From Cyanothece sp. BG0011 (lineage in GTDB: Bacteria; Cyanobacteriota; Cyanobacteriia; Cyanobacteriales; Microcystaceae), in assembly GCF_003013815.1 (NCBI RefSeq), contig NZ_PRLH01000049.1, forward strand, positions 1 to 54,038: 54,038 bases of DNA, read 5' to 3'. Shown here in pieces: positions 1 through 54,038 of the stretch. Both the position numbers and the translations under genes were made by a program. Under the pieces are notes generated by a model, which saw nothing but the letters and a program-made list of their open reading frames with translations, was not told the origin of the DNA and ran no database searches. Every line of letters begins with the position of its first letter. Positions within the stretch are counted from its first letter, which is position 1.

Positions 1-1
1 T

Positions 2-292
2 TGCATAATTCTAAATTTTGTGTCAAATAATTTTAAGGTTATTACTGAGAGACAAAAATCTAGTTATTTCAGTTTAACTAAAAGCTGGAGCAATATAATA
101 TCATTATTAGATTTTCTGAGAGTTAATTTTTGGAAACTAATTTATTATCATTTAAAAAATGAACCATCATCACTTACGCATGGAAATTTAATGTCAACAA
201 ATATAATCAAAAATACTAAAGTTGATTTGAAAGAAATTCTAAGAATAAATCAACATAATATTAAGTCTACTAAACAAAAAATTAACCCATGA
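2..292 (+). CDS. 3' end of an unidentified gene cut by the window edge
   Basis: The reading frame is open from the first bases of the window to the TGA at 290-292, so this is probably the C-terminal part of a gene that begins outside. A GTG at 20 could be an internal start giving 90 residues, but no Shine-Dalgarno sequence precedes it. The product is rich in Ile, Asn and Lys, carries a hydrophobic WSNIISLLDFL patch and ends in a basic tail. I recognise no domain. The next gene on this strand is a sulfotransferase 179 bp downstream, so a surface-polysaccharide gene is possible, but that is only a guess from position. Confidence 0.4.
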   Translation, partial: CIILNFVSNNFKVITERQKSSYFSLTKSWSNIISLLDFLRVNFWKLIYYHLKNEPSSLTHGNLMSTNIIKNTKVDLKEILRINQHNIKSTKQKINP

Positions 293-471
293 AATGTCTA
301 TAAGTTAGAGTACCTAGTATATTCTCTATTCCTTCTTTTTATCTACTATTAGTAAAACGAGATTGTATTCTTCACTCTCCTAGAAAAATATTGACGTTTA
401 AGTTTCACCTATTTTATTTTATAATAACAAACAAGAAGATTTTCCCTTAAAAAGTTATTTATATAAAAATT

Positions 472-1371
472 ATGTCCTTTGTTGATTTTATGATTATTGG
501 AGCGATGAAAAGTGGCACGACAACTCTAAGTCAGATTTTATCTCAACATCCTGATGTTTATTTTTGTCACGAAAAAGAACCACATTTTTTTAGTAAAAAT
601 CCTAATTGGGAGACTAATCTTAATAACTATCGCGCCCTTTATTCTCCTAAAAATCACCAAATTTGTGGAGAAGCCTCGACTACTTATACCTGTTATCCTG
701 AATTCAATCAAGATATCTGGAATTCCCTTTATAAATTTAATCCTAATTTAAAACTAATTTATATTATGAGAGATCCTGTAGATAGGATAGTTTCTCATTG
801 GATGCATATGTATTTGCGAGGATATACATCAGAAGCTTTGGAAAACAGTATTTTTAAAGATCCTTCTTATATTAATAGAACAAGATATTATCTGCAAATT
901 AGACCCTATTTAGAAAAATTTGGTCATGAACAAGTTTTACTATTGACTTTCGAGGAATTTATCAATAATCAAGCTACAGTATGCCAAAGAATTGCTGATT
1001 TTTTATCTATTGACTATCCTTTTCAAAAGGAAAACAAAATAATTCATGCTAATATTTCTGTGGGAAAATCAAAAGAAAATATCATTATTGATCAAATCAA
1101 AAGTAATCAAAGTTTCCAATTAATTAAAAATTTACTTCCTAATAATTTTAAGACTTGGGCTTACCGAAATATACGTAATTTAACCAATAAAAAAATAGAT
1201 CAGCGTCCAGTTATTTCTGAAAATTATAAAGAAATAATTTGGAATTTATTATATTTAGATGTAGAAAATATTGAAAAAGTCATGGGCAGAAAGTTGATTG
1301 AGTGGCAATCTCAGAATCAGCAAAATATATCCGATTTATCTTTACCTCAGTCCTCAGTAGATTCTCTTTAA
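472..1371 (+). CDS. PAPS-dependent sulfotransferase domain protein
   Basis: This is a soluble sulfotransferase that should move a sulfate from PAPS to a hydroxyl or amino group, most likely on a glycan or lipid. The 5'-phosphosulfate loop is at the N-terminus (MIIGAMKSGTTTL, residues 7-19, with KSGTT at 13-17). The 3'-phosphate-binding segment is RDPVDRIVSHW at about 100-110, including R100 and S108. The length (299 aa) is normal for the bacterial family. The acceptor cannot be read from the sequence. galE follows 99 bp downstream on the same strand, which fits exopolysaccharide or sheath modification. The PAP by-product could be removed by the CysQ-like phosphatase at 16151, though the two genes are far apart. 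Confidence 0.85.
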   Translation: MSFVDFMIIGAMKSGTTTLSQILSQHPDVYFCHEKEPHFFSKNPNWETNLNNYRALYSPKNHQICGEASTTYTCYPEFNQDIWNSLYKFNPNLKLIYIMRDPVDRIVSHWMHMYLRGYTSEALENSIFKDPSYINRTRYYLQIRPYLEKFGHEQVLLLTFEEFINNQATVCQRIADFLSIDYPFQKENKIIHANISVGKSKENIIIDQIKSNQSFQLIKNLLPNNFKTWAYRNIRNLTNKKIDQRPVISENYKEIIWNLLYLDVENIEKVMGRKLIEWQSQNQQNISDLSLPQSSVDSL

Positions 1372-1470
1372 AATAGCGGGAGATCGAGCTTTTTTCAAAT
1401 CTTTATGATATAAAGATAATATAAATTTTATAATCTGACTCAATACTAATACTCAATTCAAACAACAATT

Positions 1471-2472
1471 ATGTCATCTAATCAAAGTCAAATTTTAGTA
1501 ACAGGAGGAGCCGGATATATCGGTTCTCATGCTGTTTTAGCCCTCAAAAAAGCGGGTTATGATGTGATTATTCTCGATAACTTAATCTATGGTCATCAAG
1601 ATTTAGTGGAAACGGTTTTAAAAGTAGAATTAATAGTAGGTGATCTTGGCGATCGCTCCCTACTTGATGATCTATTTAAACGGTATTCTATTGATGCGGT
1701 TATGCACTTCGCAGCCTTTGCTTATGTGGGAGAATCGATTAAAGAACCTCAAAAATATTACCGTAATAATGTTGCTAATACCCTCACTTTATTAGAGGCG
1801 ATGAAAGCAGCTTCTATTAATAAATTAGTCTTTTCTTCTACTTGTGCTACCTATGGAGTTGCTCAATTTTCTCCCATAACAGAAAAACATCCCCAAAACC
1901 CCATTAATCCTTATGGTGCTAGTAAATTAATGGTAGAACAAATCTTACAAGATTTCTCAAAAGCTTATGACTTAAACTATGTTTGTTTCCGCTATTTTAA
2001 CGCAGCTGGAGCGCATCCAGACGGGTTATTAGGGGAAGATCATGATCCTGAACCCCATTTAATTCCTTTAGTGCTTTTCACCGCCTTAGAAAAACGGAAA
2101 TTTATTTCCATTTTTGGCACAGATTATCCGACTCCTGATGGGACTTGTATCCGTGATTATATTCATGTTCTTGATATTGCTCAAGCTCATCTTTTAGGAT
2201 TAAACTATTTACGACAAGGCGGAAAATCTGATGTTTTTAACTTAGGAAATGGTAACGGATTCTCGATTCAAGAAGTCATTGATACCGCGATAAAAGTAAC
2301 CCAAAAAGACATTAATGTTAAAATTGGCGATCGCCGTCCAGGTGATCCCCCTATTTTAGTAGGAAGTGGCGAAAAAGCTACTAAAGTTTTAGGCTGGAAT
2401 CCTCAATATTCTAGTTTAGAAGATATTCTTTCCCACGCTTGGAAATGGCATCAAAAAAGACATATTGAGTAA
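1471..2472 (+). CDS. galE: UDP-glucose 4-epimerase
   Basis: This extended short-chain dehydrogenase interconverts UDP-glucose and UDP-galactose using tightly bound NAD. The Rossmann motif GGAGYIGSH is at residues 12-20. The catalytic S-x-T is at 122-124 (SSTCATYG) and Y148-x-x-x-K152 lies in NPYGASK. The length (333 aa) is standard for GalE, and the segments RYFNAAGA, RDYIHV and FNLGNGNGFS match the family. It follows the sulfotransferase in the same direction, so the two may be co-transcribed. The likely role is supplying UDP-galactose for surface polysaccharide. Specificity for the N-acetylated sugars is not excluded. Confidence 0.92.
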   Translation: MSSNQSQILVTGGAGYIGSHAVLALKKAGYDVIILDNLIYGHQDLVETVLKVELIVGDLGDRSLLDDLFKRYSIDAVMHFAAFAYVGESIKEPQKYYRNNVANTLTLLEAMKAASINKLVFSSTCATYGVAQFSPITEKHPQNPINPYGASKLMVEQILQDFSKAYDLNYVCFRYFNAAGAHPDGLLGEDHDPEPHLIPLVLFTALEKRKFISIFGTDYPTPDGTCIRDYIHVLDIAQAHLLGLNYLRQGGKSDVFNLGNGNGFSIQEVIDTAIKVTQKDINVKIGDRRPGDPPILVGSGEKATKVLGWNPQYSSLEDILSHAWKWHQKRHIE

Positions 2473-2524
2473 TTAATAATTGAATAATTTAACTGAAACA
2501 TATGGGTAAGTTTAGTTATTAAAT

Positions 2525-2878
2525 TTAAGGTCTAGGTAGATACTGAAAGACTATTTTATTATCCATAACTACAATTATTATCGGAGGGTTAAAGCTCGTT
2601 ACATATCCAACGTTTCCAATCTCCTGGCCATCGGACTTAACAGCAATAGAACCTTCCCCTGTATTTGAAACAGCAAAAGTCGTCAAATTTCTAGGCTGTA
2701 TGTTTGCCTTTGTTGATTCTCCCGAAGGAAAAGTAAGCTCAATTATTTTATCTTCCTCAGTCCCATTAATTACGTGACAATAACCATTATAAAACTTTAA
2801 GTCATCGTATACGCCTCTTGCAAACCACGATCCGATAACAGCTACTGTTGTTAAAATGACATATTTTTTTTTGCTCAT
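2525..2878 (-). CDS. Small membrane-anchored protein of unknown function
   Basis: The product is 117 aa with a short basic N-terminus (MSKKKY) followed by a hydrophobic stretch at about 6-20, which is either a signal peptide or a single membrane anchor. The rest looks like a small all-beta extracytoplasmic domain (alternating segments such as GSIAVKSDGQEIGNVGYVTS). I recognise no family. It lies 53 bp downstream of the cytosine methyltransferase on the same strand and could share its transcript, but nothing in it suggests a restriction enzyme. Confidence 0.6.
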   Translation of the reverse strand: MSKKKYVILTTVAVIGSWFARGVYDDLKFYNGYCHVINGTEEDKIIELTFPSGESTKANIQPRNLTTFAVSNTGEGSIAVKSDGQEIGNVGYVTSFNPPIIIVVMDNKIVFQYLPRP

Positions 2879-2931
2879 AGATACCTATATGTATATATAA
2901 GTTGATTTCTTTTATCACTTCCTACATAATC

Positions 2932-3867
2932 TCAAAATATAGGTAAGCATAACTGTTGAACTTGGATAATATTGGATGTAGCAAAATAATCAAGAATAGC
3001 ATTAGCTACATATTCAGCTAATCTAACAGGGACTGCATTACCTATCATTTGTTCTAAATTTGTTTTTGAACCTTCCCAAATAAAGTTATTAGGAAAGGTT
3101 TGAAGATAACTTCTTTCCTGAGTGGTTAGAGGACGAACATTTGAGGATAAAGGAACAACATCACCAGGATGTTTTTGATAGGTTTTAGGAATTGGTCGAT
3201 TAACACCTCGTATAGTTGGACTAGGTTCGTCAATACTAAAAATTCCCCGTCTTTTATAACTTCTAGGATGTCTATAATAATAATCTATTCCCAAACTATC
3301 CCCTAAATAGTCTCTAACTGTCATGGATTTTTTAGATAGATTTTTTTCTAAGTAGGGAATCAGTTCCTTATCTTCTCCTTGATAAATTCCTATCCAAAAA
3401 AAACGCTTCCTTTTTTGAGGAACACCGCATAAACTAGCGTCTAAAATTTTTTCTGTGATTCCATATCCTGATTGTTTTAAAATATTTTTAGTTTCTATAT
3501 ATTTATTAGTTTTGTTAAAACGCCCTACATTTTCTAAGACAAAAACTTTAGGTAAAATATAGGTTATAATTTGAGCAAAAGCAATGGTTAAATCGCCTCT
3601 GCCTAAATTTTCATCACGTTTTCCTGCGCTTGAAAAATCTTGACAAGGAGGCCCTCCCATAATTAAATCAGGATTTAAACTTTTAAACTTTTCTAAATAT
3701 AATTCATAGTCACTGAGATCCCATCGATAAATTGGATGTTTAAAATTTTTGCCATAAACATTAACAGCAGGTTCCCAGTTATCGCAAGCAGCAAGTATGG
3801 TATATCCTGCATTTTGAAATCCTAATGAGAGTCCACCACATCCTGCAAATAAATCAATTACTTTCAT
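2932..3867 (-). CDS. DNA (cytosine-5-)-methyltransferase, apparently orphan
   Basis: This is a C5-cytosine methyltransferase that should flip out a target cytosine and methylate it from SAM. Motif I is DLFAGCGGLSLGF at the N-terminus. Motif IV is GGPPCQDFSSAG with the catalytic Cys at about residue 75. Motif VI is LENV, motif VIII is PQKRKRFFWIG, and motif X is MIGNAVPVRLAEY near the C-terminus. I chose the ATG at 3867 because the longer frame begins with a TTG at 3876 (Leu-Leu-Tyr) without a Shine-Dalgarno. The length is about 311 aa. No endonuclease gene lies on either side, so it looks solitary. The target site cannot be read from the sequence. Confidence 0.9.
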   Translation of the reverse strand: MKVIDLFAGCGGLSLGFQNAGYTILAACDNWEPAVNVYGKNFKHPIYRWDLSDYELYLEKFKSLNPDLIMGGPPCQDFSSAGKRDENLGRGDLTIAFAQIITYILPKVFVLENVGRFNKTNKYIETKNILKQSGYGITEKILDASLCGVPQKRKRFFWIGIYQGEDKELIPYLEKNLSKKSMTVRDYLGDSLGIDYYYRHPRSYKRRGIFSIDEPSPTIRGVNRPIPKTYQKHPGDVVPLSSNVRPLTTQERSYLQTFPNNFIWEGSKTNLEQMIGNAVPVRLAEYVANAILDYFATSNIIQVQQLCLPIF

Positions 3868-3895
3868 GTATAACAAACTTAATTACATACTCTAT

Positions 3896-5107
3896 CTATC
3901 TATAGCTTCTACCTCGCCATTGTTTCGGTGTTTGTAAAGAGGATAAAAAGATTCTTAAAACCGCTAAAGGATCAGCTAAAGGCGATAACCAAAAGAATAA
4001 TGATTTGCCTAGCGAAGACTTATCTTTGTAATAGGAAGGAAAAACAGCAAACAGTAACGCAAACCGAATAATAACTAAAATAAGATTTAAAGCGATCGCC
4101 AATTCTAAACTCAGGAAACTATAACCAACGAACCAAAAACCAACAAAAATAATTAACAAAAATAAAGGTAACCCTTGAGTCAATAATAATAAAGCTAAAT
4201 CACCCCAAACTTGAGGAGTCGAAGCAGCATCTTTAAGATCCAGCGATCGCCCCCATTCGTTCCAGGTTTCTGTGATCCCTTCGTACATCCTCACCCGAAT
4301 CAGGTTCTTACCGTCTAAAAAACCCACCTTAAAGCCCTGTTTAGCGGCTTCACGGGCCAGAGTGACATCATCACAAAAAGAACCAGCAGCGCAGCTATAT
4401 CCGTCCAATGCTTCTAAAACAGAACGACGAGACAAGAAACATTGACCATTGGCCATCACCCGATCGGGGGTTTGGTTTCTCACGCCAGCCGAATCAAACC
4501 GATACAATAAGGTCATTAATAAAGCAGGTTGTAACCACCACTCTCCGGCATCTTTGAGGATAAACTGAGGGGATAACGAGACCATATCATAACCCTCTTC
4601 CTCGGCCGCTTTCACTAAACTCGCCACTAACCCCGGTTGGGGTTGGGTATCGGCATCAATGCCCAATACCCATTGACTGCGAGGAGAAGTGTTTAAAAAT
4701 CCATTATGGAGGGCCCAGGGACGGCCAACCCATCCCGAAGGCAAAGGATCATCGGTGATCAGGCGAAAACGGGGATCGTGTAATCCTGCGGTTTTTACCA
4801 ATTCTTGGGTTCCATCTTGAGAATGACTATCAACGACAATAATTTCTCGAACTTCATAACTTTGTTGTCCTAACCCTTGTAAACAAGGCGTAATTCGTTC
4901 TGCTTCATTGAGGGTAGGAACGACCACACTCACGTTACCCAACATTTCAGGATCAGGTAATTGGGGTTTTAAGGGGGGGCGACGCTTAGCCCCTTTGAGC
5001 AGACGAGACAACAAAATAAGGGTTGCTGTTCCTTGAGACAGTAACACAGACAGAGAAATAAGGCCGATAACCGTATCATTCAACAAAATAGACACTCCGT
5101 GATCCAT
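3896..5107 (-). CDS. cruG: Family 2 glycosyltransferase, CruG-like (carotenoid 2'-O-glycosylation)
   Basis: This membrane-bound GT2 enzyme has an N-terminal membrane helix at about 13-35, then a GT-A domain with VVPTLNEAERITP and the DXD-type GIDADTQPQPG. Several C-terminal hydrophobic helices follow (about 305-385). CruG is the known 2'-O-glycosyltransferase that completes myxoxanthophyll-type carotenoid glycosides in cyanobacteria. The assignment here rests on the GT2-plus-membrane architecture and on the cruF-like gene only 13 bp upstream, an arrangement known for cruF-cruG. The sugar donor cannot be deduced. Confidence 0.82.
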   Translation of the reverse strand: MDHGVSILLNDTVIGLISLSVLLSQGTATLILLSRLLKGAKRRPPLKPQLPDPEMLGNVSVVVPTLNEAERITPCLQGLGQQSYEVREIIVVDSHSQDGTQELVKTAGLHDPRFRLITDDPLPSGWVGRPWALHNGFLNTSPRSQWVLGIDADTQPQPGLVASLVKAAEEEGYDMVSLSPQFILKDAGEWWLQPALLMTLLYRFDSAGVRNQTPDRVMANGQCFLSRRSVLEALDGYSCAAGSFCDDVTLAREAAKQGFKVGFLDGKNLIRVRMYEGITETWNEWGRSLDLKDAASTPQVWGDLALLLLTQGLPLFLLIIFVGFWFVGYSFLSLELAIALNLILVIIRFALLFAVFPSYYKDKSSLGKSLFFWLSPLADPLAVLRIFLSSLQTPKQWRGRSYR

Positions 5108-5120
5108 AATCCATTGTCAA

Positions 5121-6011
5121 TTATCCATTATTAAAAGACACCTTGACGAGATTTTCAGGAATATCAGCCTCTGTTGGGGTATCAGCGAGACGATACAATA
5201 CCAAGACAGGAATTAAACCAACTATTAACCCTAACAAAACTGGAATATAAATTCCGGCCGCTAAACTCATAATCATGGCAAAAGCAAAATTGCTGACATA
5301 GATGGCGAAAGGTAGTCCTAAGTTATGTTGAGGAAAATTCAAGGGTTTAACTTTCCAAATTAAGGTAGCAACCGTCATAAAGATTGCCCCGGTACCGAAC
5401 CAACCGGCAAAATTTTGATAAGGCATTCCAAAAAATGCCCCCGGTTGATCCCAAACCCAAAATGGCATGGTGGTTTGACTCATGGCGGGATCTAAAACAA
5501 AATCCCAAGCCGTTAAGAAAATGGAACCAAGGACTATAGAAGCGACTATTTTAAGCCAATTTTGAGAAATTTTATTATTTAATCCGGCGCGGGCAATTAA
5601 ATAAGCACTAAATCCTAAATAGAACCAAGATAAGGGGATGGTAAAGGGAACTAACCCGGCAATTTTATAACCTAATCCTGTTAAATAGCGATAGTGACCA
5701 AAGGGGAACCCGGTACTGGTTCCGAGTAATTCACTGGTTAGGGAAATGGCTAAAGCCGGTAACATAAAGCCTAACCAATGCCACACCCCAAGGGTCCGAT
5801 AAGCATAGACGGTTACGGCCGCCATTCCTAACAACATATACATCACACCACCGCCGGCCATGGACCAAGCAAAGGCAGTTTTACCAATGGGGGGTAAACT
5901 GGCAACAAAATCAGGATTAGGCAACACTAACAATAATCCTGCTAAACCAAAAGCCATAGAGAAAATGTGGCCGATGACAAGAATGCGTTCTACGCGCATA
6001 AGGGTATTCAT
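5121..6011 (-). CDS. cruF: Carotenoid 1',2'-hydratase/1'-hydroxylase CruF-like membrane protein
   Basis: This is a 296-aa polytopic membrane protein with about seven or eight hydrophobic helices, of the DUF422/CruF type. Recognisable stretches are TSELLGTSTGFPFGHYRY, AWDFVLDPAM and FFGMPYQNFAGWFGTG, rich in conserved polar residues inside the membrane region. CruF hydrates or hydroxylates the psi end of gamma-carotene-type intermediates on the way to myxol glycosides. The gene sits 13 bp before cruG, so the two probably form one functional unit. The ATG at 6011 (MNTLMRVERI) is used; an internal ATG at 5999 is also possible. Confidence 0.85.
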   Translation of the reverse strand: MNTLMRVERILVIGHIFSMAFGLAGLLLVLPNPDFVASLPPIGKTAFAWSMAGGGVMYMLLGMAAVTVYAYRTLGVWHWLGFMLPALAISLTSELLGTSTGFPFGHYRYLTGLGYKIAGLVPFTIPLSWFYLGFSAYLIARAGLNNKISQNWLKIVASIVLGSIFLTAWDFVLDPAMSQTTMPFWVWDQPGAFFGMPYQNFAGWFGTGAIFMTVATLIWKVKPLNFPQHNLGLPFAIYVSNFAFAMIMSLAAGIYIPVLLGLIVGLIPVLVLYRLADTPTEADIPENLVKVSFNNG

Positions 6012-6084
6012 GAGTTTTTATCGATAGTCTGTGGGTTAAATTCTAGTTTACAAAACTTTATAAAAAAAGATAATAGTTTTCCTT

Positions 6085-6111
6085 GGGGTTCGGGGTTCGG
6101 TGTTCGGAGTT
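6085..6111. repeat. Short tandem heptamer repeat (GGGGTTC-like)
   Basis: Nearly four 7-bp units lie in the cruF-RDD spacer: GGGGTTC, GGGGTTC, GGTGTTC and a partial GGAGTT. Short tandemly repeated heptamers are common in cyanobacterial intergenic DNA. Related heptamer tracts occur at 45541, 48846 and 53289 in this window. Confidence 0.7.
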
Positions 6112-6141
6112 ATGATTTAAGACTGGTCACTGATAACTGGT

Positions 6142-6747
6142 TTAATATCGATCATTGTAGTCGTCGTAATCATCATAGTCATCATCTTGATAATTCTTTC
6201 GTTTATTTTGACGACTTTGTATTTTTGCTTTGATAATTTTCCATAATTTCTTTAAGCGTAAATCTAAGGAAAAGCCCCTTTCGGTTTGAATAACAATGGT
6301 GTTGCCTACTCTATCATGAAACGCTTGATTATATTCTTCATCTCCGATAGCAATCCCACAATCGATAATTAAAGGGGTAATAAAGATTAACATCGATAAT
6401 CCATTTTTAAAATTGATATTTAATCCCACCATAGCTAACATAGCAGCAAATCCTAAAATGGCTTCTCGTTTAGCTAATGCTTGTAAACCGGGAATCCTTA
6501 AAAATCGAAGGTCAATTACTTTAATATCAAACGCCCAACTCCCTAAACTTTGTCCTTTATTTTTTCCCACAATAATGATTCGTAAAATTAGCCAAATTCC
6601 TAAAAATACTAGGTCTTTAACCAATCCTTGAAAAAAAGAACTCAGAAACCATACTGTTACAAAGTCTAATAAAAAAGCATAAGCACGACGATCAAGAGGA
6701 ACTTTAGGAAAGCGTCGATCACTGGGTGGTAATTGATTAGAATACAT
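6142..6747 (-). CDS. RDD-family membrane protein
   Basis: This 201-aa protein carries an RDD domain, with the Arg/Asp-containing first helix (LDRRAYAFLLDFVTVWF, about 18-35) and further hydrophobic helices at about 40-60 and 95-130. The segment GQSLGSWAFDIKV is characteristic of the fold. The C-terminus is a charged tail of alternating Asp, Tyr and Asn after a basic stretch, of unknown purpose. RDD proteins have been linked to transport, but no substrate can be proposed. It lies 11 bp after the nanE-like gene and 130 bp before cruF. Confidence 0.78.
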   Translation of the reverse strand: MYSNQLPPSDRRFPKVPLDRRAYAFLLDFVTVWFLSSFFQGLVKDLVFLGIWLILRIIIVGKNKGQSLGSWAFDIKVIDLRFLRIPGLQALAKREAILGFAAMLAMVGLNINFKNGLSMLIFITPLIIDCGIAIGDEEYNQAFHDRVGNTIVIQTERGFSLDLRLKKLWKIIKAKIQSRQNKRKNYQDDDYDDYDDYNDRY

Positions 6748-6758
6748 ATATTTTTTGC

Positions 6759-7427
6759 TTATTTAAACATCCCTTGAAAGGCTTTTACTTTTAAATCAAT
6801 CCCTGTAATGGCCGTTCCCACAACAACAGAATAAGCCCCATAATTCAAGGCTTTTTTGGCATCTTCTGGAGTAGAAATTCCTCCCTCTGCAATAATAGGA
6901 ACGGTTAATTTTTGACTCATTTCTTCTAATAATGAAAACCCTGGTGGCTGGAAATTTTCAGTTTCTTTAGTATAGCCATAAAGAGTGGTTCCCACAAAAT
7001 CTGCCCCTGCTTGGGCTGAAGCGATCGCATTTTCTATGGTGTCTACATCAGCCATCACTAATTTTCCTAATTTTTGGTGAATATTGTTAATTAAATCCGC
7101 TAATGTTTCTCCTTGGGGACGGTTTCTTAAGGTTCCATCAATGGCAATAATATCAGCCCCGGCCTCAGCGATGGCAACGGCATCATGATAACAGGGCGTA
7201 ATATAAATATCATACCCTGAATAGTCCTGTTTCCACAGCCCAATAAGAGGAATATTGGGTAATTCTTGTCTCACTTGTTTAACATGATTCGGGGTATTAA
7301 TTCTTATCCCTTTTGCCCCTTGATTAACGGCCGCTTTGGCCATAGCAGCAATAATTTTAGGGTCAAATAATGGAGAGTCAACCGGTGCTTGACAAGAAAC
7401 AATTAAGCTGGATTTTGGTATAATCAT
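6759..7427 (-). CDS. nanE: Putative N-acetylmannosamine-6-phosphate 2-epimerase (NanE-like)
   Basis: This 222-aa TIM-barrel protein matches the NanE family, which converts ManNAc-6-phosphate to GlcNAc-6-phosphate. The N-terminal SCQAPVDSPL is followed by GIRINTPNHVK. The stretch IGLWKQDYSGYDIYITP contains K66, the position of the catalytic lysine in the family. AIDGTLRNRPQGETL and VPIIAEGGISTPEDAKKAL contribute phosphate and substrate contacts. No sialic-acid lyase or kinase lies nearby, so the enzyme probably serves amino-sugar recycling rather than sialate use. It starts 33 bp after the CikA-like kinase gene and may be on the same transcript. Confidence 0.82.
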   Translation of the reverse strand: MIIPKSSLIVSCQAPVDSPLFDPKIIAAMAKAAVNQGAKGIRINTPNHVKQVRQELPNIPLIGLWKQDYSGYDIYITPCYHDAVAIAEAGADIIAIDGTLRNRPQGETLADLINNIHQKLGKLVMADVDTIENAIASAQAGADFVGTTLYGYTKETENFQPPGFSLLEEMSQKLTVPIIAEGGISTPEDAKKALNYGAYSVVVGTAITGIDLKVKAFQGMFK

Positions 7428-7459
7428 AAGGCAAAATTAAACTAATAACTGATGAGTAA

Positions 7460-9709
7460 TTACTCATTTTCCGAGTCATTATTACTAAAGATTAAAGCAT
7501 TAACTCGCTTAAGTAAAAGATTAGGCTGAATGGGTTTGATTAAATAGTCATCAATTCCCATTTGAGAAATTTCCGTCCATTCTTTTGAGGTTATTTCATC
7601 TCTTAATACTAACACTTTAGTCCCTTGAGTTTCTGGCAATTGTTTTAAGGATTCATTGATTTTTAATACCTCTGATAAATCTTGATCTAAAATAACGGCT
7701 GATGGTTCCAATAATTGCAATTTTTTAATAACTTTGGCTCCATCCATTAACCAGATAAAATGATAGTTTGCTGCGGTTAATAATTCCCCGATCAAAGTAG
7801 CAATTTCTTCATTACTTTCGACTAAAATAATCGTTTTATTTTTAGTAAATAATGCTCTATTCTTGTCTAAATGATTTAAAGATTTGTATTGATTTTGAGG
7901 CTGATTAGGAAGTCTGACAATAAAACTAGACCCTTGACTAACAATAGATTCAACTTCAATAGTTCCTCCGTGAAGTTCTACTAATTGTTTCGTTAAAGCT
8001 AATCCTAATCCTGTTCCTCCATACATCCGTCTTCGAGAATTTTCTAACTGTTGAAATGACTCAAATAATAACGGAATTTGTTCTTCTTTTATCCCTATTC
8101 CTGTGTCTTCTACTTCTAGAGAAACCTCATTTTTTTCTCGCCAAACTCTTAAGGTAACTGTCCCATTTTCAGGGGTGAATTTTAAAGCATTATTCAGTAA
8201 ATGGTAAAGAATTTGTTGAACCCTTTCTGCATCAGCATAAAAGCTATCTTCTTGCTCATTAATTTGTAAATCGAGTTCTAAACTAATGCGACGATGTTCC
8301 GCTTCATCACTGACTCTTTGGATAACATTTTTAGCGACTTTGGTTAAAGAAAATTCTCGAACCGCTAACACATACTTTCCTGATTGTAAGTTAGAATATT
8401 CGAGAATTTCATTGATCATATCTAACAAATGCTTACCACTATTTTGAATGGTTTGTAAATACTTTTGTTGTTTATCTAAGGGTAAGTTTGTGCTTTCTTG
8501 TGACCAATGTAATAAAGTTCCTGATAAGCCAATAATACAAGTTAAGGGCGTTCGTAATTCATGACTCATATTCCCTAAAAATTCACTTTTAGAATGATTC
8601 GCTGCTTGAGAAGCCACTAAAGTATCTCTAAGTTCTTGAGTTCTTTCTATGACTCGCTGTTCAAAGGTATTTTTTTGTTCTTGTACTTGAGCATATAATT
8701 GGGCCTGATAAATAGCAACCGCTAAATGTTCCCCTATTTGTCCTAAAAATGCTTTTTCACTCTCTAACCATTGTCGTTTTTTAAAGCATTGATGAGCCAC
8801 TAATAATCCCCATAATTTACCATTGACGACAATGGGAGCAATTAATTTAGAAAGGACCCAATATTTTTCAAGAAATCCACTGAGACATAAAGAAGCTGCG
8901 TATCTCATTTCTACATCGTCAATGGCCACAATTTGCCCTTGACGATATTTATGTTTATATTGAGGAATATTGGTAAAACAAGTGTCTTCTGCAACAACAT
9001 TTAATAAAGAAGGAATACTTTGAGAAACCCGTGACTCGTAGGTGACTAAACTGGACGTTTTTTCTTTAAATTCATAAATAACTAAACGATCAACCTGTAA
9101 AAAACTGCGTAATTCCCTAACCGCTGTTTCTAAAATAGCTGATAATTCTAAACTTTGACGAATTTGACCCACCACTTGATTTAAGAGTCTTTCTTGGGCT
9201 ACTTGTTGACGTAACGCCTCTTCAACCGGTTGGCACACCCTAAGTCCTTCATACATCACTTCTGAAGTCTCGGAGAATTCAGGGACTAAAATATTCCATA
9301 AGCGACCGTTAAAATGAGATTGTAGGGGGTTGAATGGGGGTAAATGAACACAATTATAGGGAGCTAAGCGATCGTGCCAAGGAGAGTTAGGATCGAGGTG
9401 CTGCTGTAACCTATGGGTAAACTCGGCGATCGCTTGGGGTTCACAAGTAATGGTAACCTGATAAGATAAGGATGAGGCGTTGAGAGTGCCTTGTAATAAA
9501 GCACATAACTGGGATGATAACAGCAGATAAAAAGTTTTAGCTCCCAAAATCTCAGAAACATTTCCTATTTCTGAAGAAATGATGGAATCGTTCAGTAATA
9601 TTGCTCTAGAACCTTCAATCTCCACTAGCTCTCGCCACAGAGAACAAAGTTCCTCAAATATACTGATAGGTAAAGTTCGACGTAAAATAGATTTTGAAAT
9701 AGAATTCAT
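7460..9709 (-). CDS. cikA: CikA-like hybrid histidine kinase with DXCF-type cyanobacteriochrome GAF domain
   Basis: The 749-aa order is: an uncharacterised N-terminal domain (1-175), GAF (about 185-340), a helical linker, HisKA with H383 in NMSHELRTPL, HATPase (NNALKF, DTGIGI, GGTGLGLAL) and a C-terminal receiver-like domain (625-740). Length and order match CikA, the clock-input kinase. The GAF domain keeps a DTCF motif (D242, C244) and a second cysteine at C275 in the usual bilin-attachment region, although the residue after it is Leu rather than His. The receiver has LVESNEE in place of the usual acidic pair but keeps D675 and K725, so it is degenerate rather than clearly dead. Light sensing through a covalently bound bilin is inferred. 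Confidence 0.82.
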   Translation of the reverse strand: MNSISKSILRRTLPISIFEELCSLWRELVEIEGSRAILLNDSIISSEIGNVSEILGAKTFYLLLSSQLCALLQGTLNASSLSYQVTITCEPQAIAEFTHRLQQHLDPNSPWHDRLAPYNCVHLPPFNPLQSHFNGRLWNILVPEFSETSEVMYEGLRVCQPVEEALRQQVAQERLLNQVVGQIRQSLELSAILETAVRELRSFLQVDRLVIYEFKEKTSSLVTYESRVSQSIPSLLNVVAEDTCFTNIPQYKHKYRQGQIVAIDDVEMRYAASLCLSGFLEKYWVLSKLIAPIVVNGKLWGLLVAHQCFKKRQWLESEKAFLGQIGEHLAVAIYQAQLYAQVQEQKNTFEQRVIERTQELRDTLVASQAANHSKSEFLGNMSHELRTPLTCIIGLSGTLLHWSQESTNLPLDKQQKYLQTIQNSGKHLLDMINEILEYSNLQSGKYVLAVREFSLTKVAKNVIQRVSDEAEHRRISLELDLQINEQEDSFYADAERVQQILYHLLNNALKFTPENGTVTLRVWREKNEVSLEVEDTGIGIKEEQIPLLFESFQQLENSRRRMYGGTGLGLALTKQLVELHGGTIEVESIVSQGSSFIVRLPNQPQNQYKSLNHLDKNRALFTKNKTIILVESNEEIATLIGELLTAANYHFIWLMDGAKVIKKLQLLEPSAVILDQDLSEVLKINESLKQLPETQGTKVLVLRDEITSKEWTEISQMGIDDYLIKPIQPNLLLKRVNALIFSNNDSENE

Positions 9710-9803
9710 TACATTGGAGAAGGCTAGAAAAAAAGAGACATAATCCTTAAATAGAATCTCTCCATTGTCCTATCCTATCCTGAAACTTCATTTTATTTAA
9801 ATG

Positions 9804-9816
9804 TTAAGGAGTTTTA
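9804..9816 (+). promoter_or_regulatory. Shine-Dalgarno fixing the cobN start
   Basis: The sequence AAGGAGTTTTAATG places a good ribosome-binding site directly ahead of the ATG at 9817. The cikA-cobN spacer is only 107 bp, so the two divergent promoters must lie close together or overlap. No cobalamin riboswitch fits in this space. Confidence 0.7.
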
Positions 9817-12800
9817 ATGCACCGAATAGCGGCTACCCCTGGAGGTTGGAATGCTCAACAAGAGGGTGTTATTTTTATTGAACAAAATTCAGCACCTATC
9901 GTCTTTTTAAGCGCGGCGGATACGGATATTCAAAGTTTAGCTGCTTGTTTACCTTTTTTAGGCGATCATTTCCCGAAAATACGGGCAACCAATATTTTAC
10001 AATTACAACAACAATTGAGTATTGATACTTATGCTGACACAGTATTATGTAATGCTAAAGTAATTATTTTAAGGTTATTGGGGGGTCAATCTTATTGGCC
10101 CTATGGGTTAGAAGTAATTAAAGAAATTGCTGAATTAAATGATATTACTCTCTTTATTTTACCGGGGGATGACCACTTAGATGAAACTTTAATGAGTCAT
10201 TCGACTGTTACTTTTTCTCACAGTCATAAATTATGGCGTTATTTAAGCCAAGGAGGACAAGAAAATTGGCTGAATGGCTTAAAATTTATCTCGGATATTT
10301 GTTGGCAGACTAATTATAATCCTGTTGAACCGAATATTGTTCCTGATTTTGGTATTTATCAGAATAATGTAGACAATAATAATATTTTTCCTAACGCTCT
10401 TATTCTCTTTTATCGTTCTCATTATTTGGCAGGAAATTTACACCCCATTGATGCTCTATGTCAAAGTTTATTAGATAAAAAAATAAATACCATACCTATT
10501 TTTGTTTCTTCTTTACGTGATCCTGATATTCAAAATCAATTAATTCATTATTGTCAATCTTATTCTAAGCATCCAATACAATTAATCTTAAATACAACCA
10601 GTTTCTCCTTAGGTAAAATTGATGATAATACTTGTAGCACTTTATGGCAAACCTTAGATATTCCTATTTTACAAGTTATCTTAAGTAGTGGAACAGTTGA
10701 ACAGTGGGAAAATAGCTTTCAAGGATTAAATCCTAGGGATGTGGCCATGAATGTTGCTTTACCCGAAGTGGATGGTAAAATTATCACTCGAGCTGTTTCT
10801 TTTAAGTCAGTAAAAACCTGGAATGAAAAGTTAGAAACTGATGTGATTGTTTATGAACCGGCATCAGATAGAATCAATTTTGTAACTGAATTAACAGCTA
10901 ATTTTATTAAGCTGCAAAATACCCCTATTCACGAAAGAAAAATTGCTTTAATTTTAGCTAATTATCCGAATAAAGATGGCAGAATAGCCAATGGTGTGGG
11001 TTTAGATACCCCTGAAAGTTGTATCAAAATTCTACAAGCATTACAACAAGAAGGTTACACCATTCAAGATATTCCAAAAACAGGAGATGAACTGATACAA
11101 CAGTTAACTAAAGGTATCACTAATGATCCTGAAAGTCAAGAAATTCGTCCCATTAATCAATCTCTTTCTTGTTCAGAATATGAACAATATTTCCAAACTT
11201 TACCCTTAGAAACTCAACAACAAATTCAACAGCGTTGGAGTCATATCGAAGCCTTAAATAAGGTTACTTCTTATCCCATTTCTGGTATTCAATTAGGCAA
11301 TATTTTTATTGGGATTCAACCCTCTAGAGGCTATGATTTTGACCCTAGTTTAAACTATCATGCACCTGACTTAGAACCCACTCCTCATTATTTAGCTTAT
11401 TATTATTGGTTAAAACATCATTTTCAAGCATCTGCTATTATCCATGTCGGAAAACATGGTAACTTAGAATGGTTACCCGGAAAAAGTTTGGCATTATCAT
11501 CAACTTGTTATCCAGAAATAGCATTAGAAAGTATCCCTAATTTTTATCCTTTTATTGTTAATGATCCGGGGGAAGGTTCCCAGGCAAAACGTCGTTCCCA
11601 TGCTATTATTTTAGACCATTTAACACCCCCCTTAACTCGAGCAGAATTATATGGTGATTTACAACAATTAGAAACCTTAATTGATGAATATTACGAAGCC
11701 CAAACCTTAGATCCTAAACGGTTAAAAATAATCGGCGATCGCATTACAAAATTAGTCACAGAAACCAACTTAAATCAAGACTTAGGTATCAATGACATAA
11801 ATAATGATAGTTTATCTCAATTTCTAACCCTTGCAGATGGTTATTTATGTGAACTAAAAGAAGCACAAATAAGAGACGGTTTACATATCTTAGGAACTTG
11901 TCCCCAAAATACACAATTACGGGATTTAATTATCTCTATTACCCGTTATCCTAGTTTCGATAGAATGGGATTAATTACAGCAATGGCGACAGATTTTAAC
12001 TTAGATATCAATCCTTTAACGGATAACTTAGAGCAATCTTTTTCTTGTTCAAACTTGTCTCAAGTAATCCCCAAAGAAATTACTTTAAACTTAAAACAAT
12101 GTCGTATCATTGGGGATGTTATCGAAGTCTTAGAAATCTATGCACAAACCCTAGTTGAAAGTATAATTAATAGTGATAATATTGAACAATTTAATCACTT
12201 ACCTTATACCCAAAAAGAGCTAAATTGGCTCAAAACTTTTTTACTCCCCAAACTCTATCAAACCCCCCAAGAAATCACTAACTTATTGAGAGGTCTAAAC
12301 GGAAATTATGTTCCTAGTGGTGCATCTGGCGCACCCACCAGAGGTAGACCAGATGTTCTACCCACCGGACGTAACTTCTATTCTGTGGATATCCGCGCGA
12401 TACCCACCCAAACTGCTTGGGATGTGGGCAGAAAGGCAGCAGAAGCCCTCATTGAACGTTATACTCAAGATAATGGAGAATACCCCCAAACCCTCGCCAT
12501 TTCCATCTGGGGAACCTCTACCATGCGAACCGGAGGAGACGATATTGCCCAGGTGTTAGCCTTATTAGGAGTACAACCGATCTGGGATGGCTTATCTCGT
12601 CGGGTGGTTGATTATGAAATCCTTAAACCATCAGTGTTAGGGCGACCCCGTGTGGATGTGACGATACGGGTATCGGGATTTTTTAGAGATAGTTTCCCCA
12701 ACCTACTACAACTACTATACAAAGTGATCAAAGATGTGTCAAGTCTCCCAGAATCAAAAAGTATCAATCCCTTAGCAGCAAAAGTACAAGAAGAAGAGAC

Positions 12801-13572
12801 ATTTTGGCGACAACAAGGGTTAACAGAAGAACAAGCAAAATTGAAGTCAGGTTATCGAATTTTTGGGTCAAAACCTGGGTCTTATGGGGCTGGTTTACAA
12901 GGATTAATTGAAGCACAAAATTGGGAAAATGAGCAAGATTTAGCCAAAGCTTACATTAATTGGAGTTGTTACGCTTATGATCAAAATGGAGTAGGTCACG
13001 GGGTTCCAGAAGTATTTGAAAAACGCTTAAAACAGTTACAAATTGTCTTACATAACCAAGATAATCGAGAACATGATCTCTTAGATTCCGATGATTATTA
13101 TCAGTTTCAAGGAGGCTTAACCGTTGCGGTGAAAGGGTTGACGGGGAATAATCCTGAGACTTATTTTGGCGATAATGCTATTGCTGCTAATCCGAAAGTG
13201 AGACGATTAAAAGAAGAAATTGCAAGGGTTTATCGTTCTCGTGTTGTTAACCCCAAATGGATAAAAGGAGTAATGAGACATGGTTATAAAGGGGCGTTTG
13301 AAATGTCAGCAACCGTCGATTATTTATTTGCTTACGATGCAACAGCAAACTGTGTGGAAGATTTTATGTATCAAGGAGTCGCAGAAGCCTACTTATTTGA
13401 TGAGACAATACAACAATTTATTCAAGACAAAAACCCTTGGGCATTGCGAGATATGGCCGAAAGATTATTAGAAGCAAATCAACGAGGGTTATGGCAAGAT
13501 GTTGATAGTAATACCATCGATAAATTAAGGAATATTGTGCATCATGCAGAAGGAAAAATTGAGGAAAAATAA
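9817..13572 (+). CDS. cobN: Cobaltochelatase subunit CobN (large Mg-chelatase-like subunit)
   Basis: This 1251-aa protein is the large porphyrinoid-binding subunit that inserts Co2+ into hydrogenobyrinic acid diamide in aerobic-type B12 synthesis, using ATP from AAA+ partners. The start MHRIAATPGGW and the stretches VGKHGNLEWLPGKSLALS, VPSGASGAPTRGRPDVLPTG and FEMSATVDYLFAYDAT match the CobN family rather than ChlH. No cobS/cobT-like partner is nearby; cyanobacteria are thought to use ChlI/ChlD-type subunits from elsewhere. cobM lies 4 kb away on the other strand, so this is not a compact B12 operon. The ribosome-binding site supports the start. Confidence 0.92.
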   Translation: MHRIAATPGGWNAQQEGVIFIEQNSAPIVFLSAADTDIQSLAACLPFLGDHFPKIRATNILQLQQQLSIDTYADTVLCNAKVIILRLLGGQSYWPYGLEVIKEIAELNDITLFILPGDDHLDETLMSHSTVTFSHSHKLWRYLSQGGQENWLNGLKFISDICWQTNYNPVEPNIVPDFGIYQNNVDNNNIFPNALILFYRSHYLAGNLHPIDALCQSLLDKKINTIPIFVSSLRDPDIQNQLIHYCQSYSKHPIQLILNTTSFSLGKIDDNTCSTLWQTLDIPILQVILSSGTVEQWENSFQGLNPRDVAMNVALPEVDGKIITRAVSFKSVKTWNEKLETDVIVYEPASDRINFVTELTANFIKLQNTPIHERKIALILANYPNKDGRIANGVGLDTPESCIKILQALQQEGYTIQDIPKTGDELIQQLTKGITNDPESQEIRPINQSLSCSEYEQYFQTLPLETQQQIQQRWSHIEALNKVTSYPISGIQLGNIFIGIQPSRGYDFDPSLNYHAPDLEPTPHYLAYYYWLKHHFQASAIIHVGKHGNLEWLPGKSLALSSTCYPEIALESIPNFYPFIVNDPGEGSQAKRRSHAIILDHLTPPLTRAELYGDLQQLETLIDEYYEAQTLDPKRLKIIGDRITKLVTETNLNQDLGINDINNDSLSQFLTLADGYLCELKEAQIRDGLHILGTCPQNTQLRDLIISITRYPSFDRMGLITAMATDFNLDINPLTDNLEQSFSCSNLSQVIPKEITLNLKQCRIIGDVIEVLEIYAQTLVESIINSDNIEQFNHLPYTQKELNWLKTFLLPKLYQTPQEITNLLRGLNGNYVPSGASGAPTRGRPDVLPTGRNFYSVDIRAIPTQTAWDVGRKAAEALIERYTQDNGEYPQTLAISIWGTSTMRTGGDDIAQVLALLGVQPIWDGLSRRVVDYEILKPSVLGRPRVDVTIRVSGFFRDSFPNLLQLLYKVIKDVSSLPESKSINPLAAKVQEEETFWRQQGLTEEQAKLKSGYRIFGSKPGSYGAGLQGLIEAQNWENEQDLAKAYINWSCYAYDQNGVGHGVPEVFEKRLKQLQIVLHNQDNREHDLLDSDDYYQFQGGLTVAVKGLTGNNPETYFGDNAIAANPKVRRLKEEIARVYRSRVVNPKWIKGVMRHGYKGAFEMSATVDYLFAYDATANCVEDFMYQGVAEAYLFDETIQQFIQDKNPWALRDMAERLLEANQRGLWQDVDSNTIDKLRNIVHHAEGKIEEK

Positions 13573-13992
13573 AGCTTATGTAGGGGCTTCATAATATTAA
13601 GCCCATAAAAAAAGATATTATTAACAAACAAAACCACGTAGGCCGATGCACTGTCCACCTTACAGTCCTTTTATAATCTTTCTTTGTGCTGCTATAGTAA
13701 TTGTTTTAATTGATTATCAGCTTGATTAGAATTACGAAGTTGATCCAGATAAATTTTAGAGTTACTATTATTTTTTATTACTTTAAGTCTGTATATAAGG
13801 AGACGTGAGGTGGGCAATATCTACAATAGTTTCTGAAAGATTTTGTCAGCTTTTTCTTGATATTGCCCACCCTACAGCTTATGTACTTTTATAATATTAA
13901 GCCCTCACTGATCTTGTCATAGATATAATAAATATAGAGTACAATTAATGTAGATGGGTACTCAAGGAATAGTCAATATTAAAACATAGATC
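13573..13992. other. 420-bp spacer with hairpins, a direct repeat and a possible gene remnant
   Basis: Just after cobN lies a hairpin (GGGCTT at 13584, AAGCCC at 13599) followed by A-rich, not T-rich, DNA, so it is not a good terminator on the plus strand. AGCTTATGTA and ATAATATTAAGCCC recur at 13876-13905 and thus flank a 270-bp segment, suggesting an old insertion or duplication. A copy of the 65-68 bp hairpin family sits at 13807-13874. On the minus strand a short frame ending near 13695 reads IYLDQLRNSNQADNQ, which may be the end of a decayed gene. I see no promoter that clearly belongs to the Uma2 gene. Confidence 0.5.
13807..13874. repeat. Dispersed hairpin repeat, copy 1 (GGTGGGCAATATC arms)
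   Basis: Perfect 13-bp inverted arms GGTGGGCAATATC (13809-13821) and its complement (13859-13871) enclose a 37-nt loop containing CAATAGTTTCT. The loop start and a CTTTTT-bearing segment recur in copy 2 at 17028, and the arms recur in copy 3 at 43874. This marks a small mobile or REP-like family. Confidence 0.75.
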
Positions 13993-14565
13993 ATGGTAAC
14001 AAATAATCAATACTTTTATATCTCTCCAGAAACCTATTTAGAAGGAGAAAGAGTAAGTCCTATCAAACATGAATACCGAAAGGGACAAGTTTATGCGATG
14101 GTAGGGGCAAAAAAGCCTCATATTGTTTTAGGTGCAAATTTAACAACCTTATTGAATATTCATCTTACAGATAGTCCCTGTCTTGTTTTAAATTCAGATA
14201 TTAAGGTTAGGTTAGAAGAGGCAAATTGTTATTATTATCCAGATATTGCCGTTGTTTGTGATGAAAGGGAAATTAATAACACCGATGATTTTATTCTTTA
14301 TCCTATGCTTTTAATAGAAGTGTTATCAAAATCAACAGAAGCATTTGATCGAGGTCAAAAATTCAGTGATTATCAAACTTGTCCCACTTTAAAAGAGTAT
14401 ATTCTTATTCATCAAAATGAAATGAAAATTGAATATTATTATCGTAATCAGTCAGGAAACTGGACAGAAAAAATATATCAAGTAGGGGATGAAGTAGAAT
14501 TTTTTAGTATTAATTATCGTGGTTCAATTGAAGCTATCTATCGTAAAGTTCCTGGGTTAACCTAA
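13993..14565 (+). CDS. Uma2 (DUF820) family PD-(D/E)XK nuclease-like protein
   Basis: This 190-aa protein belongs to the Uma2 group, which is greatly expanded in cyanobacteria and has a PD-(D/E)XK-type fold. The pattern is visible as YYPDIAVVCDE (D84) and LLIEVLSKST (E109), with the N-terminal HEYRKGQVYAMVG typical of the group. The biological role is unknown, and nuclease activity is inferred only from the fold. It overlaps the next gene by one base (TAATG), indicating translational coupling with the LOG-like protein. A second, different Uma2 gene is at 33168. Confidence 0.85.
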   Translation: MVTNNQYFYISPETYLEGERVSPIKHEYRKGQVYAMVGAKKPHIVLGANLTTLLNIHLTDSPCLVLNSDIKVRLEEANCYYYPDIAVVCDEREINNTDDFILYPMLLIEVLSKSTEAFDRGQKFSDYQTCPTLKEYILIHQNEMKIEYYYRNQSGNWTEKIYQVGDEVEFFSINYRGSIEAIYRKVPGLT

Positions 14566-15065
14566 TGATGAGAAAAATTATGATTGGAGTCATGGGTCCT
14601 GGAGACTCAGCAACAGAAATAGACATTAAAAACGCCTACGAGTTAGGAAAATTAATCGCACAAGAAGGCTGGATATTATTAACAGGAGGGAGTAATGTTG
14701 GGGTAATGGATGCAGCCAATAAAGGGGCAAAAGAAGCAGGAGGATTAACTATCGGTATCTTACCATCCAACCATACGAATAATATTTCTGATGCTGTTGA
14801 TGTTGCCATTCTAACTGATGTAGGAAACGCTAGAAATAATATCAATGTTTTATCTTCTGATGTTATTGTTGCCTGTGGAATAGGGTTAGGAACTATATCA
14901 GAAATCGCTTTAGCATTGAAGAATAAAAAACCCGTTATTTTATTAAGTGGCCATCCAGAAAGTCAACAATTATTTAAAAATTTATCTCCTAACTTAACTT
15001 TTGTAGCAGTGGATATTCAGGAAACAATTAAACGAATACATAATCTACTCAAAAATGCAAAGTAA
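14565..15065 (+). CDS. LOG/TIGR00725-like Rossmann nucleotide-binding protein
   Basis: This 166-aa protein has the SLOG-type fold seen in LOG (cytokinin riboside 5'-monophosphate phosphoribohydrolase) and DprA relatives. Visible motifs are MIGVMGPGDS at the N-terminus, LLTGGSNVGVMDAANKGAKEAG and CGIGLGTISEIALALKNKKP. The usual LOG catalytic motif PGGxGTxxE appears as GIGLGTISE, so it belongs with the TIGR00725 subfamily of unknown substrate and activity is uncertain. The start (ATG ATG) overlaps the Uma2 stop codon, and the pair is probably one operon. Confidence 0.8.
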   Translation: MMRKIMIGVMGPGDSATEIDIKNAYELGKLIAQEGWILLTGGSNVGVMDAANKGAKEAGGLTIGILPSNHTNNISDAVDVAILTDVGNARNNINVLSSDVIVACGIGLGTISEIALALKNKKPVILLSGHPESQQLFKNLSPNLTFVAVDIQETIKRIHNLLKNAK

Positions 15066-15421
15066 AATCATTGAGGTATATATACTTAATTCAAAGGATA
15101 GAATATTTTAAAGTGTGGATAAATAGGCCTTCGATTAATGATAAAATCTGAGGGCGAAGGTGACTTGACGTCATATGTCTTTCATATAAACAATAAGACA
15201 GTGTGTGGTTCTTAAGGTGCATTTAACCCAACCTTTCTAAAAATCCACCAACCAACCAAACAGATTTATTTGATTTGGATTCCGTCACCTTTTAAGTTAA
15301 AATTTAAGTGTTAAGTTTTATTGCAATGACTCAAAACTGCCCTTAATCTGGCAAGTTTAGGTCATAATCTTGCAAACTTAATCAAGATCCATCGCAGCAA
15401 TCGATAGAGGATAGAATACTT
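15066..15421. other. 356-bp leader/spacer upstream of sodB
   Basis: There is no gene here. Perfect complementary 8-mers AAGGTGAC (15157-15164) and GTCACCTT (15284-15291) lie about 120 nt apart and could close a structured leader or small RNA. The region just before sodB contains ATAGAGGATAGAATACTT, with a weak GAGGA ribosome-binding site ahead of the ATG at 15422. No known riboswitch or regulator site was recognised. Confidence 0.4.
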
Positions 15422-16024
15422 ATGGGATACGAACTACCTAAATTACCTTACGACTATACTGCATTAGAGCCTCACATTAGTAAGAGTACCTTAGAATTCC
15501 ACCACGATAAGCACCATGCTTCCTACGTGAGCAAGTACAATGCAGCCGTAGAAGGCACAGATCATGATTCTAAACCCATTGAAGAAGTTATTAAAGCGAT
15601 CGCTGGTGATGCTTCTAAACAAGGTTTATTTAACAATGCTGCCCAAGCGTGGAATCACTCTTTCTATTGGAATTGTATGAAACCCGGTGGCGGTGGTCAA
15701 CCCACTGGTGCCTTAGCTGATAAAATTAACGCTGATTTTGGTAGCTTTGACAAATTTGTTGAAGAATTTAAAAATGCAGGTGCAACTCAATTTGGTAGCG
15801 GTTGGGCTTGGTTAGTGCTTGATAATGGCACTTTAAAAGTAGTTAAAACCCTCAACGCAGAAAACCCCATCACTTCCGGACAAACCCCCTTATTAACCAT
15901 GGATGTCTGGGAACACGCCTATTATTTAGACTATCAAAATAGCCGTCCTGGTTACATTGATACGTTTATTAATAACTTAATTAACTGGGACTTTGTTGCT
16001 GACAATATGTCTAAAGCTTCCTAA
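15422..16024 (+). CDS. sodB: Iron superoxide dismutase
   Basis: This 200-aa cytoplasmic enzyme dismutates superoxide to oxygen and peroxide. The four metal ligands are visible: H27 (EFHHDKHH), H79 (AWNHSFYW), D161 and H165 (DVWEHAYYLDY). Q75 in NNAAQAWNH is placed as in the iron enzymes, whereas manganese enzymes have Gly there. The start MGYELPKLPYDYTALEPHI is typical and there is no signal peptide. A strong terminator follows 28 bp after the stop, so the gene looks monocistronic, with its own leader of up to 356 bp. Confidence 0.96.
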   Translation: MGYELPKLPYDYTALEPHISKSTLEFHHDKHHASYVSKYNAAVEGTDHDSKPIEEVIKAIAGDASKQGLFNNAAQAWNHSFYWNCMKPGGGGQPTGALADKINADFGSFDKFVEEFKNAGATQFGSGWAWLVLDNGTLKVVKTLNAENPITSGQTPLLTMDVWEHAYYLDYQNSRPGYIDTFINNLINWDFVADNMSKAS

Positions 16025-16052
16025 GTTTACCTGTTAACAACTTTTATCAGTT

Positions 16053-16085
16053 TAGGGATAGCAAATAACTATCCCTATTTTTATT
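16053..16085 (+). terminator. Rho-independent terminator of sodB
   Basis: A perfect 9-bp stem, TAGGGATAG (16053-16061) and CTATCCCTA (16069-16077), with a 7-nt loop is followed at once by TTTTTATT. It sits 28 bp after the sodB stop and 66 bp before the next gene. Confidence 0.88.
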
Positions 16086-16150
16086 GTTAATAACGGCCAT
16101 AACTGACCTAAAATTAAAAACAGTGTAACCAGCAAGGGATTAATTCAACC

Positions 16151-17008
16151 ATGACACAAACCCAAAAATTAGAAGAAATCGAAGTGATTGCCCGCTCTGT
16201 GGGTTGGGGGGCTGCTAATATCCTCAGTTCCTATTATCGAGGAGAAGGGGATTTAAAGGTTAACGAAGATAAAAAAGATGGGCCGGTAACTGCTGCTGAT
16301 CTTGCTGCCAATCGTTACATTTTAGAAAAATTAAAGGCGGTTTTTCATGAAGATCAATTTGGTTATTTGAGTGAAGAAACCCATAAAGGAAGTGAACCCA
16401 TTCCTCAAGACTGGGTTTGGATTATTGATCCCCTTGATGGAACCAGAGATTTTATCGATAAAACCGGTGAATATGCCTTACATATAGCCCTAGCATATCA
16501 AGGCCGTCCAGTGGTGGCCGTCGTTGCTATTCCTGAAGCGCAAAAAATTTATTATGCGAGTAAAGGACATGGTACTTTTGTTGAAACCAAAGACGGTAAA
16601 ATTACCCCTATTAAAGTATCAGAACGCAATAAATTAGAAGATTTATATTTAGTGGTGAGTCGGACCCATAGAGACGATCGCTTTCAAGCTTTAATTGAAG
16701 CGTTACCCTTAAAAGATCGCATTTATATGGGCAGTGTTGGGGGGAAAATTTCCACGTTATTAGAAAAAACTTCCGATATTTATATCTCTCTTTCTGGTAA
16801 ATCTGCGGCCAAAGATTGGGACTTTGCAGCACCTGAATTAATCTTAACCGAAGCAGGAGGAAAATTTACCCATGAAAACGGCGATCCCCTCATTTATAAT
16901 CGGGGAGATGTGCGTCAATGGGGGTGTTTAATCGCCAGTAATGGTCATTGTCACGAAGAATTGTGTCAAAAAGCCACCGAACTTTTAGCTAAAATTGATA
17001 ACCAATAA
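16151..17008 (+). CDS. cysQ: Inositol-monophosphatase-family phosphatase, CysQ-like (PAP phosphatase)
   Basis: This 285-aa Li+/Mg2+-dependent phosphatase has the family metal sites: D50 in TAAD, E75-E76 in LSEET, DPLDGT at 93-98 and the C-terminal WDFAAPELILTEAGG. CysQ removes the 3'-phosphate of PAP left after PAPS-dependent sulfation or sulfate reduction. Other members act on inositol phosphates or fructose bisphosphate, so the substrate is inferred. The gene follows sodB after a terminator and probably has its own promoter. A copy of the hairpin repeat family begins 19 bp after its stop. Confidence 0.78.
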   Translation: MTQTQKLEEIEVIARSVGWGAANILSSYYRGEGDLKVNEDKKDGPVTAADLAANRYILEKLKAVFHEDQFGYLSEETHKGSEPIPQDWVWIIDPLDGTRDFIDKTGEYALHIALAYQGRPVVAVVAIPEAQKIYYASKGHGTFVETKDGKITPIKVSERNKLEDLYLVVSRTHRDDRFQALIEALPLKDRIYMGSVGGKISTLLEKTSDIYISLSGKSAAKDWDFAAPELILTEAGGKFTHENGDPLIYNRGDVRQWGCLIASNGHCHEELCQKATELLAKIDNQ

Positions 17009-17027
17009 TTAATAATTAAATTATCCG

Positions 17028-17092
17028 TAGGGTGGGCAATATCTAAAATAGTTTCTCTATGAGGTTTCTCGGCTTTTTAATTGCCCACCTTC
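17028..17092. repeat. Dispersed hairpin repeat, copy 2
   Basis: The 10-bp arms GGTGGGCAAT (17031-17040) and ATTGCCCACC (17080-17089) enclose a loop beginning ATCTAAAATAGTTTCT. That loop closely matches copy 1 at 13807. The copy lies between the 3' ends of the cysQ-like gene and cobM. Confidence 0.75.
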
Positions 17093-17095
17093 CGT

Positions 17096-17182
17096 TTGCC
17101 ACCCCCTCTAACTCCCCCTTTTGTGAGGGGGAGAACCCTTGCCACCCCCTCTAACTCCCCCTTTGGTTAGGGGGAGAACCCC
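17096..17182. repeat. Two tandem copies of a 43-44 bp C/G-rich hairpin repeat
   Basis: Two adjoining units, 17096-17138 and 17139-17182, each begin TTGCCACCCCCTCTAACTCC and end GGGGGAGAACCC. In each unit CTCCCCC pairs with GGGGGAG. The second unit runs into the 3' end of cobM and supplies its last codons and TAA stop. The two units differ only around the loop (TTTTGTGA against TTTGGTTA). Confidence 0.85.
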
Positions 17183-17967
17183 TGCCTATTCCCTGTTTCC
17201 TTTGGTCTAAATAAATGACTATGTTGAGGATGATAAAGTTGAGAACGATAATTTTGTTGCGTATTTAAAGCTGGACTAATTAAATATAAAGTGGTTCTAA
17301 TTAAGTTTTCTGCTTCTGTCACTTCTGCCATTTTTTCTAAAGGAACAATGTGTATTTTTTCATCCGGCCAACCAATACGAAAACAAATAGCAACAGGGGT
17401 ATGAGAAGGATAATATTGTAGTAATTTTTCTTGAGACTTTTTCACATGACGGGCAGCTAAATATAAACATAAACTGGCCTGATGGGCTGCTAAACTTTCT
17501 AATTTTTCAGCATCAGGAACTTGAGAGGCACTACCACTAACACGGGTTAAAATAATGGTCTGAACTAAATCAGGAATGGTCAATTCTGCCCCTATTTTCG
17601 CTGCTGCTGCTTGAAATGCACTAATTCCTGGTATTAATTCAAAGTCAATATTTTCTTTTAAAAGAATCGAAATTTGTTCATGAATGGCACTATACAGCGT
17701 TAAATCTCCTGAATGAAGACGGACGACAGATTGATTATTTTTGACCCGATGGATCATTATTTTCATAATATCTTCTAGGGTTTTATTCCCTGTCGGAATT
17801 AAATCACAATCATCACGAACATCTTTTAAAACTTGTTTAGGAACCAAAGAATCAGCGTACAAAATAACATCAGCTTGGCTAATAATTTTGTACGCTTTTA
17901 ACGTTAATAAGTCTGGATCACCGGGGCCAGCACCAATAAAATAGACACAAGGGTTTAAATTAGTCAT
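17167..17967 (-). CDS. cobM: Precorrin-4 C11-methyltransferase
   Basis: This SAM-dependent tetrapyrrole methylase methylates C11 of precorrin-4 in corrin synthesis. Family motifs are VYFIGAGPGDPDLLTLKA at the N-terminus, VVRLHSGDLTLYSAI, and FELIPGISAFQAAAAKIG; the PDLVQTIILTR stretch fits CobM. I place the start at the ATG at 17967 (MTNLNPCVYF), which overlaps the upstream hydrolase stop as ATGACTAA. A longer frame from 18036 would lie inside that gene. The product is about 266 aa. The last residues (GFSP) and the stop come from the repeat at 17139, so the tail is probably not native. Confidence 0.88.
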   Translation of the reverse strand: MTNLNPCVYFIGAGPGDPDLLTLKAYKIISQADVILYADSLVPKQVLKDVRDDCDLIPTGNKTLEDIMKIMIHRVKNNQSVVRLHSGDLTLYSAIHEQISILLKENIDFELIPGISAFQAAAAKIGAELTIPDLVQTIILTRVSGSASQVPDAEKLESLAAHQASLCLYLAARHVKKSQEKLLQYYPSHTPVAICFRIGWPDEKIHIVPLEKMAEVTEAENLIRTTLYLISPALNTQQNYRSQLYHPQHSHLFRPKETGNRQGFSP

Positions 17968-19687
17968 GATTAGGAATAAAATTACGGGGATAAATAGCTG
18001 GAATTCTTGAAGTTCTTCTACTATTAAATAACTCACTTAAGGGAAATTCGGCCTCATTTCCTACGAGATACATCGGATTAGGTTGTCGACTAATATAATT
18101 ACCATAACTAGCCGTTAAAAAAGAACGATATTTCTCATTCTTAGCCGTATGAACTTCAGCAAAAGCCACTAATAAAGCATTGCCATAGGTGTCAAGAATT
18201 TGCTGTTTAGGCAACTTCAAATCCGGTAAAGAATCTAATACCGCTTGCATTTGACCATCCAATTGAGAAAAGTTAACATGGGCCTGTCCTTCCACTAAGA
18301 CAAAATATTTATCATCCGTATTAATCCAAACAAACGCTTTTAATTGTTCAATGGCCGCAGGGGTTGCCGGATCACTACTTCCAGCCCCTAACATAACAGG
18401 AATGGTCACATTAGAGAGGCCTTCAGCCCCAAAAACCGCGCTAGTGACAGGATTAATCACCAAAACAGAAGTGACTCGTTCATCTCGAAAATTATAGTCT
18501 TTTCGAGGTAATTCTAACGCCCGACATTGTAATAGTAAAGAAAGATTAGGTCCCCAAATATCTTGATTACAAGTCTCTTCTAAAGTAGCAAAATTTAGAG
18601 AAGCACCGGCAACCGCTAGGGCATTATATCCCCCAAAAGAATGACCCATCACCCCCACATTATTTAAGTCTAATCTTCCTCCAAATTCTCTGCTATTTCT
18701 TCTTTCTAATTCATCGATAACATAACTAACATCTTTTGGACGATCAATAAATTCATTAACTTTAAAAACCTCCCGAGAAAAGCCTTGTAACATTGCTTGT
18801 AACTGATTAAAATCGCTACCGGGATGTTGAGGTAACGCCACCACAAAACCATAAGAAGCCAACTGTTTAGCCCGTTGTTCAAAATCTTCTGGACGAGAAG
18901 CCAACCCATGAGACAAGATAACAACAGGGGTTTTGCCTTCTCGCCATCGTTGTGGTTGCACCAACAACAGATTAAACTCCCGTTGACGACTTTCATCGAA
19001 TAATCGAAGTTGACGGGTGGGAGCAACCCCATAACTTCCTTGTTGGCGAATATCTCCTAGTGTAGAAAAATCAGGAACCGTCTCCAGTTGTGCTTGTTGA
19101 GAAGATAATACTTTCATTTCAGCAACAATAGCATTGGTTCCCTCTCCCAAACGTTCGAGGAGACTGGCGGCTTCAAACACTTCTAAGAGGTTAAACTGCA
19201 TATTAACCGCTAAATGACGGAGAAAATTAAGCAAGGTTAATCCTTCTTTTTCGTCAAAAGCAGCTTGAACCATTGCCCCTCTCATGGCATATTTACCATT
19301 GCGTCCCCCTTGAATAGAAAATAACTTACCCACACGGGTTAACAGTTCTTCTCCCATAGGCGTATTGAAGAAACGGGAGACTTCTACTGGGTCGAGATCG
19401 GCTTTTTTCAATAATGCTTGTCGAAAGGCTTCTTTTTGCGCTTCATTGACCCCTGCTAAATTCATATAAAAGGCTAACTCATTATTTACCAATCCTTCCT
19501 TGGCAAACAGTTCTAATGAATCAATCCCCAAGGATAAATTAAGAGGAGGATAAATGAAAACAAGTCTTGTTAGTCTTGATTGTGCATAGACAGGCAAAAC
19601 CACTAAACTCGCTGCAAGGGTTGCTAAGGTAAAATACTTTACCTTTTTATTAAAAACACACTTAAAAGAAGCAATAAAACCAAACAT
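17960..19687 (-). CDS. Secreted alpha/beta hydrolase with DUF1400 N-terminal domain
   Basis: The 575-aa product has a signal peptide or anchor (hydrophobic about 15-35, ending near VYAQS). A DUF1400 domain follows (about 38-130: YPPLNLSLGIDSLELFAKEG and FFNTPMGEELLTRVG), then an alpha/beta-hydrolase domain. The nucleophile elbow GHSFGGYNAL and the oxyanion segment VILSHGLASRPEDF are visible, with a later GQAHVNFSQ histidine. Such proteins resemble dienelactone-hydrolase or lipase types and are common in cyanobacteria; no substrate is known. The stop overlaps the cobM start, so the two are translationally coupled without an obvious metabolic link. Confidence 0.85.
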   Translation of the reverse strand: MFGFIASFKCVFNKKVKYFTLATLAASLVVLPVYAQSRLTRLVFIYPPLNLSLGIDSLELFAKEGLVNNELAFYMNLAGVNEAQKEAFRQALLKKADLDPVEVSRFFNTPMGEELLTRVGKLFSIQGGRNGKYAMRGAMVQAAFDEKEGLTLLNFLRHLAVNMQFNLLEVFEAASLLERLGEGTNAIVAEMKVLSSQQAQLETVPDFSTLGDIRQQGSYGVAPTRQLRLFDESRQREFNLLLVQPQRWREGKTPVVILSHGLASRPEDFEQRAKQLASYGFVVALPQHPGSDFNQLQAMLQGFSREVFKVNEFIDRPKDVSYVIDELERRNSREFGGRLDLNNVGVMGHSFGGYNALAVAGASLNFATLEETCNQDIWGPNLSLLLQCRALELPRKDYNFRDERVTSVLVINPVTSAVFGAEGLSNVTIPVMLGAGSSDPATPAAIEQLKAFVWINTDDKYFVLVEGQAHVNFSQLDGQMQAVLDSLPDLKLPKQQILDTYGNALLVAFAEVHTAKNEKYRSFLTASYGNYISRQPNPMYLVGNEAEFPLSELFNSRRTSRIPAIYPRNFIPNHD

Positions 19688-19912
19688 CTTTTTTGACAGA
19701 GGCCATCGCCTTAATCTATAGGTACTTTAATATAGCATTCTGTTTTCTCGTCTAGGGATTAAGATTTTTCAAAATTGACAGTGCAGTTTTTGAAGGAGTA
19801 GATTAAGATTTTTATAGAGTGGGGTTAGGGTTTCATCCTCTTGCACTTCCTCAATAACAGTGACTAAAAGTAACCTATCTTTAAATTATATTGATAACCT
19901 ATTCCCGTCCCT

Positions 19913-21259
19913 ATGAACTCGAAAACATTTACTTGGCATCCCTTAAAATCGTTACATCCCCATAGTGAGACTTGGCGTAGTCTGGGTTCTTGGGTCGGTT
20001 TATTGGCCATGGCACTTATTTTGTTAGGCTCTAACCTCGATAGTTCCCCCTTATTAGACTCAGAACGCATTATTGGCCAATTGGTTCAAGAAACAGCACA
20101 AAAGTCCTTTTTATCAGGAGACTGGCTGTTTCCTACCTTGGCAGGTCAACCCTATCATCAGCATCCCGTTTTAGGCTTATTTTTATTGACCCTAGCTGGT
20201 GTTAAAGACGAGATTACCCCAGGAAGTCTTCGTTTCATAGGAGCGATATTTGCTGCCGTCTCTGTGCCATTATTGTACGCCGTAGCACGAGACATTTTTG
20301 TCCTCTGGCGACCGGCTGTGTTGAGTGCTTTAGTTTACTTAATGCTCTTTCCCGTGGTCCGTTGGGGCCGTTTAGCGATGTTAGACGGAATTGTCCTGTT
20401 TTGGTCAATTCTGACCCTGTTATGTGTATTGCGATCGCGTCGTGATTTTCGTTGGTCTTTAGGGGTTGGTTTAAGTTTAAGTGGGTTATTCTTGACCCAA
20501 GGGTTAATTGGCTGTTTAATGACCGTTTTATTAATCATTTTTTTGGCTTGGGATACCCCTAGACTGTTAAGTTCTGTCTATTTTTGGGTAGGGGTTAGTC
20601 TTGGGGTATTACCGGCTTTAACCTGGTATTGGATGGAATGGTTAGTTTATGGACAACCTTTTTTAAATGAAATTTTTTTGCACTCATTACAGAGGGGTTG
20701 GCATAACTTTTTTGTCTCTTTGACTGATTATCCTTTGGCTATTATTAAATATTCTTGGCCCTGGCTAATTTTTGCGATTTATGGTGTCCGATTAGCTTGT
20801 CAATCTCTCAACTGGGGATGGGCTAAATTAATCCTGGTTTGGGGTGGTTTTTATGGAGGAATTATCTTTATTCTTCCTTTGGATACAATGAGTTATCTTT
20901 TGCCGTTTTATCCTGCTGTAGCTTTGGCTAGTGGCGTGATGTTAAGTGAAGTCAATAACTGGCCTGGCGATCGCCCTTATCCTCAATCCTGGCCAGTGAT
21001 TCTCTTAAGCTTATCGGGAGTCATTAGTATCATTAACCTTGGTATTTTTTTTAATTTTCCGTTTGATTTTACCTTACTATCTGATCGCTTTCTCTTAATC
21101 TTAACTTTAATGGCGATCGCTTTGACTTGGGCTGTCACTTCAGCTTTAATTATTCGACGGAATCCTCAATTTATTACCGTTTTACTCTGGGGAATGTATG
21201 TCAGTTTACTGTTAGTCATTAGTTCCCCTTATTGGACAGGTAATAATGTTTATTTCTAA
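19913..21259 (+). CDS. Membrane glycosyltransferase of the GT39/ArnT-like type
   Basis: This 448-aa polytopic membrane protein has about ten hydrophobic helices. The first loop contains LLDSERIIGQLVQE and GDWLFPTLAGQPYHQHP, in the place where PMT/ArnT enzymes carry their acidic catalytic loop. Such enzymes transfer sugars from lipid-phosphate donors to proteins or lipids on the outer face of the membrane; donor and acceptor cannot be told here. There is no Shine-Dalgarno ahead of the ATG, so the start is moderately sure. The gene is convergent with the pilin-like gene, whose stop is only 12 bp away. Confidence 0.75.
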   Translation: MNSKTFTWHPLKSLHPHSETWRSLGSWVGLLAMALILLGSNLDSSPLLDSERIIGQLVQETAQKSFLSGDWLFPTLAGQPYHQHPVLGLFLLTLAGVKDEITPGSLRFIGAIFAAVSVPLLYAVARDIFVLWRPAVLSALVYLMLFPVVRWGRLAMLDGIVLFWSILTLLCVLRSRRDFRWSLGVGLSLSGLFLTQGLIGCLMTVLLIIFLAWDTPRLLSSVYFWVGVSLGVLPALTWYWMEWLVYGQPFLNEIFLHSLQRGWHNFFVSLTDYPLAIIKYSWPWLIFAIYGVRLACQSLNWGWAKLILVWGGFYGGIIFILPLDTMSYLLPFYPAVALASGVMLSEVNNWPGDRPYPQSWPVILLSLSGVISIINLGIFFNFPFDFTLLSDRFLLILTLMAIALTWAVTSALIIRRNPQFITVLLWGMYVSLLLVISSPYWTGNNVYF

Positions 21260-21271
21260 TCAAGAGTCTAG

Positions 21272-21928
21272 TTATCTCAATTCTTCGACTGTTTCGACTC
21301 CGGCACTTTGAACACATTGAGCATTTGTTCCTCCAATTACACCACCAACTCTTCCTGTTCCAAGTGTGGTATCTTGCGATCGTAAACGATTAATTTGATA
21401 GTTACTAGCCTGAGAAATGGAACGACAAACAACAGTTTTATAAGTTCTCTCAATCGGATCATAACTCACTGCTGCAGAATAATCGCGGGTTCCATTTGTT
21501 GCATTATCTATCCCCTTGGCTCCTTGTAAACCGCCCTGGGTGAAATCATTATTAGAATCCACAAATACAAGGTAATATTTTTCGTTACCAACGGGAACCT
21601 CTAACTCTACAGCACTTCGAGCAAAGGTAGCTTTTTCATTAAAATAAGCCTGTTGAGCGCGATTCATTGCCCCTATCAAACTTCTGGCTTCTGATTCTCT
21701 ACTGCGTCCAATAATTTGTAACATTTGGGGTAGGGCGATGGCACTCAAAACCCCCAAAATAATAATAACCACTAATAATTCAATTAAGGTAAAGCCTTTA
21801 TTTTGTGAGCGCTGAGGCAAGAGACGTAGCGTATTTTTTAAGACTTGAGTCAATAGTCCTTGTGAGCAGGGTTGATCAGGGGGATATCGAGAGGATAAGT
21901 TTTGGGGATATAAGTTGGAGTGGGACAT
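21272..21928 (-). CDS. Type IV pilin-like protein
   Basis: This 218-aa product has a class III signal: a basic leader ending NKG, then FTLIELLVVIIILGVLSAIALP, with cleavage expected after G45 and the conserved E at position +5 (E50). The mature N-terminal helix and RSRESEARSLIGAMNRAQQAYF match cyanobacterial PilA-type pilins. Two cysteines in the C-terminal part (VVCRS and AQCVQS) could form the pilin disulfide loop. The 45-residue leader is long; a downstream TTG would give about 20. Adhesion, twitching or DNA uptake are possible roles. No other pilus genes are nearby. Confidence 0.83.
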   Translation of the reverse strand: MSHSNLYPQNLSSRYPPDQPCSQGLLTQVLKNTLRLLPQRSQNKGFTLIELLVVIIILGVLSAIALPQMLQIIGRSRESEARSLIGAMNRAQQAYFNEKATFARSAVELEVPVGNEKYYLVFVDSNNDFTQGGLQGAKGIDNATNGTRDYSAAVSYDPIERTYKTVVCRSISQASNYQINRLRSQDTTLGTGRVGGVIGGTNAQCVQSAGVETVEELR

Positions 21929-22210
21929 CAGAGGAAACAGTAGAGAATAGAGACCTTCTCCTACAAGATACCCAGATTCATCCTATTTGATATCATATGA
22001 CTTTAAAGCGATCGTAGTTGCTCCTCCTATGAAAAAAATTCAGAATTGAAGATTTTTTTGTTTAATTTCTGCTCAATATTCGAGAAAACATAAAATTAAC
22101 TCTCTCGTCTTAATTAGGATGTTGGTGAACCGAAGTTTCCCACAAATGTTAAGATATCTCACAGATTGCTCAAAGTCTCCTTTTATCTTTTTGTTTTATT
22201 TAGTCATATC

Positions 22211-22819
22211 ATGTTAAAATCTCGCCTTTTTAGCCTTAGTTTACCTAGTATAATTGCCATTTCTTCTGTTCTAGGGATGGGTGCATTAAGCTCTGTTTCT
22301 GCCCAAATAGTCGCCCAGGAGGGTATGCCAGAAGCCACAGAAGTGCCTGACGATGATCCGTCTGATCCCAATAATCTCCGCCCTCTGACTCAAGGAGATA
22401 GTCTCTTGAGTTTACAGGGAGGAGAAAAATTAATGAATGAAGCCACCGAAGCCATTAACCAAGAAAATTATGACTTAGCGGTTAATAAATTGCAACAAGC
22501 TCGTAAAGTCTTTAACCAGTTATCCAACTTTCATCTACAACTGGCTAATAGCTTTTCTGGTATTAATACCGAGGTTTATGATGCTCAACGGGCCAGTGCG
22601 TTGAAAACAGGGGAAATGAGAGACACCGCTACCTATCAGTTAGCCTTAGTCCATCGGGCCCAAGATCAACCGGAATTGGCCGTTCCTCTGTTAGTGCAGA
22701 TCATCCGTTCTCAAAATCCTACCACCGATTTAGGTAAAAAATCTTATCAACAATTGTATGAATTAGGCTTTGTGGATGTTCCCTTTGCTGATGAGGCACA
22801 AGCCGCTACCTCGAATTAA
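22211..22819 (+). CDS. Secreted helical-repeat (TPR-like) protein of unknown function
   Basis: I place the start at the ATG at 22211 (MLKSRLFSLSLPSII), because the frame upstream from 22166 adds a second hydrophobic stretch ahead of what is already a good signal peptide. Cleavage is likely after SVSA. The mature part has an acidic, proline-rich linker (about 40-65) and then paired helices resembling TPR units (AINQENYDLAVNKLQQARKV, TYQLALVHRAQDQPELAVPL). It is probably periplasmic. I do not recognise a function. It converges on the gapN-like gene across a HIP1 inverted repeat. Confidence 0.65.
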   Translation: MLKSRLFSLSLPSIIAISSVLGMGALSSVSAQIVAQEGMPEATEVPDDDPSDPNNLRPLTQGDSLLSLQGGEKLMNEATEAINQENYDLAVNKLQQARKVFNQLSNFHLQLANSFSGINTEVYDAQRASALKTGEMRDTATYQLALVHRAQDQPELAVPLLVQIIRSQNPTTDLGKKSYQQLYELGFVDVPFADEAQAATSN

Positions 22820-22828
22820 ACATCGATT

Positions 22829-22897
22829 AAGGGTTAAAGGCGATCGCATCAACTGACGTGAACCAACCTCAAACGCGATCGCCCCATTTTAAACCCC
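22829..22897. terminator. Bidirectional hairpin built from inverted HIP1 sites between convergent genes
   Basis: GGCGATCGC (22839-22847) and its complement GCGATCGCC (22875-22883) face each other. The flanks GGGTTAAA and TTTTAAACCC extend the pairing imperfectly. The structure lies exactly between the stops of two convergent genes. It may terminate transcription both ways, although the T-rich tails are weak. Confidence 0.5.
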
Positions 22898-22903
22898 CAG
22901 AAC

Positions 22904-24529
22904 TTAGAGAATAAAATCTGTTGAGAGAAAGTTAGACTGATGCTCTCTAACAATTTCGGTGATCAGTCGCTTATTAAGAGGAAGTTCTTTAGCGGCGACT
23001 AGGGTGCGAATAGAAAAGGCTCGCAGCGCATCATGCACCGATAAGGTTCCTTCTGCTGAGTCTTTTCTGCCGGTAAAGGGAAAGGTATCGGGTCCCCGTT
23101 GACATTGACTATTGAGGTTAACGCGACAAACTTGATTGACTAATGGATCAACCAATTGAGAAATGGCTTCTGTATTTTGTCCAAAAATGCTCACTTGTTG
23201 ACCATAATCAGAATTAACCAAATAGTTGATAGGGGTTTCGATATCGTCAAAGGGAACAATGGGAACCACCGGACCAAATTGCTCAACGGAATAGATTTTC
23301 ATTTTCTCATTAACAGGGTAGAGAATAGCGGGATAAAAGAAGGTTTCATTAATAGTGCCACCCCCTTCGTTAATGACTTCTGCACCGTGATTTTTTGCGT
23401 CTTCTACTAATTCTTGAAGGTAGTCGGGTTTACCCGGTTCTGCAATGGGGGTTAAGAAAACATCGTCCTCCCAAGGCATTCCAAATTTAAGCTGACTAAC
23501 GGCTGCGGTAAACTTGTCTAAAAATGTATCAATGACGGACCGATGCACAAAAATAATTTTAATGGCAGTACAACGTTGTCCATTATAAGAAAGGGTTCCT
23601 AAAATACATTCTTTGACCGTTAAATCTAAGTCAGCGTGGGGTAAAACAATCCCTGGATTTTTGGCTTCTAATCCTAAAATAGAACGCAAGCGATGGGATT
23701 TTGGATGTTGTTTTTTGAGATTATTGGCTGCGTGGCTGCTACCAATAAAGGCTAAAGCATCGATTTTTCCGGATTCCATTAAGGGTGGCGTAATGGTTCT
23801 TCCTTTACCATAAACGGTATTAACCACCCCTGGGGGAAAAGAGTCTTTAAATGCTTCTAATAAAGGATAATTTAATAACACACCAGGCCGTGGGGCTTTA
23901 ACAATAACAGTATTGCCCATAATTAAGGCAGGAATTAAGGTGGTAAAGGTTTCATTTAAGGGATAATTAGCCGGTCCCATACTTAGCACTACCCCTAAAG
24001 GAGCGCGACGAATTTGGCCAATAACCCCTTGTGAAATTTCAAAACGAGAGGAAACGCGATCGAGATTTTTTAAAGCATCAATGGTGTCTTGAATATAGTT
24101 AACCGTACGGTCAAATTCTTTACAAGAATCGGTGTAAGATTTGCCAATTTCCCACATTAATAACTTCACAACCAGGCTGCGCTTTTCTTTCATGCGATAG
24201 GCAAATTCTTGGACACATTCAATCCGTTGACCCACTGACATGGTTGGCCATTTTCCTCGACCGTTATTATAGGCTGTAACGGCGGCTTCTAGGGCAGATA
24301 AGGCGGCTTCTTGGTTGAGGGATGGAAATTTTCCAATGGTTTTACGGGTTAATTCTTGTTCTGTTTTTAGGTAAATGGGAGAAAGACTTTCTTCTGTGTC
24401 TCCTTCCCAAGTTTCCAATTTTCCATTCACTAAATATTCTGTTTGGTTAATGACATGATTGAGTTGAAATTCACTGGGAATAGAATCAAGGGAAGGGAAA
24501 ATGTTTTGAATTTTGCTGGTAATATTCAT
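22904..24529 (-). CDS. gapN: Aldehyde dehydrogenase, GapN-like (NADP-dependent non-phosphorylating GAPDH)
   Basis: The product is about 541 aa from the ATG at 24529 (MNITSKIQNIF); the longer frame to 24586 adds a doubtful extension. Family residues include the catalytic Cys at about 320 in SYNGQRCTAIK, the Glu in LGLEAKNPG, and the C-terminal RGPDTFPFTGRKDS, which is characteristic of plant and bacterial non-phosphorylating glyceraldehyde-3-phosphate dehydrogenases. That enzyme oxidises GAP to 3-phosphoglycerate, making NADPH but no ATP. An N-terminal extension of about 50 residues precedes the ALDH core. It lies 71 bp after ldh. Another aldehyde substrate is possible. Confidence 0.8.
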   Translation of the reverse strand: MNITSKIQNIFPSLDSIPSEFQLNHVINQTEYLVNGKLETWEGDTEESLSPIYLKTEQELTRKTIGKFPSLNQEAALSALEAAVTAYNNGRGKWPTMSVGQRIECVQEFAYRMKEKRSLVVKLLMWEIGKSYTDSCKEFDRTVNYIQDTIDALKNLDRVSSRFEISQGVIGQIRRAPLGVVLSMGPANYPLNETFTTLIPALIMGNTVIVKAPRPGVLLNYPLLEAFKDSFPPGVVNTVYGKGRTITPPLMESGKIDALAFIGSSHAANNLKKQHPKSHRLRSILGLEAKNPGIVLPHADLDLTVKECILGTLSYNGQRCTAIKIIFVHRSVIDTFLDKFTAAVSQLKFGMPWEDDVFLTPIAEPGKPDYLQELVEDAKNHGAEVINEGGGTINETFFYPAILYPVNEKMKIYSVEQFGPVVPIVPFDDIETPINYLVNSDYGQQVSIFGQNTEAISQLVDPLVNQVCRVNLNSQCQRGPDTFPFTGRKDSAEGTLSVHDALRAFSIRTLVAAKELPLNKRLITEIVREHQSNFLSTDFIL

Positions 24530-24600
24530 GGTTAATGCGATCCAAAAAAGTGGGTAAACAATGCTACAAACGATAGAGTTGATCAATTCTGATCTAAAGA

Positions 24601-25596
24601 TTAGAGATCAAGTTTCTCATAGACTTCTTTCAGCACTTTAGCCGAATGAATCAATTTATTTTTCTCGGTTTCATTGAGAGATAAATTGACAGTTTTTAGG
24701 ACACCTCGTTCATTAATAACGGTGGGAATACTTAAACAAATATCATTGATACCATAGAGTCCTTTAATTAAGGTACTAACGGTTAAAATTCGCTCTTGAG
24801 AACGAATAATCGCTTTAACAATATCCGTCACAGCTAAACCAATGGCATAAGACGTATAGCCTTTTAATCTAATAATTTCATAGGCGGCATTTTTAACTTG
24901 ACTAAACAGAGAATCTAATTCATCTTTGTCATTTTGAGATAAACTTTCCCAGGTATCAGGAATGATTTTGGCTCCCCCAATATTAGCCATACTCCACACA
25001 GGAAATTCACTATCTCCATGTTCTCCCATAATATAAGCATGAACACTTCGAGAATCAATATTAAGTTTTTTCCCAATTAAAGAACGAAATCTAGCTGTGT
25101 CTAAAACCGTTCCTGAACCCATCACCCGTGAACTGGGAAATCCTGTGATTTTTAAAGTAACATAGGTCATTATATCCACAGGATTACTAACAATTAATAA
25201 AATAGAATTAGGGCAATATTTAATTACATCGTCTAAAATATGACGAAAAATCTTCACATTCTTATCCACTAAGTCTAAGCGAGTTTCCCCTGGTTTTTGG
25301 GATGCCCCGGCGGTAATAATCACAACATCAGCATCTTTTCCCTCATCCGCTACTGTACCTCCTTTTAATTCTGTGGGAGGAAGAAAAGGCATTCCATGTA
25401 ATAAGTCCATGATTTCCCCTTCAACCTTTTCTGTGGCAATATCTTGTAGAATTAACTCATCAAAACAATCTTGAATTAAAAGAGAATAAGCACAGGCCAT
25501 TCCTACTTGTCCCACGCCAATAATAACCCCTTTTCGAGGACGAATGGGTGTGGGTTTTTCAGCTTCGGGGTTAGGCTTAAAAATTTCTTCAAACAC
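24601..25596 (-). CDS. ldh: L-lactate dehydrogenase
   Basis: This 331-aa enzyme reduces pyruvate to L-lactate with NADH. GVGQVGMA (27-34) binds NAD. ASQKPGETRLDL holds Q100, the residue that selects lactate over malate, and the catalytic R106. D166 and R169 lie in LDTARFR. H193 lies in GEHGDSEFPVWS. Residues corresponding to the fructose-1,6-bisphosphate site (a basic residue in the ARFR region and the His of VHAY) are present, so allosteric activation is plausible. The gene lies 74 bp after glgP and 71 bp before the gapN-like gene, on the same strand. Confidence 0.92.
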   Translation of the reverse strand: MFEEIFKPNPEAEKPTPIRPRKGVIIGVGQVGMACAYSLLIQDCFDELILQDIATEKVEGEIMDLLHGMPFLPPTELKGGTVADEGKDADVVIITAGASQKPGETRLDLVDKNVKIFRHILDDVIKYCPNSILLIVSNPVDIMTYVTLKITGFPSSRVMGSGTVLDTARFRSLIGKKLNIDSRSVHAYIMGEHGDSEFPVWSMANIGGAKIIPDTWESLSQNDKDELDSLFSQVKNAAYEIIRLKGYTSYAIGLAVTDIVKAIIRSQERILTVSTLIKGLYGINDICLSIPTVINERGVLKTVNLSLNETEKNKLIHSAKVLKEVYEKLDL

Positions 25597-25670
25597 GAAA
25601 AAAGTACCTCAATTTAGATTAGTTTAACAATCAGAATTTTTATGGACAAAAAATTGACTACCAACCCTGA

Positions 25671-28205
25671 TTAAATGTTATTAACACTGAGTTGTACTGC
25701 TTTTTGAACGTACTCTTTAAGTTTAATAGAAACCGATTGGACATTCCAAATGTTATTACAATAGTCTTGGATGGAGCGATCGCTGGAAAATTTTCCCATC
25801 CTGGCTACATTTAAAATCGACATTTTACTCCACTTTTCTGGATCTTTATAAGCTTGAGAAATCTTATTTTGACAGTCAATATAAGATTTGTAATCCGCCA
25901 ATAAAAGGTAGGGATCATCATAAAGTAAATTATCGACAATGGGCTTAAATAATTCGGGATCTCCGTGGGAAAAGAAACCAGAAGTAATTAAGTCGAAAAC
26001 CCCTTTTAATTCAGGAATCGATTGATAGTAACGGCGAGGAACATATTCTTGGGCTTTTAAGTTCAAAACCTCTGGGGTAGTTAACCCAAATAAGAAGAAA
26101 TTTTCGTCTCCCACTTCTTGGCGAATTTCTATATTTGCCCCGTCTAATGTCCCGATAGTTAAGGCCCCATTCATGGAAAATTTCATATTTCCGGTTCCTG
26201 ACGCTTCTTTTCCTGCCATAGAAATTTGTTCGGATAAATCAGCCGCCGGATAGACTTTTTGTCCTAAACTAACATTGTAGTCGGGTAAGAAAATAACCTT
26301 TAAGCGATCGCCGATATCTCTATCATTATTAACCACATCTCCTACCGCCGTAATAAATTTAATGATATGTTTGGCCATCAAATAACCAGGGGCTGCTTTA
26401 CCGCCAAAAATGAAAGTACGGGGAGGTACATCTAAATTCGGATTACTCTTCATTTGCTTATACAGAGTAATAATGTGTAAGACATTGAGATGTTGCCGTT
26501 TATATTCATGAATGCGTTTTACTTGGATATCAAATAGGGATTGGGGGTTAACCGTAATGCCTACTTTTTTTTGAATATAGTTCGCTAAATCTTGTTTAAC
26601 CGCTTGTTTAGCTTCTCTCCATTGTTGACGGAATGTTTTATCTTCTGCATAAGTTTCTAATTGCTTTAATTGTTGTAAATTCTTAATCCATCCATCGCCA
26701 ATTTTTGAGGTAATTAATTCACTTAAACGGGGGTTACTTTGAACCATCCACCGACGAGGGGTGACTCCATTGGTAACATTGGTAAATTTTCTTGGCCAAA
26801 GAAGATAAAAGTCGTGCAAAATTGTATCTTTAACTAATTGAGAATGTAACTCCGCTACCCCATTAATATGATGGGAACCAATACAAGCTAAATGGGCCAT
26901 TCTCACGTATCTTTCCCCACTTTCATCAATAATAGAAAGACGAGACATCTTACTATCATCATTAGGAAATTTAATGCGTACTTGTTCTAAGAAACGTCGG
27001 TTAATTTCATAGATAATTTCTAACACACGGGGTAATAAATGACCAAAGATTTCTATGGGCCATTTTTCTAAGGCTTCAGGTAATAAAGTATGATTGGTAT
27101 AAGCAAAGGTTTTCTCAACAATATTCCAAGCTTTACCCCATTCGTATTCGTGAATATCCACTAATAAACGCATTAATTCAGCCACACCTACTGCCGGGTG
27201 AGTATCATTTAATTGCACTGCCCATTGTTCATGAAAATTGTCTAAATTTGGATTATTTAATAAATGAATACGAATCATATCTTGAAGGGAACAAGACACA
27301 AAAAAGTATTGTTGTTTTAATCTTAATTCTTTTCCTTGAAGGGGTTCATCGTTAGGATAAAGGACTTTTGTTAGGTTTTCTGATCTAACTTTATCATTGA
27401 CTGCCCCGTAATAATCTCCTGAATTAAAACGTTGAAAATCAAAGGATTCACAAGCTTCTGAACGCCATAATCTTAGGGTATTGACAGTATTAACTCTATA
27501 ACCAGTAATAGGGGTATCATAAGGAATTCCTTTGACCACATATTCAGGAACCCAACGCACATGAAAGTTATCATATCCATCGACATATTGTTCAGTATAG
27601 CCGCCAAAATTAACGGTAACAGAAGCTTCCGGGCGGCAAATTTCCCAAGGGTTACCATATTGTAACCATTTATCGGTTATTTCTACTTGCCAACCGTCTT
27701 GAATTTCTTGATCAAAAATACCAAATTCATAGCGTATTCCATAACCAATAGCAGGAACTTCTAAAGTAGATAAAGAGTCCAGATAACAAGCCGCTAAACG
27801 CCCTAAACCGCCATTACCTAGTCCGGGTTCTTCTTCAGTTTCAATTAATTCTTTGATATTTAATCCTGATTCTGTGACAGCTTGTGTGACTTTTTCGGCA
27901 ATGCCTAAATTAATTAAATTATTTTCTAAATGAGGTCCGACTAAAAATTCGGCCGATAAGTAACCCACTTTTTTAACATCTTTTTTTATCTGGGTTTGTA
28001 GGGTGTTTAACCATCGTTGCAACAGACGATCTCGGATGGTATAAGCTAAGGCTAAATAAAAGTCATTTTTGGTGGCAATTTCAGGAAATTTACCTTGAAT
28101 ATAGAAGAGATTATCTAATAATGCTCGTCTTAAAGTTTGTATGTCTAATCCTGTGCGATCGTCTTCAATTTTGATGGGATTTTTCCTGACCATATTTCCC
28201 TCCAT
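25671..28205 (-). CDS. glgP: Glycogen phosphorylase
   Basis: This 844-aa PLP enzyme releases glucose-1-phosphate from glycogen. The PLP-lysine region EASGTGNMKFSMNGALTIGT lies near residue 680. Family signatures include EEPGLGNGGLGRLAACYLDSL, NDTHPAVGVAELMRL, NVTNGVTPRRWM and VKRIHEYKRQHLN. MVRKNP four residues in (28193) is an alternative start. The gene is first of the glgP-ldh-gapN run, so its product could feed glycolysis leading to lactate in the dark. The 457-bp region upstream probably holds the promoter. Confidence 0.95.
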   Translation of the reverse strand: MEGNMVRKNPIKIEDDRTGLDIQTLRRALLDNLFYIQGKFPEIATKNDFYLALAYTIRDRLLQRWLNTLQTQIKKDVKKVGYLSAEFLVGPHLENNLINLGIAEKVTQAVTESGLNIKELIETEEEPGLGNGGLGRLAACYLDSLSTLEVPAIGYGIRYEFGIFDQEIQDGWQVEITDKWLQYGNPWEICRPEASVTVNFGGYTEQYVDGYDNFHVRWVPEYVVKGIPYDTPITGYRVNTVNTLRLWRSEACESFDFQRFNSGDYYGAVNDKVRSENLTKVLYPNDEPLQGKELRLKQQYFFVSCSLQDMIRIHLLNNPNLDNFHEQWAVQLNDTHPAVGVAELMRLLVDIHEYEWGKAWNIVEKTFAYTNHTLLPEALEKWPIEIFGHLLPRVLEIIYEINRRFLEQVRIKFPNDDSKMSRLSIIDESGERYVRMAHLACIGSHHINGVAELHSQLVKDTILHDFYLLWPRKFTNVTNGVTPRRWMVQSNPRLSELITSKIGDGWIKNLQQLKQLETYAEDKTFRQQWREAKQAVKQDLANYIQKKVGITVNPQSLFDIQVKRIHEYKRQHLNVLHIITLYKQMKSNPNLDVPPRTFIFGGKAAPGYLMAKHIIKFITAVGDVVNNDRDIGDRLKVIFLPDYNVSLGQKVYPAADLSEQISMAGKEASGTGNMKFSMNGALTIGTLDGANIEIRQEVGDENFFLFGLTTPEVLNLKAQEYVPRRYYQSIPELKGVFDLITSGFFSHGDPELFKPIVDNLLYDDPYLLLADYKSYIDCQNKISQAYKDPEKWSKMSILNVARMGKFSSDRSIQDYCNNIWNVQSVSIKLKEYVQKAVQLSVNNI

Positions 28206-28662
28206 TTCTGTTTATTTTTAGAGAGTAATAATTTTCTCGTTTTTAAATTATAAAATCTTTTATAAGAGACGCTTTAAAACTTTGAATATTTTTAATATTT
28301 TTCTTTTCTTGCTTAAAAAAATCTTAATAGTCAATTAATTTTTAGCTAAAAAAGCTTTTGATCTAAACCATGAAGCTTAATCTCATTTTCAATAATAATT
28401 AATTTAAACTTAATAAACTGTGGCGATGGAAAGGGATATGATCATTAAAGGCAAAATGTAACATTAGCTACAAAAAAAATTGAGATAACTTAAAATCCCT
28501 CATCCTAGTTTAAACGTACTGTAAAAACCCTGATGACACTAGAGTATGCTAAAAGTGGCTCTATTGATTGTGATTAATGGTTGCAGATAAGTTAAACTAA
28601 ATGAAGTTTGAAAGGACTTTTATTGTTTATTTTAGTTATAAAAACCAAAAATTAGCTGATTT
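28206..28662. other. 457-bp AT-rich divergent promoter region
   Basis: No gene is seen between glgP (minus) and the hydroxylase-SDR gene (plus). The DNA is strongly AT-rich. It contains one perfect NtcA-type palindrome (annotated separately) and no hairpin terminator or known riboswitch. Confidence 0.6.
28458..28471. promoter_or_regulatory. Candidate NtcA site, GTA-N8-TAC
   Basis: GTAACATTAGCTAC matches the NtcA consensus GTA-N8-TAC exactly. On the plus strand TAAAAT at 28491 is a possible -10 box, 19 nt downstream of the site, slightly closer than the usual 22 or so. No convincing -10 box is seen in the minus direction. The site is 253 bp from glgP and 192 bp from the plus-strand gene. One such match can occur by chance. 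Confidence 0.35.
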
Positions 28663-29871
28663 ATGGTAAATAATCTCACCGTTGCTATTATCCTTAGCTT
28701 AAGTACCATTCTCTGGGTGGAAATCGTTCGGGACTGTTATCATGTCCTTTCTCATTATTGGCAACCCTTATACCGTCTTCATGGTTGGCATCATAAGGTA
28801 TTTCGTCCCGACTTAACCCCTGTCAGCGAAGAAATTTATCGTAAGGCCCATTGGTATAATGACGTACCAGAAGCCTTGGTTATGCTCACCTTAAGCCTGA
28901 TTCCTGGGGTTATCTGTTATTACTATAACGTTCCTTTTGGTTGGTTAGCTTGGTCGGGGTCAATTTATACCTTAACCTTTTTAGGGGGTGCGATCGCTCG
29001 TGGTGCCGGGGTTCCCTACGTCGACGAGTTAACCGATATTACTCACCGCCCTGGTAATTTTACCACACTTCCTAACCCTTGGTTTGTCAATCGTCCTTAT
29101 CATTGGCGACATCATTTCGATAACCAAAAGGCTTATTATTGTGGCACATTAATGTTAGTTGATAAGATTATGGGAACCGCTTTATCATTAAAAGGAAAGA
29201 CAGTTGCAGTGACTGGTGCATCGGGAACATTAGGATTAGCTTTGTTAAAAGAATTACACTTAAATGGGGCAAAGGTTGTTGCTTTCACCTCGAAAAATCA
29301 AGAAATTATTTTAGAAAACTCACCTATTAAAACGTTAACTTGGCAAGTTGGAAAAGAAGCAGAGTTGATAGATGAATTAGCAAAAATAGACATTTTAATT
29401 ATTAATCATGGCATTAATGTTCATGAGAGAAGAGACGAAAACGCTATTTTGGCCTCCTATGAAGTGAATACCTTTTCAGGGTGGCGGTTAATGGAAAATT
29501 TCTTTAAAACGGTGAAAACCAATAAGGATAAAGTCTGTAAAGAAGTTTGGATCAATACTTCAGAAGCAGAAGTTAACCCCGCTATTAGTCCCCTTTATGA
29601 ACTCAGTAAAAGAACTTGGGGCGACTTAATTACCTTGCGTCGTTTAGATGCTCCTTGTGTGGTCAGAAAACTAATTTTAGGGCCGTTTAAAAGTAATTTG
29701 AATCCCATTGGTGTCATGTCAGCAGATTGGGTGGCCAGACAAATTATCAAAGGGGCAAAATCAGACATCCGTAATATTATTGTTACCATTAATCCTATTA
29801 CTTTCATTGCCTTTCCTATTAAAGAATTTTGTCAGAGTCTATACTTTAAAATGTTTACAAAATCATCATAA
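28663..29871 (+). CDS. Fatty-acid-hydroxylase/sterol-desaturase domain fused to a short-chain dehydrogenase
   Basis: The N-terminal half (about 1-172) is a membrane di-iron hydroxylase-type domain. Its histidine clusters are H27xxxH31, H40xxHH44, H128 and H147xxHH151, set between hydrophobic helices. The C-terminal half (about 178-380) is an SDR with TGASGTLG at 184-191, NHG, S300 and Y312xxxK316. Both catalytic sets look intact. The order resembles plant CER1/CER3 proteins, where a hydroxylase-like domain precedes an oxidoreductase domain, so a lipid or aldehyde substrate is plausible but unproven. A P-loop kinase gene starts 3 bp after the stop. Confidence 0.82.
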   Translation: MVNNLTVAIILSLSTILWVEIVRDCYHVLSHYWQPLYRLHGWHHKVFRPDLTPVSEEIYRKAHWYNDVPEALVMLTLSLIPGVICYYYNVPFGWLAWSGSIYTLTFLGGAIARGAGVPYVDELTDITHRPGNFTTLPNPWFVNRPYHWRHHFDNQKAYYCGTLMLVDKIMGTALSLKGKTVAVTGASGTLGLALLKELHLNGAKVVAFTSKNQEIILENSPIKTLTWQVGKEAELIDELAKIDILIINHGINVHERRDENAILASYEVNTFSGWRLMENFFKTVKTNKDKVCKEVWINTSEAEVNPAISPLYELSKRTWGDLITLRRLDAPCVVRKLILGPFKSNLNPIGVMSADWVARQIIKGAKSDIRNIIVTINPITFIAFPIKEFCQSLYFKMFTKSS

Positions 29872-29874
29872 AAC

Positions 29875-30387
29875 ATGAAAAAAGTAGCCGTATTTGGTAA
29901 CGCTGGTGGGGGTAAATCGACCTTGAGTCGAAAGTTATCTGAAATGACAAATTTACCCCTTTATGTCTTAGATAAAATTCAATATAAACCTGGAGGGGTT
30001 CCCATTTCTTATGAAGATTATAAACAAATTCATGAGGAAATTATCAGCAAAGATGAATGGGTAATTGATGGGTTTGGTTCTTTTGAAACCGTATGGTTAC
30101 GATTGGAAAAAGCAGATACATTGGTTTATGTTGATTTACCTTTAACTGTTCATTTTTGGTGGATAACAAAACGGTTGCTTACAGGTTTTTTTGTTCCCCC
30201 GAAAGGTTGGCCAGAAAATAGTCCTTTGTGGAAAAGTTCTATGAATAGTTATAACAATCTTTGGTTATGTCATCAACGGTTAACCCCTAGATATCGTGAC
30301 TATGTTTTAGAAGTAGGAAAGAGTAAAAAAGTGTATCATCTAAAATCTACAAAAGACATCAAAGATTTTTACAAATTAATCCCTTAA
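29875..30387 (+). CDS. P-loop NTPase, adenylate-kinase/FlaR-like
   Basis: This 170-aa protein has a Walker A GNAGGGKST (8-16) and the pattern of small nucleotide kinases often labelled topology-modulation (FlaR-like) proteins: LYVLDKIQYKPGG, WVIDGFGSFETVWLRLEKADTL and the lid-region KRLL followed by WWITK-type aromatic residues. It probably phosphorylates a small molecule, but the substrate is unknown. It begins 3 bp after the hydroxylase-SDR fusion, so the two are surely co-transcribed. A joint lipid or isoprenoid role is only an inference. Confidence 0.75.
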   Translation: MKKVAVFGNAGGGKSTLSRKLSEMTNLPLYVLDKIQYKPGGVPISYEDYKQIHEEIISKDEWVIDGFGSFETVWLRLEKADTLVYVDLPLTVHFWWITKRLLTGFFVPPKGWPENSPLWKSSMNSYNNLWLCHQRLTPRYRDYVLEVGKSKKVYHLKSTKDIKDFYKLIP

Positions 30388-30580
30388 TTAAGGAACTTTT
30401 GACTTTTGCCTAGCGGTAATAATTTTTATGAAGTATTTAGAGAATTCCACTATATTTTTAAATCACTTTGAGCAATGTTTTGTTTAAAATATTTCACTTG
30501 TTCTGAATGACTAATATTTTTGATTTCTATTGCATCTGGTAAAATTAAGATAGTAAACAACATTATTAGGTGAACAACCT

Positions 30581-30970
30581 ATGAGTGACCCCTCCACCGT
30601 TACCTATACTACCGCAGAAATCCTTAAACGTATTGAGGATAAGATAGACAGCAACCATAAAGAGATTAGACAAGAGATTAAAGAAATCAATCAGAAAATA
30701 GATAGCAACTACAAAGAGGTTAATGATAAAATAGATAGTAACCATAAAGAGATTAAAGAAGAAATTAAAGAATTCCAGAAAGATGTTGATAAACGTCTCA
30801 ACAATTTAGAAGTTGGACAAGGAACTTTAACCGAGAAAGTTGAGAGTATCGATAAACGACTACAAAATGTAGAAGGAACCCAAAAAAATCAAATTTGGGC
30901 ATTAATTGTTATCGTTGCTGGTGCTATAATTACCAGTGGAGCAAAGTTATTTTTTACAGCTAATCCTTAA
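30581..30970 (+). CDS. Tail-anchored coiled-coil protein
   Basis: This 129-aa protein has a central coiled coil (about 12-100) made of repeated 11-residue units such as KIDSNHKEI, seen three times with small changes. A single membrane helix (about 105-123, WALIVIVAGAIITSG) follows, with a short tail. The shape suggests a cytoplasmic coil anchored in a membrane. Similar small coil-plus-helix proteins are frequent in cyanobacteria and have no assigned role. The repeats probably arose by internal duplication. Confidence 0.7.
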   Translation: MSDPSTVTYTTAEILKRIEDKIDSNHKEIRQEIKEINQKIDSNYKEVNDKIDSNHKEIKEEIKEFQKDVDKRLNNLEVGQGTLTEKVESIDKRLQNVEGTQKNQIWALIVIVAGAIITSGAKLFFTANP

Positions 30971-31078
30971 TGAAGTCAGAACTCAAAAGTTCCTAAATAT
31001 AACAGGTAATACACAGTCAACCGACACCACTTGTGTCTTACAATGAAAACTGCGGTAAGTGCTATTTTTTAAATTGTT

Positions 31079-31654
31079 ATGAGAGAAAAAGTTATTGCTT
31101 GGTTAAAAGAGAATGTTTCTGAACATCGCTTGCAACACATTTTAGGGGTTGAAAAAATGTGTGAAGACTTAGCAATTCACCATAAAATTGACCCCAAAAA
31201 AGCTGCACAAGCAGGATTAATGCACGACTTAGCCAAGTTTTTTCCGCCTCCTAAACTATTAGAAATGGCAAAAAAAGAATACAATGAAATTGATCCAGTT
31301 TGTCTAGCAAATCCTCATCTTTTACACGCTGATGTGAGTGCAATAGTAGCTAGAGACACTTTTAATATCACCGATGAAGACATTTTAAATGCGATTCGTC
31401 ACCATACTTTAGGGAATCCTGAAATGAGTGATCTTAGTTGTCTTGTCTTTATTGCTGATGCGTTAGAACCCAATAGAGGGAATACACCAGAATTAGAAAA
31501 AATGCGTAAAATAAGTTATAAAAATCTTCATAAAAGTGTTCAAAAAACTTGTGAATATTCCTTACAATATCTAATAAAAAATAGTAAAACCATTCATCCT
31601 AGAGCTATTTTAACCCGTAATTGGGCATTACATCAAGTTAAAGCAAGGAGTTAA
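31079..31654 (+). CDS. yqeK: YqeK-like HD-domain hydrolase (symmetrical Ap4A hydrolase)
   Basis: This 191-aa HD-superfamily protein has metal ligands in RLQHILGV, the HD pair in GLMHDLAKFF, and further histidines in NPHLLHA and IRHHTLGN. The order and length match YqeK, which cleaves diadenosine tetraphosphate symmetrically to ADP. In many bacteria yqeK sits beside nadD or rsfS; neither is here, so the gene stands alone. Confidence 0.85.
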   Translation: MREKVIAWLKENVSEHRLQHILGVEKMCEDLAIHHKIDPKKAAQAGLMHDLAKFFPPPKLLEMAKKEYNEIDPVCLANPHLLHADVSAIVARDTFNITDEDILNAIRHHTLGNPEMSDLSCLVFIADALEPNRGNTPELEKMRKISYKNLHKSVQKTCEYSLQYLIKNSKTIHPRAILTRNWALHQVKARS

Positions 31655-31739
31655 AATATTTTCGTTTTTCCCTTGCCTATCGTGACTGACTAATGTAGGA
31701 TAGGTTAACATTATTTTTATTCTAATTCACTCAACAAAA

Positions 31740-32642
31740 ATGGCAAAAAAAAGCTTTTGTATTCTCGAACAAGGAAAGATAGTTAACGAACCTTGTACCA
31801 TAGAAAAACGAAAGATGTTTACAACAGAGTTCAGTGATTTCTATCGTCTTAATTGGAATACACCAGACGATCCTAACGCATTCATTCACGAAAAGGGAGT
31901 TACTTGGAGTGAAGGAAGAAGCTTATTATATGAGAAAGTTCCTAAAGATTACGACTATTATATTTTTATCGATGATGACGTTCTTTTTCAAGCAGATGAA
32001 GGGGTTGATATTCCTAAAAAAATCAAAGAACTATTAGAAGAATATAACCCCATTGCAGGAACCTTTTACGATCATAAATCATGGTGTTTTATTCCTTTAA
32101 ATGCGACAGATGAAGAATTAAACCGTCGTAAATCTTTTCCCATCGCAGGATACGACGCAGAATCTCAAATTGTTTCAAAAAGCTTTGCTGACATTATGTT
32201 TCCTGCTATTTATCACGGGGCCCATCGAACAGACTGGTATCTTCAATGGGTGTGTCATCAAACCTTTCCCTTAAAACAAATGGCTTTTTATGATATTAGA
32301 TTACTTAATCTTCGTAGTGGTGGCCATAGTAAATTTACAAAACCTCAACATTGTGAACCAACAGAAGCAACCTTTTTATTCAATCGTCATGTTAAGGATA
32401 AATCATCCATTCTAAAAACGAAAAATGATGTTATTCAAAATAACATTGATATTTTTAAAGAAACCGTTGACAAAACTCCGATAAACTTTACTATAGAAGA
32501 CCTCAAAAAAGTTTATAATATCAATAACATTGATTTTAAAATCAGAAAACCTTTAGCCAGTCGTTCCTATTTATATAGAAGACCTTGGAATCGTTTCTGG
32601 TGGAAAGTGACACGAAAATTAACTGGTGAATATAGATATTAA
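31740..32642 (+). CDS. Glycosyltransferase-like protein with DDD motif, function unknown
   Basis: This 300-aa soluble protein has YYIFIDDDVLF around residue 78, a DXD-type metal-nucleotide-sugar motif on a hydrophobic strand, as in GT-A folds. Later it has SKSFADIMFPAIYHGAHRTDW, which resembles an acceptor-side segment of such enzymes. I recognise no specific family. The C-terminus is basic and aromatic (YLYRRPWNRFWWKVTRK), which could bind a membrane surface or glycan. The gluconokinase gene follows 16 bp later, so the two are probably co-transcribed. Confidence 0.6.
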   Translation: MAKKSFCILEQGKIVNEPCTIEKRKMFTTEFSDFYRLNWNTPDDPNAFIHEKGVTWSEGRSLLYEKVPKDYDYYIFIDDDVLFQADEGVDIPKKIKELLEEYNPIAGTFYDHKSWCFIPLNATDEELNRRKSFPIAGYDAESQIVSKSFADIMFPAIYHGAHRTDWYLQWVCHQTFPLKQMAFYDIRLLNLRSGGHSKFTKPQHCEPTEATFLFNRHVKDKSSILKTKNDVIQNNIDIFKETVDKTPINFTIEDLKKVYNINNIDFKIRKPLASRSYLYRRPWNRFWWKVTRKLTGEYRY

Positions 32643-32658
32643 AAACTATTGATGACTA

Positions 32659-33156
32659 ATGATTTATTTAATTATGGGAGTATCGGGTTCAGGAAAGTCA
32701 ACAATTGGTAAAGCATTAAGTCAAGAATTAGGCTATGCTTTCTATGATGCTGATGACTTTCACCCTCCAGAAAATATTGCTAAAATGAGTCAAGGTATTC
32801 CTTTAAATGATAGCGATCGCTTACCTTGGTTACTCGCTATAAAATCCCTAATTAATGAACATAACAATGCTGTTATAACTTGTTCTGCGTTAAAACAATC
32901 ATACCGAGACTTATTAGAAGAAAATACCACAAATATTATCTGGATCTATTTAAAAGGAAGTTACGAAACTTTTTTAAAAAGATTACAACAACGTTCAGAA
33001 CATTTCATGAAAGAAAATATGTTAATCTCTCAATTTGAAACATTAGAAGAACCCGAAAATGCTATTATTATTGATGTTAATTTATCCGTTGCAGAAATTG
33101 TACAAGAAATTATTAATCAAACTTACGCTAAAATAGACAATAATCAGAAATCATAA
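32659..33156 (+). CDS. gntK: Gluconokinase
   Basis: This 165-aa P-loop kinase has GVSGSGKST at 7-15, followed by YDADDFHPPENIAKMSQGIPLNDSDR, the substrate region typical of GntK, and CSALKQSYRDLL. It should phosphorylate gluconate to 6-phosphogluconate for the oxidative pentose phosphate pathway. The length is normal. No gluconate transporter is nearby. It sits between the DDD-motif protein (16 bp upstream) and a Uma2 gene (11 bp downstream). Confidence 0.9.
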   Translation: MIYLIMGVSGSGKSTIGKALSQELGYAFYDADDFHPPENIAKMSQGIPLNDSDRLPWLLAIKSLINEHNNAVITCSALKQSYRDLLEENTTNIIWIYLKGSYETFLKRLQQRSEHFMKENMLISQFETLEEPENAIIIDVNLSVAEIVQEIINQTYAKIDNNQKS

Positions 33157-33167
33157 ACGCTATTCTA

Positions 33168-33911
33168 ATGATTACCACTTCAAACCCATCTCAACCAACA
33201 GAACAAAACCATGAGATAATTTTTCCTCAAGGAGAATTTTGGAGTGATGAACCCCCTTTGGAAACTTATTTACACCTAACTCAAATTATCTTATTACTGA
33301 AATCTTTGGAATGGTTATGGCAAGATAGAGAAGATTATTTTGCAGCAGGAAACTTAACCATTTATTATAGTCCTAAACAGAAAAAATCAGAATTTTTTAG
33401 AGGACCCGACTTTTTTGTAGTTTTAGGAACCCCTAGAAACCCGAACCGAAAAAGTTGGGTTGTCTGGGAAGAAGAGGGTAAATATCCTAATGTAATTATA
33501 GAAGTTTTATCCGATAGTACCGCAGAAACAGACAGGGTCGAAAAGAAACAAATTTATCAAGATATCTTTAGAACACCAGATTATTTTTGGTTTGATCCGT
33601 ATACATTAGAGTTTCAAGGGTTTACTTTAATTAGTGGAAACTATCAACCCATTGAATTCAATGATCAAGGATGGTTATGGAGTGAACAGTTACAATTATA
33701 TTTAGGGATATATGAAGATAAATTACGATACTTTACAGCAGAAGGGGAGTTAGTACCCAGTCCCGAAGAAGCAGCGAGTCAAGCTGAAAATAGACTGATT
33801 CAAGAAAGACAACAAAAAGAATATGAACAACGACAAAAAGAATTAGCTTTGCAAAAAATTGAACAATTACAGGAGAAATTAAGAGAATTAGGGGTTAACC
33901 CAGAAGAATAG
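33168..33911 (+). CDS. Uma2 (DUF820) family protein with C-terminal coiled coil
   Basis: This 247-aa protein has the Uma2 core: RGPDFFVVLG and YPNVIIEVLSDSTAETDR provide the Asp and Glu of the PD-(D/E)XK-like site, and FRTPDYFWFDPYTLEFQGF is typical. A coiled-coil tail follows (about 205-240, Gln/Glu/Lys-rich, ending LREKLRELGVNPEE-like). The tail is a common variant, perhaps for dimerisation. Function is unknown. It lies 11 bp after gntK. It differs in length and sequence from the Uma2 gene at 13993, so this is not a recent duplication. Confidence 0.85.
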   Translation: MITTSNPSQPTEQNHEIIFPQGEFWSDEPPLETYLHLTQIILLLKSLEWLWQDREDYFAAGNLTIYYSPKQKKSEFFRGPDFFVVLGTPRNPNRKSWVVWEEEGKYPNVIIEVLSDSTAETDRVEKKQIYQDIFRTPDYFWFDPYTLEFQGFTLISGNYQPIEFNDQGWLWSEQLQLYLGIYEDKLRYFTAEGELVPSPEEAASQAENRLIQERQQKEYEQRQKELALQKIEQLQEKLRELGVNPEE

Positions 33912-34200
33912 AAAAAGGGGTTAATACCAACATTCTCGTAGGGGCCAACTCTTACACTAATTTAATAAAAAAAATATAATAAAAACCTTAAGATTTCCTC
34001 TTTACATTTCATTTTAATTCTTAACCGTTTATCACCTCGATAATATCAATCGTGCGTTATACTAAATTTAATTTGGAGTAAACTGATACAAGATTTTAGT
34101 TAAACTATATTCATAAGTAATTAGACCGTTTCAAGCTAGTTTCTATCAGTAATTTACACGCTTTAGATTGAAAATAATTAACTCATTAACCCAGTAAATT

Positions 34201-34212
34201 GAGGAAAACTTG
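34201..34212 (+). promoter_or_regulatory. Shine-Dalgarno choosing the cph1 ATG
   Basis: GAGG at 34201-34204 lies 8 nt before the ATG at 34213. A TTG at 34210 would be too near this site, so the ATG is preferred. Confidence 0.65.
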
Positions 34213-36495
34213 ATGATTAGTCATGTTAAAACCAGTCAAGATATTAATCTGCAAAAATTAGAAGAATTACAAATCCATTTATGGGGAAAAATTCAACCTC
34301 ACGGAGTCTTATTTGTTCTTGATGAGTCTAGTCTCAAAATTGTGCAAACGAGTAACAACACAAAGCAATTTTTTGGCATTACCCCAGAAGAAATTATTAA
34401 CTTAACGTTAGATGATATTTTTGATAGTTTCCAAATTGAACAGTTAAAAACAGGATTAGAAAGTAATAACTTAGATTTTATTAATCCTACCAAACTTTGG
34501 GCAAGGGTTGATGGAGATAACTATGTGATTTTTGATGGGGTTTTTCATCGCAATATTGAAGGATTCTTGATTTTAGAATTAGAACCAGCCATTTCTCAAG
34601 AAAATATTCCTTTTTTAAGTTTTTATCACTTAGCTAAAGCTTCTATTAACCAGTTACAAAGCAATGCCAATTTAACAGACTTTTGTCAAATTATTGTGAA
34701 AGAAGTCCGTAAGATGACTGGATTCGATCGAGTCATGTTATACCAGTTTGATGAAGATGATCACGGGGAGGTCATCGCTGAGGATAAACTAGAACAATTA
34801 GAACCCTATTTAGGTCTGCATTATCCCGCTTCTGATATTCCTTTACCAGCAAGAAGACTATTTAGTTCTAACTATATCCGTTTAATTCCCGATGCAAAAG
34901 CAACTGGAGTCGATTTATTTCCTAAGTTGCATCCTCTTAATGATACAGCCTTAAATTTAACCCACTCTATCCTCAGAAGTGCCTCCCCTTGTCATCTTGA
35001 ATATCTTCATAATATGGGAGTAGGTGCATCTTTAACTATTTCTTTAATTGACGACGGAAAATTATGGGGACTGATCGCTTGTCATCATTTAACCCCGAAA
35101 TATGTTCCTTATGAATTAAGAAAAGCTTGCGAATTTTTAGGTCAAGTGGTTTTTGCTGAAATTTCGGCTAAAGAGGAAACCAAAGACTATGATTACCGCA
35201 TGAAATTAACGGGTATTCAAGGGGGTTTAATTGAATCAATGACCCAAGCAGATAACTTTATTGAAGGGTTATTTAAAAGTAATCAAAATCTGCTAGACTT
35301 AACCAGTTCCCAAGGGGTTGCTGTTTGTGTGGGAGATGACTATTCTTTAATCGGAAAAACTCCGAAGGAAGATGACGTTAAATATTTACTACAATGGTTA
35401 AAGAAAGAAATTAATGAAGAAGTGTTTTCTACCCCTTCTTTACCTAATTTATATGCAGATGCACGAAACTTTAAAGACGTGGCCAGTGGGTTGTTAGCGG
35501 TTAAAATTTCCCAACGTAACTATATCCTATGGTTCCGTCCTGAAGTGATCCAAACGGTTAATTGGGGCGGAGATCCGTCAAAAGCTTACGAAATGGAGAA
35601 TATTGAGGGAAATTTGAAGCTATGTCCCCGAAAATCCTTTGAATTGTGGAAAGAAACTGTTCGTTTAACTTCTTTATCCTGGAAACCCGTAGAAATTAAA
35701 GCAGCATTAGGGTTAAAAGAAGCGATTGTTAACATTATTCTACGACAAGCCGACGAATTAGCCCAATTAGCCCATGATTTGGAACTTTCTAACGCAGAAT
35801 TAAAGAAATTTGCTTACGTAGCATCCCATGACTTACAAGAACCCTTGAACCAAGTTTCTAACTATGTGCAACTGTTGGAAATGCGTTACGATGAGGCACT
35901 AGATGAAGATGCCAAAGAATTCATCAATTTTGCCGTAGAAGGGGTCAGCTTGATGCAAACCCTGATAGATGATGTGTTAGCCTATTCTAAGGTGGATATG
36001 CGGGATATCGAGTTTCAACTCACCGAATCCGAAACCGCACTAGAAAAAGCGATCGCTAATCTTCGGGGACGCATTGCAGATAGTAATGCTATCATTACCC
36101 ATGATCCTCTACCCACCGTCATGGCCGATGGCACCCAATTAATACAATTGTTCCTAAATTTGATTTCCAATGCGATCAAATTCCGTGGTGAAGATACCCC
36201 AGAAATTCATATCAAAGCGCAACGGTTAGAAGATGAATGGTTATTCTCGGTCCAAGATAACGGGATGGGGATCGATCCCAGGTTTAGCGATCGCATCTTT
36301 ATTATCTTCCAACGGTTACACACCCGTGACGAATATCCAGGTACCGGTATGGGTTTGGCCATTTGTAAGAAAATAATGGAGTGTCATCGCGGTAAAATTT
36401 GGGTAGAGTCAGAAGTAGGTCAAGGTGCAACATTCTATTTCACCATACCAGTAGGAGGTCAACAACGTGATCGCAAGAGAGGGTCAACAAGATAA
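34213..36495 (+). CDS. cph1: Cyanobacterial phytochrome Cph1 (PAS-GAF-PHY histidine kinase)
   Basis: This 760-aa red/far-red photoreceptor kinase has a PAS-like domain (about 15-125), GAF (about 140-320), PHY (about 330-510) and HisKA-HATPase. The bilin-binding Cys is C260 in ASPCHLEYLHNMGV, followed by H261. PASDIP with D208 and ACHH (H291) are the chromophore-pocket residues, and CPRKSFELWKE is the PHY tongue motif. The phospho-acceptor H539 lies in YVASHDLQEPL. The match to Cph1 is close over the whole length, so phycocyanobilin binding is expected. It overlaps rcp1 by 29 bp, so the photoreceptor and its regulator are translationally coupled. Confidence 0.97.
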   Translation: MISHVKTSQDINLQKLEELQIHLWGKIQPHGVLFVLDESSLKIVQTSNNTKQFFGITPEEIINLTLDDIFDSFQIEQLKTGLESNNLDFINPTKLWARVDGDNYVIFDGVFHRNIEGFLILELEPAISQENIPFLSFYHLAKASINQLQSNANLTDFCQIIVKEVRKMTGFDRVMLYQFDEDDHGEVIAEDKLEQLEPYLGLHYPASDIPLPARRLFSSNYIRLIPDAKATGVDLFPKLHPLNDTALNLTHSILRSASPCHLEYLHNMGVGASLTISLIDDGKLWGLIACHHLTPKYVPYELRKACEFLGQVVFAEISAKEETKDYDYRMKLTGIQGGLIESMTQADNFIEGLFKSNQNLLDLTSSQGVAVCVGDDYSLIGKTPKEDDVKYLLQWLKKEINEEVFSTPSLPNLYADARNFKDVASGLLAVKISQRNYILWFRPEVIQTVNWGGDPSKAYEMENIEGNLKLCPRKSFELWKETVRLTSLSWKPVEIKAALGLKEAIVNIILRQADELAQLAHDLELSNAELKKFAYVASHDLQEPLNQVSNYVQLLEMRYDEALDEDAKEFINFAVEGVSLMQTLIDDVLAYSKVDMRDIEFQLTESETALEKAIANLRGRIADSNAIITHDPLPTVMADGTQLIQLFLNLISNAIKFRGEDTPEIHIKAQRLEDEWLFSVQDNGMGIDPRFSDRIFIIFQRLHTRDEYPGTGMGLAICKKIMECHRGKIWVESEVGQGATFYFTIPVGGQQRDRKRGSTR
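36453..36466 (+). promoter_or_regulatory. Strong Shine-Dalgarno inside cph1 for rcp1
   Basis: AGGAGG at 36453-36458 lies 8 nt before the GTG at 36467, inside the last codons of cph1. It decides the GTG start of rcp1. Confidence 0.85.
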
Positions 36496-36913
36496 AATTA
36501 TCCTCTTAGTAGAAGATTCTAAGGCAGATATTCGTCTGGTTCAAGAAGTGCTAAAAACCAGTACCGTTCCCCATCAATTAATGATCGTTAGGAATGGAAT
36601 GGATGCAATGGCCTACTTGCGAAAGGAAGGGGAGTTTAATGAGTCTCCCCGACCTAATTTAATTATTCTTGATTTGAATTTACCTCGCAAGGATGGGAGG
36701 GAAGTCTTAGCAGAAATTAAAAGCGATCCTAATCTTAAACGAATTCCGGTTATTGTGTTAACAACATCGAGTAATGATGAGGATATTAAAGAAAGTTATG
36801 ATCTTTATGTTAACTGTTATATTACTAAATCTCGTAATTTAAAAGACTTGTTTAAATTAGTCAAAGGAATTGAATCATTTTGGTTAGATACCGTTACTTT
36901 ACCCGATAGTTAG
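36467..36913 (+). CDS. rcp1: Response regulator Rcp1
   Basis: This 148-aa single-domain CheY-like receiver is the partner of Cph1. Acidic residues in LLVEDSKAD, the phosphorylation Asp in IILDLNLPRKDG, the Thr in VLTTSS and the Lys in YITKSRN are all present. There is no output domain, as in Rcp1. The GTG start is supported by an excellent ribosome-binding site inside cph1, and the frames overlap by 29 bp. The downstream target of Rcp1 is not visible here; an xisH remnant follows 21 bp later. Confidence 0.95.
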   Translation: MIAREGQQDKIILLVEDSKADIRLVQEVLKTSTVPHQLMIVRNGMDAMAYLRKEGEFNESPRPNLIILDLNLPRKDGREVLAEIKSDPNLKRIPVIVLTTSSNDEDIKESYDLYVNCYITKSRNLKDLFKLVKGIESFWLDTVTLPDS

Positions 36914-36934
36914 TAAGAAAGAATCAGGTTAAAA

Positions 36935-37120
36935 TTGGCCAGAGACTTAGTACATCAAGCAGTCAAAAAAGCTTTACTCATATCTTTTTTAGCTGTTCCT
37001 AGTTTTACTTATGATACTTTTTTATCCTTAGAATTTACTCAGTTAATGATCAAAGAAAATCAATTAAAAATTATTATTTTTGATCCTGATCAGGAGGTTA
37101 TTATATCATGGATAAATTAA
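36935..37120 (+). pseudogene. xisH: xisH remnant with large internal in-frame deletion
   Basis: The 61-residue frame joins the normal XisH start (ARDLVHQAVKKAL, from a TTG) to the normal XisH end (TFLSLEFTQLMIKENQLKI and EVIISWIN). XisH proteins are usually about 135-140 aa. The missing middle, about 75 residues, is the part that carries the PD-(D/E)XK-like core (the VEIKSF region). The frame is kept and still overlaps xisI by 13 bp, as intact pairs do. It is probably non-functional as a nuclease-like protein, though a short peptide could still be made. Confidence 0.75.
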
Positions 37121-37443
37121 CTAAATATCGTCAATTGGTGAAAAATATTTTCTTAGAATATACTCATTATAAATCAGATTCTAATAATTTAGAAATTCAG
37201 ACAATTTTTGATGAAGAAAGAGAACATTATCAAGTCGTTACTTTTGGATGGGAAGGACAAAAATATGTACATTATTGTCTCATCCATATTGATTTAAAAG
37301 CAGATAAAATTTGGATTCAATGGAATATGACAGAACAAGATATTGCTGAAGATTTAGTTAAATTAGGAGTTTCTGCAAAAGATATTGTTATTGGTTTTCA
37401 TCCTCCTACTTTGCGTAAACTAACTGATTATGCGATCGGGTAA
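37108..37443 (+). CDS. xisI: XisI-family protein (fdxN-element excision controlling factor type)
   Basis: This 111-aa protein is a full-length XisI homologue: MDKLTKYRQLVKNIFLEY, VVTFGWEGQKYVHYCLIH, KIWIQWNMTEQDIAEDLVKLGV and IVIGFHPPTLRKLTDYA. XisI with XisH was described as controlling excision of the Anabaena fdxN element, but the family is widespread in cyanobacteria without any nif element, and its general role is unknown. No nif gene or site-specific recombinase is here. The usual partner XisH is reduced to a remnant just upstream. Confidence 0.9.
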   Translation: MDKLTKYRQLVKNIFLEYTHYKSDSNNLEIQTIFDEEREHYQVVTFGWEGQKYVHYCLIHIDLKADKIWIQWNMTEQDIAEDLVKLGVSAKDIVIGFHPPTLRKLTDYAIG

Positions 37444-37775
37444 AAATTATGTTTTAAACCCTTGCTTTTCTTGACTTGACATGATATTATAAGGAAGATG
37501 GAAAAGGTGTGCGCTTGTAACTTCACTTTGAAAGGATGTCATGTATTGTTTTGATACAATCAGATTTCGGCATCATTTTTTAACGGAATTAATCAATAAT
37601 GAATAGAAGATTTACAACTATTATCTATTAAGTGCCTAAATTACCTAGAACGAATTTATGAACCCTATGAACATAATATTATATTATTTATCTTCGTAGT
37701 TATTAATTAGCAAAATTTGCAGCCGTTTGTAAACTTTGCTAAAATGGAAGTTTACTTACAATTTGTAAAACCCCC
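37444..37775. other. 332-bp spacer between xisI and the aminotransferase gene
   Basis: No supported gene is present. A 21-codon frame at 37541-37606 has a nearby AGGA but no recognisable product. The notable element is an inverted repeat at 37729-37755, just before the aminotransferase. The rest is AT-rich. Confidence 0.5.
37729..37755. promoter_or_regulatory. Inverted repeat GTAAACTT-N11-AAGTTTAC, candidate operator
   Basis: Perfect 8-bp arms (37729-37736 and 37748-37755) are separated by 11 nt and end 26 bp before the aminotransferase ATG. A third related half-site, TTGTAAAAC, follows at 37763. The spacing and TTGTAAAC half-site recall repressor operators, but no regulator can be named from the sequence. 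Confidence 0.45.
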
Positions 37776-37781
37776 GTGACT

Positions 37782-38966
37782 ATGAGTTTGAGTTGGATGC
37801 GTCGCGCCGATCGCTTAAAAGCTTTACCTCCCTACGTTTTCGCTAGATTAGATGAACTCAAAGCCAAGGCGAGACAACAGGGATTAGATTTGATAGACTT
37901 AGGCATGGGGAACCCTGACGGAATGGCACCGCAACCCGTCATAGAAGGAGCGATCGCCGCCTTACAAAAGCCTCAAACCCACGGTTATCCGCCCTTTGAA
38001 GGAACCGCCAGTTTTCGTCAAGCCATTACCGCATGGTATCATCGCTGTTATCGAGTGGATTTAGATCCCAGTAGCGAAGCTTTACCTTTAATTGGTTCAA
38101 AAGAAGGGTTAGGCCATTTAGCCTTAGCTTACATCAATCCGGGGGATGTGGTTTTAGTTCCCAGTCCCTCTTATCCGGCACATTTTAGGGGTCCTTTAAT
38201 TGCCGGGGCTAATCTTTATCCCCTTATTTTATCAGAAGAAAAAGACTGGTTAATTGATCTCAATTCTATCCCCGAAAATGTTGCGAAAGCCGCCAAAATT
38301 TTATACTTTAATTATCCCAATAATCCCACCACCGCCACTGCACCAAGAGCCTTTTTTGAAGAAATAATTAAATGGGCAAACCATTACGAAATCATGTTAG
38401 TTCATGATCTATGTTATGCCGAATTAGCCTTTGATGGCTATCAACCCACTAGCTTATTAGAAATTCCTGGAGGTAAAAATATCGGTGTAGAATTTCATAC
38501 CCTGTCTAAAACCTATAATATGGCCGGTTGGCGTGTAGGTTTTGTAGTAGGAAATGCAGAAATCATTCAAGGGTTAAGAACCTTAAAAACCAATCTAGAT
38601 TATGGTATTTTTTCGGCTGTCCAAGCAGCAGCAGAAACCGCTTTAAACTTACCCGATACTTATATTACAAAAGTTCAACAAAGGTATCAAACAAGACGAG
38701 ATTTTCTCATCAAAGGGTTAGGAGAATTAGGTTGGAAGATTAAACCCTCTCAAGCAACTATGTATCTTTGGGTTAAATGTCCAACTAATACCAATTCCAC
38801 CGATTTTGCCCTTGATGTGTTGCAAAAAACAGGGATTGTTTTTACCCCAGGAAATGCCTTTGGAGAAGGGGGAGAAGGGTATGTAAGAATTAGTTTAATT
38901 GCGGATTGCGATCGCTTAGGAGAAGCCTTAAACCGTCTTAAACAAGCAGGAATTTGCTATCAATAA
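37782..38966 (+). CDS. Class I/II aminotransferase, LL-diaminopimelate or alanine aminotransferase-like
   Basis: This fold-type I PLP enzyme of about 394 aa has its PLP lysine in FHTLSKTYNMAGWRVG (K245 counted from the GTG at 37776), with NYPNNPTTA and HDLCYAEL lining the cofactor site. The opening MRRADRLKALPPYVFARLDELK is typical of a cyanobacterial group annotated as LL-diaminopimelate or alanine-type aminotransferase. The exact substrate cannot be read. I prefer the ATG at 37782 over the GTG at 37776; neither has a clear ribosome-binding site. Confidence 0.82.
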   Translation: MSLSWMRRADRLKALPPYVFARLDELKAKARQQGLDLIDLGMGNPDGMAPQPVIEGAIAALQKPQTHGYPPFEGTASFRQAITAWYHRCYRVDLDPSSEALPLIGSKEGLGHLALAYINPGDVVLVPSPSYPAHFRGPLIAGANLYPLILSEEKDWLIDLNSIPENVAKAAKILYFNYPNNPTTATAPRAFFEEIIKWANHYEIMLVHDLCYAELAFDGYQPTSLLEIPGGKNIGVEFHTLSKTYNMAGWRVGFVVGNAEIIQGLRTLKTNLDYGIFSAVQAAAETALNLPDTYITKVQQRYQTRRDFLIKGLGELGWKIKPSQATMYLWVKCPTNTNSTDFALDVLQKTGIVFTPGNAFGEGGEGYVRISLIADCDRLGEALNRLKQAGICYQ

Positions 38967-38968
38967 GA

Positions 38969-39805
38969 TTAGTAAGGAGCTTGTTTATATTCAAATTGAT
39001 AGTCATTAAAATCATGAAGTAACTTAGGTTCACTTAGTTGATTAAAACTTTCAATTTTTATTTGATAAAGGCAACCTTTTTCTGCATAATAAATGGACTT
39101 ATCCCACCATTCTGCCCATTCCCAGTCTGGACTAATTAATGATTTCCCTGTTTGATTGTAAACAATATGTTCATCCCAATAACACCCTTTTCCTGGGGGC
39201 GAATCGATTTGTGCATGGCATATTTTTTGTAAAATCCATTGTCGAGATAGCGTTTTTTCAAAGATAGTTTCGCTGTCTAAGTATACCTTTTTTGATCTTT
39301 CAATTAGTTGCCAACCGTCCCGTTGTAGTCGATTATAATAAACATTGAGACACTCGCCTCCATAATAATTAGGGGGACGATAAGTTAGATTTCTTTTTAC
39401 TTCTTTACTATCAAAAGATGACTGATGATTATCAATATAACCCCCATTTAACCAATAGGAATCATCCTCTAAAAATAAACCTCCACCAAACCAACAGTCA
39501 TTTTTAGGAAAGAAAGCGATCGCTTTTAACCAGGGGACTCTGGCAATAGCAGTCCATGATCCTATATTAGAATATCCTTTACCATTCATTGCAAAATATA
39601 TCCAATATTTCCCAGACGGAGATATATCGCAACGTCTTTCGTAAATACGTCCTTTTAACCATTGAGACAGTTGAAAAACATGACTTTTTCGATCCCAACC
39701 AATCACACAAGTTTGTTTTGACGGGCCTCTTCTAATAATGATAGCTTGGTCGCTATTTCTGGCAATGAGAATATGAAGTCTAGCAGGAAATTTTTCTGGT
39801 TTCAT
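38969..39805 (-). CDS. Protein of unknown function, aromatic-rich
   Basis: The start at 39805 (MKPEKFPARLHILIARN) is chosen over a longer frame to 39844. The product is about 278 aa, soluble, without signal peptide, and rich in Trp, Tyr and Gly. Short repeated strand-like segments (GKYWIYFAMNGKGYS, DDSYWLNGGYIDN, EWAEWWDKSIYYAEKGCLYQI) suggest a beta-propeller-like or beta-barrel fold. I do not recognise the family. It converges on the aminotransferase with 2 bp between the stops. Confidence 0.6.
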   Translation of the reverse strand: MKPEKFPARLHILIARNSDQAIIIRRGPSKQTCVIGWDRKSHVFQLSQWLKGRIYERRCDISPSGKYWIYFAMNGKGYSNIGSWTAIARVPWLKAIAFFPKNDCWFGGGLFLEDDSYWLNGGYIDNHQSSFDSKEVKRNLTYRPPNYYGGECLNVYYNRLQRDGWQLIERSKKVYLDSETIFEKTLSRQWILQKICHAQIDSPPGKGCYWDEHIVYNQTGKSLISPDWEWAEWWDKSIYYAEKGCLYQIKIESFNQLSEPKLLHDFNDYQFEYKQAPY

Positions 39806-39858
39806 TATTATAAAATTGGGTAGACGGGGTCTACCCAAGATCATAAATTAAGCGATCG

Positions 39859-40950
39859 CTAAATAAGACTACTTTCTGTTGAAGTAGCAAGACCAGTCAT
39901 TTCAGAAGCAATGGCACCAAAATCGGTAATTGTTTCACTGAGACTATCACTTTGGGAGCCATTTCCTCCACCCATACCGCCACCTTCCCGTTCTAAGATA
40001 CGGATGTCAATATAGGTAAGATTGTTGACAACGTCAAGCACGGCATTACCACCACCATCCGGAGAACTACCACCGTCATCAGATTCTTCTAACGTGGTTA
40101 GGGTTTCAGTTTCTTCTTCTAAAGGAAGGGCGATCTGGGTCAAATCATCAAAAAACGTATTCAGTCCGGTTGGCGCCCCCGTAAGTTCATCATCAAAACT
40201 AAAAGTTAGACGATAATAACCAGGGCCTTCATTAAGTTCGCGCACATTCCAGGTATAACCATAGATAATCCGACCTTTTACGTTAATTTCAGCCGAATAA
40301 TAGCCAGGTCCATCCCCACCTTCATAAACAGCACCATTAAAGATGGCGGGGTTAATTAAATCATCTGCCCCTGATTCTATCCATCCCTCTCCAGGAGACC
40401 AAACTAAACTTTCTAATAAAGGACTATCACGGTCAACATTGAGTTTTTGGATGGTAAAACGAGCATTATTTGAGTAAACTGTGGCCTGTGTTCCTTCTCC
40501 TAAGATAGGATCACCTCTTTGAGAGACACCGAGGCCGTGGACTTCATCGATTCCCCAACCAGAAGTATGACGCATCTCATAGTCTAAAACCGATGTTGTG
40601 AGATTCTTGAAAAGAACCACTTCCGTCCTAACTTGCGATCGCGTATACCAATCCACCGATTCTAGGTTATCACCCCAATCAATGGTATCAATGACCACTT
40701 CACCCAAGCCAAACTGATCGGGGGTTCCATTGGTTGCTTGCCAGATGTTGTCGGGATCTTTTTGTAAATAGGCTTTGACCCATCCTGCTCCTGGTGCATT
40801 ATTGCTGTCAAAGGCACCGTCAACCCCATCATCAAAGAAAGCGTTATTATCAGGATCAGGGGGTTTCGATACATATTCTTCGATCTCGGCTGTATGGGGA
40901 TCATCTCCTTCCCACCAGTACCACCATTCCCCATTTAATACGGGTTTCAT
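39859..40950 (-). CDS. Unknown acidic beta-rich protein next to a rearrangement junction
   Basis: The product is about 363 aa from the ATG at 40950 (MKPVLNGEWWYWWEGD), which is preceded by AAGGGG at a suitable distance; a GTG at 40971 is the only longer choice. The protein is acidic and beta-rich (RTEVVLFKNLTTSVLDYEMRH, GPGYYRLTFSFDDEL), with a low-complexity Gly/Ser/Asp segment at about 290-345. There is no signal peptide, although the composition looks like a secreted protein. Its start lies only 48 bp from the opposite-strand PEP-CTERM frame, too close for two normal promoters. Function is unknown. Confidence 0.55.
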   Translation of the reverse strand: MKPVLNGEWWYWWEGDDPHTAEIEEYVSKPPDPDNNAFFDDGVDGAFDSNNAPGAGWVKAYLQKDPDNIWQATNGTPDQFGLGEVVIDTIDWGDNLESVDWYTRSQVRTEVVLFKNLTTSVLDYEMRHTSGWGIDEVHGLGVSQRGDPILGEGTQATVYSNNARFTIQKLNVDRDSPLLESLVWSPGEGWIESGADDLINPAIFNGAVYEGGDGPGYYSAEINVKGRIIYGYTWNVRELNEGPGYYRLTFSFDDELTGAPTGLNTFFDDLTQIALPLEEETETLTTLEESDDGGSSPDGGGNAVLDVVNNLTYIDIRILEREGGGMGGGNGSQSDSLSETITDFGAIASEMTGLATSTESSLI

Positions 40951-40998
40951 ACCAGGATCACCCCTTAACACCTAAGTATTGGGGGATTAGCGGATTTA

Positions 40999-41745
40999 GT
41001 GCCAGGGGGTTTAAAATCTATTGGAGAAGGATTATCTTTTGATGGTAAGTCGGTGGCCTTTTGGGGAGACTGGGGAGACGAAACCTTTACTCAAATTGTC
41101 ACTTGTCCCGAAGAAGGCAATCGAAACCGGATACAATTCTGTTTAGAAGAGTCGGATAACCCGGATAATCCCAATGGTATCGGTAACGGGATGTTTGAGT
41201 TTGATGTCTCGGTAAATCAAGGGATTTTTGTCACCGATATTGATACGATGGAAACTCGTTTAATTGCAGAAACAGGGGATGATTTTTCTAGTTTTGTCTT
41301 TTGGAATTTTTCAGGCCGGGTTCCGGGTTCAGAAAATGAGGAAGATGGGGAACTGGCCAGATGGCGTTCTTCTGCCTTTTTAGGGGTGAGTGGTTCTCAA
41401 GTGGCCTTTAAAGGGACAACCGGACCAGATGTGGACACAGGAGAAGATGGGATCTATATTCAATTAGGACGTAATTTACCTTTAACCACGGTGGTAGAAA
41501 CGGGGATGGATGGCAGTATATTGGACCCAGATGCAGCCGGTTTACCCATTACGTCTTTAGCTATCGAACGAGAAGGGTTACGGAACGGATGGTTAAGTAT
41601 TGCTGCCAGTATGGGGAACGAGGAAGAAAGTTGGGCAGGTATTTATGTGACTCGAACGACCCCAGAACCCTCGGTAAAAGTGGCTTTATTAGCTATCAGT
41701 TTATGGGGTTTGGGTGCTATCATTTCTCGGCGCAAACATAATTAA
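40999..41745 (+). CDS. PEP-CTERM-type surface protein, apparently lacking its 5' end
   Basis: The C-terminus has a sorting-signal-like end: TPEPSVKVALLAISLWGLG followed by a basic tail (ISRRKHN), as in PEP-CTERM proteins. The body (LSFDGKSVAFWGDWGDETFTQI and WRSSAFLGVSGSQVAFKG) repeats a motif known from secreted cyanobacterial proteins. There is no N-terminal signal peptide. The frame is open only back to 40969, after a TAA, and the GTG at 40999 has no ribosome-binding site. The gene therefore looks truncated at its 5' end; no exosortase is in the window. A complete leaderless gene is less likely. Confidence 0.6.
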   Translation: MPGGLKSIGEGLSFDGKSVAFWGDWGDETFTQIVTCPEEGNRNRIQFCLEESDNPDNPNGIGNGMFEFDVSVNQGIFVTDIDTMETRLIAETGDDFSSFVFWNFSGRVPGSENEEDGELARWRSSAFLGVSGSQVAFKGTTGPDVDTGEDGIYIQLGRNLPLTTVVETGMDGSILDPDAAGLPITSLAIEREGLRNGWLSIAASMGNEEESWAGIYVTRTTPEPSVKVALLAISLWGLGAIISRRKHN

Positions 41746-41818
41746 CTCTCATCTATTTTGAGATAGTTCGGAGCAACAAAATTCACTAACTAAACTTAAT
41801 GATACTTCTTAAAAGTTG

Positions 41819-41872
41819 AGGCGATCGCATTTACTCTTTTGTGAATGATGAAGCGATCGCTTTTTGATTTGA
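41819..41872. repeat. HIP1-based hairpin repeat, copy A
   Basis: GGCGATCGCATTTAC is followed by an inverted GTGAAT and a second GCGATCGC before TTTTTGATTTGA. The whole segment is closely similar to copy B at 42617, in the same orientation. The two copies enclose the small-protein/retropepsin pair. Confidence 0.7.
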
Positions 41873-41926
41873 TCATTAGAATTGAGATAAGATTACAGCA
41901 ATCCTATTGATAGAATAAAATTAAAA

Positions 41927-42175
41927 ATGGTTAACACACAAAAGTTCACTCAAGTCATGACAATTGACGAAATTCGAGCAACTTATCCTAATCAATGGGT
42001 AATTATTGCCGATACAGAATCCGATGAAGATTTTAATGTTATCAAAGGAAAAGTTCTCGCTCATTCTTCCGAACGAGATAAAATTGATCAAGCCTTAATG
42101 GACTATGCTCAAATGCCATCCCTAGCTATTGAATATACAGGTTCAATTCCCGAAGATTATGCTGTAATGCTATGA
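41927..42175 (+). CDS. Small protein coupled to a retropepsin-like protease
   Basis: This 82-aa acidic soluble protein (TIDEIRATYPNQWVIIADTE, KGKVLAHSSERDKIDQAL, EYTGSIPEDYAVML) has no membrane segment. I know no function for it. Its stop overlaps the next ATG as ATGA (4 bp), so it is translationally coupled to the aspartic-protease-like gene. A partner, substrate or inhibitor role for the protease is an inference from this coupling alone. Confidence 0.65.
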   Translation: MVNTQKFTQVMTIDEIRATYPNQWVIIADTESDEDFNVIKGKVLAHSSERDKIDQALMDYAQMPSLAIEYTGSIPEDYAVML

Positions 42176-42585
42176 CAAAAGAGAAAATTTATCGCTTATC
42201 TCCTTATGGTAACTGTTTAGTGGTTAATGGGGTTGTGGGTGGCAATAATAATCAGATTCGGAAAATTAAGTTATTAGTAGATACAGGTTCAAGTTATACA
42301 GTTATTCGCTCAAGTCTTATTAACTCTATCGGATATGCTACTCAACAAAGTTTATCTTCTGTGAAAATTGCTACAGCAGGAGGAATTCTTAATGCTCCTA
42401 TGACTAGGGTATCTTGGTTTAGTTGTTTAGGACAACAAATTAATAATTGTGCTGTTGTAGCTTACAATTTACCTTCTATTACCTATATGGAAGGTTTGTT
42501 AGGCATGGATTTTATGAACAATTTCCCGATGATAATTTACCCTCAAAAAGCTGAAATAAGAGTTAAATTATTTAATCAAGAATAG
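42172..42585 (+). CDS. Retropepsin-like aspartic protease
   Basis: This 137-aa protein carries a single retropepsin motif, LLVDTGSSYTVIRSSL, with the catalytic Asp in DTGS, and a second hydrophobic-glycine segment (GLLGMDFMNNFPMII) that resembles the structural end of the fold. Such single-domain enzymes must dimerise to be active. It lacks a signal peptide and is probably cytoplasmic. The substrate is unknown. It is coupled by ATGA overlap to the 82-aa gene, and the pair lies between two similar hairpin repeats. Confidence 0.8.
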   Translation: MTKEKIYRLSPYGNCLVVNGVVGGNNNQIRKIKLLVDTGSSYTVIRSSLINSIGYATQQSLSSVKIATAGGILNAPMTRVSWFSCLGQQINNCAVVAYNLPSITYMEGLLGMDFMNNFPMIIYPQKAEIRVKLFNQE

Positions 42586-42616
42586 TAAATTTTTATCTTA
42601 CTTTTAAGTCCATTTA

Positions 42617-42671
42617 AGGCGATCACATTTACGCTTCTGTAAATAATTAAGCGATCGCTATTTGAGTTTGA
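42617..42671. repeat. HIP1-based hairpin repeat, copy B
   Basis: GGCGATCACATTTAC, an inverted GTAAAT and a final GCGATCGC before TATTTGAGTTTGA match copy A (41819) over about 54 bp with scattered changes. One HIP1 octamer has changed from GCGATCGC to GCGATCAC. Confidence 0.7.
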
Positions 42672-42730
42672 CTATGAAAAAATTATCAATTCTTTGGTAA
42701 AATACCCCTATTCTTGAGCCATAACTGATC

Positions 42731-43849
42731 ATGACTATTCCTTCTCAACCCCAACCCTTAACCATTCCCCCTCGCTTATTAATGGGTCCTGGCCCGTCTA
42801 ATGCGAACCCCCGTATTTTATCGGCCATGAGTTTACCTGCAATCGGTCATCTTGATCCATTTTATCTAGAAATGATGGATCAGATCCAAGATTTATTACG
42901 GTATGTATGGCAAACTGAAAATGAGTTAACCATTTCTATTAGTGGCACAGGAAGCGCAGGAATGGAGGCCAGTTTAGCCAATGTAGTCGAACCTGGGGAT
43001 GTGGTATTAATAGGGGTTATGGGCTATTTTGGCCACCGTTTAGTGGATATGGCCACCCGTTATGGTGCAGATGTTAAAACAATAAGTAAACCTTGGGGTG
43101 AAAATTTTAGTTTAGCAGAATTAAAAGAAGCGATTGAAACCCATAAACCGGCTGTTTTAGGGTTAGTTAATGCGGAAACTTCTACGGGGGTAAGACAACC
43201 CTTAGAAGGGGTAGGAGAGTTGTGTCGAGACCATAATTGTTTATTATTAGTAGATGCTGTCACCAGTTTAGGGGGAGTTCCTTTTTATGCTGATCAATGG
43301 GGTGTGGATTTAGCCTATAGTTGTAGTCAAAAAGGGTTAGGGTGTCCTCCCGGACTGTCTCCCTTTACAATGAGCGATCGCGCTTTAGAAAAGTTGCAAA
43401 AACGCACAACTTCTGTGTCTAATTGGTATTTAGATATGAACCTCTTAAGTCAATATTGGGGAGAACCCAGAAAATATCATCATACTGCCCCTTGTAATAT
43501 GAATTATGGTTTAAGAGAAGCGTTAGCGTTAATTGTAGAAGAAGGGTTAGAAAATTGTTGGCAACGACATCAACAAAATGCAGAATTATTATGGGAAGGG
43601 TTAGAAAAATTAGGGTTAGTTTGTCATGTGGAAAAAGCGTTTCGTTTACCCACTTTAACCACTGTTCGTATTCCTGAAGGGGTTAATGGTAAAGCAGTTT
43701 CTAGTTATCTTTTAAAAGAGTATAATATCGAAATTGGTGGCGGTTTAGGTGAATTAGCTGGTAAGGTTTGGCGTATTGGTTTAATGGGTTATAATTCTCG
43801 TCCTGAGAATGTTTTATTATTGTTAGAAGCTTTGAGAAAAGTTTTATAA
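42731..43849 (+). CDS. Class V aminotransferase, alanine/serine-glyoxylate type
   Basis: This 372-aa PLP enzyme has the PLP lysine K201 in YSCSQKGLGCPPG and D175 in LLVDAVTSLGG. The N-terminal PPRLLMGPGPSNANPRIL and HLDPFYLEMMD are typical of alanine-glyoxylate/serine-glyoxylate aminotransferases. In cyanobacteria such an enzyme can turn photorespiratory glyoxylate into glycine; older annotations call relatives the small subunit of soluble hydrogenase. The exact amino donor is not visible. A copy of the dispersed hairpin repeat starts 25 bp after the stop. Confidence 0.87.
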   Translation: MTIPSQPQPLTIPPRLLMGPGPSNANPRILSAMSLPAIGHLDPFYLEMMDQIQDLLRYVWQTENELTISISGTGSAGMEASLANVVEPGDVVLIGVMGYFGHRLVDMATRYGADVKTISKPWGENFSLAELKEAIETHKPAVLGLVNAETSTGVRQPLEGVGELCRDHNCLLLVDAVTSLGGVPFYADQWGVDLAYSCSQKGLGCPPGLSPFTMSDRALEKLQKRTTSVSNWYLDMNLLSQYWGEPRKYHHTAPCNMNYGLREALALIVEEGLENCWQRHQQNAELLWEGLEKLGLVCHVEKAFRLPTLTTVRIPEGVNGKAVSSYLLKEYNIEIGGGLGELAGKVWRIGLMGYNSRPENVLLLLEALRKVL

Positions 43850-43873
43850 ATGTAGTTATAAAATATAAGCATG

Positions 43874-43938
43874 GTAGGGTGGGTAAATGAAAAACGTATC
43901 TTAGCTATTAATAATAGATGCAATGTTGCCCACCCTAC
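43874..43938. repeat. Dispersed hairpin repeat, copy 3
   Basis: Arms GTAGGGTGGGTAA (43874-43886) and TTGCCCACCCTAC (43926-43938) pair over 13 positions with one G-T-type mismatch. The arm sequence matches copies 1 and 2, but the loop differs. It sits between the aminotransferase and the MnmD-like gene. Confidence 0.75.
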
Positions 43939-44005
43939 AAAAATATCATAGATATGAGTAATTTGATAGAAGTACATTAGAAAAATACATAAAAAATAAT
44001 GATAA

Positions 44006-44872
44006 ATGATAGAAAATAAATTGACACCGAAAATAACCGATGATGGTTCTTATACCTTCTTTTCTGATGAATTTGAGGAATTATTTCACTCCCATTCAGG
44101 AGCAAAACAAGAAGCACAATATAAGTTTATTGAACCCTGTCAAATCAAAGAAAAAATAACCATTAAAAATACGATAAAAATCCTTGATGTTTGTTACGGA
44201 TTAGGGTATAATACAGCAACTTGCTTAGAAACAATTTGGGCGATTAATCCGAATATAAAAATAGAATTGTTTGCCTTAGAAAATGATATAAATGTCCCAT
44301 TACAAGCGATAGATGCAAATTTATTAAATAATTTTTCTCCATCTGTTATTGATGTATTAACAAGCTTAGCCAATAATTATAAAATTGAAACTAAAATCTT
44401 TAAAGGACAGTTATTACAAGGAGATGCAAGACAAACGATCCAAACAGTCATTAATCAAAACTTTCAAGCAGACGCGATTTTTTTAGATCCCTTTTCTCCT
44501 CCAAAATGTCCCCAACTCTGGACAGTAGAATTTATAAAATTAGTGTCTCAATGTTTAGGAAAAGAAGGATATTTAGCCACTTATTCCTGTGCAGCTTCAG
44601 TGAGAACTGCCCTACAATTAACAGGGTTAAAAATAGGCGCAACCCGAAGCATTGGCAGGCGATCGCCTGGTACCCTTGCAAACTGGAATAGTAATAATTT
44701 ATCCCCTTTATCCCAACAAGAAACAGAACATCTACAAACCCGTGCAGCCATTCCCTATCGAGATCCAACCCTAAAAGATACTGCCCAAAGTATTAAAAAA
44801 AGAAGACAAAAAGAACAAGATTGTAGTTCCTTAGAACCCAGTAGTCATTGGAAAAAAAGATGGTTTAATTAA
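44006..44872 (+). CDS. mnmD: MnmD-like tRNA 5-aminomethyl-2-thiouridine methyltransferase domain protein
   Basis: This 288-aa SAM-dependent methyltransferase of the DUF752/MnmC N-domain type opens with a substrate segment (DGSYTFFSDEFEELFHSHSG), which is characteristic. The SAM loop is ILDVCYGLGYNTA, followed by LLQGDARQ and AIFLDPFSPPKCPQLW. It should catalyse the final methylation of mnm5s2U34 in tRNA, as stand-alone MnmD does. The FAD-oxidase half of bifunctional MnmC is absent. It converges on the next gene, with 22 bp between the stops. Confidence 0.85.
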   Translation: MIENKLTPKITDDGSYTFFSDEFEELFHSHSGAKQEAQYKFIEPCQIKEKITIKNTIKILDVCYGLGYNTATCLETIWAINPNIKIELFALENDINVPLQAIDANLLNNFSPSVIDVLTSLANNYKIETKIFKGQLLQGDARQTIQTVINQNFQADAIFLDPFSPPKCPQLWTVEFIKLVSQCLGKEGYLATYSCAASVRTALQLTGLKIGATRSIGRRSPGTLANWNSNNLSPLSQQETEHLQTRAAIPYRDPTLKDTAQSIKKRRQKEQDCSSLEPSSHWKKRWFN

Positions 44873-44894
44873 TTAATAATTATCCCGATTTTAA

Positions 44895-45335
44895 CTACAA
44901 TGAAAAACGACGATTATTGTGATCGAACAGTTCAAAAACTTGACGGCAAAAACACTTAAATTTTTCAGCGATATCCGTAGCCGGTTGATAGTTACCTTCC
45001 AACTGCCAATTTTCCACTGTTGACAACCGCCATGCTTGTCCCTGATGATTAAAAGTAGTAATTTCTAATCCGATCAATTTTTGGGTTTTATCCACAGGAT
45101 CTTTATGGAACCTAATCTGCACTAATATACTACGACCTTGAAAACGAGGACTCCACCCAGGCAAATGAAAGCCAATATCAATGGAGTTGGGATCAACCCC
45201 TTCAAGGGTATCAGGGTCATTATTCCAGGGTCTAAGATCGGCTTTAGCATCAGGAAAATGGGTTTTAAATAAATGAACGATCGATGCAATTTTTGTTGAT
45301 ATCTCCAAACCTTGGGCTTTTTCTGATGCGTTCAT
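44895..45335 (-). CDS. Conserved cyanobacterial-type protein of unknown function
   Basis: This 146-aa soluble protein has an N-terminal helix (NASEKAQGLEISTKIASIVHLFKTHF) followed by a compact alpha-beta part (DIGFHLPGWSPRFQGRSILVQIRFH and RLSTVENWQLEGNYQP). I recognise no function. A strong AGGAGG ribosome-binding site sits at 45350-45355 on the plus-strand numbering, ahead of the ATG at 45335, so it is probably well translated. A perfect 16-bp palindrome lies 31 bp upstream and may be its operator. Confidence 0.72.
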   Translation of the reverse strand: MNASEKAQGLEISTKIASIVHLFKTHFPDAKADLRPWNNDPDTLEGVDPNSIDIGFHLPGWSPRFQGRSILVQIRFHKDPVDKTQKLIGLEITTFNHQGQAWRLSTVENWQLEGNYQPATDIAEKFKCFCRQVFELFDHNNRRFSL

Positions 45336-45366
45336 GTTGAGTATCCTCCTCGTTATGGGTCAAAAC

Positions 45367-45382
45367 TGCCGAAATTTCGGCA
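45367..45382. promoter_or_regulatory. Perfect 16-bp palindrome, candidate operator
   Basis: TGCCGAAATTTCGGCA is its own complement and sits 31 bp upstream of the minus-strand gene at 45335. The place and symmetry suggest binding by a dimeric regulator. There is no T-run, so it is not an ordinary terminator. No regulator can be named. Confidence 0.5.
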
Positions 45383-45540
45383 TTATGCGTTACGCTATGA
45401 CAATATTTTAGTCAGTTTTTCGATTACACAAGATAGCAAACTTGACAGTTTCGTGTATTTTTAGTTTAATAAATCCTTTTTTTCTTTTCAGCAAGGCAAG
45501 TCAGACTCAGTCCTGTTATGAAGTAGATAGTAAAGAAAAG

Positions 45541-45568
45541 CAGGGAGTAGGGAGCAGGGAGTAGGGAG
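45541..45568. repeat. Tandem heptamer repeat, four units
   Basis: Four 7-bp units alternate CAGGGAG and TAGGGAG. This is a short tandemly repeated heptamer of the type found between cyanobacterial genes; compare 6085 and 48846. Confidence 0.8.
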
Positions 45569-45677
45569 AGAAGGATTACTTTACTATCAAAAGTGGATTG
45601 GGTATCAATCGTGATTCTGAAATTCGCACTAACATGATGCTAGGTGTACAGAGCTATGATTGTTAGAGTCTTAAAAA

Positions 45678-46706
45678 ATGATGTTGCGTCGTTTCTTGAT
45701 TGTCCTCATAGGGTTAATTGTCCTTGCATTGGCTTTACCGGCTTTAACCCTTGATAATACTTCATCACAGAAAACCACCTTTGTGGCCTATGGTGATCTG
45801 CCTTATCGGGTGACTTTACCTGATGGTAGAACCGATGAAGACGTTCTTAAAGAAGATATTATACCTACTATTCAACAACGAGAAGATGTGGCCTTTGTGA
45901 TTCATGTCGGGGATCTCAGTCGTCCTGAATATGCGTGTCATGACGAGTTTCTCTACGAAGTTAAGGATCTTTGGGAAAACGAGATTCAAAAACCCGTTTT
46001 TTATACCCCAGGGGATAACGACTGGACCGACTGCGATCGCTCATATCTCCCCAACCCTCAAAGCGAGATAGAAAGACTCGCAGCCATTCGTCAGATATTC
46101 TTCAGTGAACCGAAATCCTTAGATCCTCAGTGGCAATATGAACAAAACAGCGATCTCCCTGAAGACGAACTTTGGATTTATAACGGCGTTCTCTTTGTCA
46201 CAGAACACATGGTGAGTACGGATAATGGTCGAGATGAGATTCTCATCGATGATCCTCAAACCGTTTTAGGGTTAGTTGAAAAACGAGATCAAGCCAATAA
46301 ACAATGGTTAGATCATGGGTTTGAAATAGCGAAAAGTAAGGAGATTAAAGCAGTTGTAATTGCCAGTCAGTTAGATCCTTTTGGTCCCGAAGATGGAGAA
46401 AATACTGCGTTTACTCGATGTACTAATAATGCCGCTTATAAAGGATTTTGTGAACAGGTGCAAACCTTTGCTATCAATGTAAAGAAACCCATGTTATTCG
46501 TTCATGGAGACACCAACGCCTATTGTTATGATCAACCCTTTGATGTAGAATTAGCCCCTAATATTTGGCGATTAAATGCCCCTGGAGACTTCAAATACAT
46601 TGATGCTTCTCTTATTACTTATGACCCGGCCAACCCAGAAAAACCGTTTGAGGTGACTGGGTTACTCTCAGGAGAATCTCCCCCAGATGTTTGTGACTAT
46701 AATTAA
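45678..46706 (+). CDS. Secreted or anchored metallophosphoesterase-like protein
   Basis: The 342-aa protein has an N-terminal hydrophobic segment (RFLIVLIGLIVLALALPAL, about 5-23) acting as a signal or anchor. Calcineurin-like motifs follow: D40 in AYGDLPY, D79 in HVGDLSRP, GDND at 112-115 and a later FVHGDTNAYCYD. Several paired cysteines suggest an extracytoplasmic place with disulfides. The substrate is unknown. The first ATG of an ATG-ATG pair is used. The glutaminase fusion gene starts 21-63 bp later, so the two may be co-transcribed. Confidence 0.75.
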   Translation: MMLRRFLIVLIGLIVLALALPALTLDNTSSQKTTFVAYGDLPYRVTLPDGRTDEDVLKEDIIPTIQQREDVAFVIHVGDLSRPEYACHDEFLYEVKDLWENEIQKPVFYTPGDNDWTDCDRSYLPNPQSEIERLAAIRQIFFSEPKSLDPQWQYEQNSDLPEDELWIYNGVLFVTEHMVSTDNGRDEILIDDPQTVLGLVEKRDQANKQWLDHGFEIAKSKEIKAVVIASQLDPFGPEDGENTAFTRCTNNAAYKGFCEQVQTFAINVKKPMLFVHGDTNAYCYDQPFDVELAPNIWRLNAPGDFKYIDASLITYDPANPEKPFEVTGLLSGESPPDVCDYN

Positions 46707-46769
46707 CCTAAAACAAAGACTTATAAGTTGATCACCCAAAGTCCTCAGATAATACAAACAATTAAATCC

Positions 46770-48629
46770 ATGAATCATATAAAACTTGATCACTTCAGTC
46801 AAGAAAATTCTCCTATTCTCACTTGTATTAAAGATATTTATGAACGCTATCAGCCTATCAATGACGGCAATGTAGCAACTTATATCCCAGAATTAGCTAA
46901 AGCGAACCCTGATCTTTTTGGCATTTGTATCACCACTCCCGATGGCCAAATTTATCAAGTGGGTGAGTCTCAAGATTGTTTTACCATTCAGTCCATTTCT
47001 AAACCCTTTGTCTATGGGTTAGCGTTAGCGGATCATGGAGTGGATAAAATCATGAGTAAAGTAGGGGTTGAACCCACCGGAGAAGCGTTTAACTCCATTG
47101 TCTTTGATGAAGAAAATAACCGTCCCTATAATCCGATGGTCAATGCAGGGGCGATCGCAACTACCGCTTTAGTTAAAGGGGACGGGTATGAACATCGATT
47201 TAACCGCATTTTAACCATGTTTGAAGGGTTCGCCGGCCGTTCTTTAACCGTCGATGAAGCGGTGTTTCAGTCCGAAAAGTCAACAGGCCACCGTAACCGG
47301 GCGATCGCCTATTTAGAGTTAAATGCAGGGATGTTAGAGGGCAACCTAGAGGAACATTTAGACCTCTATTTTCGCCAATGTTCTATCCTAGTAACGGCCC
47401 AAGATTTAGGGATTATGGCCGCCACGTTAGCCAATAATGGCATTAACCCTATCACAAAACAACAAGCGGTTAACCCAGAAGAAGTTCGCGCTATTCTCAG
47501 CGTCATGGCCAGTTGTGGAATGTATGATTTTTCGGGAGAATGGCTTTATCGCATCGGTTTACCAGCGAAAAGTGGAGTGGGAGGCGGTATTATTGCCGTT
47601 TTACCGGGTCAGTTTGGCATTGGAACTTTTTCCCCCCTTTTAGATCCTAGAGGAAATAGTGTGCGCGGGATTAAAGTTTGCGAGGAACTCTCCCAACGCT
47701 TCAAGTTTCATTTATTTGATAGTCATCCGGTGTCTCAAACCTGCGTTAGTCGCACCTATACCGGGGCGATGGTATCCTCAAAACGACAAAGACGAGGGTT
47801 ACAAAGGGATTTTTTAGACCAAGAAGGGGAGAAAATTTTAGTTTATGAACTGAAAGGGGATCTTTATTTTGCCACCCTAGAAAAGCTAACTCGTCAGTTA
47901 CAAAGTAATCAACAAACGGCTCAATTTATTATTCTAGATGGCCGCCGGGTGGGTAATGTTAATAGTAGCGCCATTACGTTACTATCAGAAATTAAACAAT
48001 GGGGTTTAAGTCAAGAAATTGCTTTGATGTTAACAGGATTTGAACATAAAACCATAGTACGTCTTCAAGACAATGGTTGGACAGATGAGATGTTTGTAGA
48101 CAATATTGATACGGCCTTAGAATGGTGTGAAAATTGTTTATTATCAGAACAGTATTACCAAGATATAACAGTTAAAGATAAGCTTTCATTAGAGGAGATG
48201 GATATTTTTAAAGCCTTTACTCCAGAAGAAATGACCGTACTTGCCCCTTTATTTTCTGAGGTTTCTTATCAAGCTAATGACTTTATTATTCGGGAAGGGG
48301 AAAAAAGCGATCGCCTATTTCTTTTAGCCAAAGGAATGGCAACGGTTTCTTTGCGACTGTCTCAAACCGAACAAAGAAAACGCTTAACCACTTATATTCC
48401 TGGGATTGCTTTTGGCGAATTAGCCCTTTTTGATATTAATGTCAGTCAAAGAACGGCTGATATTGTCGCAGATACGGAAGTCATTTGTTATGTTTTAGAA
48501 TTTGATAAGCTGAAAACTTTATTGAAGACAAAACCTGAAGTTTATATCAAGTTATTACAAACCTTTGGTAAAACCCTGGTTAATACTATTAAACGGGCAA
48601 CCTTAGAAATTCGTAGTTTATCAGTCTAA
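46770..48629 (+). CDS. glsA: Glutaminase A fused to a STAS domain and a cyclic-nucleotide-binding domain
   Basis: Numbering is from a TTG at 46728; I prefer the ATG at 46770 (residue 15, MNHIKLDHFS). Three domains follow in order. A complete serine-dependent glutaminase spans about 15-330, with S89xxK92 in FTIQSISKPF and NPMVNAGAI. A STAS-like domain spans about 370-465 (LVYELKGDLYFATL, RRVGNVNSSAITLL). A CNB domain spans about 490-633, with the phosphate cassette FGELALFDINVSQRTADIV keeping the Glu and Arg needed for cNMP binding. It should hydrolyse glutamine to glutamate and ammonia, perhaps gated by a cyclic nucleotide. A frameshifted nucleotide cyclase gene begins 1.3 kb downstream. Confidence 0.9.
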   Translation: MNHIKLDHFSQENSPILTCIKDIYERYQPINDGNVATYIPELAKANPDLFGICITTPDGQIYQVGESQDCFTIQSISKPFVYGLALADHGVDKIMSKVGVEPTGEAFNSIVFDEENNRPYNPMVNAGAIATTALVKGDGYEHRFNRILTMFEGFAGRSLTVDEAVFQSEKSTGHRNRAIAYLELNAGMLEGNLEEHLDLYFRQCSILVTAQDLGIMAATLANNGINPITKQQAVNPEEVRAILSVMASCGMYDFSGEWLYRIGLPAKSGVGGGIIAVLPGQFGIGTFSPLLDPRGNSVRGIKVCEELSQRFKFHLFDSHPVSQTCVSRTYTGAMVSSKRQRRGLQRDFLDQEGEKILVYELKGDLYFATLEKLTRQLQSNQQTAQFIILDGRRVGNVNSSAITLLSEIKQWGLSQEIALMLTGFEHKTIVRLQDNGWTDEMFVDNIDTALEWCENCLLSEQYYQDITVKDKLSLEEMDIFKAFTPEEMTVLAPLFSEVSYQANDFIIREGEKSDRLFLLAKGMATVSLRLSQTEQRKRLTTYIPGIAFGELALFDINVSQRTADIVADTEVICYVLEFDKLKTLLKTKPEVYIKLLQTFGKTLVNTIKRATLEIRSLSV

Positions 48630-48648
48630 TAATGATTGATTATAGTTG

Positions 48649-48676
48649 GTAGGGGCATAATATATTATGCCCCTAC
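48649..48676. repeat. 28-bp perfect palindrome GTAGGGGCATAATA and its complement
   Basis: The two 14-bp halves are exact complements, with no loop bases. It lies 20 bp after the glutaminase stop, so it may act as a terminator stem or be an insertion of a REP-like element. Related GTAGGGGC-type ends occur at 13580 and 33938. Confidence 0.75.
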
Positions 48677-48845
48677 ACCCTATTATATTAAGTCGAAAAG
48701 TTCTGTATAGGTTATAGTAATCCTTAAATCTAAAATAATAAATCAAATTAAAGTAGCGATTATAATCATCATAATTCTTCTAATCAAACCAACAATATTA
48801 ATCAAACCCTAAGTACCTGGACAAAAATAAACGTGACTGTCAAGT

Positions 48846-48924
48846 GAGCAGGGGAGCAGGGAGCAAAAGGAGCAGGGAGAGGTGCGACCCAAGGTGAGGT
48901 TCCCTCGCCATTGGAAAGCGCACC
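48846..48924. repeat. Degenerate heptamer tract joined to a GGTGCG/CGCACC hairpin
   Basis: Units like GAGCAGG repeat imperfectly from 48846 to about 48880. They run directly into GGTGCG (48881), which pairs with CGCACC (48919-48924). An inner pair, GGTGAGG and CCTCGCC, strengthens the stem. Confidence 0.65.
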
Positions 48925-49158
48925 TTAAGGGGTGACAGCTTGTTTATATTTCTTCTCTACAGTTGATTATATTTATGTCCGACTACTTACCTAAGTTAGA
49001 AACAACGTCTCGACTGAATGTGCTACTAAAAAAATAAGCTACTTTCATGATTTATCTGATTTAGAGTTACGTCAACTCATTGAGGTAGGATATTGAATTT
49101 TTGTTAAAAAAATTGACTTTTAAAAGAAACCTACTTATCTTATAGGGAGTCATTATAA

Positions 49159-49917
49159 TTGTTAAATATGAAAAAAAAATCAACGTTAACCTCTTCAAAA
49201 AAACTTAGTTTACTCCTATCTGTGATAAATTTAGGGGTTTTGTCTCCTTTATTACCGGTTTTATCTTCTCCTTTATTCAATGAGGTTATGATTAGTTTAG
49301 AATTTCCTGATACGGGGAATCGAGGCGCGCCGAAAAAAAGTGCAGGGGGAGGAACCCGAAGCGATGATCAAAATTGTTTAACCAATGAAGAAAATGAACC
49401 CCCTTTAGTCGCTTTGATGCCTAACCGAGAAAATAAGGCAAAAACAGCCAGCGATACCCCCACTTTTTATGGTTATATCCCCACCACCAACGCCACAGAA
49501 GGGGAATTTGTTTTAGTCGATGCTGATGGTAACGAAGTGTATTATACACAGTTTGATTTACCCTCAACCCCAGGCATTATTACATTAGAAATTCCTCAAA
49601 CAGTGGCTTTAAAACCGGGCAATTACACATGGTCATTGATGGTTATTTGTGATTCTCGTTATCGAAATCGAGATAAATATGTAGAGGGTTCTTTAGAATA
49701 TGTTGTCCTTACCGAAGACTTAGAAAATCAAATAAAAGATAAACCGTCCCTAGAAAAAGCCCAAGTTTACGCTGAGGAAAGTCTCTGGTTAGAAACCCTC
49801 GATACGGTAGCCAAAATCAAACAAGAAAACCCTCAAGAATGGCAGCAACTGTTAACTTCTGTGGGGTTAGAAATGTTAACAGAAATCCCCGTAGTTGAAA
49901 CAGTTAACCGTGACTGA
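49159..49917 (+). CDS. Secreted DUF928 protein
   Basis: This 252-aa protein has a basic start and hydrophobic stretch (about 14-38) ending in VLSS, a probable signal peptide. The DUF928 body follows: GNRGAPKKSAGGGTRS, CLTNEENEPPLVALMPNRE, TPTFYGYIPTT, GNYTWSLMVICDSRYRNRDKYVEG and SLWLETLDTVAKIKQ. DUF928 proteins are common in cyanobacteria, often next to CHASE2 cyclases or CHAT proteases. The TTG at 49159 is well spaced from GGGAG at 49145; the ATG at 49168 is an alternative. The cyclase gene starts 51 bp later. Confidence 0.87.
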   Translation: MLNMKKKSTLTSSKKLSLLLSVINLGVLSPLLPVLSSPLFNEVMISLEFPDTGNRGAPKKSAGGGTRSDDQNCLTNEENEPPLVALMPNRENKAKTASDTPTFYGYIPTTNATEGEFVLVDADGNEVYYTQFDLPSTPGIITLEIPQTVALKPGNYTWSLMVICDSRYRNRDKYVEGSLEYVVLTEDLENQIKDKPSLEKAQVYAEESLWLETLDTVAKIKQENPQEWQQLLTSVGLEMLTEIPVVETVNRD

Positions 49918-49968
49918 AAATCGGTAACTATTTTAAAATAAGCTAACAATTATCACATCAGTTTCAAT

Positions 49969-52211
49969 ATGTGGGAAGGGTTAAAACATTTTTTCTGGCA
50001 AACCCGTGGGGTGTGGGTGACAACGCCAACGGTGGCAGGGTTCGTGATACTATTGCGTTTCGCAGGGGTATTACAAGGATGGGAATGGGACCTATTTGAT
50101 TTTTACATGAAATCTCGTCCCCCCGAACCGAATGACCCTCGCATCGCCATTGTCGGTATTAATGAAAATGACTTACATCGACGCAATGAGTCCATTATTA
50201 GCGATGAAGTGTTAGGGAAATTACTCAATAAATTAAAAACCCAAAACCCTCGTGCCATTGGCTTAGATATCTATCGAGACTTACCCGTACCCCCAGGCCA
50301 TGAAACGTTAATGCAAGTATTCGAGACAACCCCTAATCTTGTGGGTATCCAAAAAGTAGCCGGGGAAGTGGGATGGGAAACCGTGGCACCGCCTCCTATT
50401 TTAAAAGAAAAGGGTCAAGTGGGGGCCAATGACCTAATTTTTGATGGCGATAACCGAGTGAGACGGGGGTTAATTTCCTTAGATACTCAAGAAGGGGAAA
50501 CCGTCTATAGTTTTAGTCTGCATCTGGCCTTACATTACCTTAATAAAGAAGGGATCGGCCCAGAAATGATAGAAGGAAGTGAGCAATGGAAACTGGGAAA
50601 AACCCTTTTTTCTCCCCTCACCCCAACGATGGAGGTTATGTTCGCACGGATGCAGGGGGTTATCAACTGTTGATTAATTATCGGGGAGGGAATGGCACCT
50701 TTGAAACTGTTTCAATGACCGATATTCTGGAAAATAAAGTGCCATCGGACTGGGCCAGCGATCGCATTATTATTATTGGTAAAGTGGGCGAAAGTTTTAA
50801 AGACCTCTTTTTTACCCCCTATAGTAGCGGTTTAATCGGCCTACCGGAACCCGTGGCCGGGGCCGAAATTCACGCTAATTTAGTCAGTCAAATCATTAGT
50901 GGGGCCTTAGAGGGTCGTCCTTTATTTAAAACTTGGCCAGACCCCGTAGAATGGCTGTGGATCGTCTTTTGGGCAGGAACGGGGGCCACCCTAACCTGGA
51001 GGTTTCGCTACCAGCAAGGGGCAAAAAACGCCTCCCTGAAGCGATGGGGAATCATTGTCGGGGCCGGCGTTATTTTAATGGGTAGTACCTATCTGGCCTT
51101 CCTTGAGGGGTGGTGGCTTCCCGTTGTTCCGCCCTTTTTGGCCTTTTTGGGGTCAACCATGGCCATCACTGCTTATATTGCCCGTACGGCGGCCGATATT
51201 CGTAAAACCTTTGGTCGTTATTTAACGGATCAAGTGGTGGCCAATTTATTAGAAAATCCTGCCGGTTTATCATTAGGAGGACAACGAAAAAAGATTACTA
51301 TTTTGACTTCAGATTTGCGAGGATTTACGGCAACCTCTGAACGATTACCCCCTGAAGAAGTGGTCAAAATTCTTAACTTTTATTTAGGGAAAATGGCTGA
51401 TGTGATTACAGACTATGAGGGGACAATTGATGAGTTTATGGGGGATGGTATTTTAGTGTTATTTGGGGCGCCCACTTCAAAAAAAAATGATGCAGAGAGA
51501 GCGATCGCTTGTGGGGTTGCTATGCAGTTAGCCATGAAATCCGTTAACGAACAGATGAAACAATGGGAATTACCAGTTTTAGAGATGGGAATTGGTATTA
51601 ATACAGGGGAGGTAGTTGTCGGTAATATTGGCTCGGAAAAACGGACAAAATACGGGGTGGTGGGGTCTCAAGTTAATTTAACCTATCGCGTAGAATCTTA
51701 TACCCTCGGCGGACAAATTTTAATCTCTGAGGCCACGTTAAAAGAAGCAGAATCAATCATTGTTATTGAATCAGAAAAACAAGTAACACCCAAAGGGGTT
51801 AAAGAACCCATTTCTATTTATGAAGTTGGGGGAATTCAGGGAAATTTTAATTTATTTTTAGAGAAAAAAACAGAAATTTTACTTAAAATTCCTCAGCCTT
51901 TATTGCTTGAATACAGTATCTTAGACGGAAAAAATATTGCAGACAATAAATATCAAGGCCAGTTGATAGAATTATCAGAAAATGGGGGAATAATTAATTA
52001 TAATCATAATGATCCTCAAGGGTTTATTTCAGGAATGACTAATATTAAGTGTAATTTATTAAGTACAGAGACCTCCCAATCAGTTAGTGAGGATATTTAT
52101 GCTAAAGTTTTAGAGCAATCTAATAATAATGGAGGGTTTTATATTCGTTTTACTGCTAAACCCCCTCAAGTGACTAAACAACTAGAAGAACTTTATCAAA
52201 GTCTTGTTTAA
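49969..52211 (+). pseudogene. cya2: CHASE2-class III nucleotide cyclase (Cya2-like), frameshifted
   Basis: Two frames, 49969-50673 and 50586-52211, are one gene split by a single-base shift near 50614-50624. The text runs LFSPLTP in one frame and PNDGGYVRTDAGGY in the other. One extra C in a CCCC run restores about 747 aa. The order is a membrane helix, CHASE2 sensor, two or three membrane helices (about 330-400), and the cyclase (TSDLRGFT, DEFMGDGI, KYGVVGSQVNLTYR). A C-terminal PilZ-like segment (GQLIELSENGGII) follows. Both metal Asp and the catalytic Asn/Arg remain. E at the first purine position and G at the second fit guanylate rather than adenylate cyclase. Confidence 0.85.
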
Positions 52212-52275
52212 TGATTTAATTATTATTAGACATTTTATGCTTTCAACACCATTTTAACTTAGTTTATATCCAAGG

Positions 52276-53043
52276 ATGGCTCACTTACTTTTTTTAGGTT
52301 CAGGTTCAGCATTTACCGTCGGGGGTGATAATTTTCATTCTAATATGTTTCTCATTACTGAAACAGGGAAAAAATTATTAATAGATTGTGGTTCTGATCT
52401 TCGTTTTTCTTTGTATAAAGAAGGATTTTCTCATCGAGATATTACCGATATTTATATTAGTCACTTACATTCTGATCATGCTGGAGGGTTAGAATATGTA
52501 GGATTAACCACTAAATTTGATCCCCAATGTGATCAACCGAATTTATATTTAAGTTATGAGATTGCCACTGAGATTTGGGAGCATACCCTATCAGGAGGAA
52601 TGGGATCAGTCGAAGGAGAAATTACCAATTTAGAGAGCTTTTTTAATGTACATTCTATTGATAATAACCGACATTTTGTTTGGGAAACGATTAACTTTGA
52701 ATTAGTAAAAACTATTCATATTAATAACGGAACCTATGTAATGCCAAGCTATGGATTATTTTTTTCAGTTAATAATCAGAAAATTTTTATCACAAGTGAT
52801 ACTCAATTATGTTACGAAAAATTACAGAAATATTATCAAGAAGCAGATATAATTTTTCATGATTGTGAAATCTCAAAGTATCCTACCCCCGTTCATTCTC
52901 ATTATCAACAATTAGTGAAGTTACCTGATAATATTAAACAAAAAATATGGTTATATGGTTATCAACCCAGAGAACTTCCTAATGCAAAAGCAGATGGATT
53001 TTTAGGTTTTGTTAAAAGAGGTGATCAATTTTTAATTAATTAA
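52276..53043 (+). CDS. MBL-fold metallo-hydrolase (RNase Z/AHL-lactonase-like)
   Basis: This 255-aa protein has the metallo-beta-lactamase motif SHLHSDHAGG (H63, H65, D67, H68). The first strand segment is FLGSGSAFTVGG with LLIDCGSDLRFSL, and the later metal or strand residues are TIHINN, ITSDTQ and IIFHDCE. The layout resembles RNase Z or small hydrolases, but the domain is shorter than full RNase Z and its substrate is unknown. There is no signal peptide. The gene lies 64 bp after the cyclase and before a gene remnant. Confidence 0.82.
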   Translation: MAHLLFLGSGSAFTVGGDNFHSNMFLITETGKKLLIDCGSDLRFSLYKEGFSHRDITDIYISHLHSDHAGGLEYVGLTTKFDPQCDQPNLYLSYEIATEIWEHTLSGGMGSVEGEITNLESFFNVHSIDNNRHFVWETINFELVKTIHINNGTYVMPSYGLFFSVNNQKIFITSDTQLCYEKLQKYYQEADIIFHDCEISKYPTPVHSHYQQLVKLPDNIKQKIWLYGYQPRELPNAKADGFLGFVKRGDQFLIN

Positions 53044-53272
53044 TAGTATTCTAAATAAAATCTTTTGGCTCTTAAATTATCCTATTATTAGTTTAGGAAA
53101 GCAAGGCATTTCTATTAATTTAATCCTGCAAATAATCATTACTTTTATCATTGAAGAATTAGAACAACGTCAAAAGCAACTCAGAGAAATGGGTTTAATT
53201 AGTGAAGAAGAAGACGATGTAAATTTAGTTCATTGGATGAAAAAACGATTTTATAAACTGTTTTCTGTTTAA
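53036..53272 (+). pseudogene. Short remnant: membrane segment joined to a charged tail
   Basis: The frame is open from 53036 to the TAA at 53270-53272 but has no usable start until an ATG near the end. It reads FWLLNYPIISLGKQGIS, a hydrophobic helix, then an acidic/basic tail with EELEQRQKQLREMGLIS and MKKRFYKLFSV. The first part resembles the start of MscS-type channel proteins, and the second looks like an ordinary protein C-terminus. An internal deletion joining two ends is the simplest reading. The identity is uncertain. Confidence 0.4.
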
Positions 53273-53288
53273 CTGTGGGGTGTGGATT

Positions 53289-53302
53289 GTCGGGTGTCGG
53301 GT
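53289..53302. repeat. GTCGGGT heptamer, two units
   Basis: Two exact 7-bp units lie in the short spacer between the remnant and the TPR-like gene. They belong with the other heptamer tracts of the window. Confidence 0.5.
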
Positions 53303-53354
53303 ATGGGGAAAAACCATAAGTTTTTATTCCCAACCTCTAACACCGAACTCATAT

Positions 53355-53891
53355 CTAGTTAGAATTAGGATTACTATCAGAAGGGAATAAAGGGTTAGAA
53401 TTTTCTTCAGGATTTAATAGAGGATTGGATTCTTCTTGCGCTTCTGGAATAATGAGGGGAGGGAGTTCTTCAGACTCAGGGTTAGTCCCTTCGGGTTGGT
53501 TAGGAGGGGGGGCCGTTTGAGCTTGTTGTTTAGCTTGTTTCATTTGTTGGAGAATCTCTTGATACTGCTCATTTTCAGGGTCTAAAGCGGTTAATTTTTC
53601 CATTGAGATTAGGGCCTGCTCTAAGTTTCCCTCTTGTGCTTGTGTTACAATAAAGGCCTCTAGAGCTTGCTGTAATCCTTGTTTAGCAGTAGCATTATCC
53701 GGTTCTCTTTCTAGAACTGTCTCATAGCCTTCAATCATAGATTTTAGCCTTTCCTCTGGAGAAACGGCTCCCGAATTAGCTTCAGGAGAAGAAGAAGGAC
53801 TTTGCCGAAAAGAAAAACCCGCAACAGTCATACTGATAAGCAAGGCAAAACCCGATACGATAACGATAATTTTTTGATAGGATTTCTTCAT
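53355..53891 (-). CDS. Membrane-anchored TPR-like protein
   Basis: This 178-aa protein has a basic N-terminus and a hydrophobic helix (about 8-26). A Ser-rich linker leads to two TPR-like helical pairs (about 45-115: MIEGYETVLEREPDNATAKQ and EQALISMEKLTALDPENEQ). The tail is a Pro/Asn/Glu-rich disordered region with repeated NPLL/NPLF. It is probably exported and tethered to the membrane, where it may scaffold other proteins. No specific partner can be named. Confidence 0.72.
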   Translation of the reverse strand: MKKSYQKIIVIVSGFALLISMTVAGFSFRQSPSSSPEANSGAVSPEERLKSMIEGYETVLEREPDNATAKQGLQQALEAFIVTQAQEGNLEQALISMEKLTALDPENEQYQEILQQMKQAKQQAQTAPPPNQPEGTNPESEELPPLIIPEAQEESNPLLNPEENSNPLFPSDSNPNSN

Positions 53892-54023
53892 ATTACTGGT
53901 ATCTATAGCATTTATTGTAAGTTCTTTTAGTGTATCGTATTTCCTTGCGAAAACCGAAAACAGCTAACCGAAAGCATTTGATAAATTTGTGTGTCAAGGC
54001 TTAATTTTGGGAACAATAAAATA

Positions 54024-54038
54024 TATGCAATTAGAACT
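54024..54038 (+). CDS. Possible start of a gene cut by the window end
   Basis: An ATG at 54024 opens a frame (MQLE...) that runs off the window after five codons. GGGAAC at 54009 could be a weak ribosome-binding site. Too little sequence is present to name it, and it may be chance. Confidence 0.2.

Follow-up and report, generated by a model that had tools for sequence, protein, structure and literature searches.

The closest described counterpart of the cyclase considered here is Cya2, which according to the accessible portions of two papers is regulated by its CHASE2 domain, produces cGMP and becomes an adenylate cyclase on introduction of the E488K change (PMC5995499, PMC4284465). In the available part of a 2014 review, Slr2100 is given as the one known cyanobacterial cGMP phosphodiesterase (PMC4284465), and the excerpted text of a 2023 review describes few bacterial cGMP targets as identified (PMC10117731). 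The Apyc1 paper, in its accessible sections, raised a host function for relatives of Apyc1 as a possibility (PMC9117128). The window we analysed is a stretch of 54,038 nucleotides from Cyanothece sp. BG0011. We suggest, with a probability of roughly three in four, that the core of its locus at 46770-53043 is a cGMP turnover cassette composed of a DUF928 protein, a Cya2-type CHASE2 guanylate cyclase and an Apyc1-like metallo-beta-lactamase (MBL) phosphodiesterase, with a CNB protein as the likely receptor.

All features of the locus lie on the forward strand. At 46770-48629 a single open reading frame (listed from a TTG at 46728, with an ATG at 46770) matches glutaminase (PF04960, 408 bits), STAS (PF01740, 33 bits) and CNB (PF00027, 58 bits), and the glutaminase-STAS-CNB fusion proposed by the sequence-only reading is thus real; its CNB domain spans 48261-48530, with the cassette FGELALFDINVSQRTAD. 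The fusion ends at 48629 and the CHASE2-cyclase starts at 49969, a distance of 1.34 kb that agrees with the earlier estimate of about 1.3 kb, and the gene for a DUF928 protein (49159-49917, PF06051) sits between them. A DUF928 gene is found less than 600 bp upstream of 49 of 75 cyclases whose base-selecting residues are E and G (E/G cyclases), some of the 75 loci being too short to judge. The region 48500-50100 holds no terminator-like sites and 10 promoter-like sites (5.0 in shuffles), which is uninformative as to read-through from the glutaminase gene. The CHASE2-cyclase is split between two frames: an N-terminal half ended by a frameshift (49969-50673, PF05226 positions 2-148) and a C-terminal half with the rest of CHASE2 (PF05226 positions 156-256) and the class III cyclase domain of E/G, guanylate type (50586-52211, PF00211). 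In three Crocosphaera relatives (MAGs) the CHASE2 and catalytic domains form one chain, relative to which the window has a one-base deletion. Programmed frameshifting was set aside, as all three relatives have the additional base and their frame stays open. The frameshift is either a true mutation or an assembly error, and the window cyclase may be dead. Neither the frameshift nor the MBL gene (52276-53043, PF23023), which encodes a predicted class II cyclic-nucleotide phosphodiesterase, had been noticed in the sequence-only reading.

The cyclase does contain the motifs DEFMGDG and KYGVVG, which supply E and G as the residues that select the base, the guanylate-type pattern first proposed for it. 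In the alignment with PDB cyclases the two residues are those of Cya2 (E and G in 2w01), whereas CyaB (3r5g) and CyaC (1wc1) have K and T there; both metal Asp residues are retained, as are the Asn and Arg. The catalytic domain is identical to that of Cya2 (2w01) at 134 of 196 residues (68%), and this likeness, together with the two shared residues, supports assignment as a putative guanylate cyclase. The same genome encodes two further cyclases, both with K and T (K/T type).

The MBL passes the cut-off of PF23023, the Apyc1 or Anti-Pycsar Pfam family (86.4 bits against 50), its best PDB matches are the Apyc1 structures 7u2r, 7u2s and 7t28, and its AF2 model has a mean pLDDT of 85.5. SHxHxDH, H148, D175 and H207 do not vary in 26 of 26 aligned sequences, and the columns of HxHxDH, H148, D175 and H207 are retained in all 80 named MBL loci, the best 80 of at least 211 relatives. 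The metal-ligand set of Apyc1 is incomplete in the window enzyme, which keeps HxHxDH, H148 and D175 but has Gly in place of the last His, the ligand we take to be the last by comparison with RNase Z. The same replacement occurs in 26 of 35 cyanobacterial loci, and the three other ligand columns depart in one of the 35. Because of this Gly we describe the protein as Apyc1-like, and its activity may differ from that of Apyc1. We suggest on sequence grounds that it is probably a class II cyclic-nucleotide phosphodiesterase.

It is the MBL gene, not the glutaminase gene, that is the recurrent partner of the cyclase. In a draw of 148 genomes a cyclase lies within 500 bp of the MBL in 31 of 35 MBL loci, against 1 of 29 control windows, placed by hand at round coordinates and not at random, that hold a cyclase anywhere (Fisher 2e-12). 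The 80 named loci, which are the best 80 of at least 211 relatives and overlap with loci of the genome draws (e.g. L278 = G121, L283 = G052), have a cyclase within 500 bp in 42 cases; in 27 no cyclase lies that close and no CNB gene is present within 600 bp. Viewed from the cyclases, an MBL gene directly follows 31 of 75 of the E/G type versus none of 30 others, no MBL being found after the remaining 44 E/G cyclases. All five genomes of a Synechocystis-like genus (g2, which we infer to be Synechocystis) have a relative of Cya2 followed by the MBL. On the cyclase tree there are nine changes of the MBL label and three of E/G, and an independent-pairs test of their association is not significant; the Fisher values therefore overstate independence. 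Outside cyanobacteria the cyclase partners are mostly K/T or K/D (17 of 25), and the MBL family is consequently not tied to cGMP. This linkage, inside and outside cyanobacteria, argues against the MBL being an RNase Z or other hydrolase in an accidental position, a reading which has in its favour a partial match to the NCBIfam RNase Z equivalog, but at 58 bits, far under the cut-off of 293, and which we regard as improbable.

CNB genes flank the MBL in 14 of 35 loci versus 3 of 92 controls, and in all nine of the 14 neighbours that were tested the product is an MscS-CNB channel. In one Crocosphaera relative (L276) the MscS-CNB gene occupies the place upstream of DUF928 that the glutaminase fusion holds in the window, and we suggest from this exchange that the glutaminase may be an alternative output of the cassette. 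In Crocosphaera MO_188.B44 an MscS-CNB gene comes immediately after the MBL. A further locus (L010), excluded from the controls because its flank is short, has an E/G cyclase without the MBL and an MscS-CNB neighbour, which counts against the cassette reading. Other candidate outputs near the MBL, among examples tested, include a patatin-like phospholipase, an ABC transporter, Crp-like regulators, a kinase and, 4 kb away, a SulP transporter.

The sequence-only reading had gone further and proposed that cGMP might gate the glutaminase, citing QRTA in the phosphate cassette. The cassette does read FGELALFDINVSQRTADIVAD, with Thr right after the Arg, and by the rule derived from PKG a Thr at this position goes with cGMP preference. 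The Thr is, however, not diagnostic here: among 49 CNB cassettes fitting an R-x-A pattern, drawn from overlapping loci so that some proteins count twice, the residue is Thr in 34, Ser in 12 and Ala, Met or Asn in one each. Thr is also present in CNB domains adjoining K/T cyclases, and we rule it out as a mark of cGMP. The expected co-occurrence fails as well, with a cyclase match in 95 of the 148 genomes and the full fusion in two, the window's own and G117. The latter has the closest fusion outside the Crocosphaera relatives, with Tyr instead of Thr, and there 2.5 Mb of contig separate it from the cyclase (1.7 Mb should the contig be circular); conserved synteny of glutaminase and cyclase across this order was rejected on the same counts. 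The fusion adjoins the cyclase-MBL set in two genomes only, the window and Crocosphaera MO_188.B44, and was not found in two of the three Crocosphaera relatives that carry the set, which are MAGs of unstated completeness. That adjacency, the retained Glu and Arg of the cassette, the enrichment of CNB genes beside the cyclase and MBL, and the MscS-CNB gene in the same upstream place in L276, as if outputs were interchangeable, are consistent with gating by cGMP from the nearby cyclase. Against it, in addition to the Thr, G117 and the two MAGs, stand the MscS-CNB gene that MO_188.B44 also has directly after its MBL and the frameshift in the window cyclase. We consider this reading unlikely, and cGMP specificity of the fusion is unsupported.

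Gating of the glutaminase by some cyclic nucleotide is plausible. For 11 of 21 genomes in another cyanobacterial family (f41, by our inference picocyanobacteria), the fusion has a match to a class III cyclase no more than 11 kb away, and in one of them (G531) a K/T CHASE2 cyclase starts 13 bp after it. The f41 fusions carry the same Thr alongside adenylate-type cyclases, and the f41 cyclases that were assigned to a type, with 30 of the 50 matches covered, include no E/G member. With the two K/T cyclases of the window's own genome, these observations favour a cAMP-gated (or dual) glutaminase to which the neighbouring guanylate-type cyclase is incidental. We treat this as a serious possibility, though at somewhat under even odds: the 11 genomes span four genera, in the other 10 the contig that carries the fusion shows no match to a cyclase closer than 300 kb, and in G539 no class III cyclase match was found in the whole genome.

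Returning to the turnover cassette, we propose that the membrane CHASE2 domain would sense an outside signal and drive cGMP synthesis, and that the MBL enzyme would hydrolyse the cyclic nucleotide. The receptor in many relatives would be the CNB protein encoded alongside, frequently a channel of MscS type that ends in a CNB domain; in this lineage the upstream place is taken by the glutaminase-STAS-CNB gene. The hydrolase gene after Cya2-type cyclases and the adjoining CNB channel gene are thereby candidates for the missing cGMP phosphodiesterase and target, they fall in a genus that includes a laboratory model, and the cassette suggests a host role for Apyc1 relatives. A full-text literature search, limited in collection and terms, found neither a cyclase-Apyc1 cassette nor a glutaminase gated by cGMP described. 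The make-and-destroy pair of cyclase and MBL recurs in many bacteria, the link to glutamine was seen in two genomes only and its control by cGMP is hypothetical. More speculatively, cyclase, Apyc1-type phosphodiesterase and interchangeable CNB output may form a portable cassette in several phyla, run on cGMP in cyanobacteria and including Cya2; phage Apyc1 might derive from its hydrolase, and the Crocosphaera glutaminase might tie glutamine breakdown to cGMP.

Among known systems, Pycsar likewise joins a class III cyclase to a cyclic-nucleotide-binding output, and PADLOC models for PycC match the cyclase, those for PycTIR match CNB domains and the MBL matches the Anti-Pycsar family. Yet in the six proteins scanned with PADLOC the effector matches are confined to the CNB part and the MBL has no match, and the guanylate-type residues, like the identity to Cya2, indicate GTP as the substrate; a defence system of the Pycsar kind that limits itself through Apyc1 is therefore very improbable. 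The atypical class II phosphodiesterases Rv1339, YhfI and C. glutamicum CpdA have the [T/S]HxHxDH motif in common with the MBL (PMC9293780, in the portion available), which matches their family NF041851 (NCBIfam) only weakly (30 bits, far under the cut-off of 400). Bacterial CNG channels share the MscS and CNB domains of the MBL-adjacent gene of the relatives; the window genome has a similar gene on another contig (L197), a candidate by likeness. The MBL matches Apyc1 of phages SBSphiJ and Bsp38 and of Paenibacillus over most of its length and shares HxHxDH and most further metal ligands, but this predicted enzyme is chromosomal, adjoins cyclases and in most cyanobacterial members has the His to Gly change. 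Closest of all in its cyclase is Cya2 (Sll0646) of Synechocystis PCC 6803, which has the same CHASE2 and guanylyl cyclase domains, the E/G pair and the 68% identical catalytic domain (PMC5995499, as far as the accessible text goes); it differs in that the window copy is frameshifted, and that text names no MBL partner for Cya2.

The gene set lies on contig C100 of a 5.6-Mb genome, all of it on the plus strand. A glutaminase-STAS-CNB fusion at 46770-48629 comes first and a DUF928 gene at 49159-49917 second; they are followed by a CHASE2-cyclase divided over two frames that overlap (49969-50673 and 50586-52211) and then by an MBL-fold gene at 52276-53043. A 342-aa ORF 5' of the glutaminase (45678-46706) has no Pfam match. 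The catalytic domain of the cyclase shares 134 of 196 residues with Cya2 (PDB 2w01), 77 of 182 with CyaB (3r5g) and 63 of 181 with CyaC (1wc1). Its aligned base-selecting positions are E and G, like Cya2, whereas CyaB and CyaC have K and T, which bears out the guanylate-type pattern proposed in the sequence-only reading. Cya2 is described as a guanylate cyclase under CHASE2 regulation, which E488K turns into an adenylate cyclase (PMC5995499); because of this switch, the Cya2-like residues and the identity, we strongly expect intact members of the window cyclase kind to use GTP. Judged by the MBL, the closest relatives among the best 80 of 211 named loci come from three Crocosphaera MAGs, at 84, 81 and 77% identity. 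Relative to these MAGs, whose frames are open, one base is missing in the window cyclase, by either mutation or assembly error. Broken copies occur elsewhere too: at least six cyclase copies with stops are found among the matches listed in the order draw, and the copy in genome G030 is divided over two frames.

The order draw of 148 genomes (cut-offs 1e-60 for cyclase and glutaminase, 1e-20 for MBL) gave matches to the cyclase in 95, to a glutaminase of any kind in 48 and to the MBL in 35. The cyclase alignment comprised 106 ORFs: that of the window, two others of its genome, and those of the fetched loci, which are part of the matches listed. By type, 75 are E/G, 30 are different and one is truncated. 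An MBL gene lies on the same strand, within 150 bp after the cyclase, for 31 of the 75 E/G ORFs versus none of the 30 others (Fisher 3e-6); the truncated ORF also has an MBL after it, and for G002, counted as E/G without MBL, the contig stops 580 bp past the cyclase. Counted from the MBL side (37 matches minus the window's own and the fragment G027), a cyclase lies within 500 bp at 31 of 35 loci, and one is present anywhere in 1 of 29 control windows. These cases do not count as independent: in a quick tree of the cyclases the MBL label changes nine times and E/G three times, and a pair test is not significant. Cya2 (2w01) groups on the cyclase tree with two MBL-carrying genomes, in whose genus all five genomes have a Cya2 relative (97, 96, 96, 76 and 70% identity) with an MBL 3' of it; the pairing would thus be expected in PCC 6803 itself. 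A phylum-wide second draw found the MBL in 17 of 386 genomes. Eight of its MBL loci fall outside the order draw: four with an E/G cyclase directly upstream, two with none, and two distant members without a cyclase; since two of the eight (one with and one without a cyclase) apparently repeat the named loci L290 and L293, three of six with a cyclase remain.

Among the best 80 of the 211 named MBL loci, a class III cyclase is found within 500 bp at 42 and a CNB gene within 600 bp at 23; at least one of the two is present at 53 loci, and neither at 27. At the 58 counted as non-cyanobacterial, the corresponding numbers are 25 with a cyclase, 17 with a CNB gene and 36 with either, although many named loci come from MAGs whose host names may be wrong; L300, from a MAG labelled Chloroflexaceae, was put among the cyanobacterial loci as the apparent equal of G010. 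The non-cyanobacterial cyclases are K/T (10), K/D (7), E/G (6), D/A (1) and R/T (1). The MBL family thus accompanies class III cyclases generally, and E/G ones in cyanobacteria.

The CNB neighbours are the likely receptors. Of the 35 windows around the MBL (at most 12.7 kb long, except for one of 15.8 kb), 14 contain a CNB gene. The comparison sets gave 1 of 29 for the control windows, 2 of 35 for E/G cyclases lacking an MBL and 0 of 28 for cyclases of other types (pooled Fisher 6e-7); the cyclase control windows are shorter, about 9 kb, and leave out nine E/G loci and two other cyclases for short flanks. One of these nine, L010, has an MscS-CNB neighbour. Nine of these 14 neighbours were run on Pfam, and each is an MscS channel carrying a CNB tail; of the other five, two look like MscS-CNB, two belong with the short L278-type CNB proteins, and the last is a fragment. 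Elsewhere, the neighbours run on Pfam are a patatin-like phospholipase, an ABC transporter, Crp-like regulators, a kinase and a CAAX protease; a SulP transporter with CNB lies 4 kb from an MBL. MBL copies L162 and L163 have no cyclase, yet an MscS-CNB gene is adjacent. The channel gene follows the MBL in one Crocosphaera (L275, 6771-8255, plus strand), and a similar 493-aa protein is encoded on a different contig of the window genome (L197, 439-1920, plus strand). In another Crocosphaera it stands just 5' of DUF928 (L276, 858-2387, plus strand), the place of the glutaminase in the window, which fits an interchangeable output slot.

Such a slot, and the Crocosphaera MAG MO_188.B44, in which the fusion (88% identity) adjoins the cassette, favour the earlier proposal that the glutaminase is gated by cGMP. 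However, MO_188.B44 also has an MscS-CNB gene directly 3' of the MBL, the other two Crocosphaera MAGs, L276 among them, carry the cassette without the fusion, and the predicted co-occurrence fails across the order: the full fusion is found in 2 of 148 genomes against 95 with the cyclase, and in the second, G117, it lies 2.5 Mb from the cyclase (1.7 Mb if circular). We therefore regard cGMP gating as unlikely. Gating by cAMP, or by both nucleotides, seems a better prospect, if still short of even odds. In another cyanobacterial family the fusion is present in 21 genomes, 11 of which, all from four genera, have a class III cyclase match within 11 kb (122 bp, match to match, in G367); in G531 a K/T-type CHASE2 cyclase begins 13 bp past the fusion stop. 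No E/G cyclase was found in this family among those classified (22 loci plus 30 loci, with 20 further matches unclassified), and most cassettes read have Arg-Thr-Ala; therefore adenylate-type cyclases, too, accompany that CNB cassette. Clr, responsive to both ligands, is reported to have Arg-Ser in its cassette (PMC10127613). The window genome also holds a 665-aa open frame (L166 on G000:C36, 8920-10914, plus strand) with two tandem glutaminase domains, 50 and 54% identical to the window glutaminase, and Crocosphaera G568 has a similar 665-aa frame. Tails of STAS or STAS-CNB type resembling the fusion's also match cyanobacterial proteins of roughly 750 aa that have no glutaminase match (L183, L185, L187, L189 and similar), and a neighbour at L321 is SulP-STAS-CNB; the tail may have been swapped in from a transporter.

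In the most likely scheme, the CHASE2 domain would sense an outside signal, the cyclase, judging from its residues and identity, would make cGMP, the MBL enzyme, from its family and linkage, would remove it, and a CNB protein would read it. The MBL protein scores 86 bits against PF23023 (Anti-Pycsar Apyc1; cut-off 50), its top PDB matches are Apyc1 structures (7u2r, 7u2s, 7t28) spanning most of its length, and its AlphaFold2 model is confident (mean pLDDT 85.5, pTM 0.87). Relatives of the window MBL are encoded in 37 Bacillus phage records, with about 29-32% identity among the 20 listed. Apyc1 is described as a class II phosphodiesterase of relaxed specificity, and the related YhfI as favouring cAMP and cGMP (PMC9117128). 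Atypical class II enzymes are reported to carry a [T/S]HxHxDH motif (PMC9293780), which in the window MBL reads SHLHSDH. The last metal-ligand column holds Gly (26), His (8) or Asn (1) at the 35 cyanobacterial loci and His (51), Gly (19) or Asp (10) at the best 80 of the 211 named loci. The window MBL differs from Apyc1 in one metal ligand, the last His of Apyc1 being replaced by Gly.
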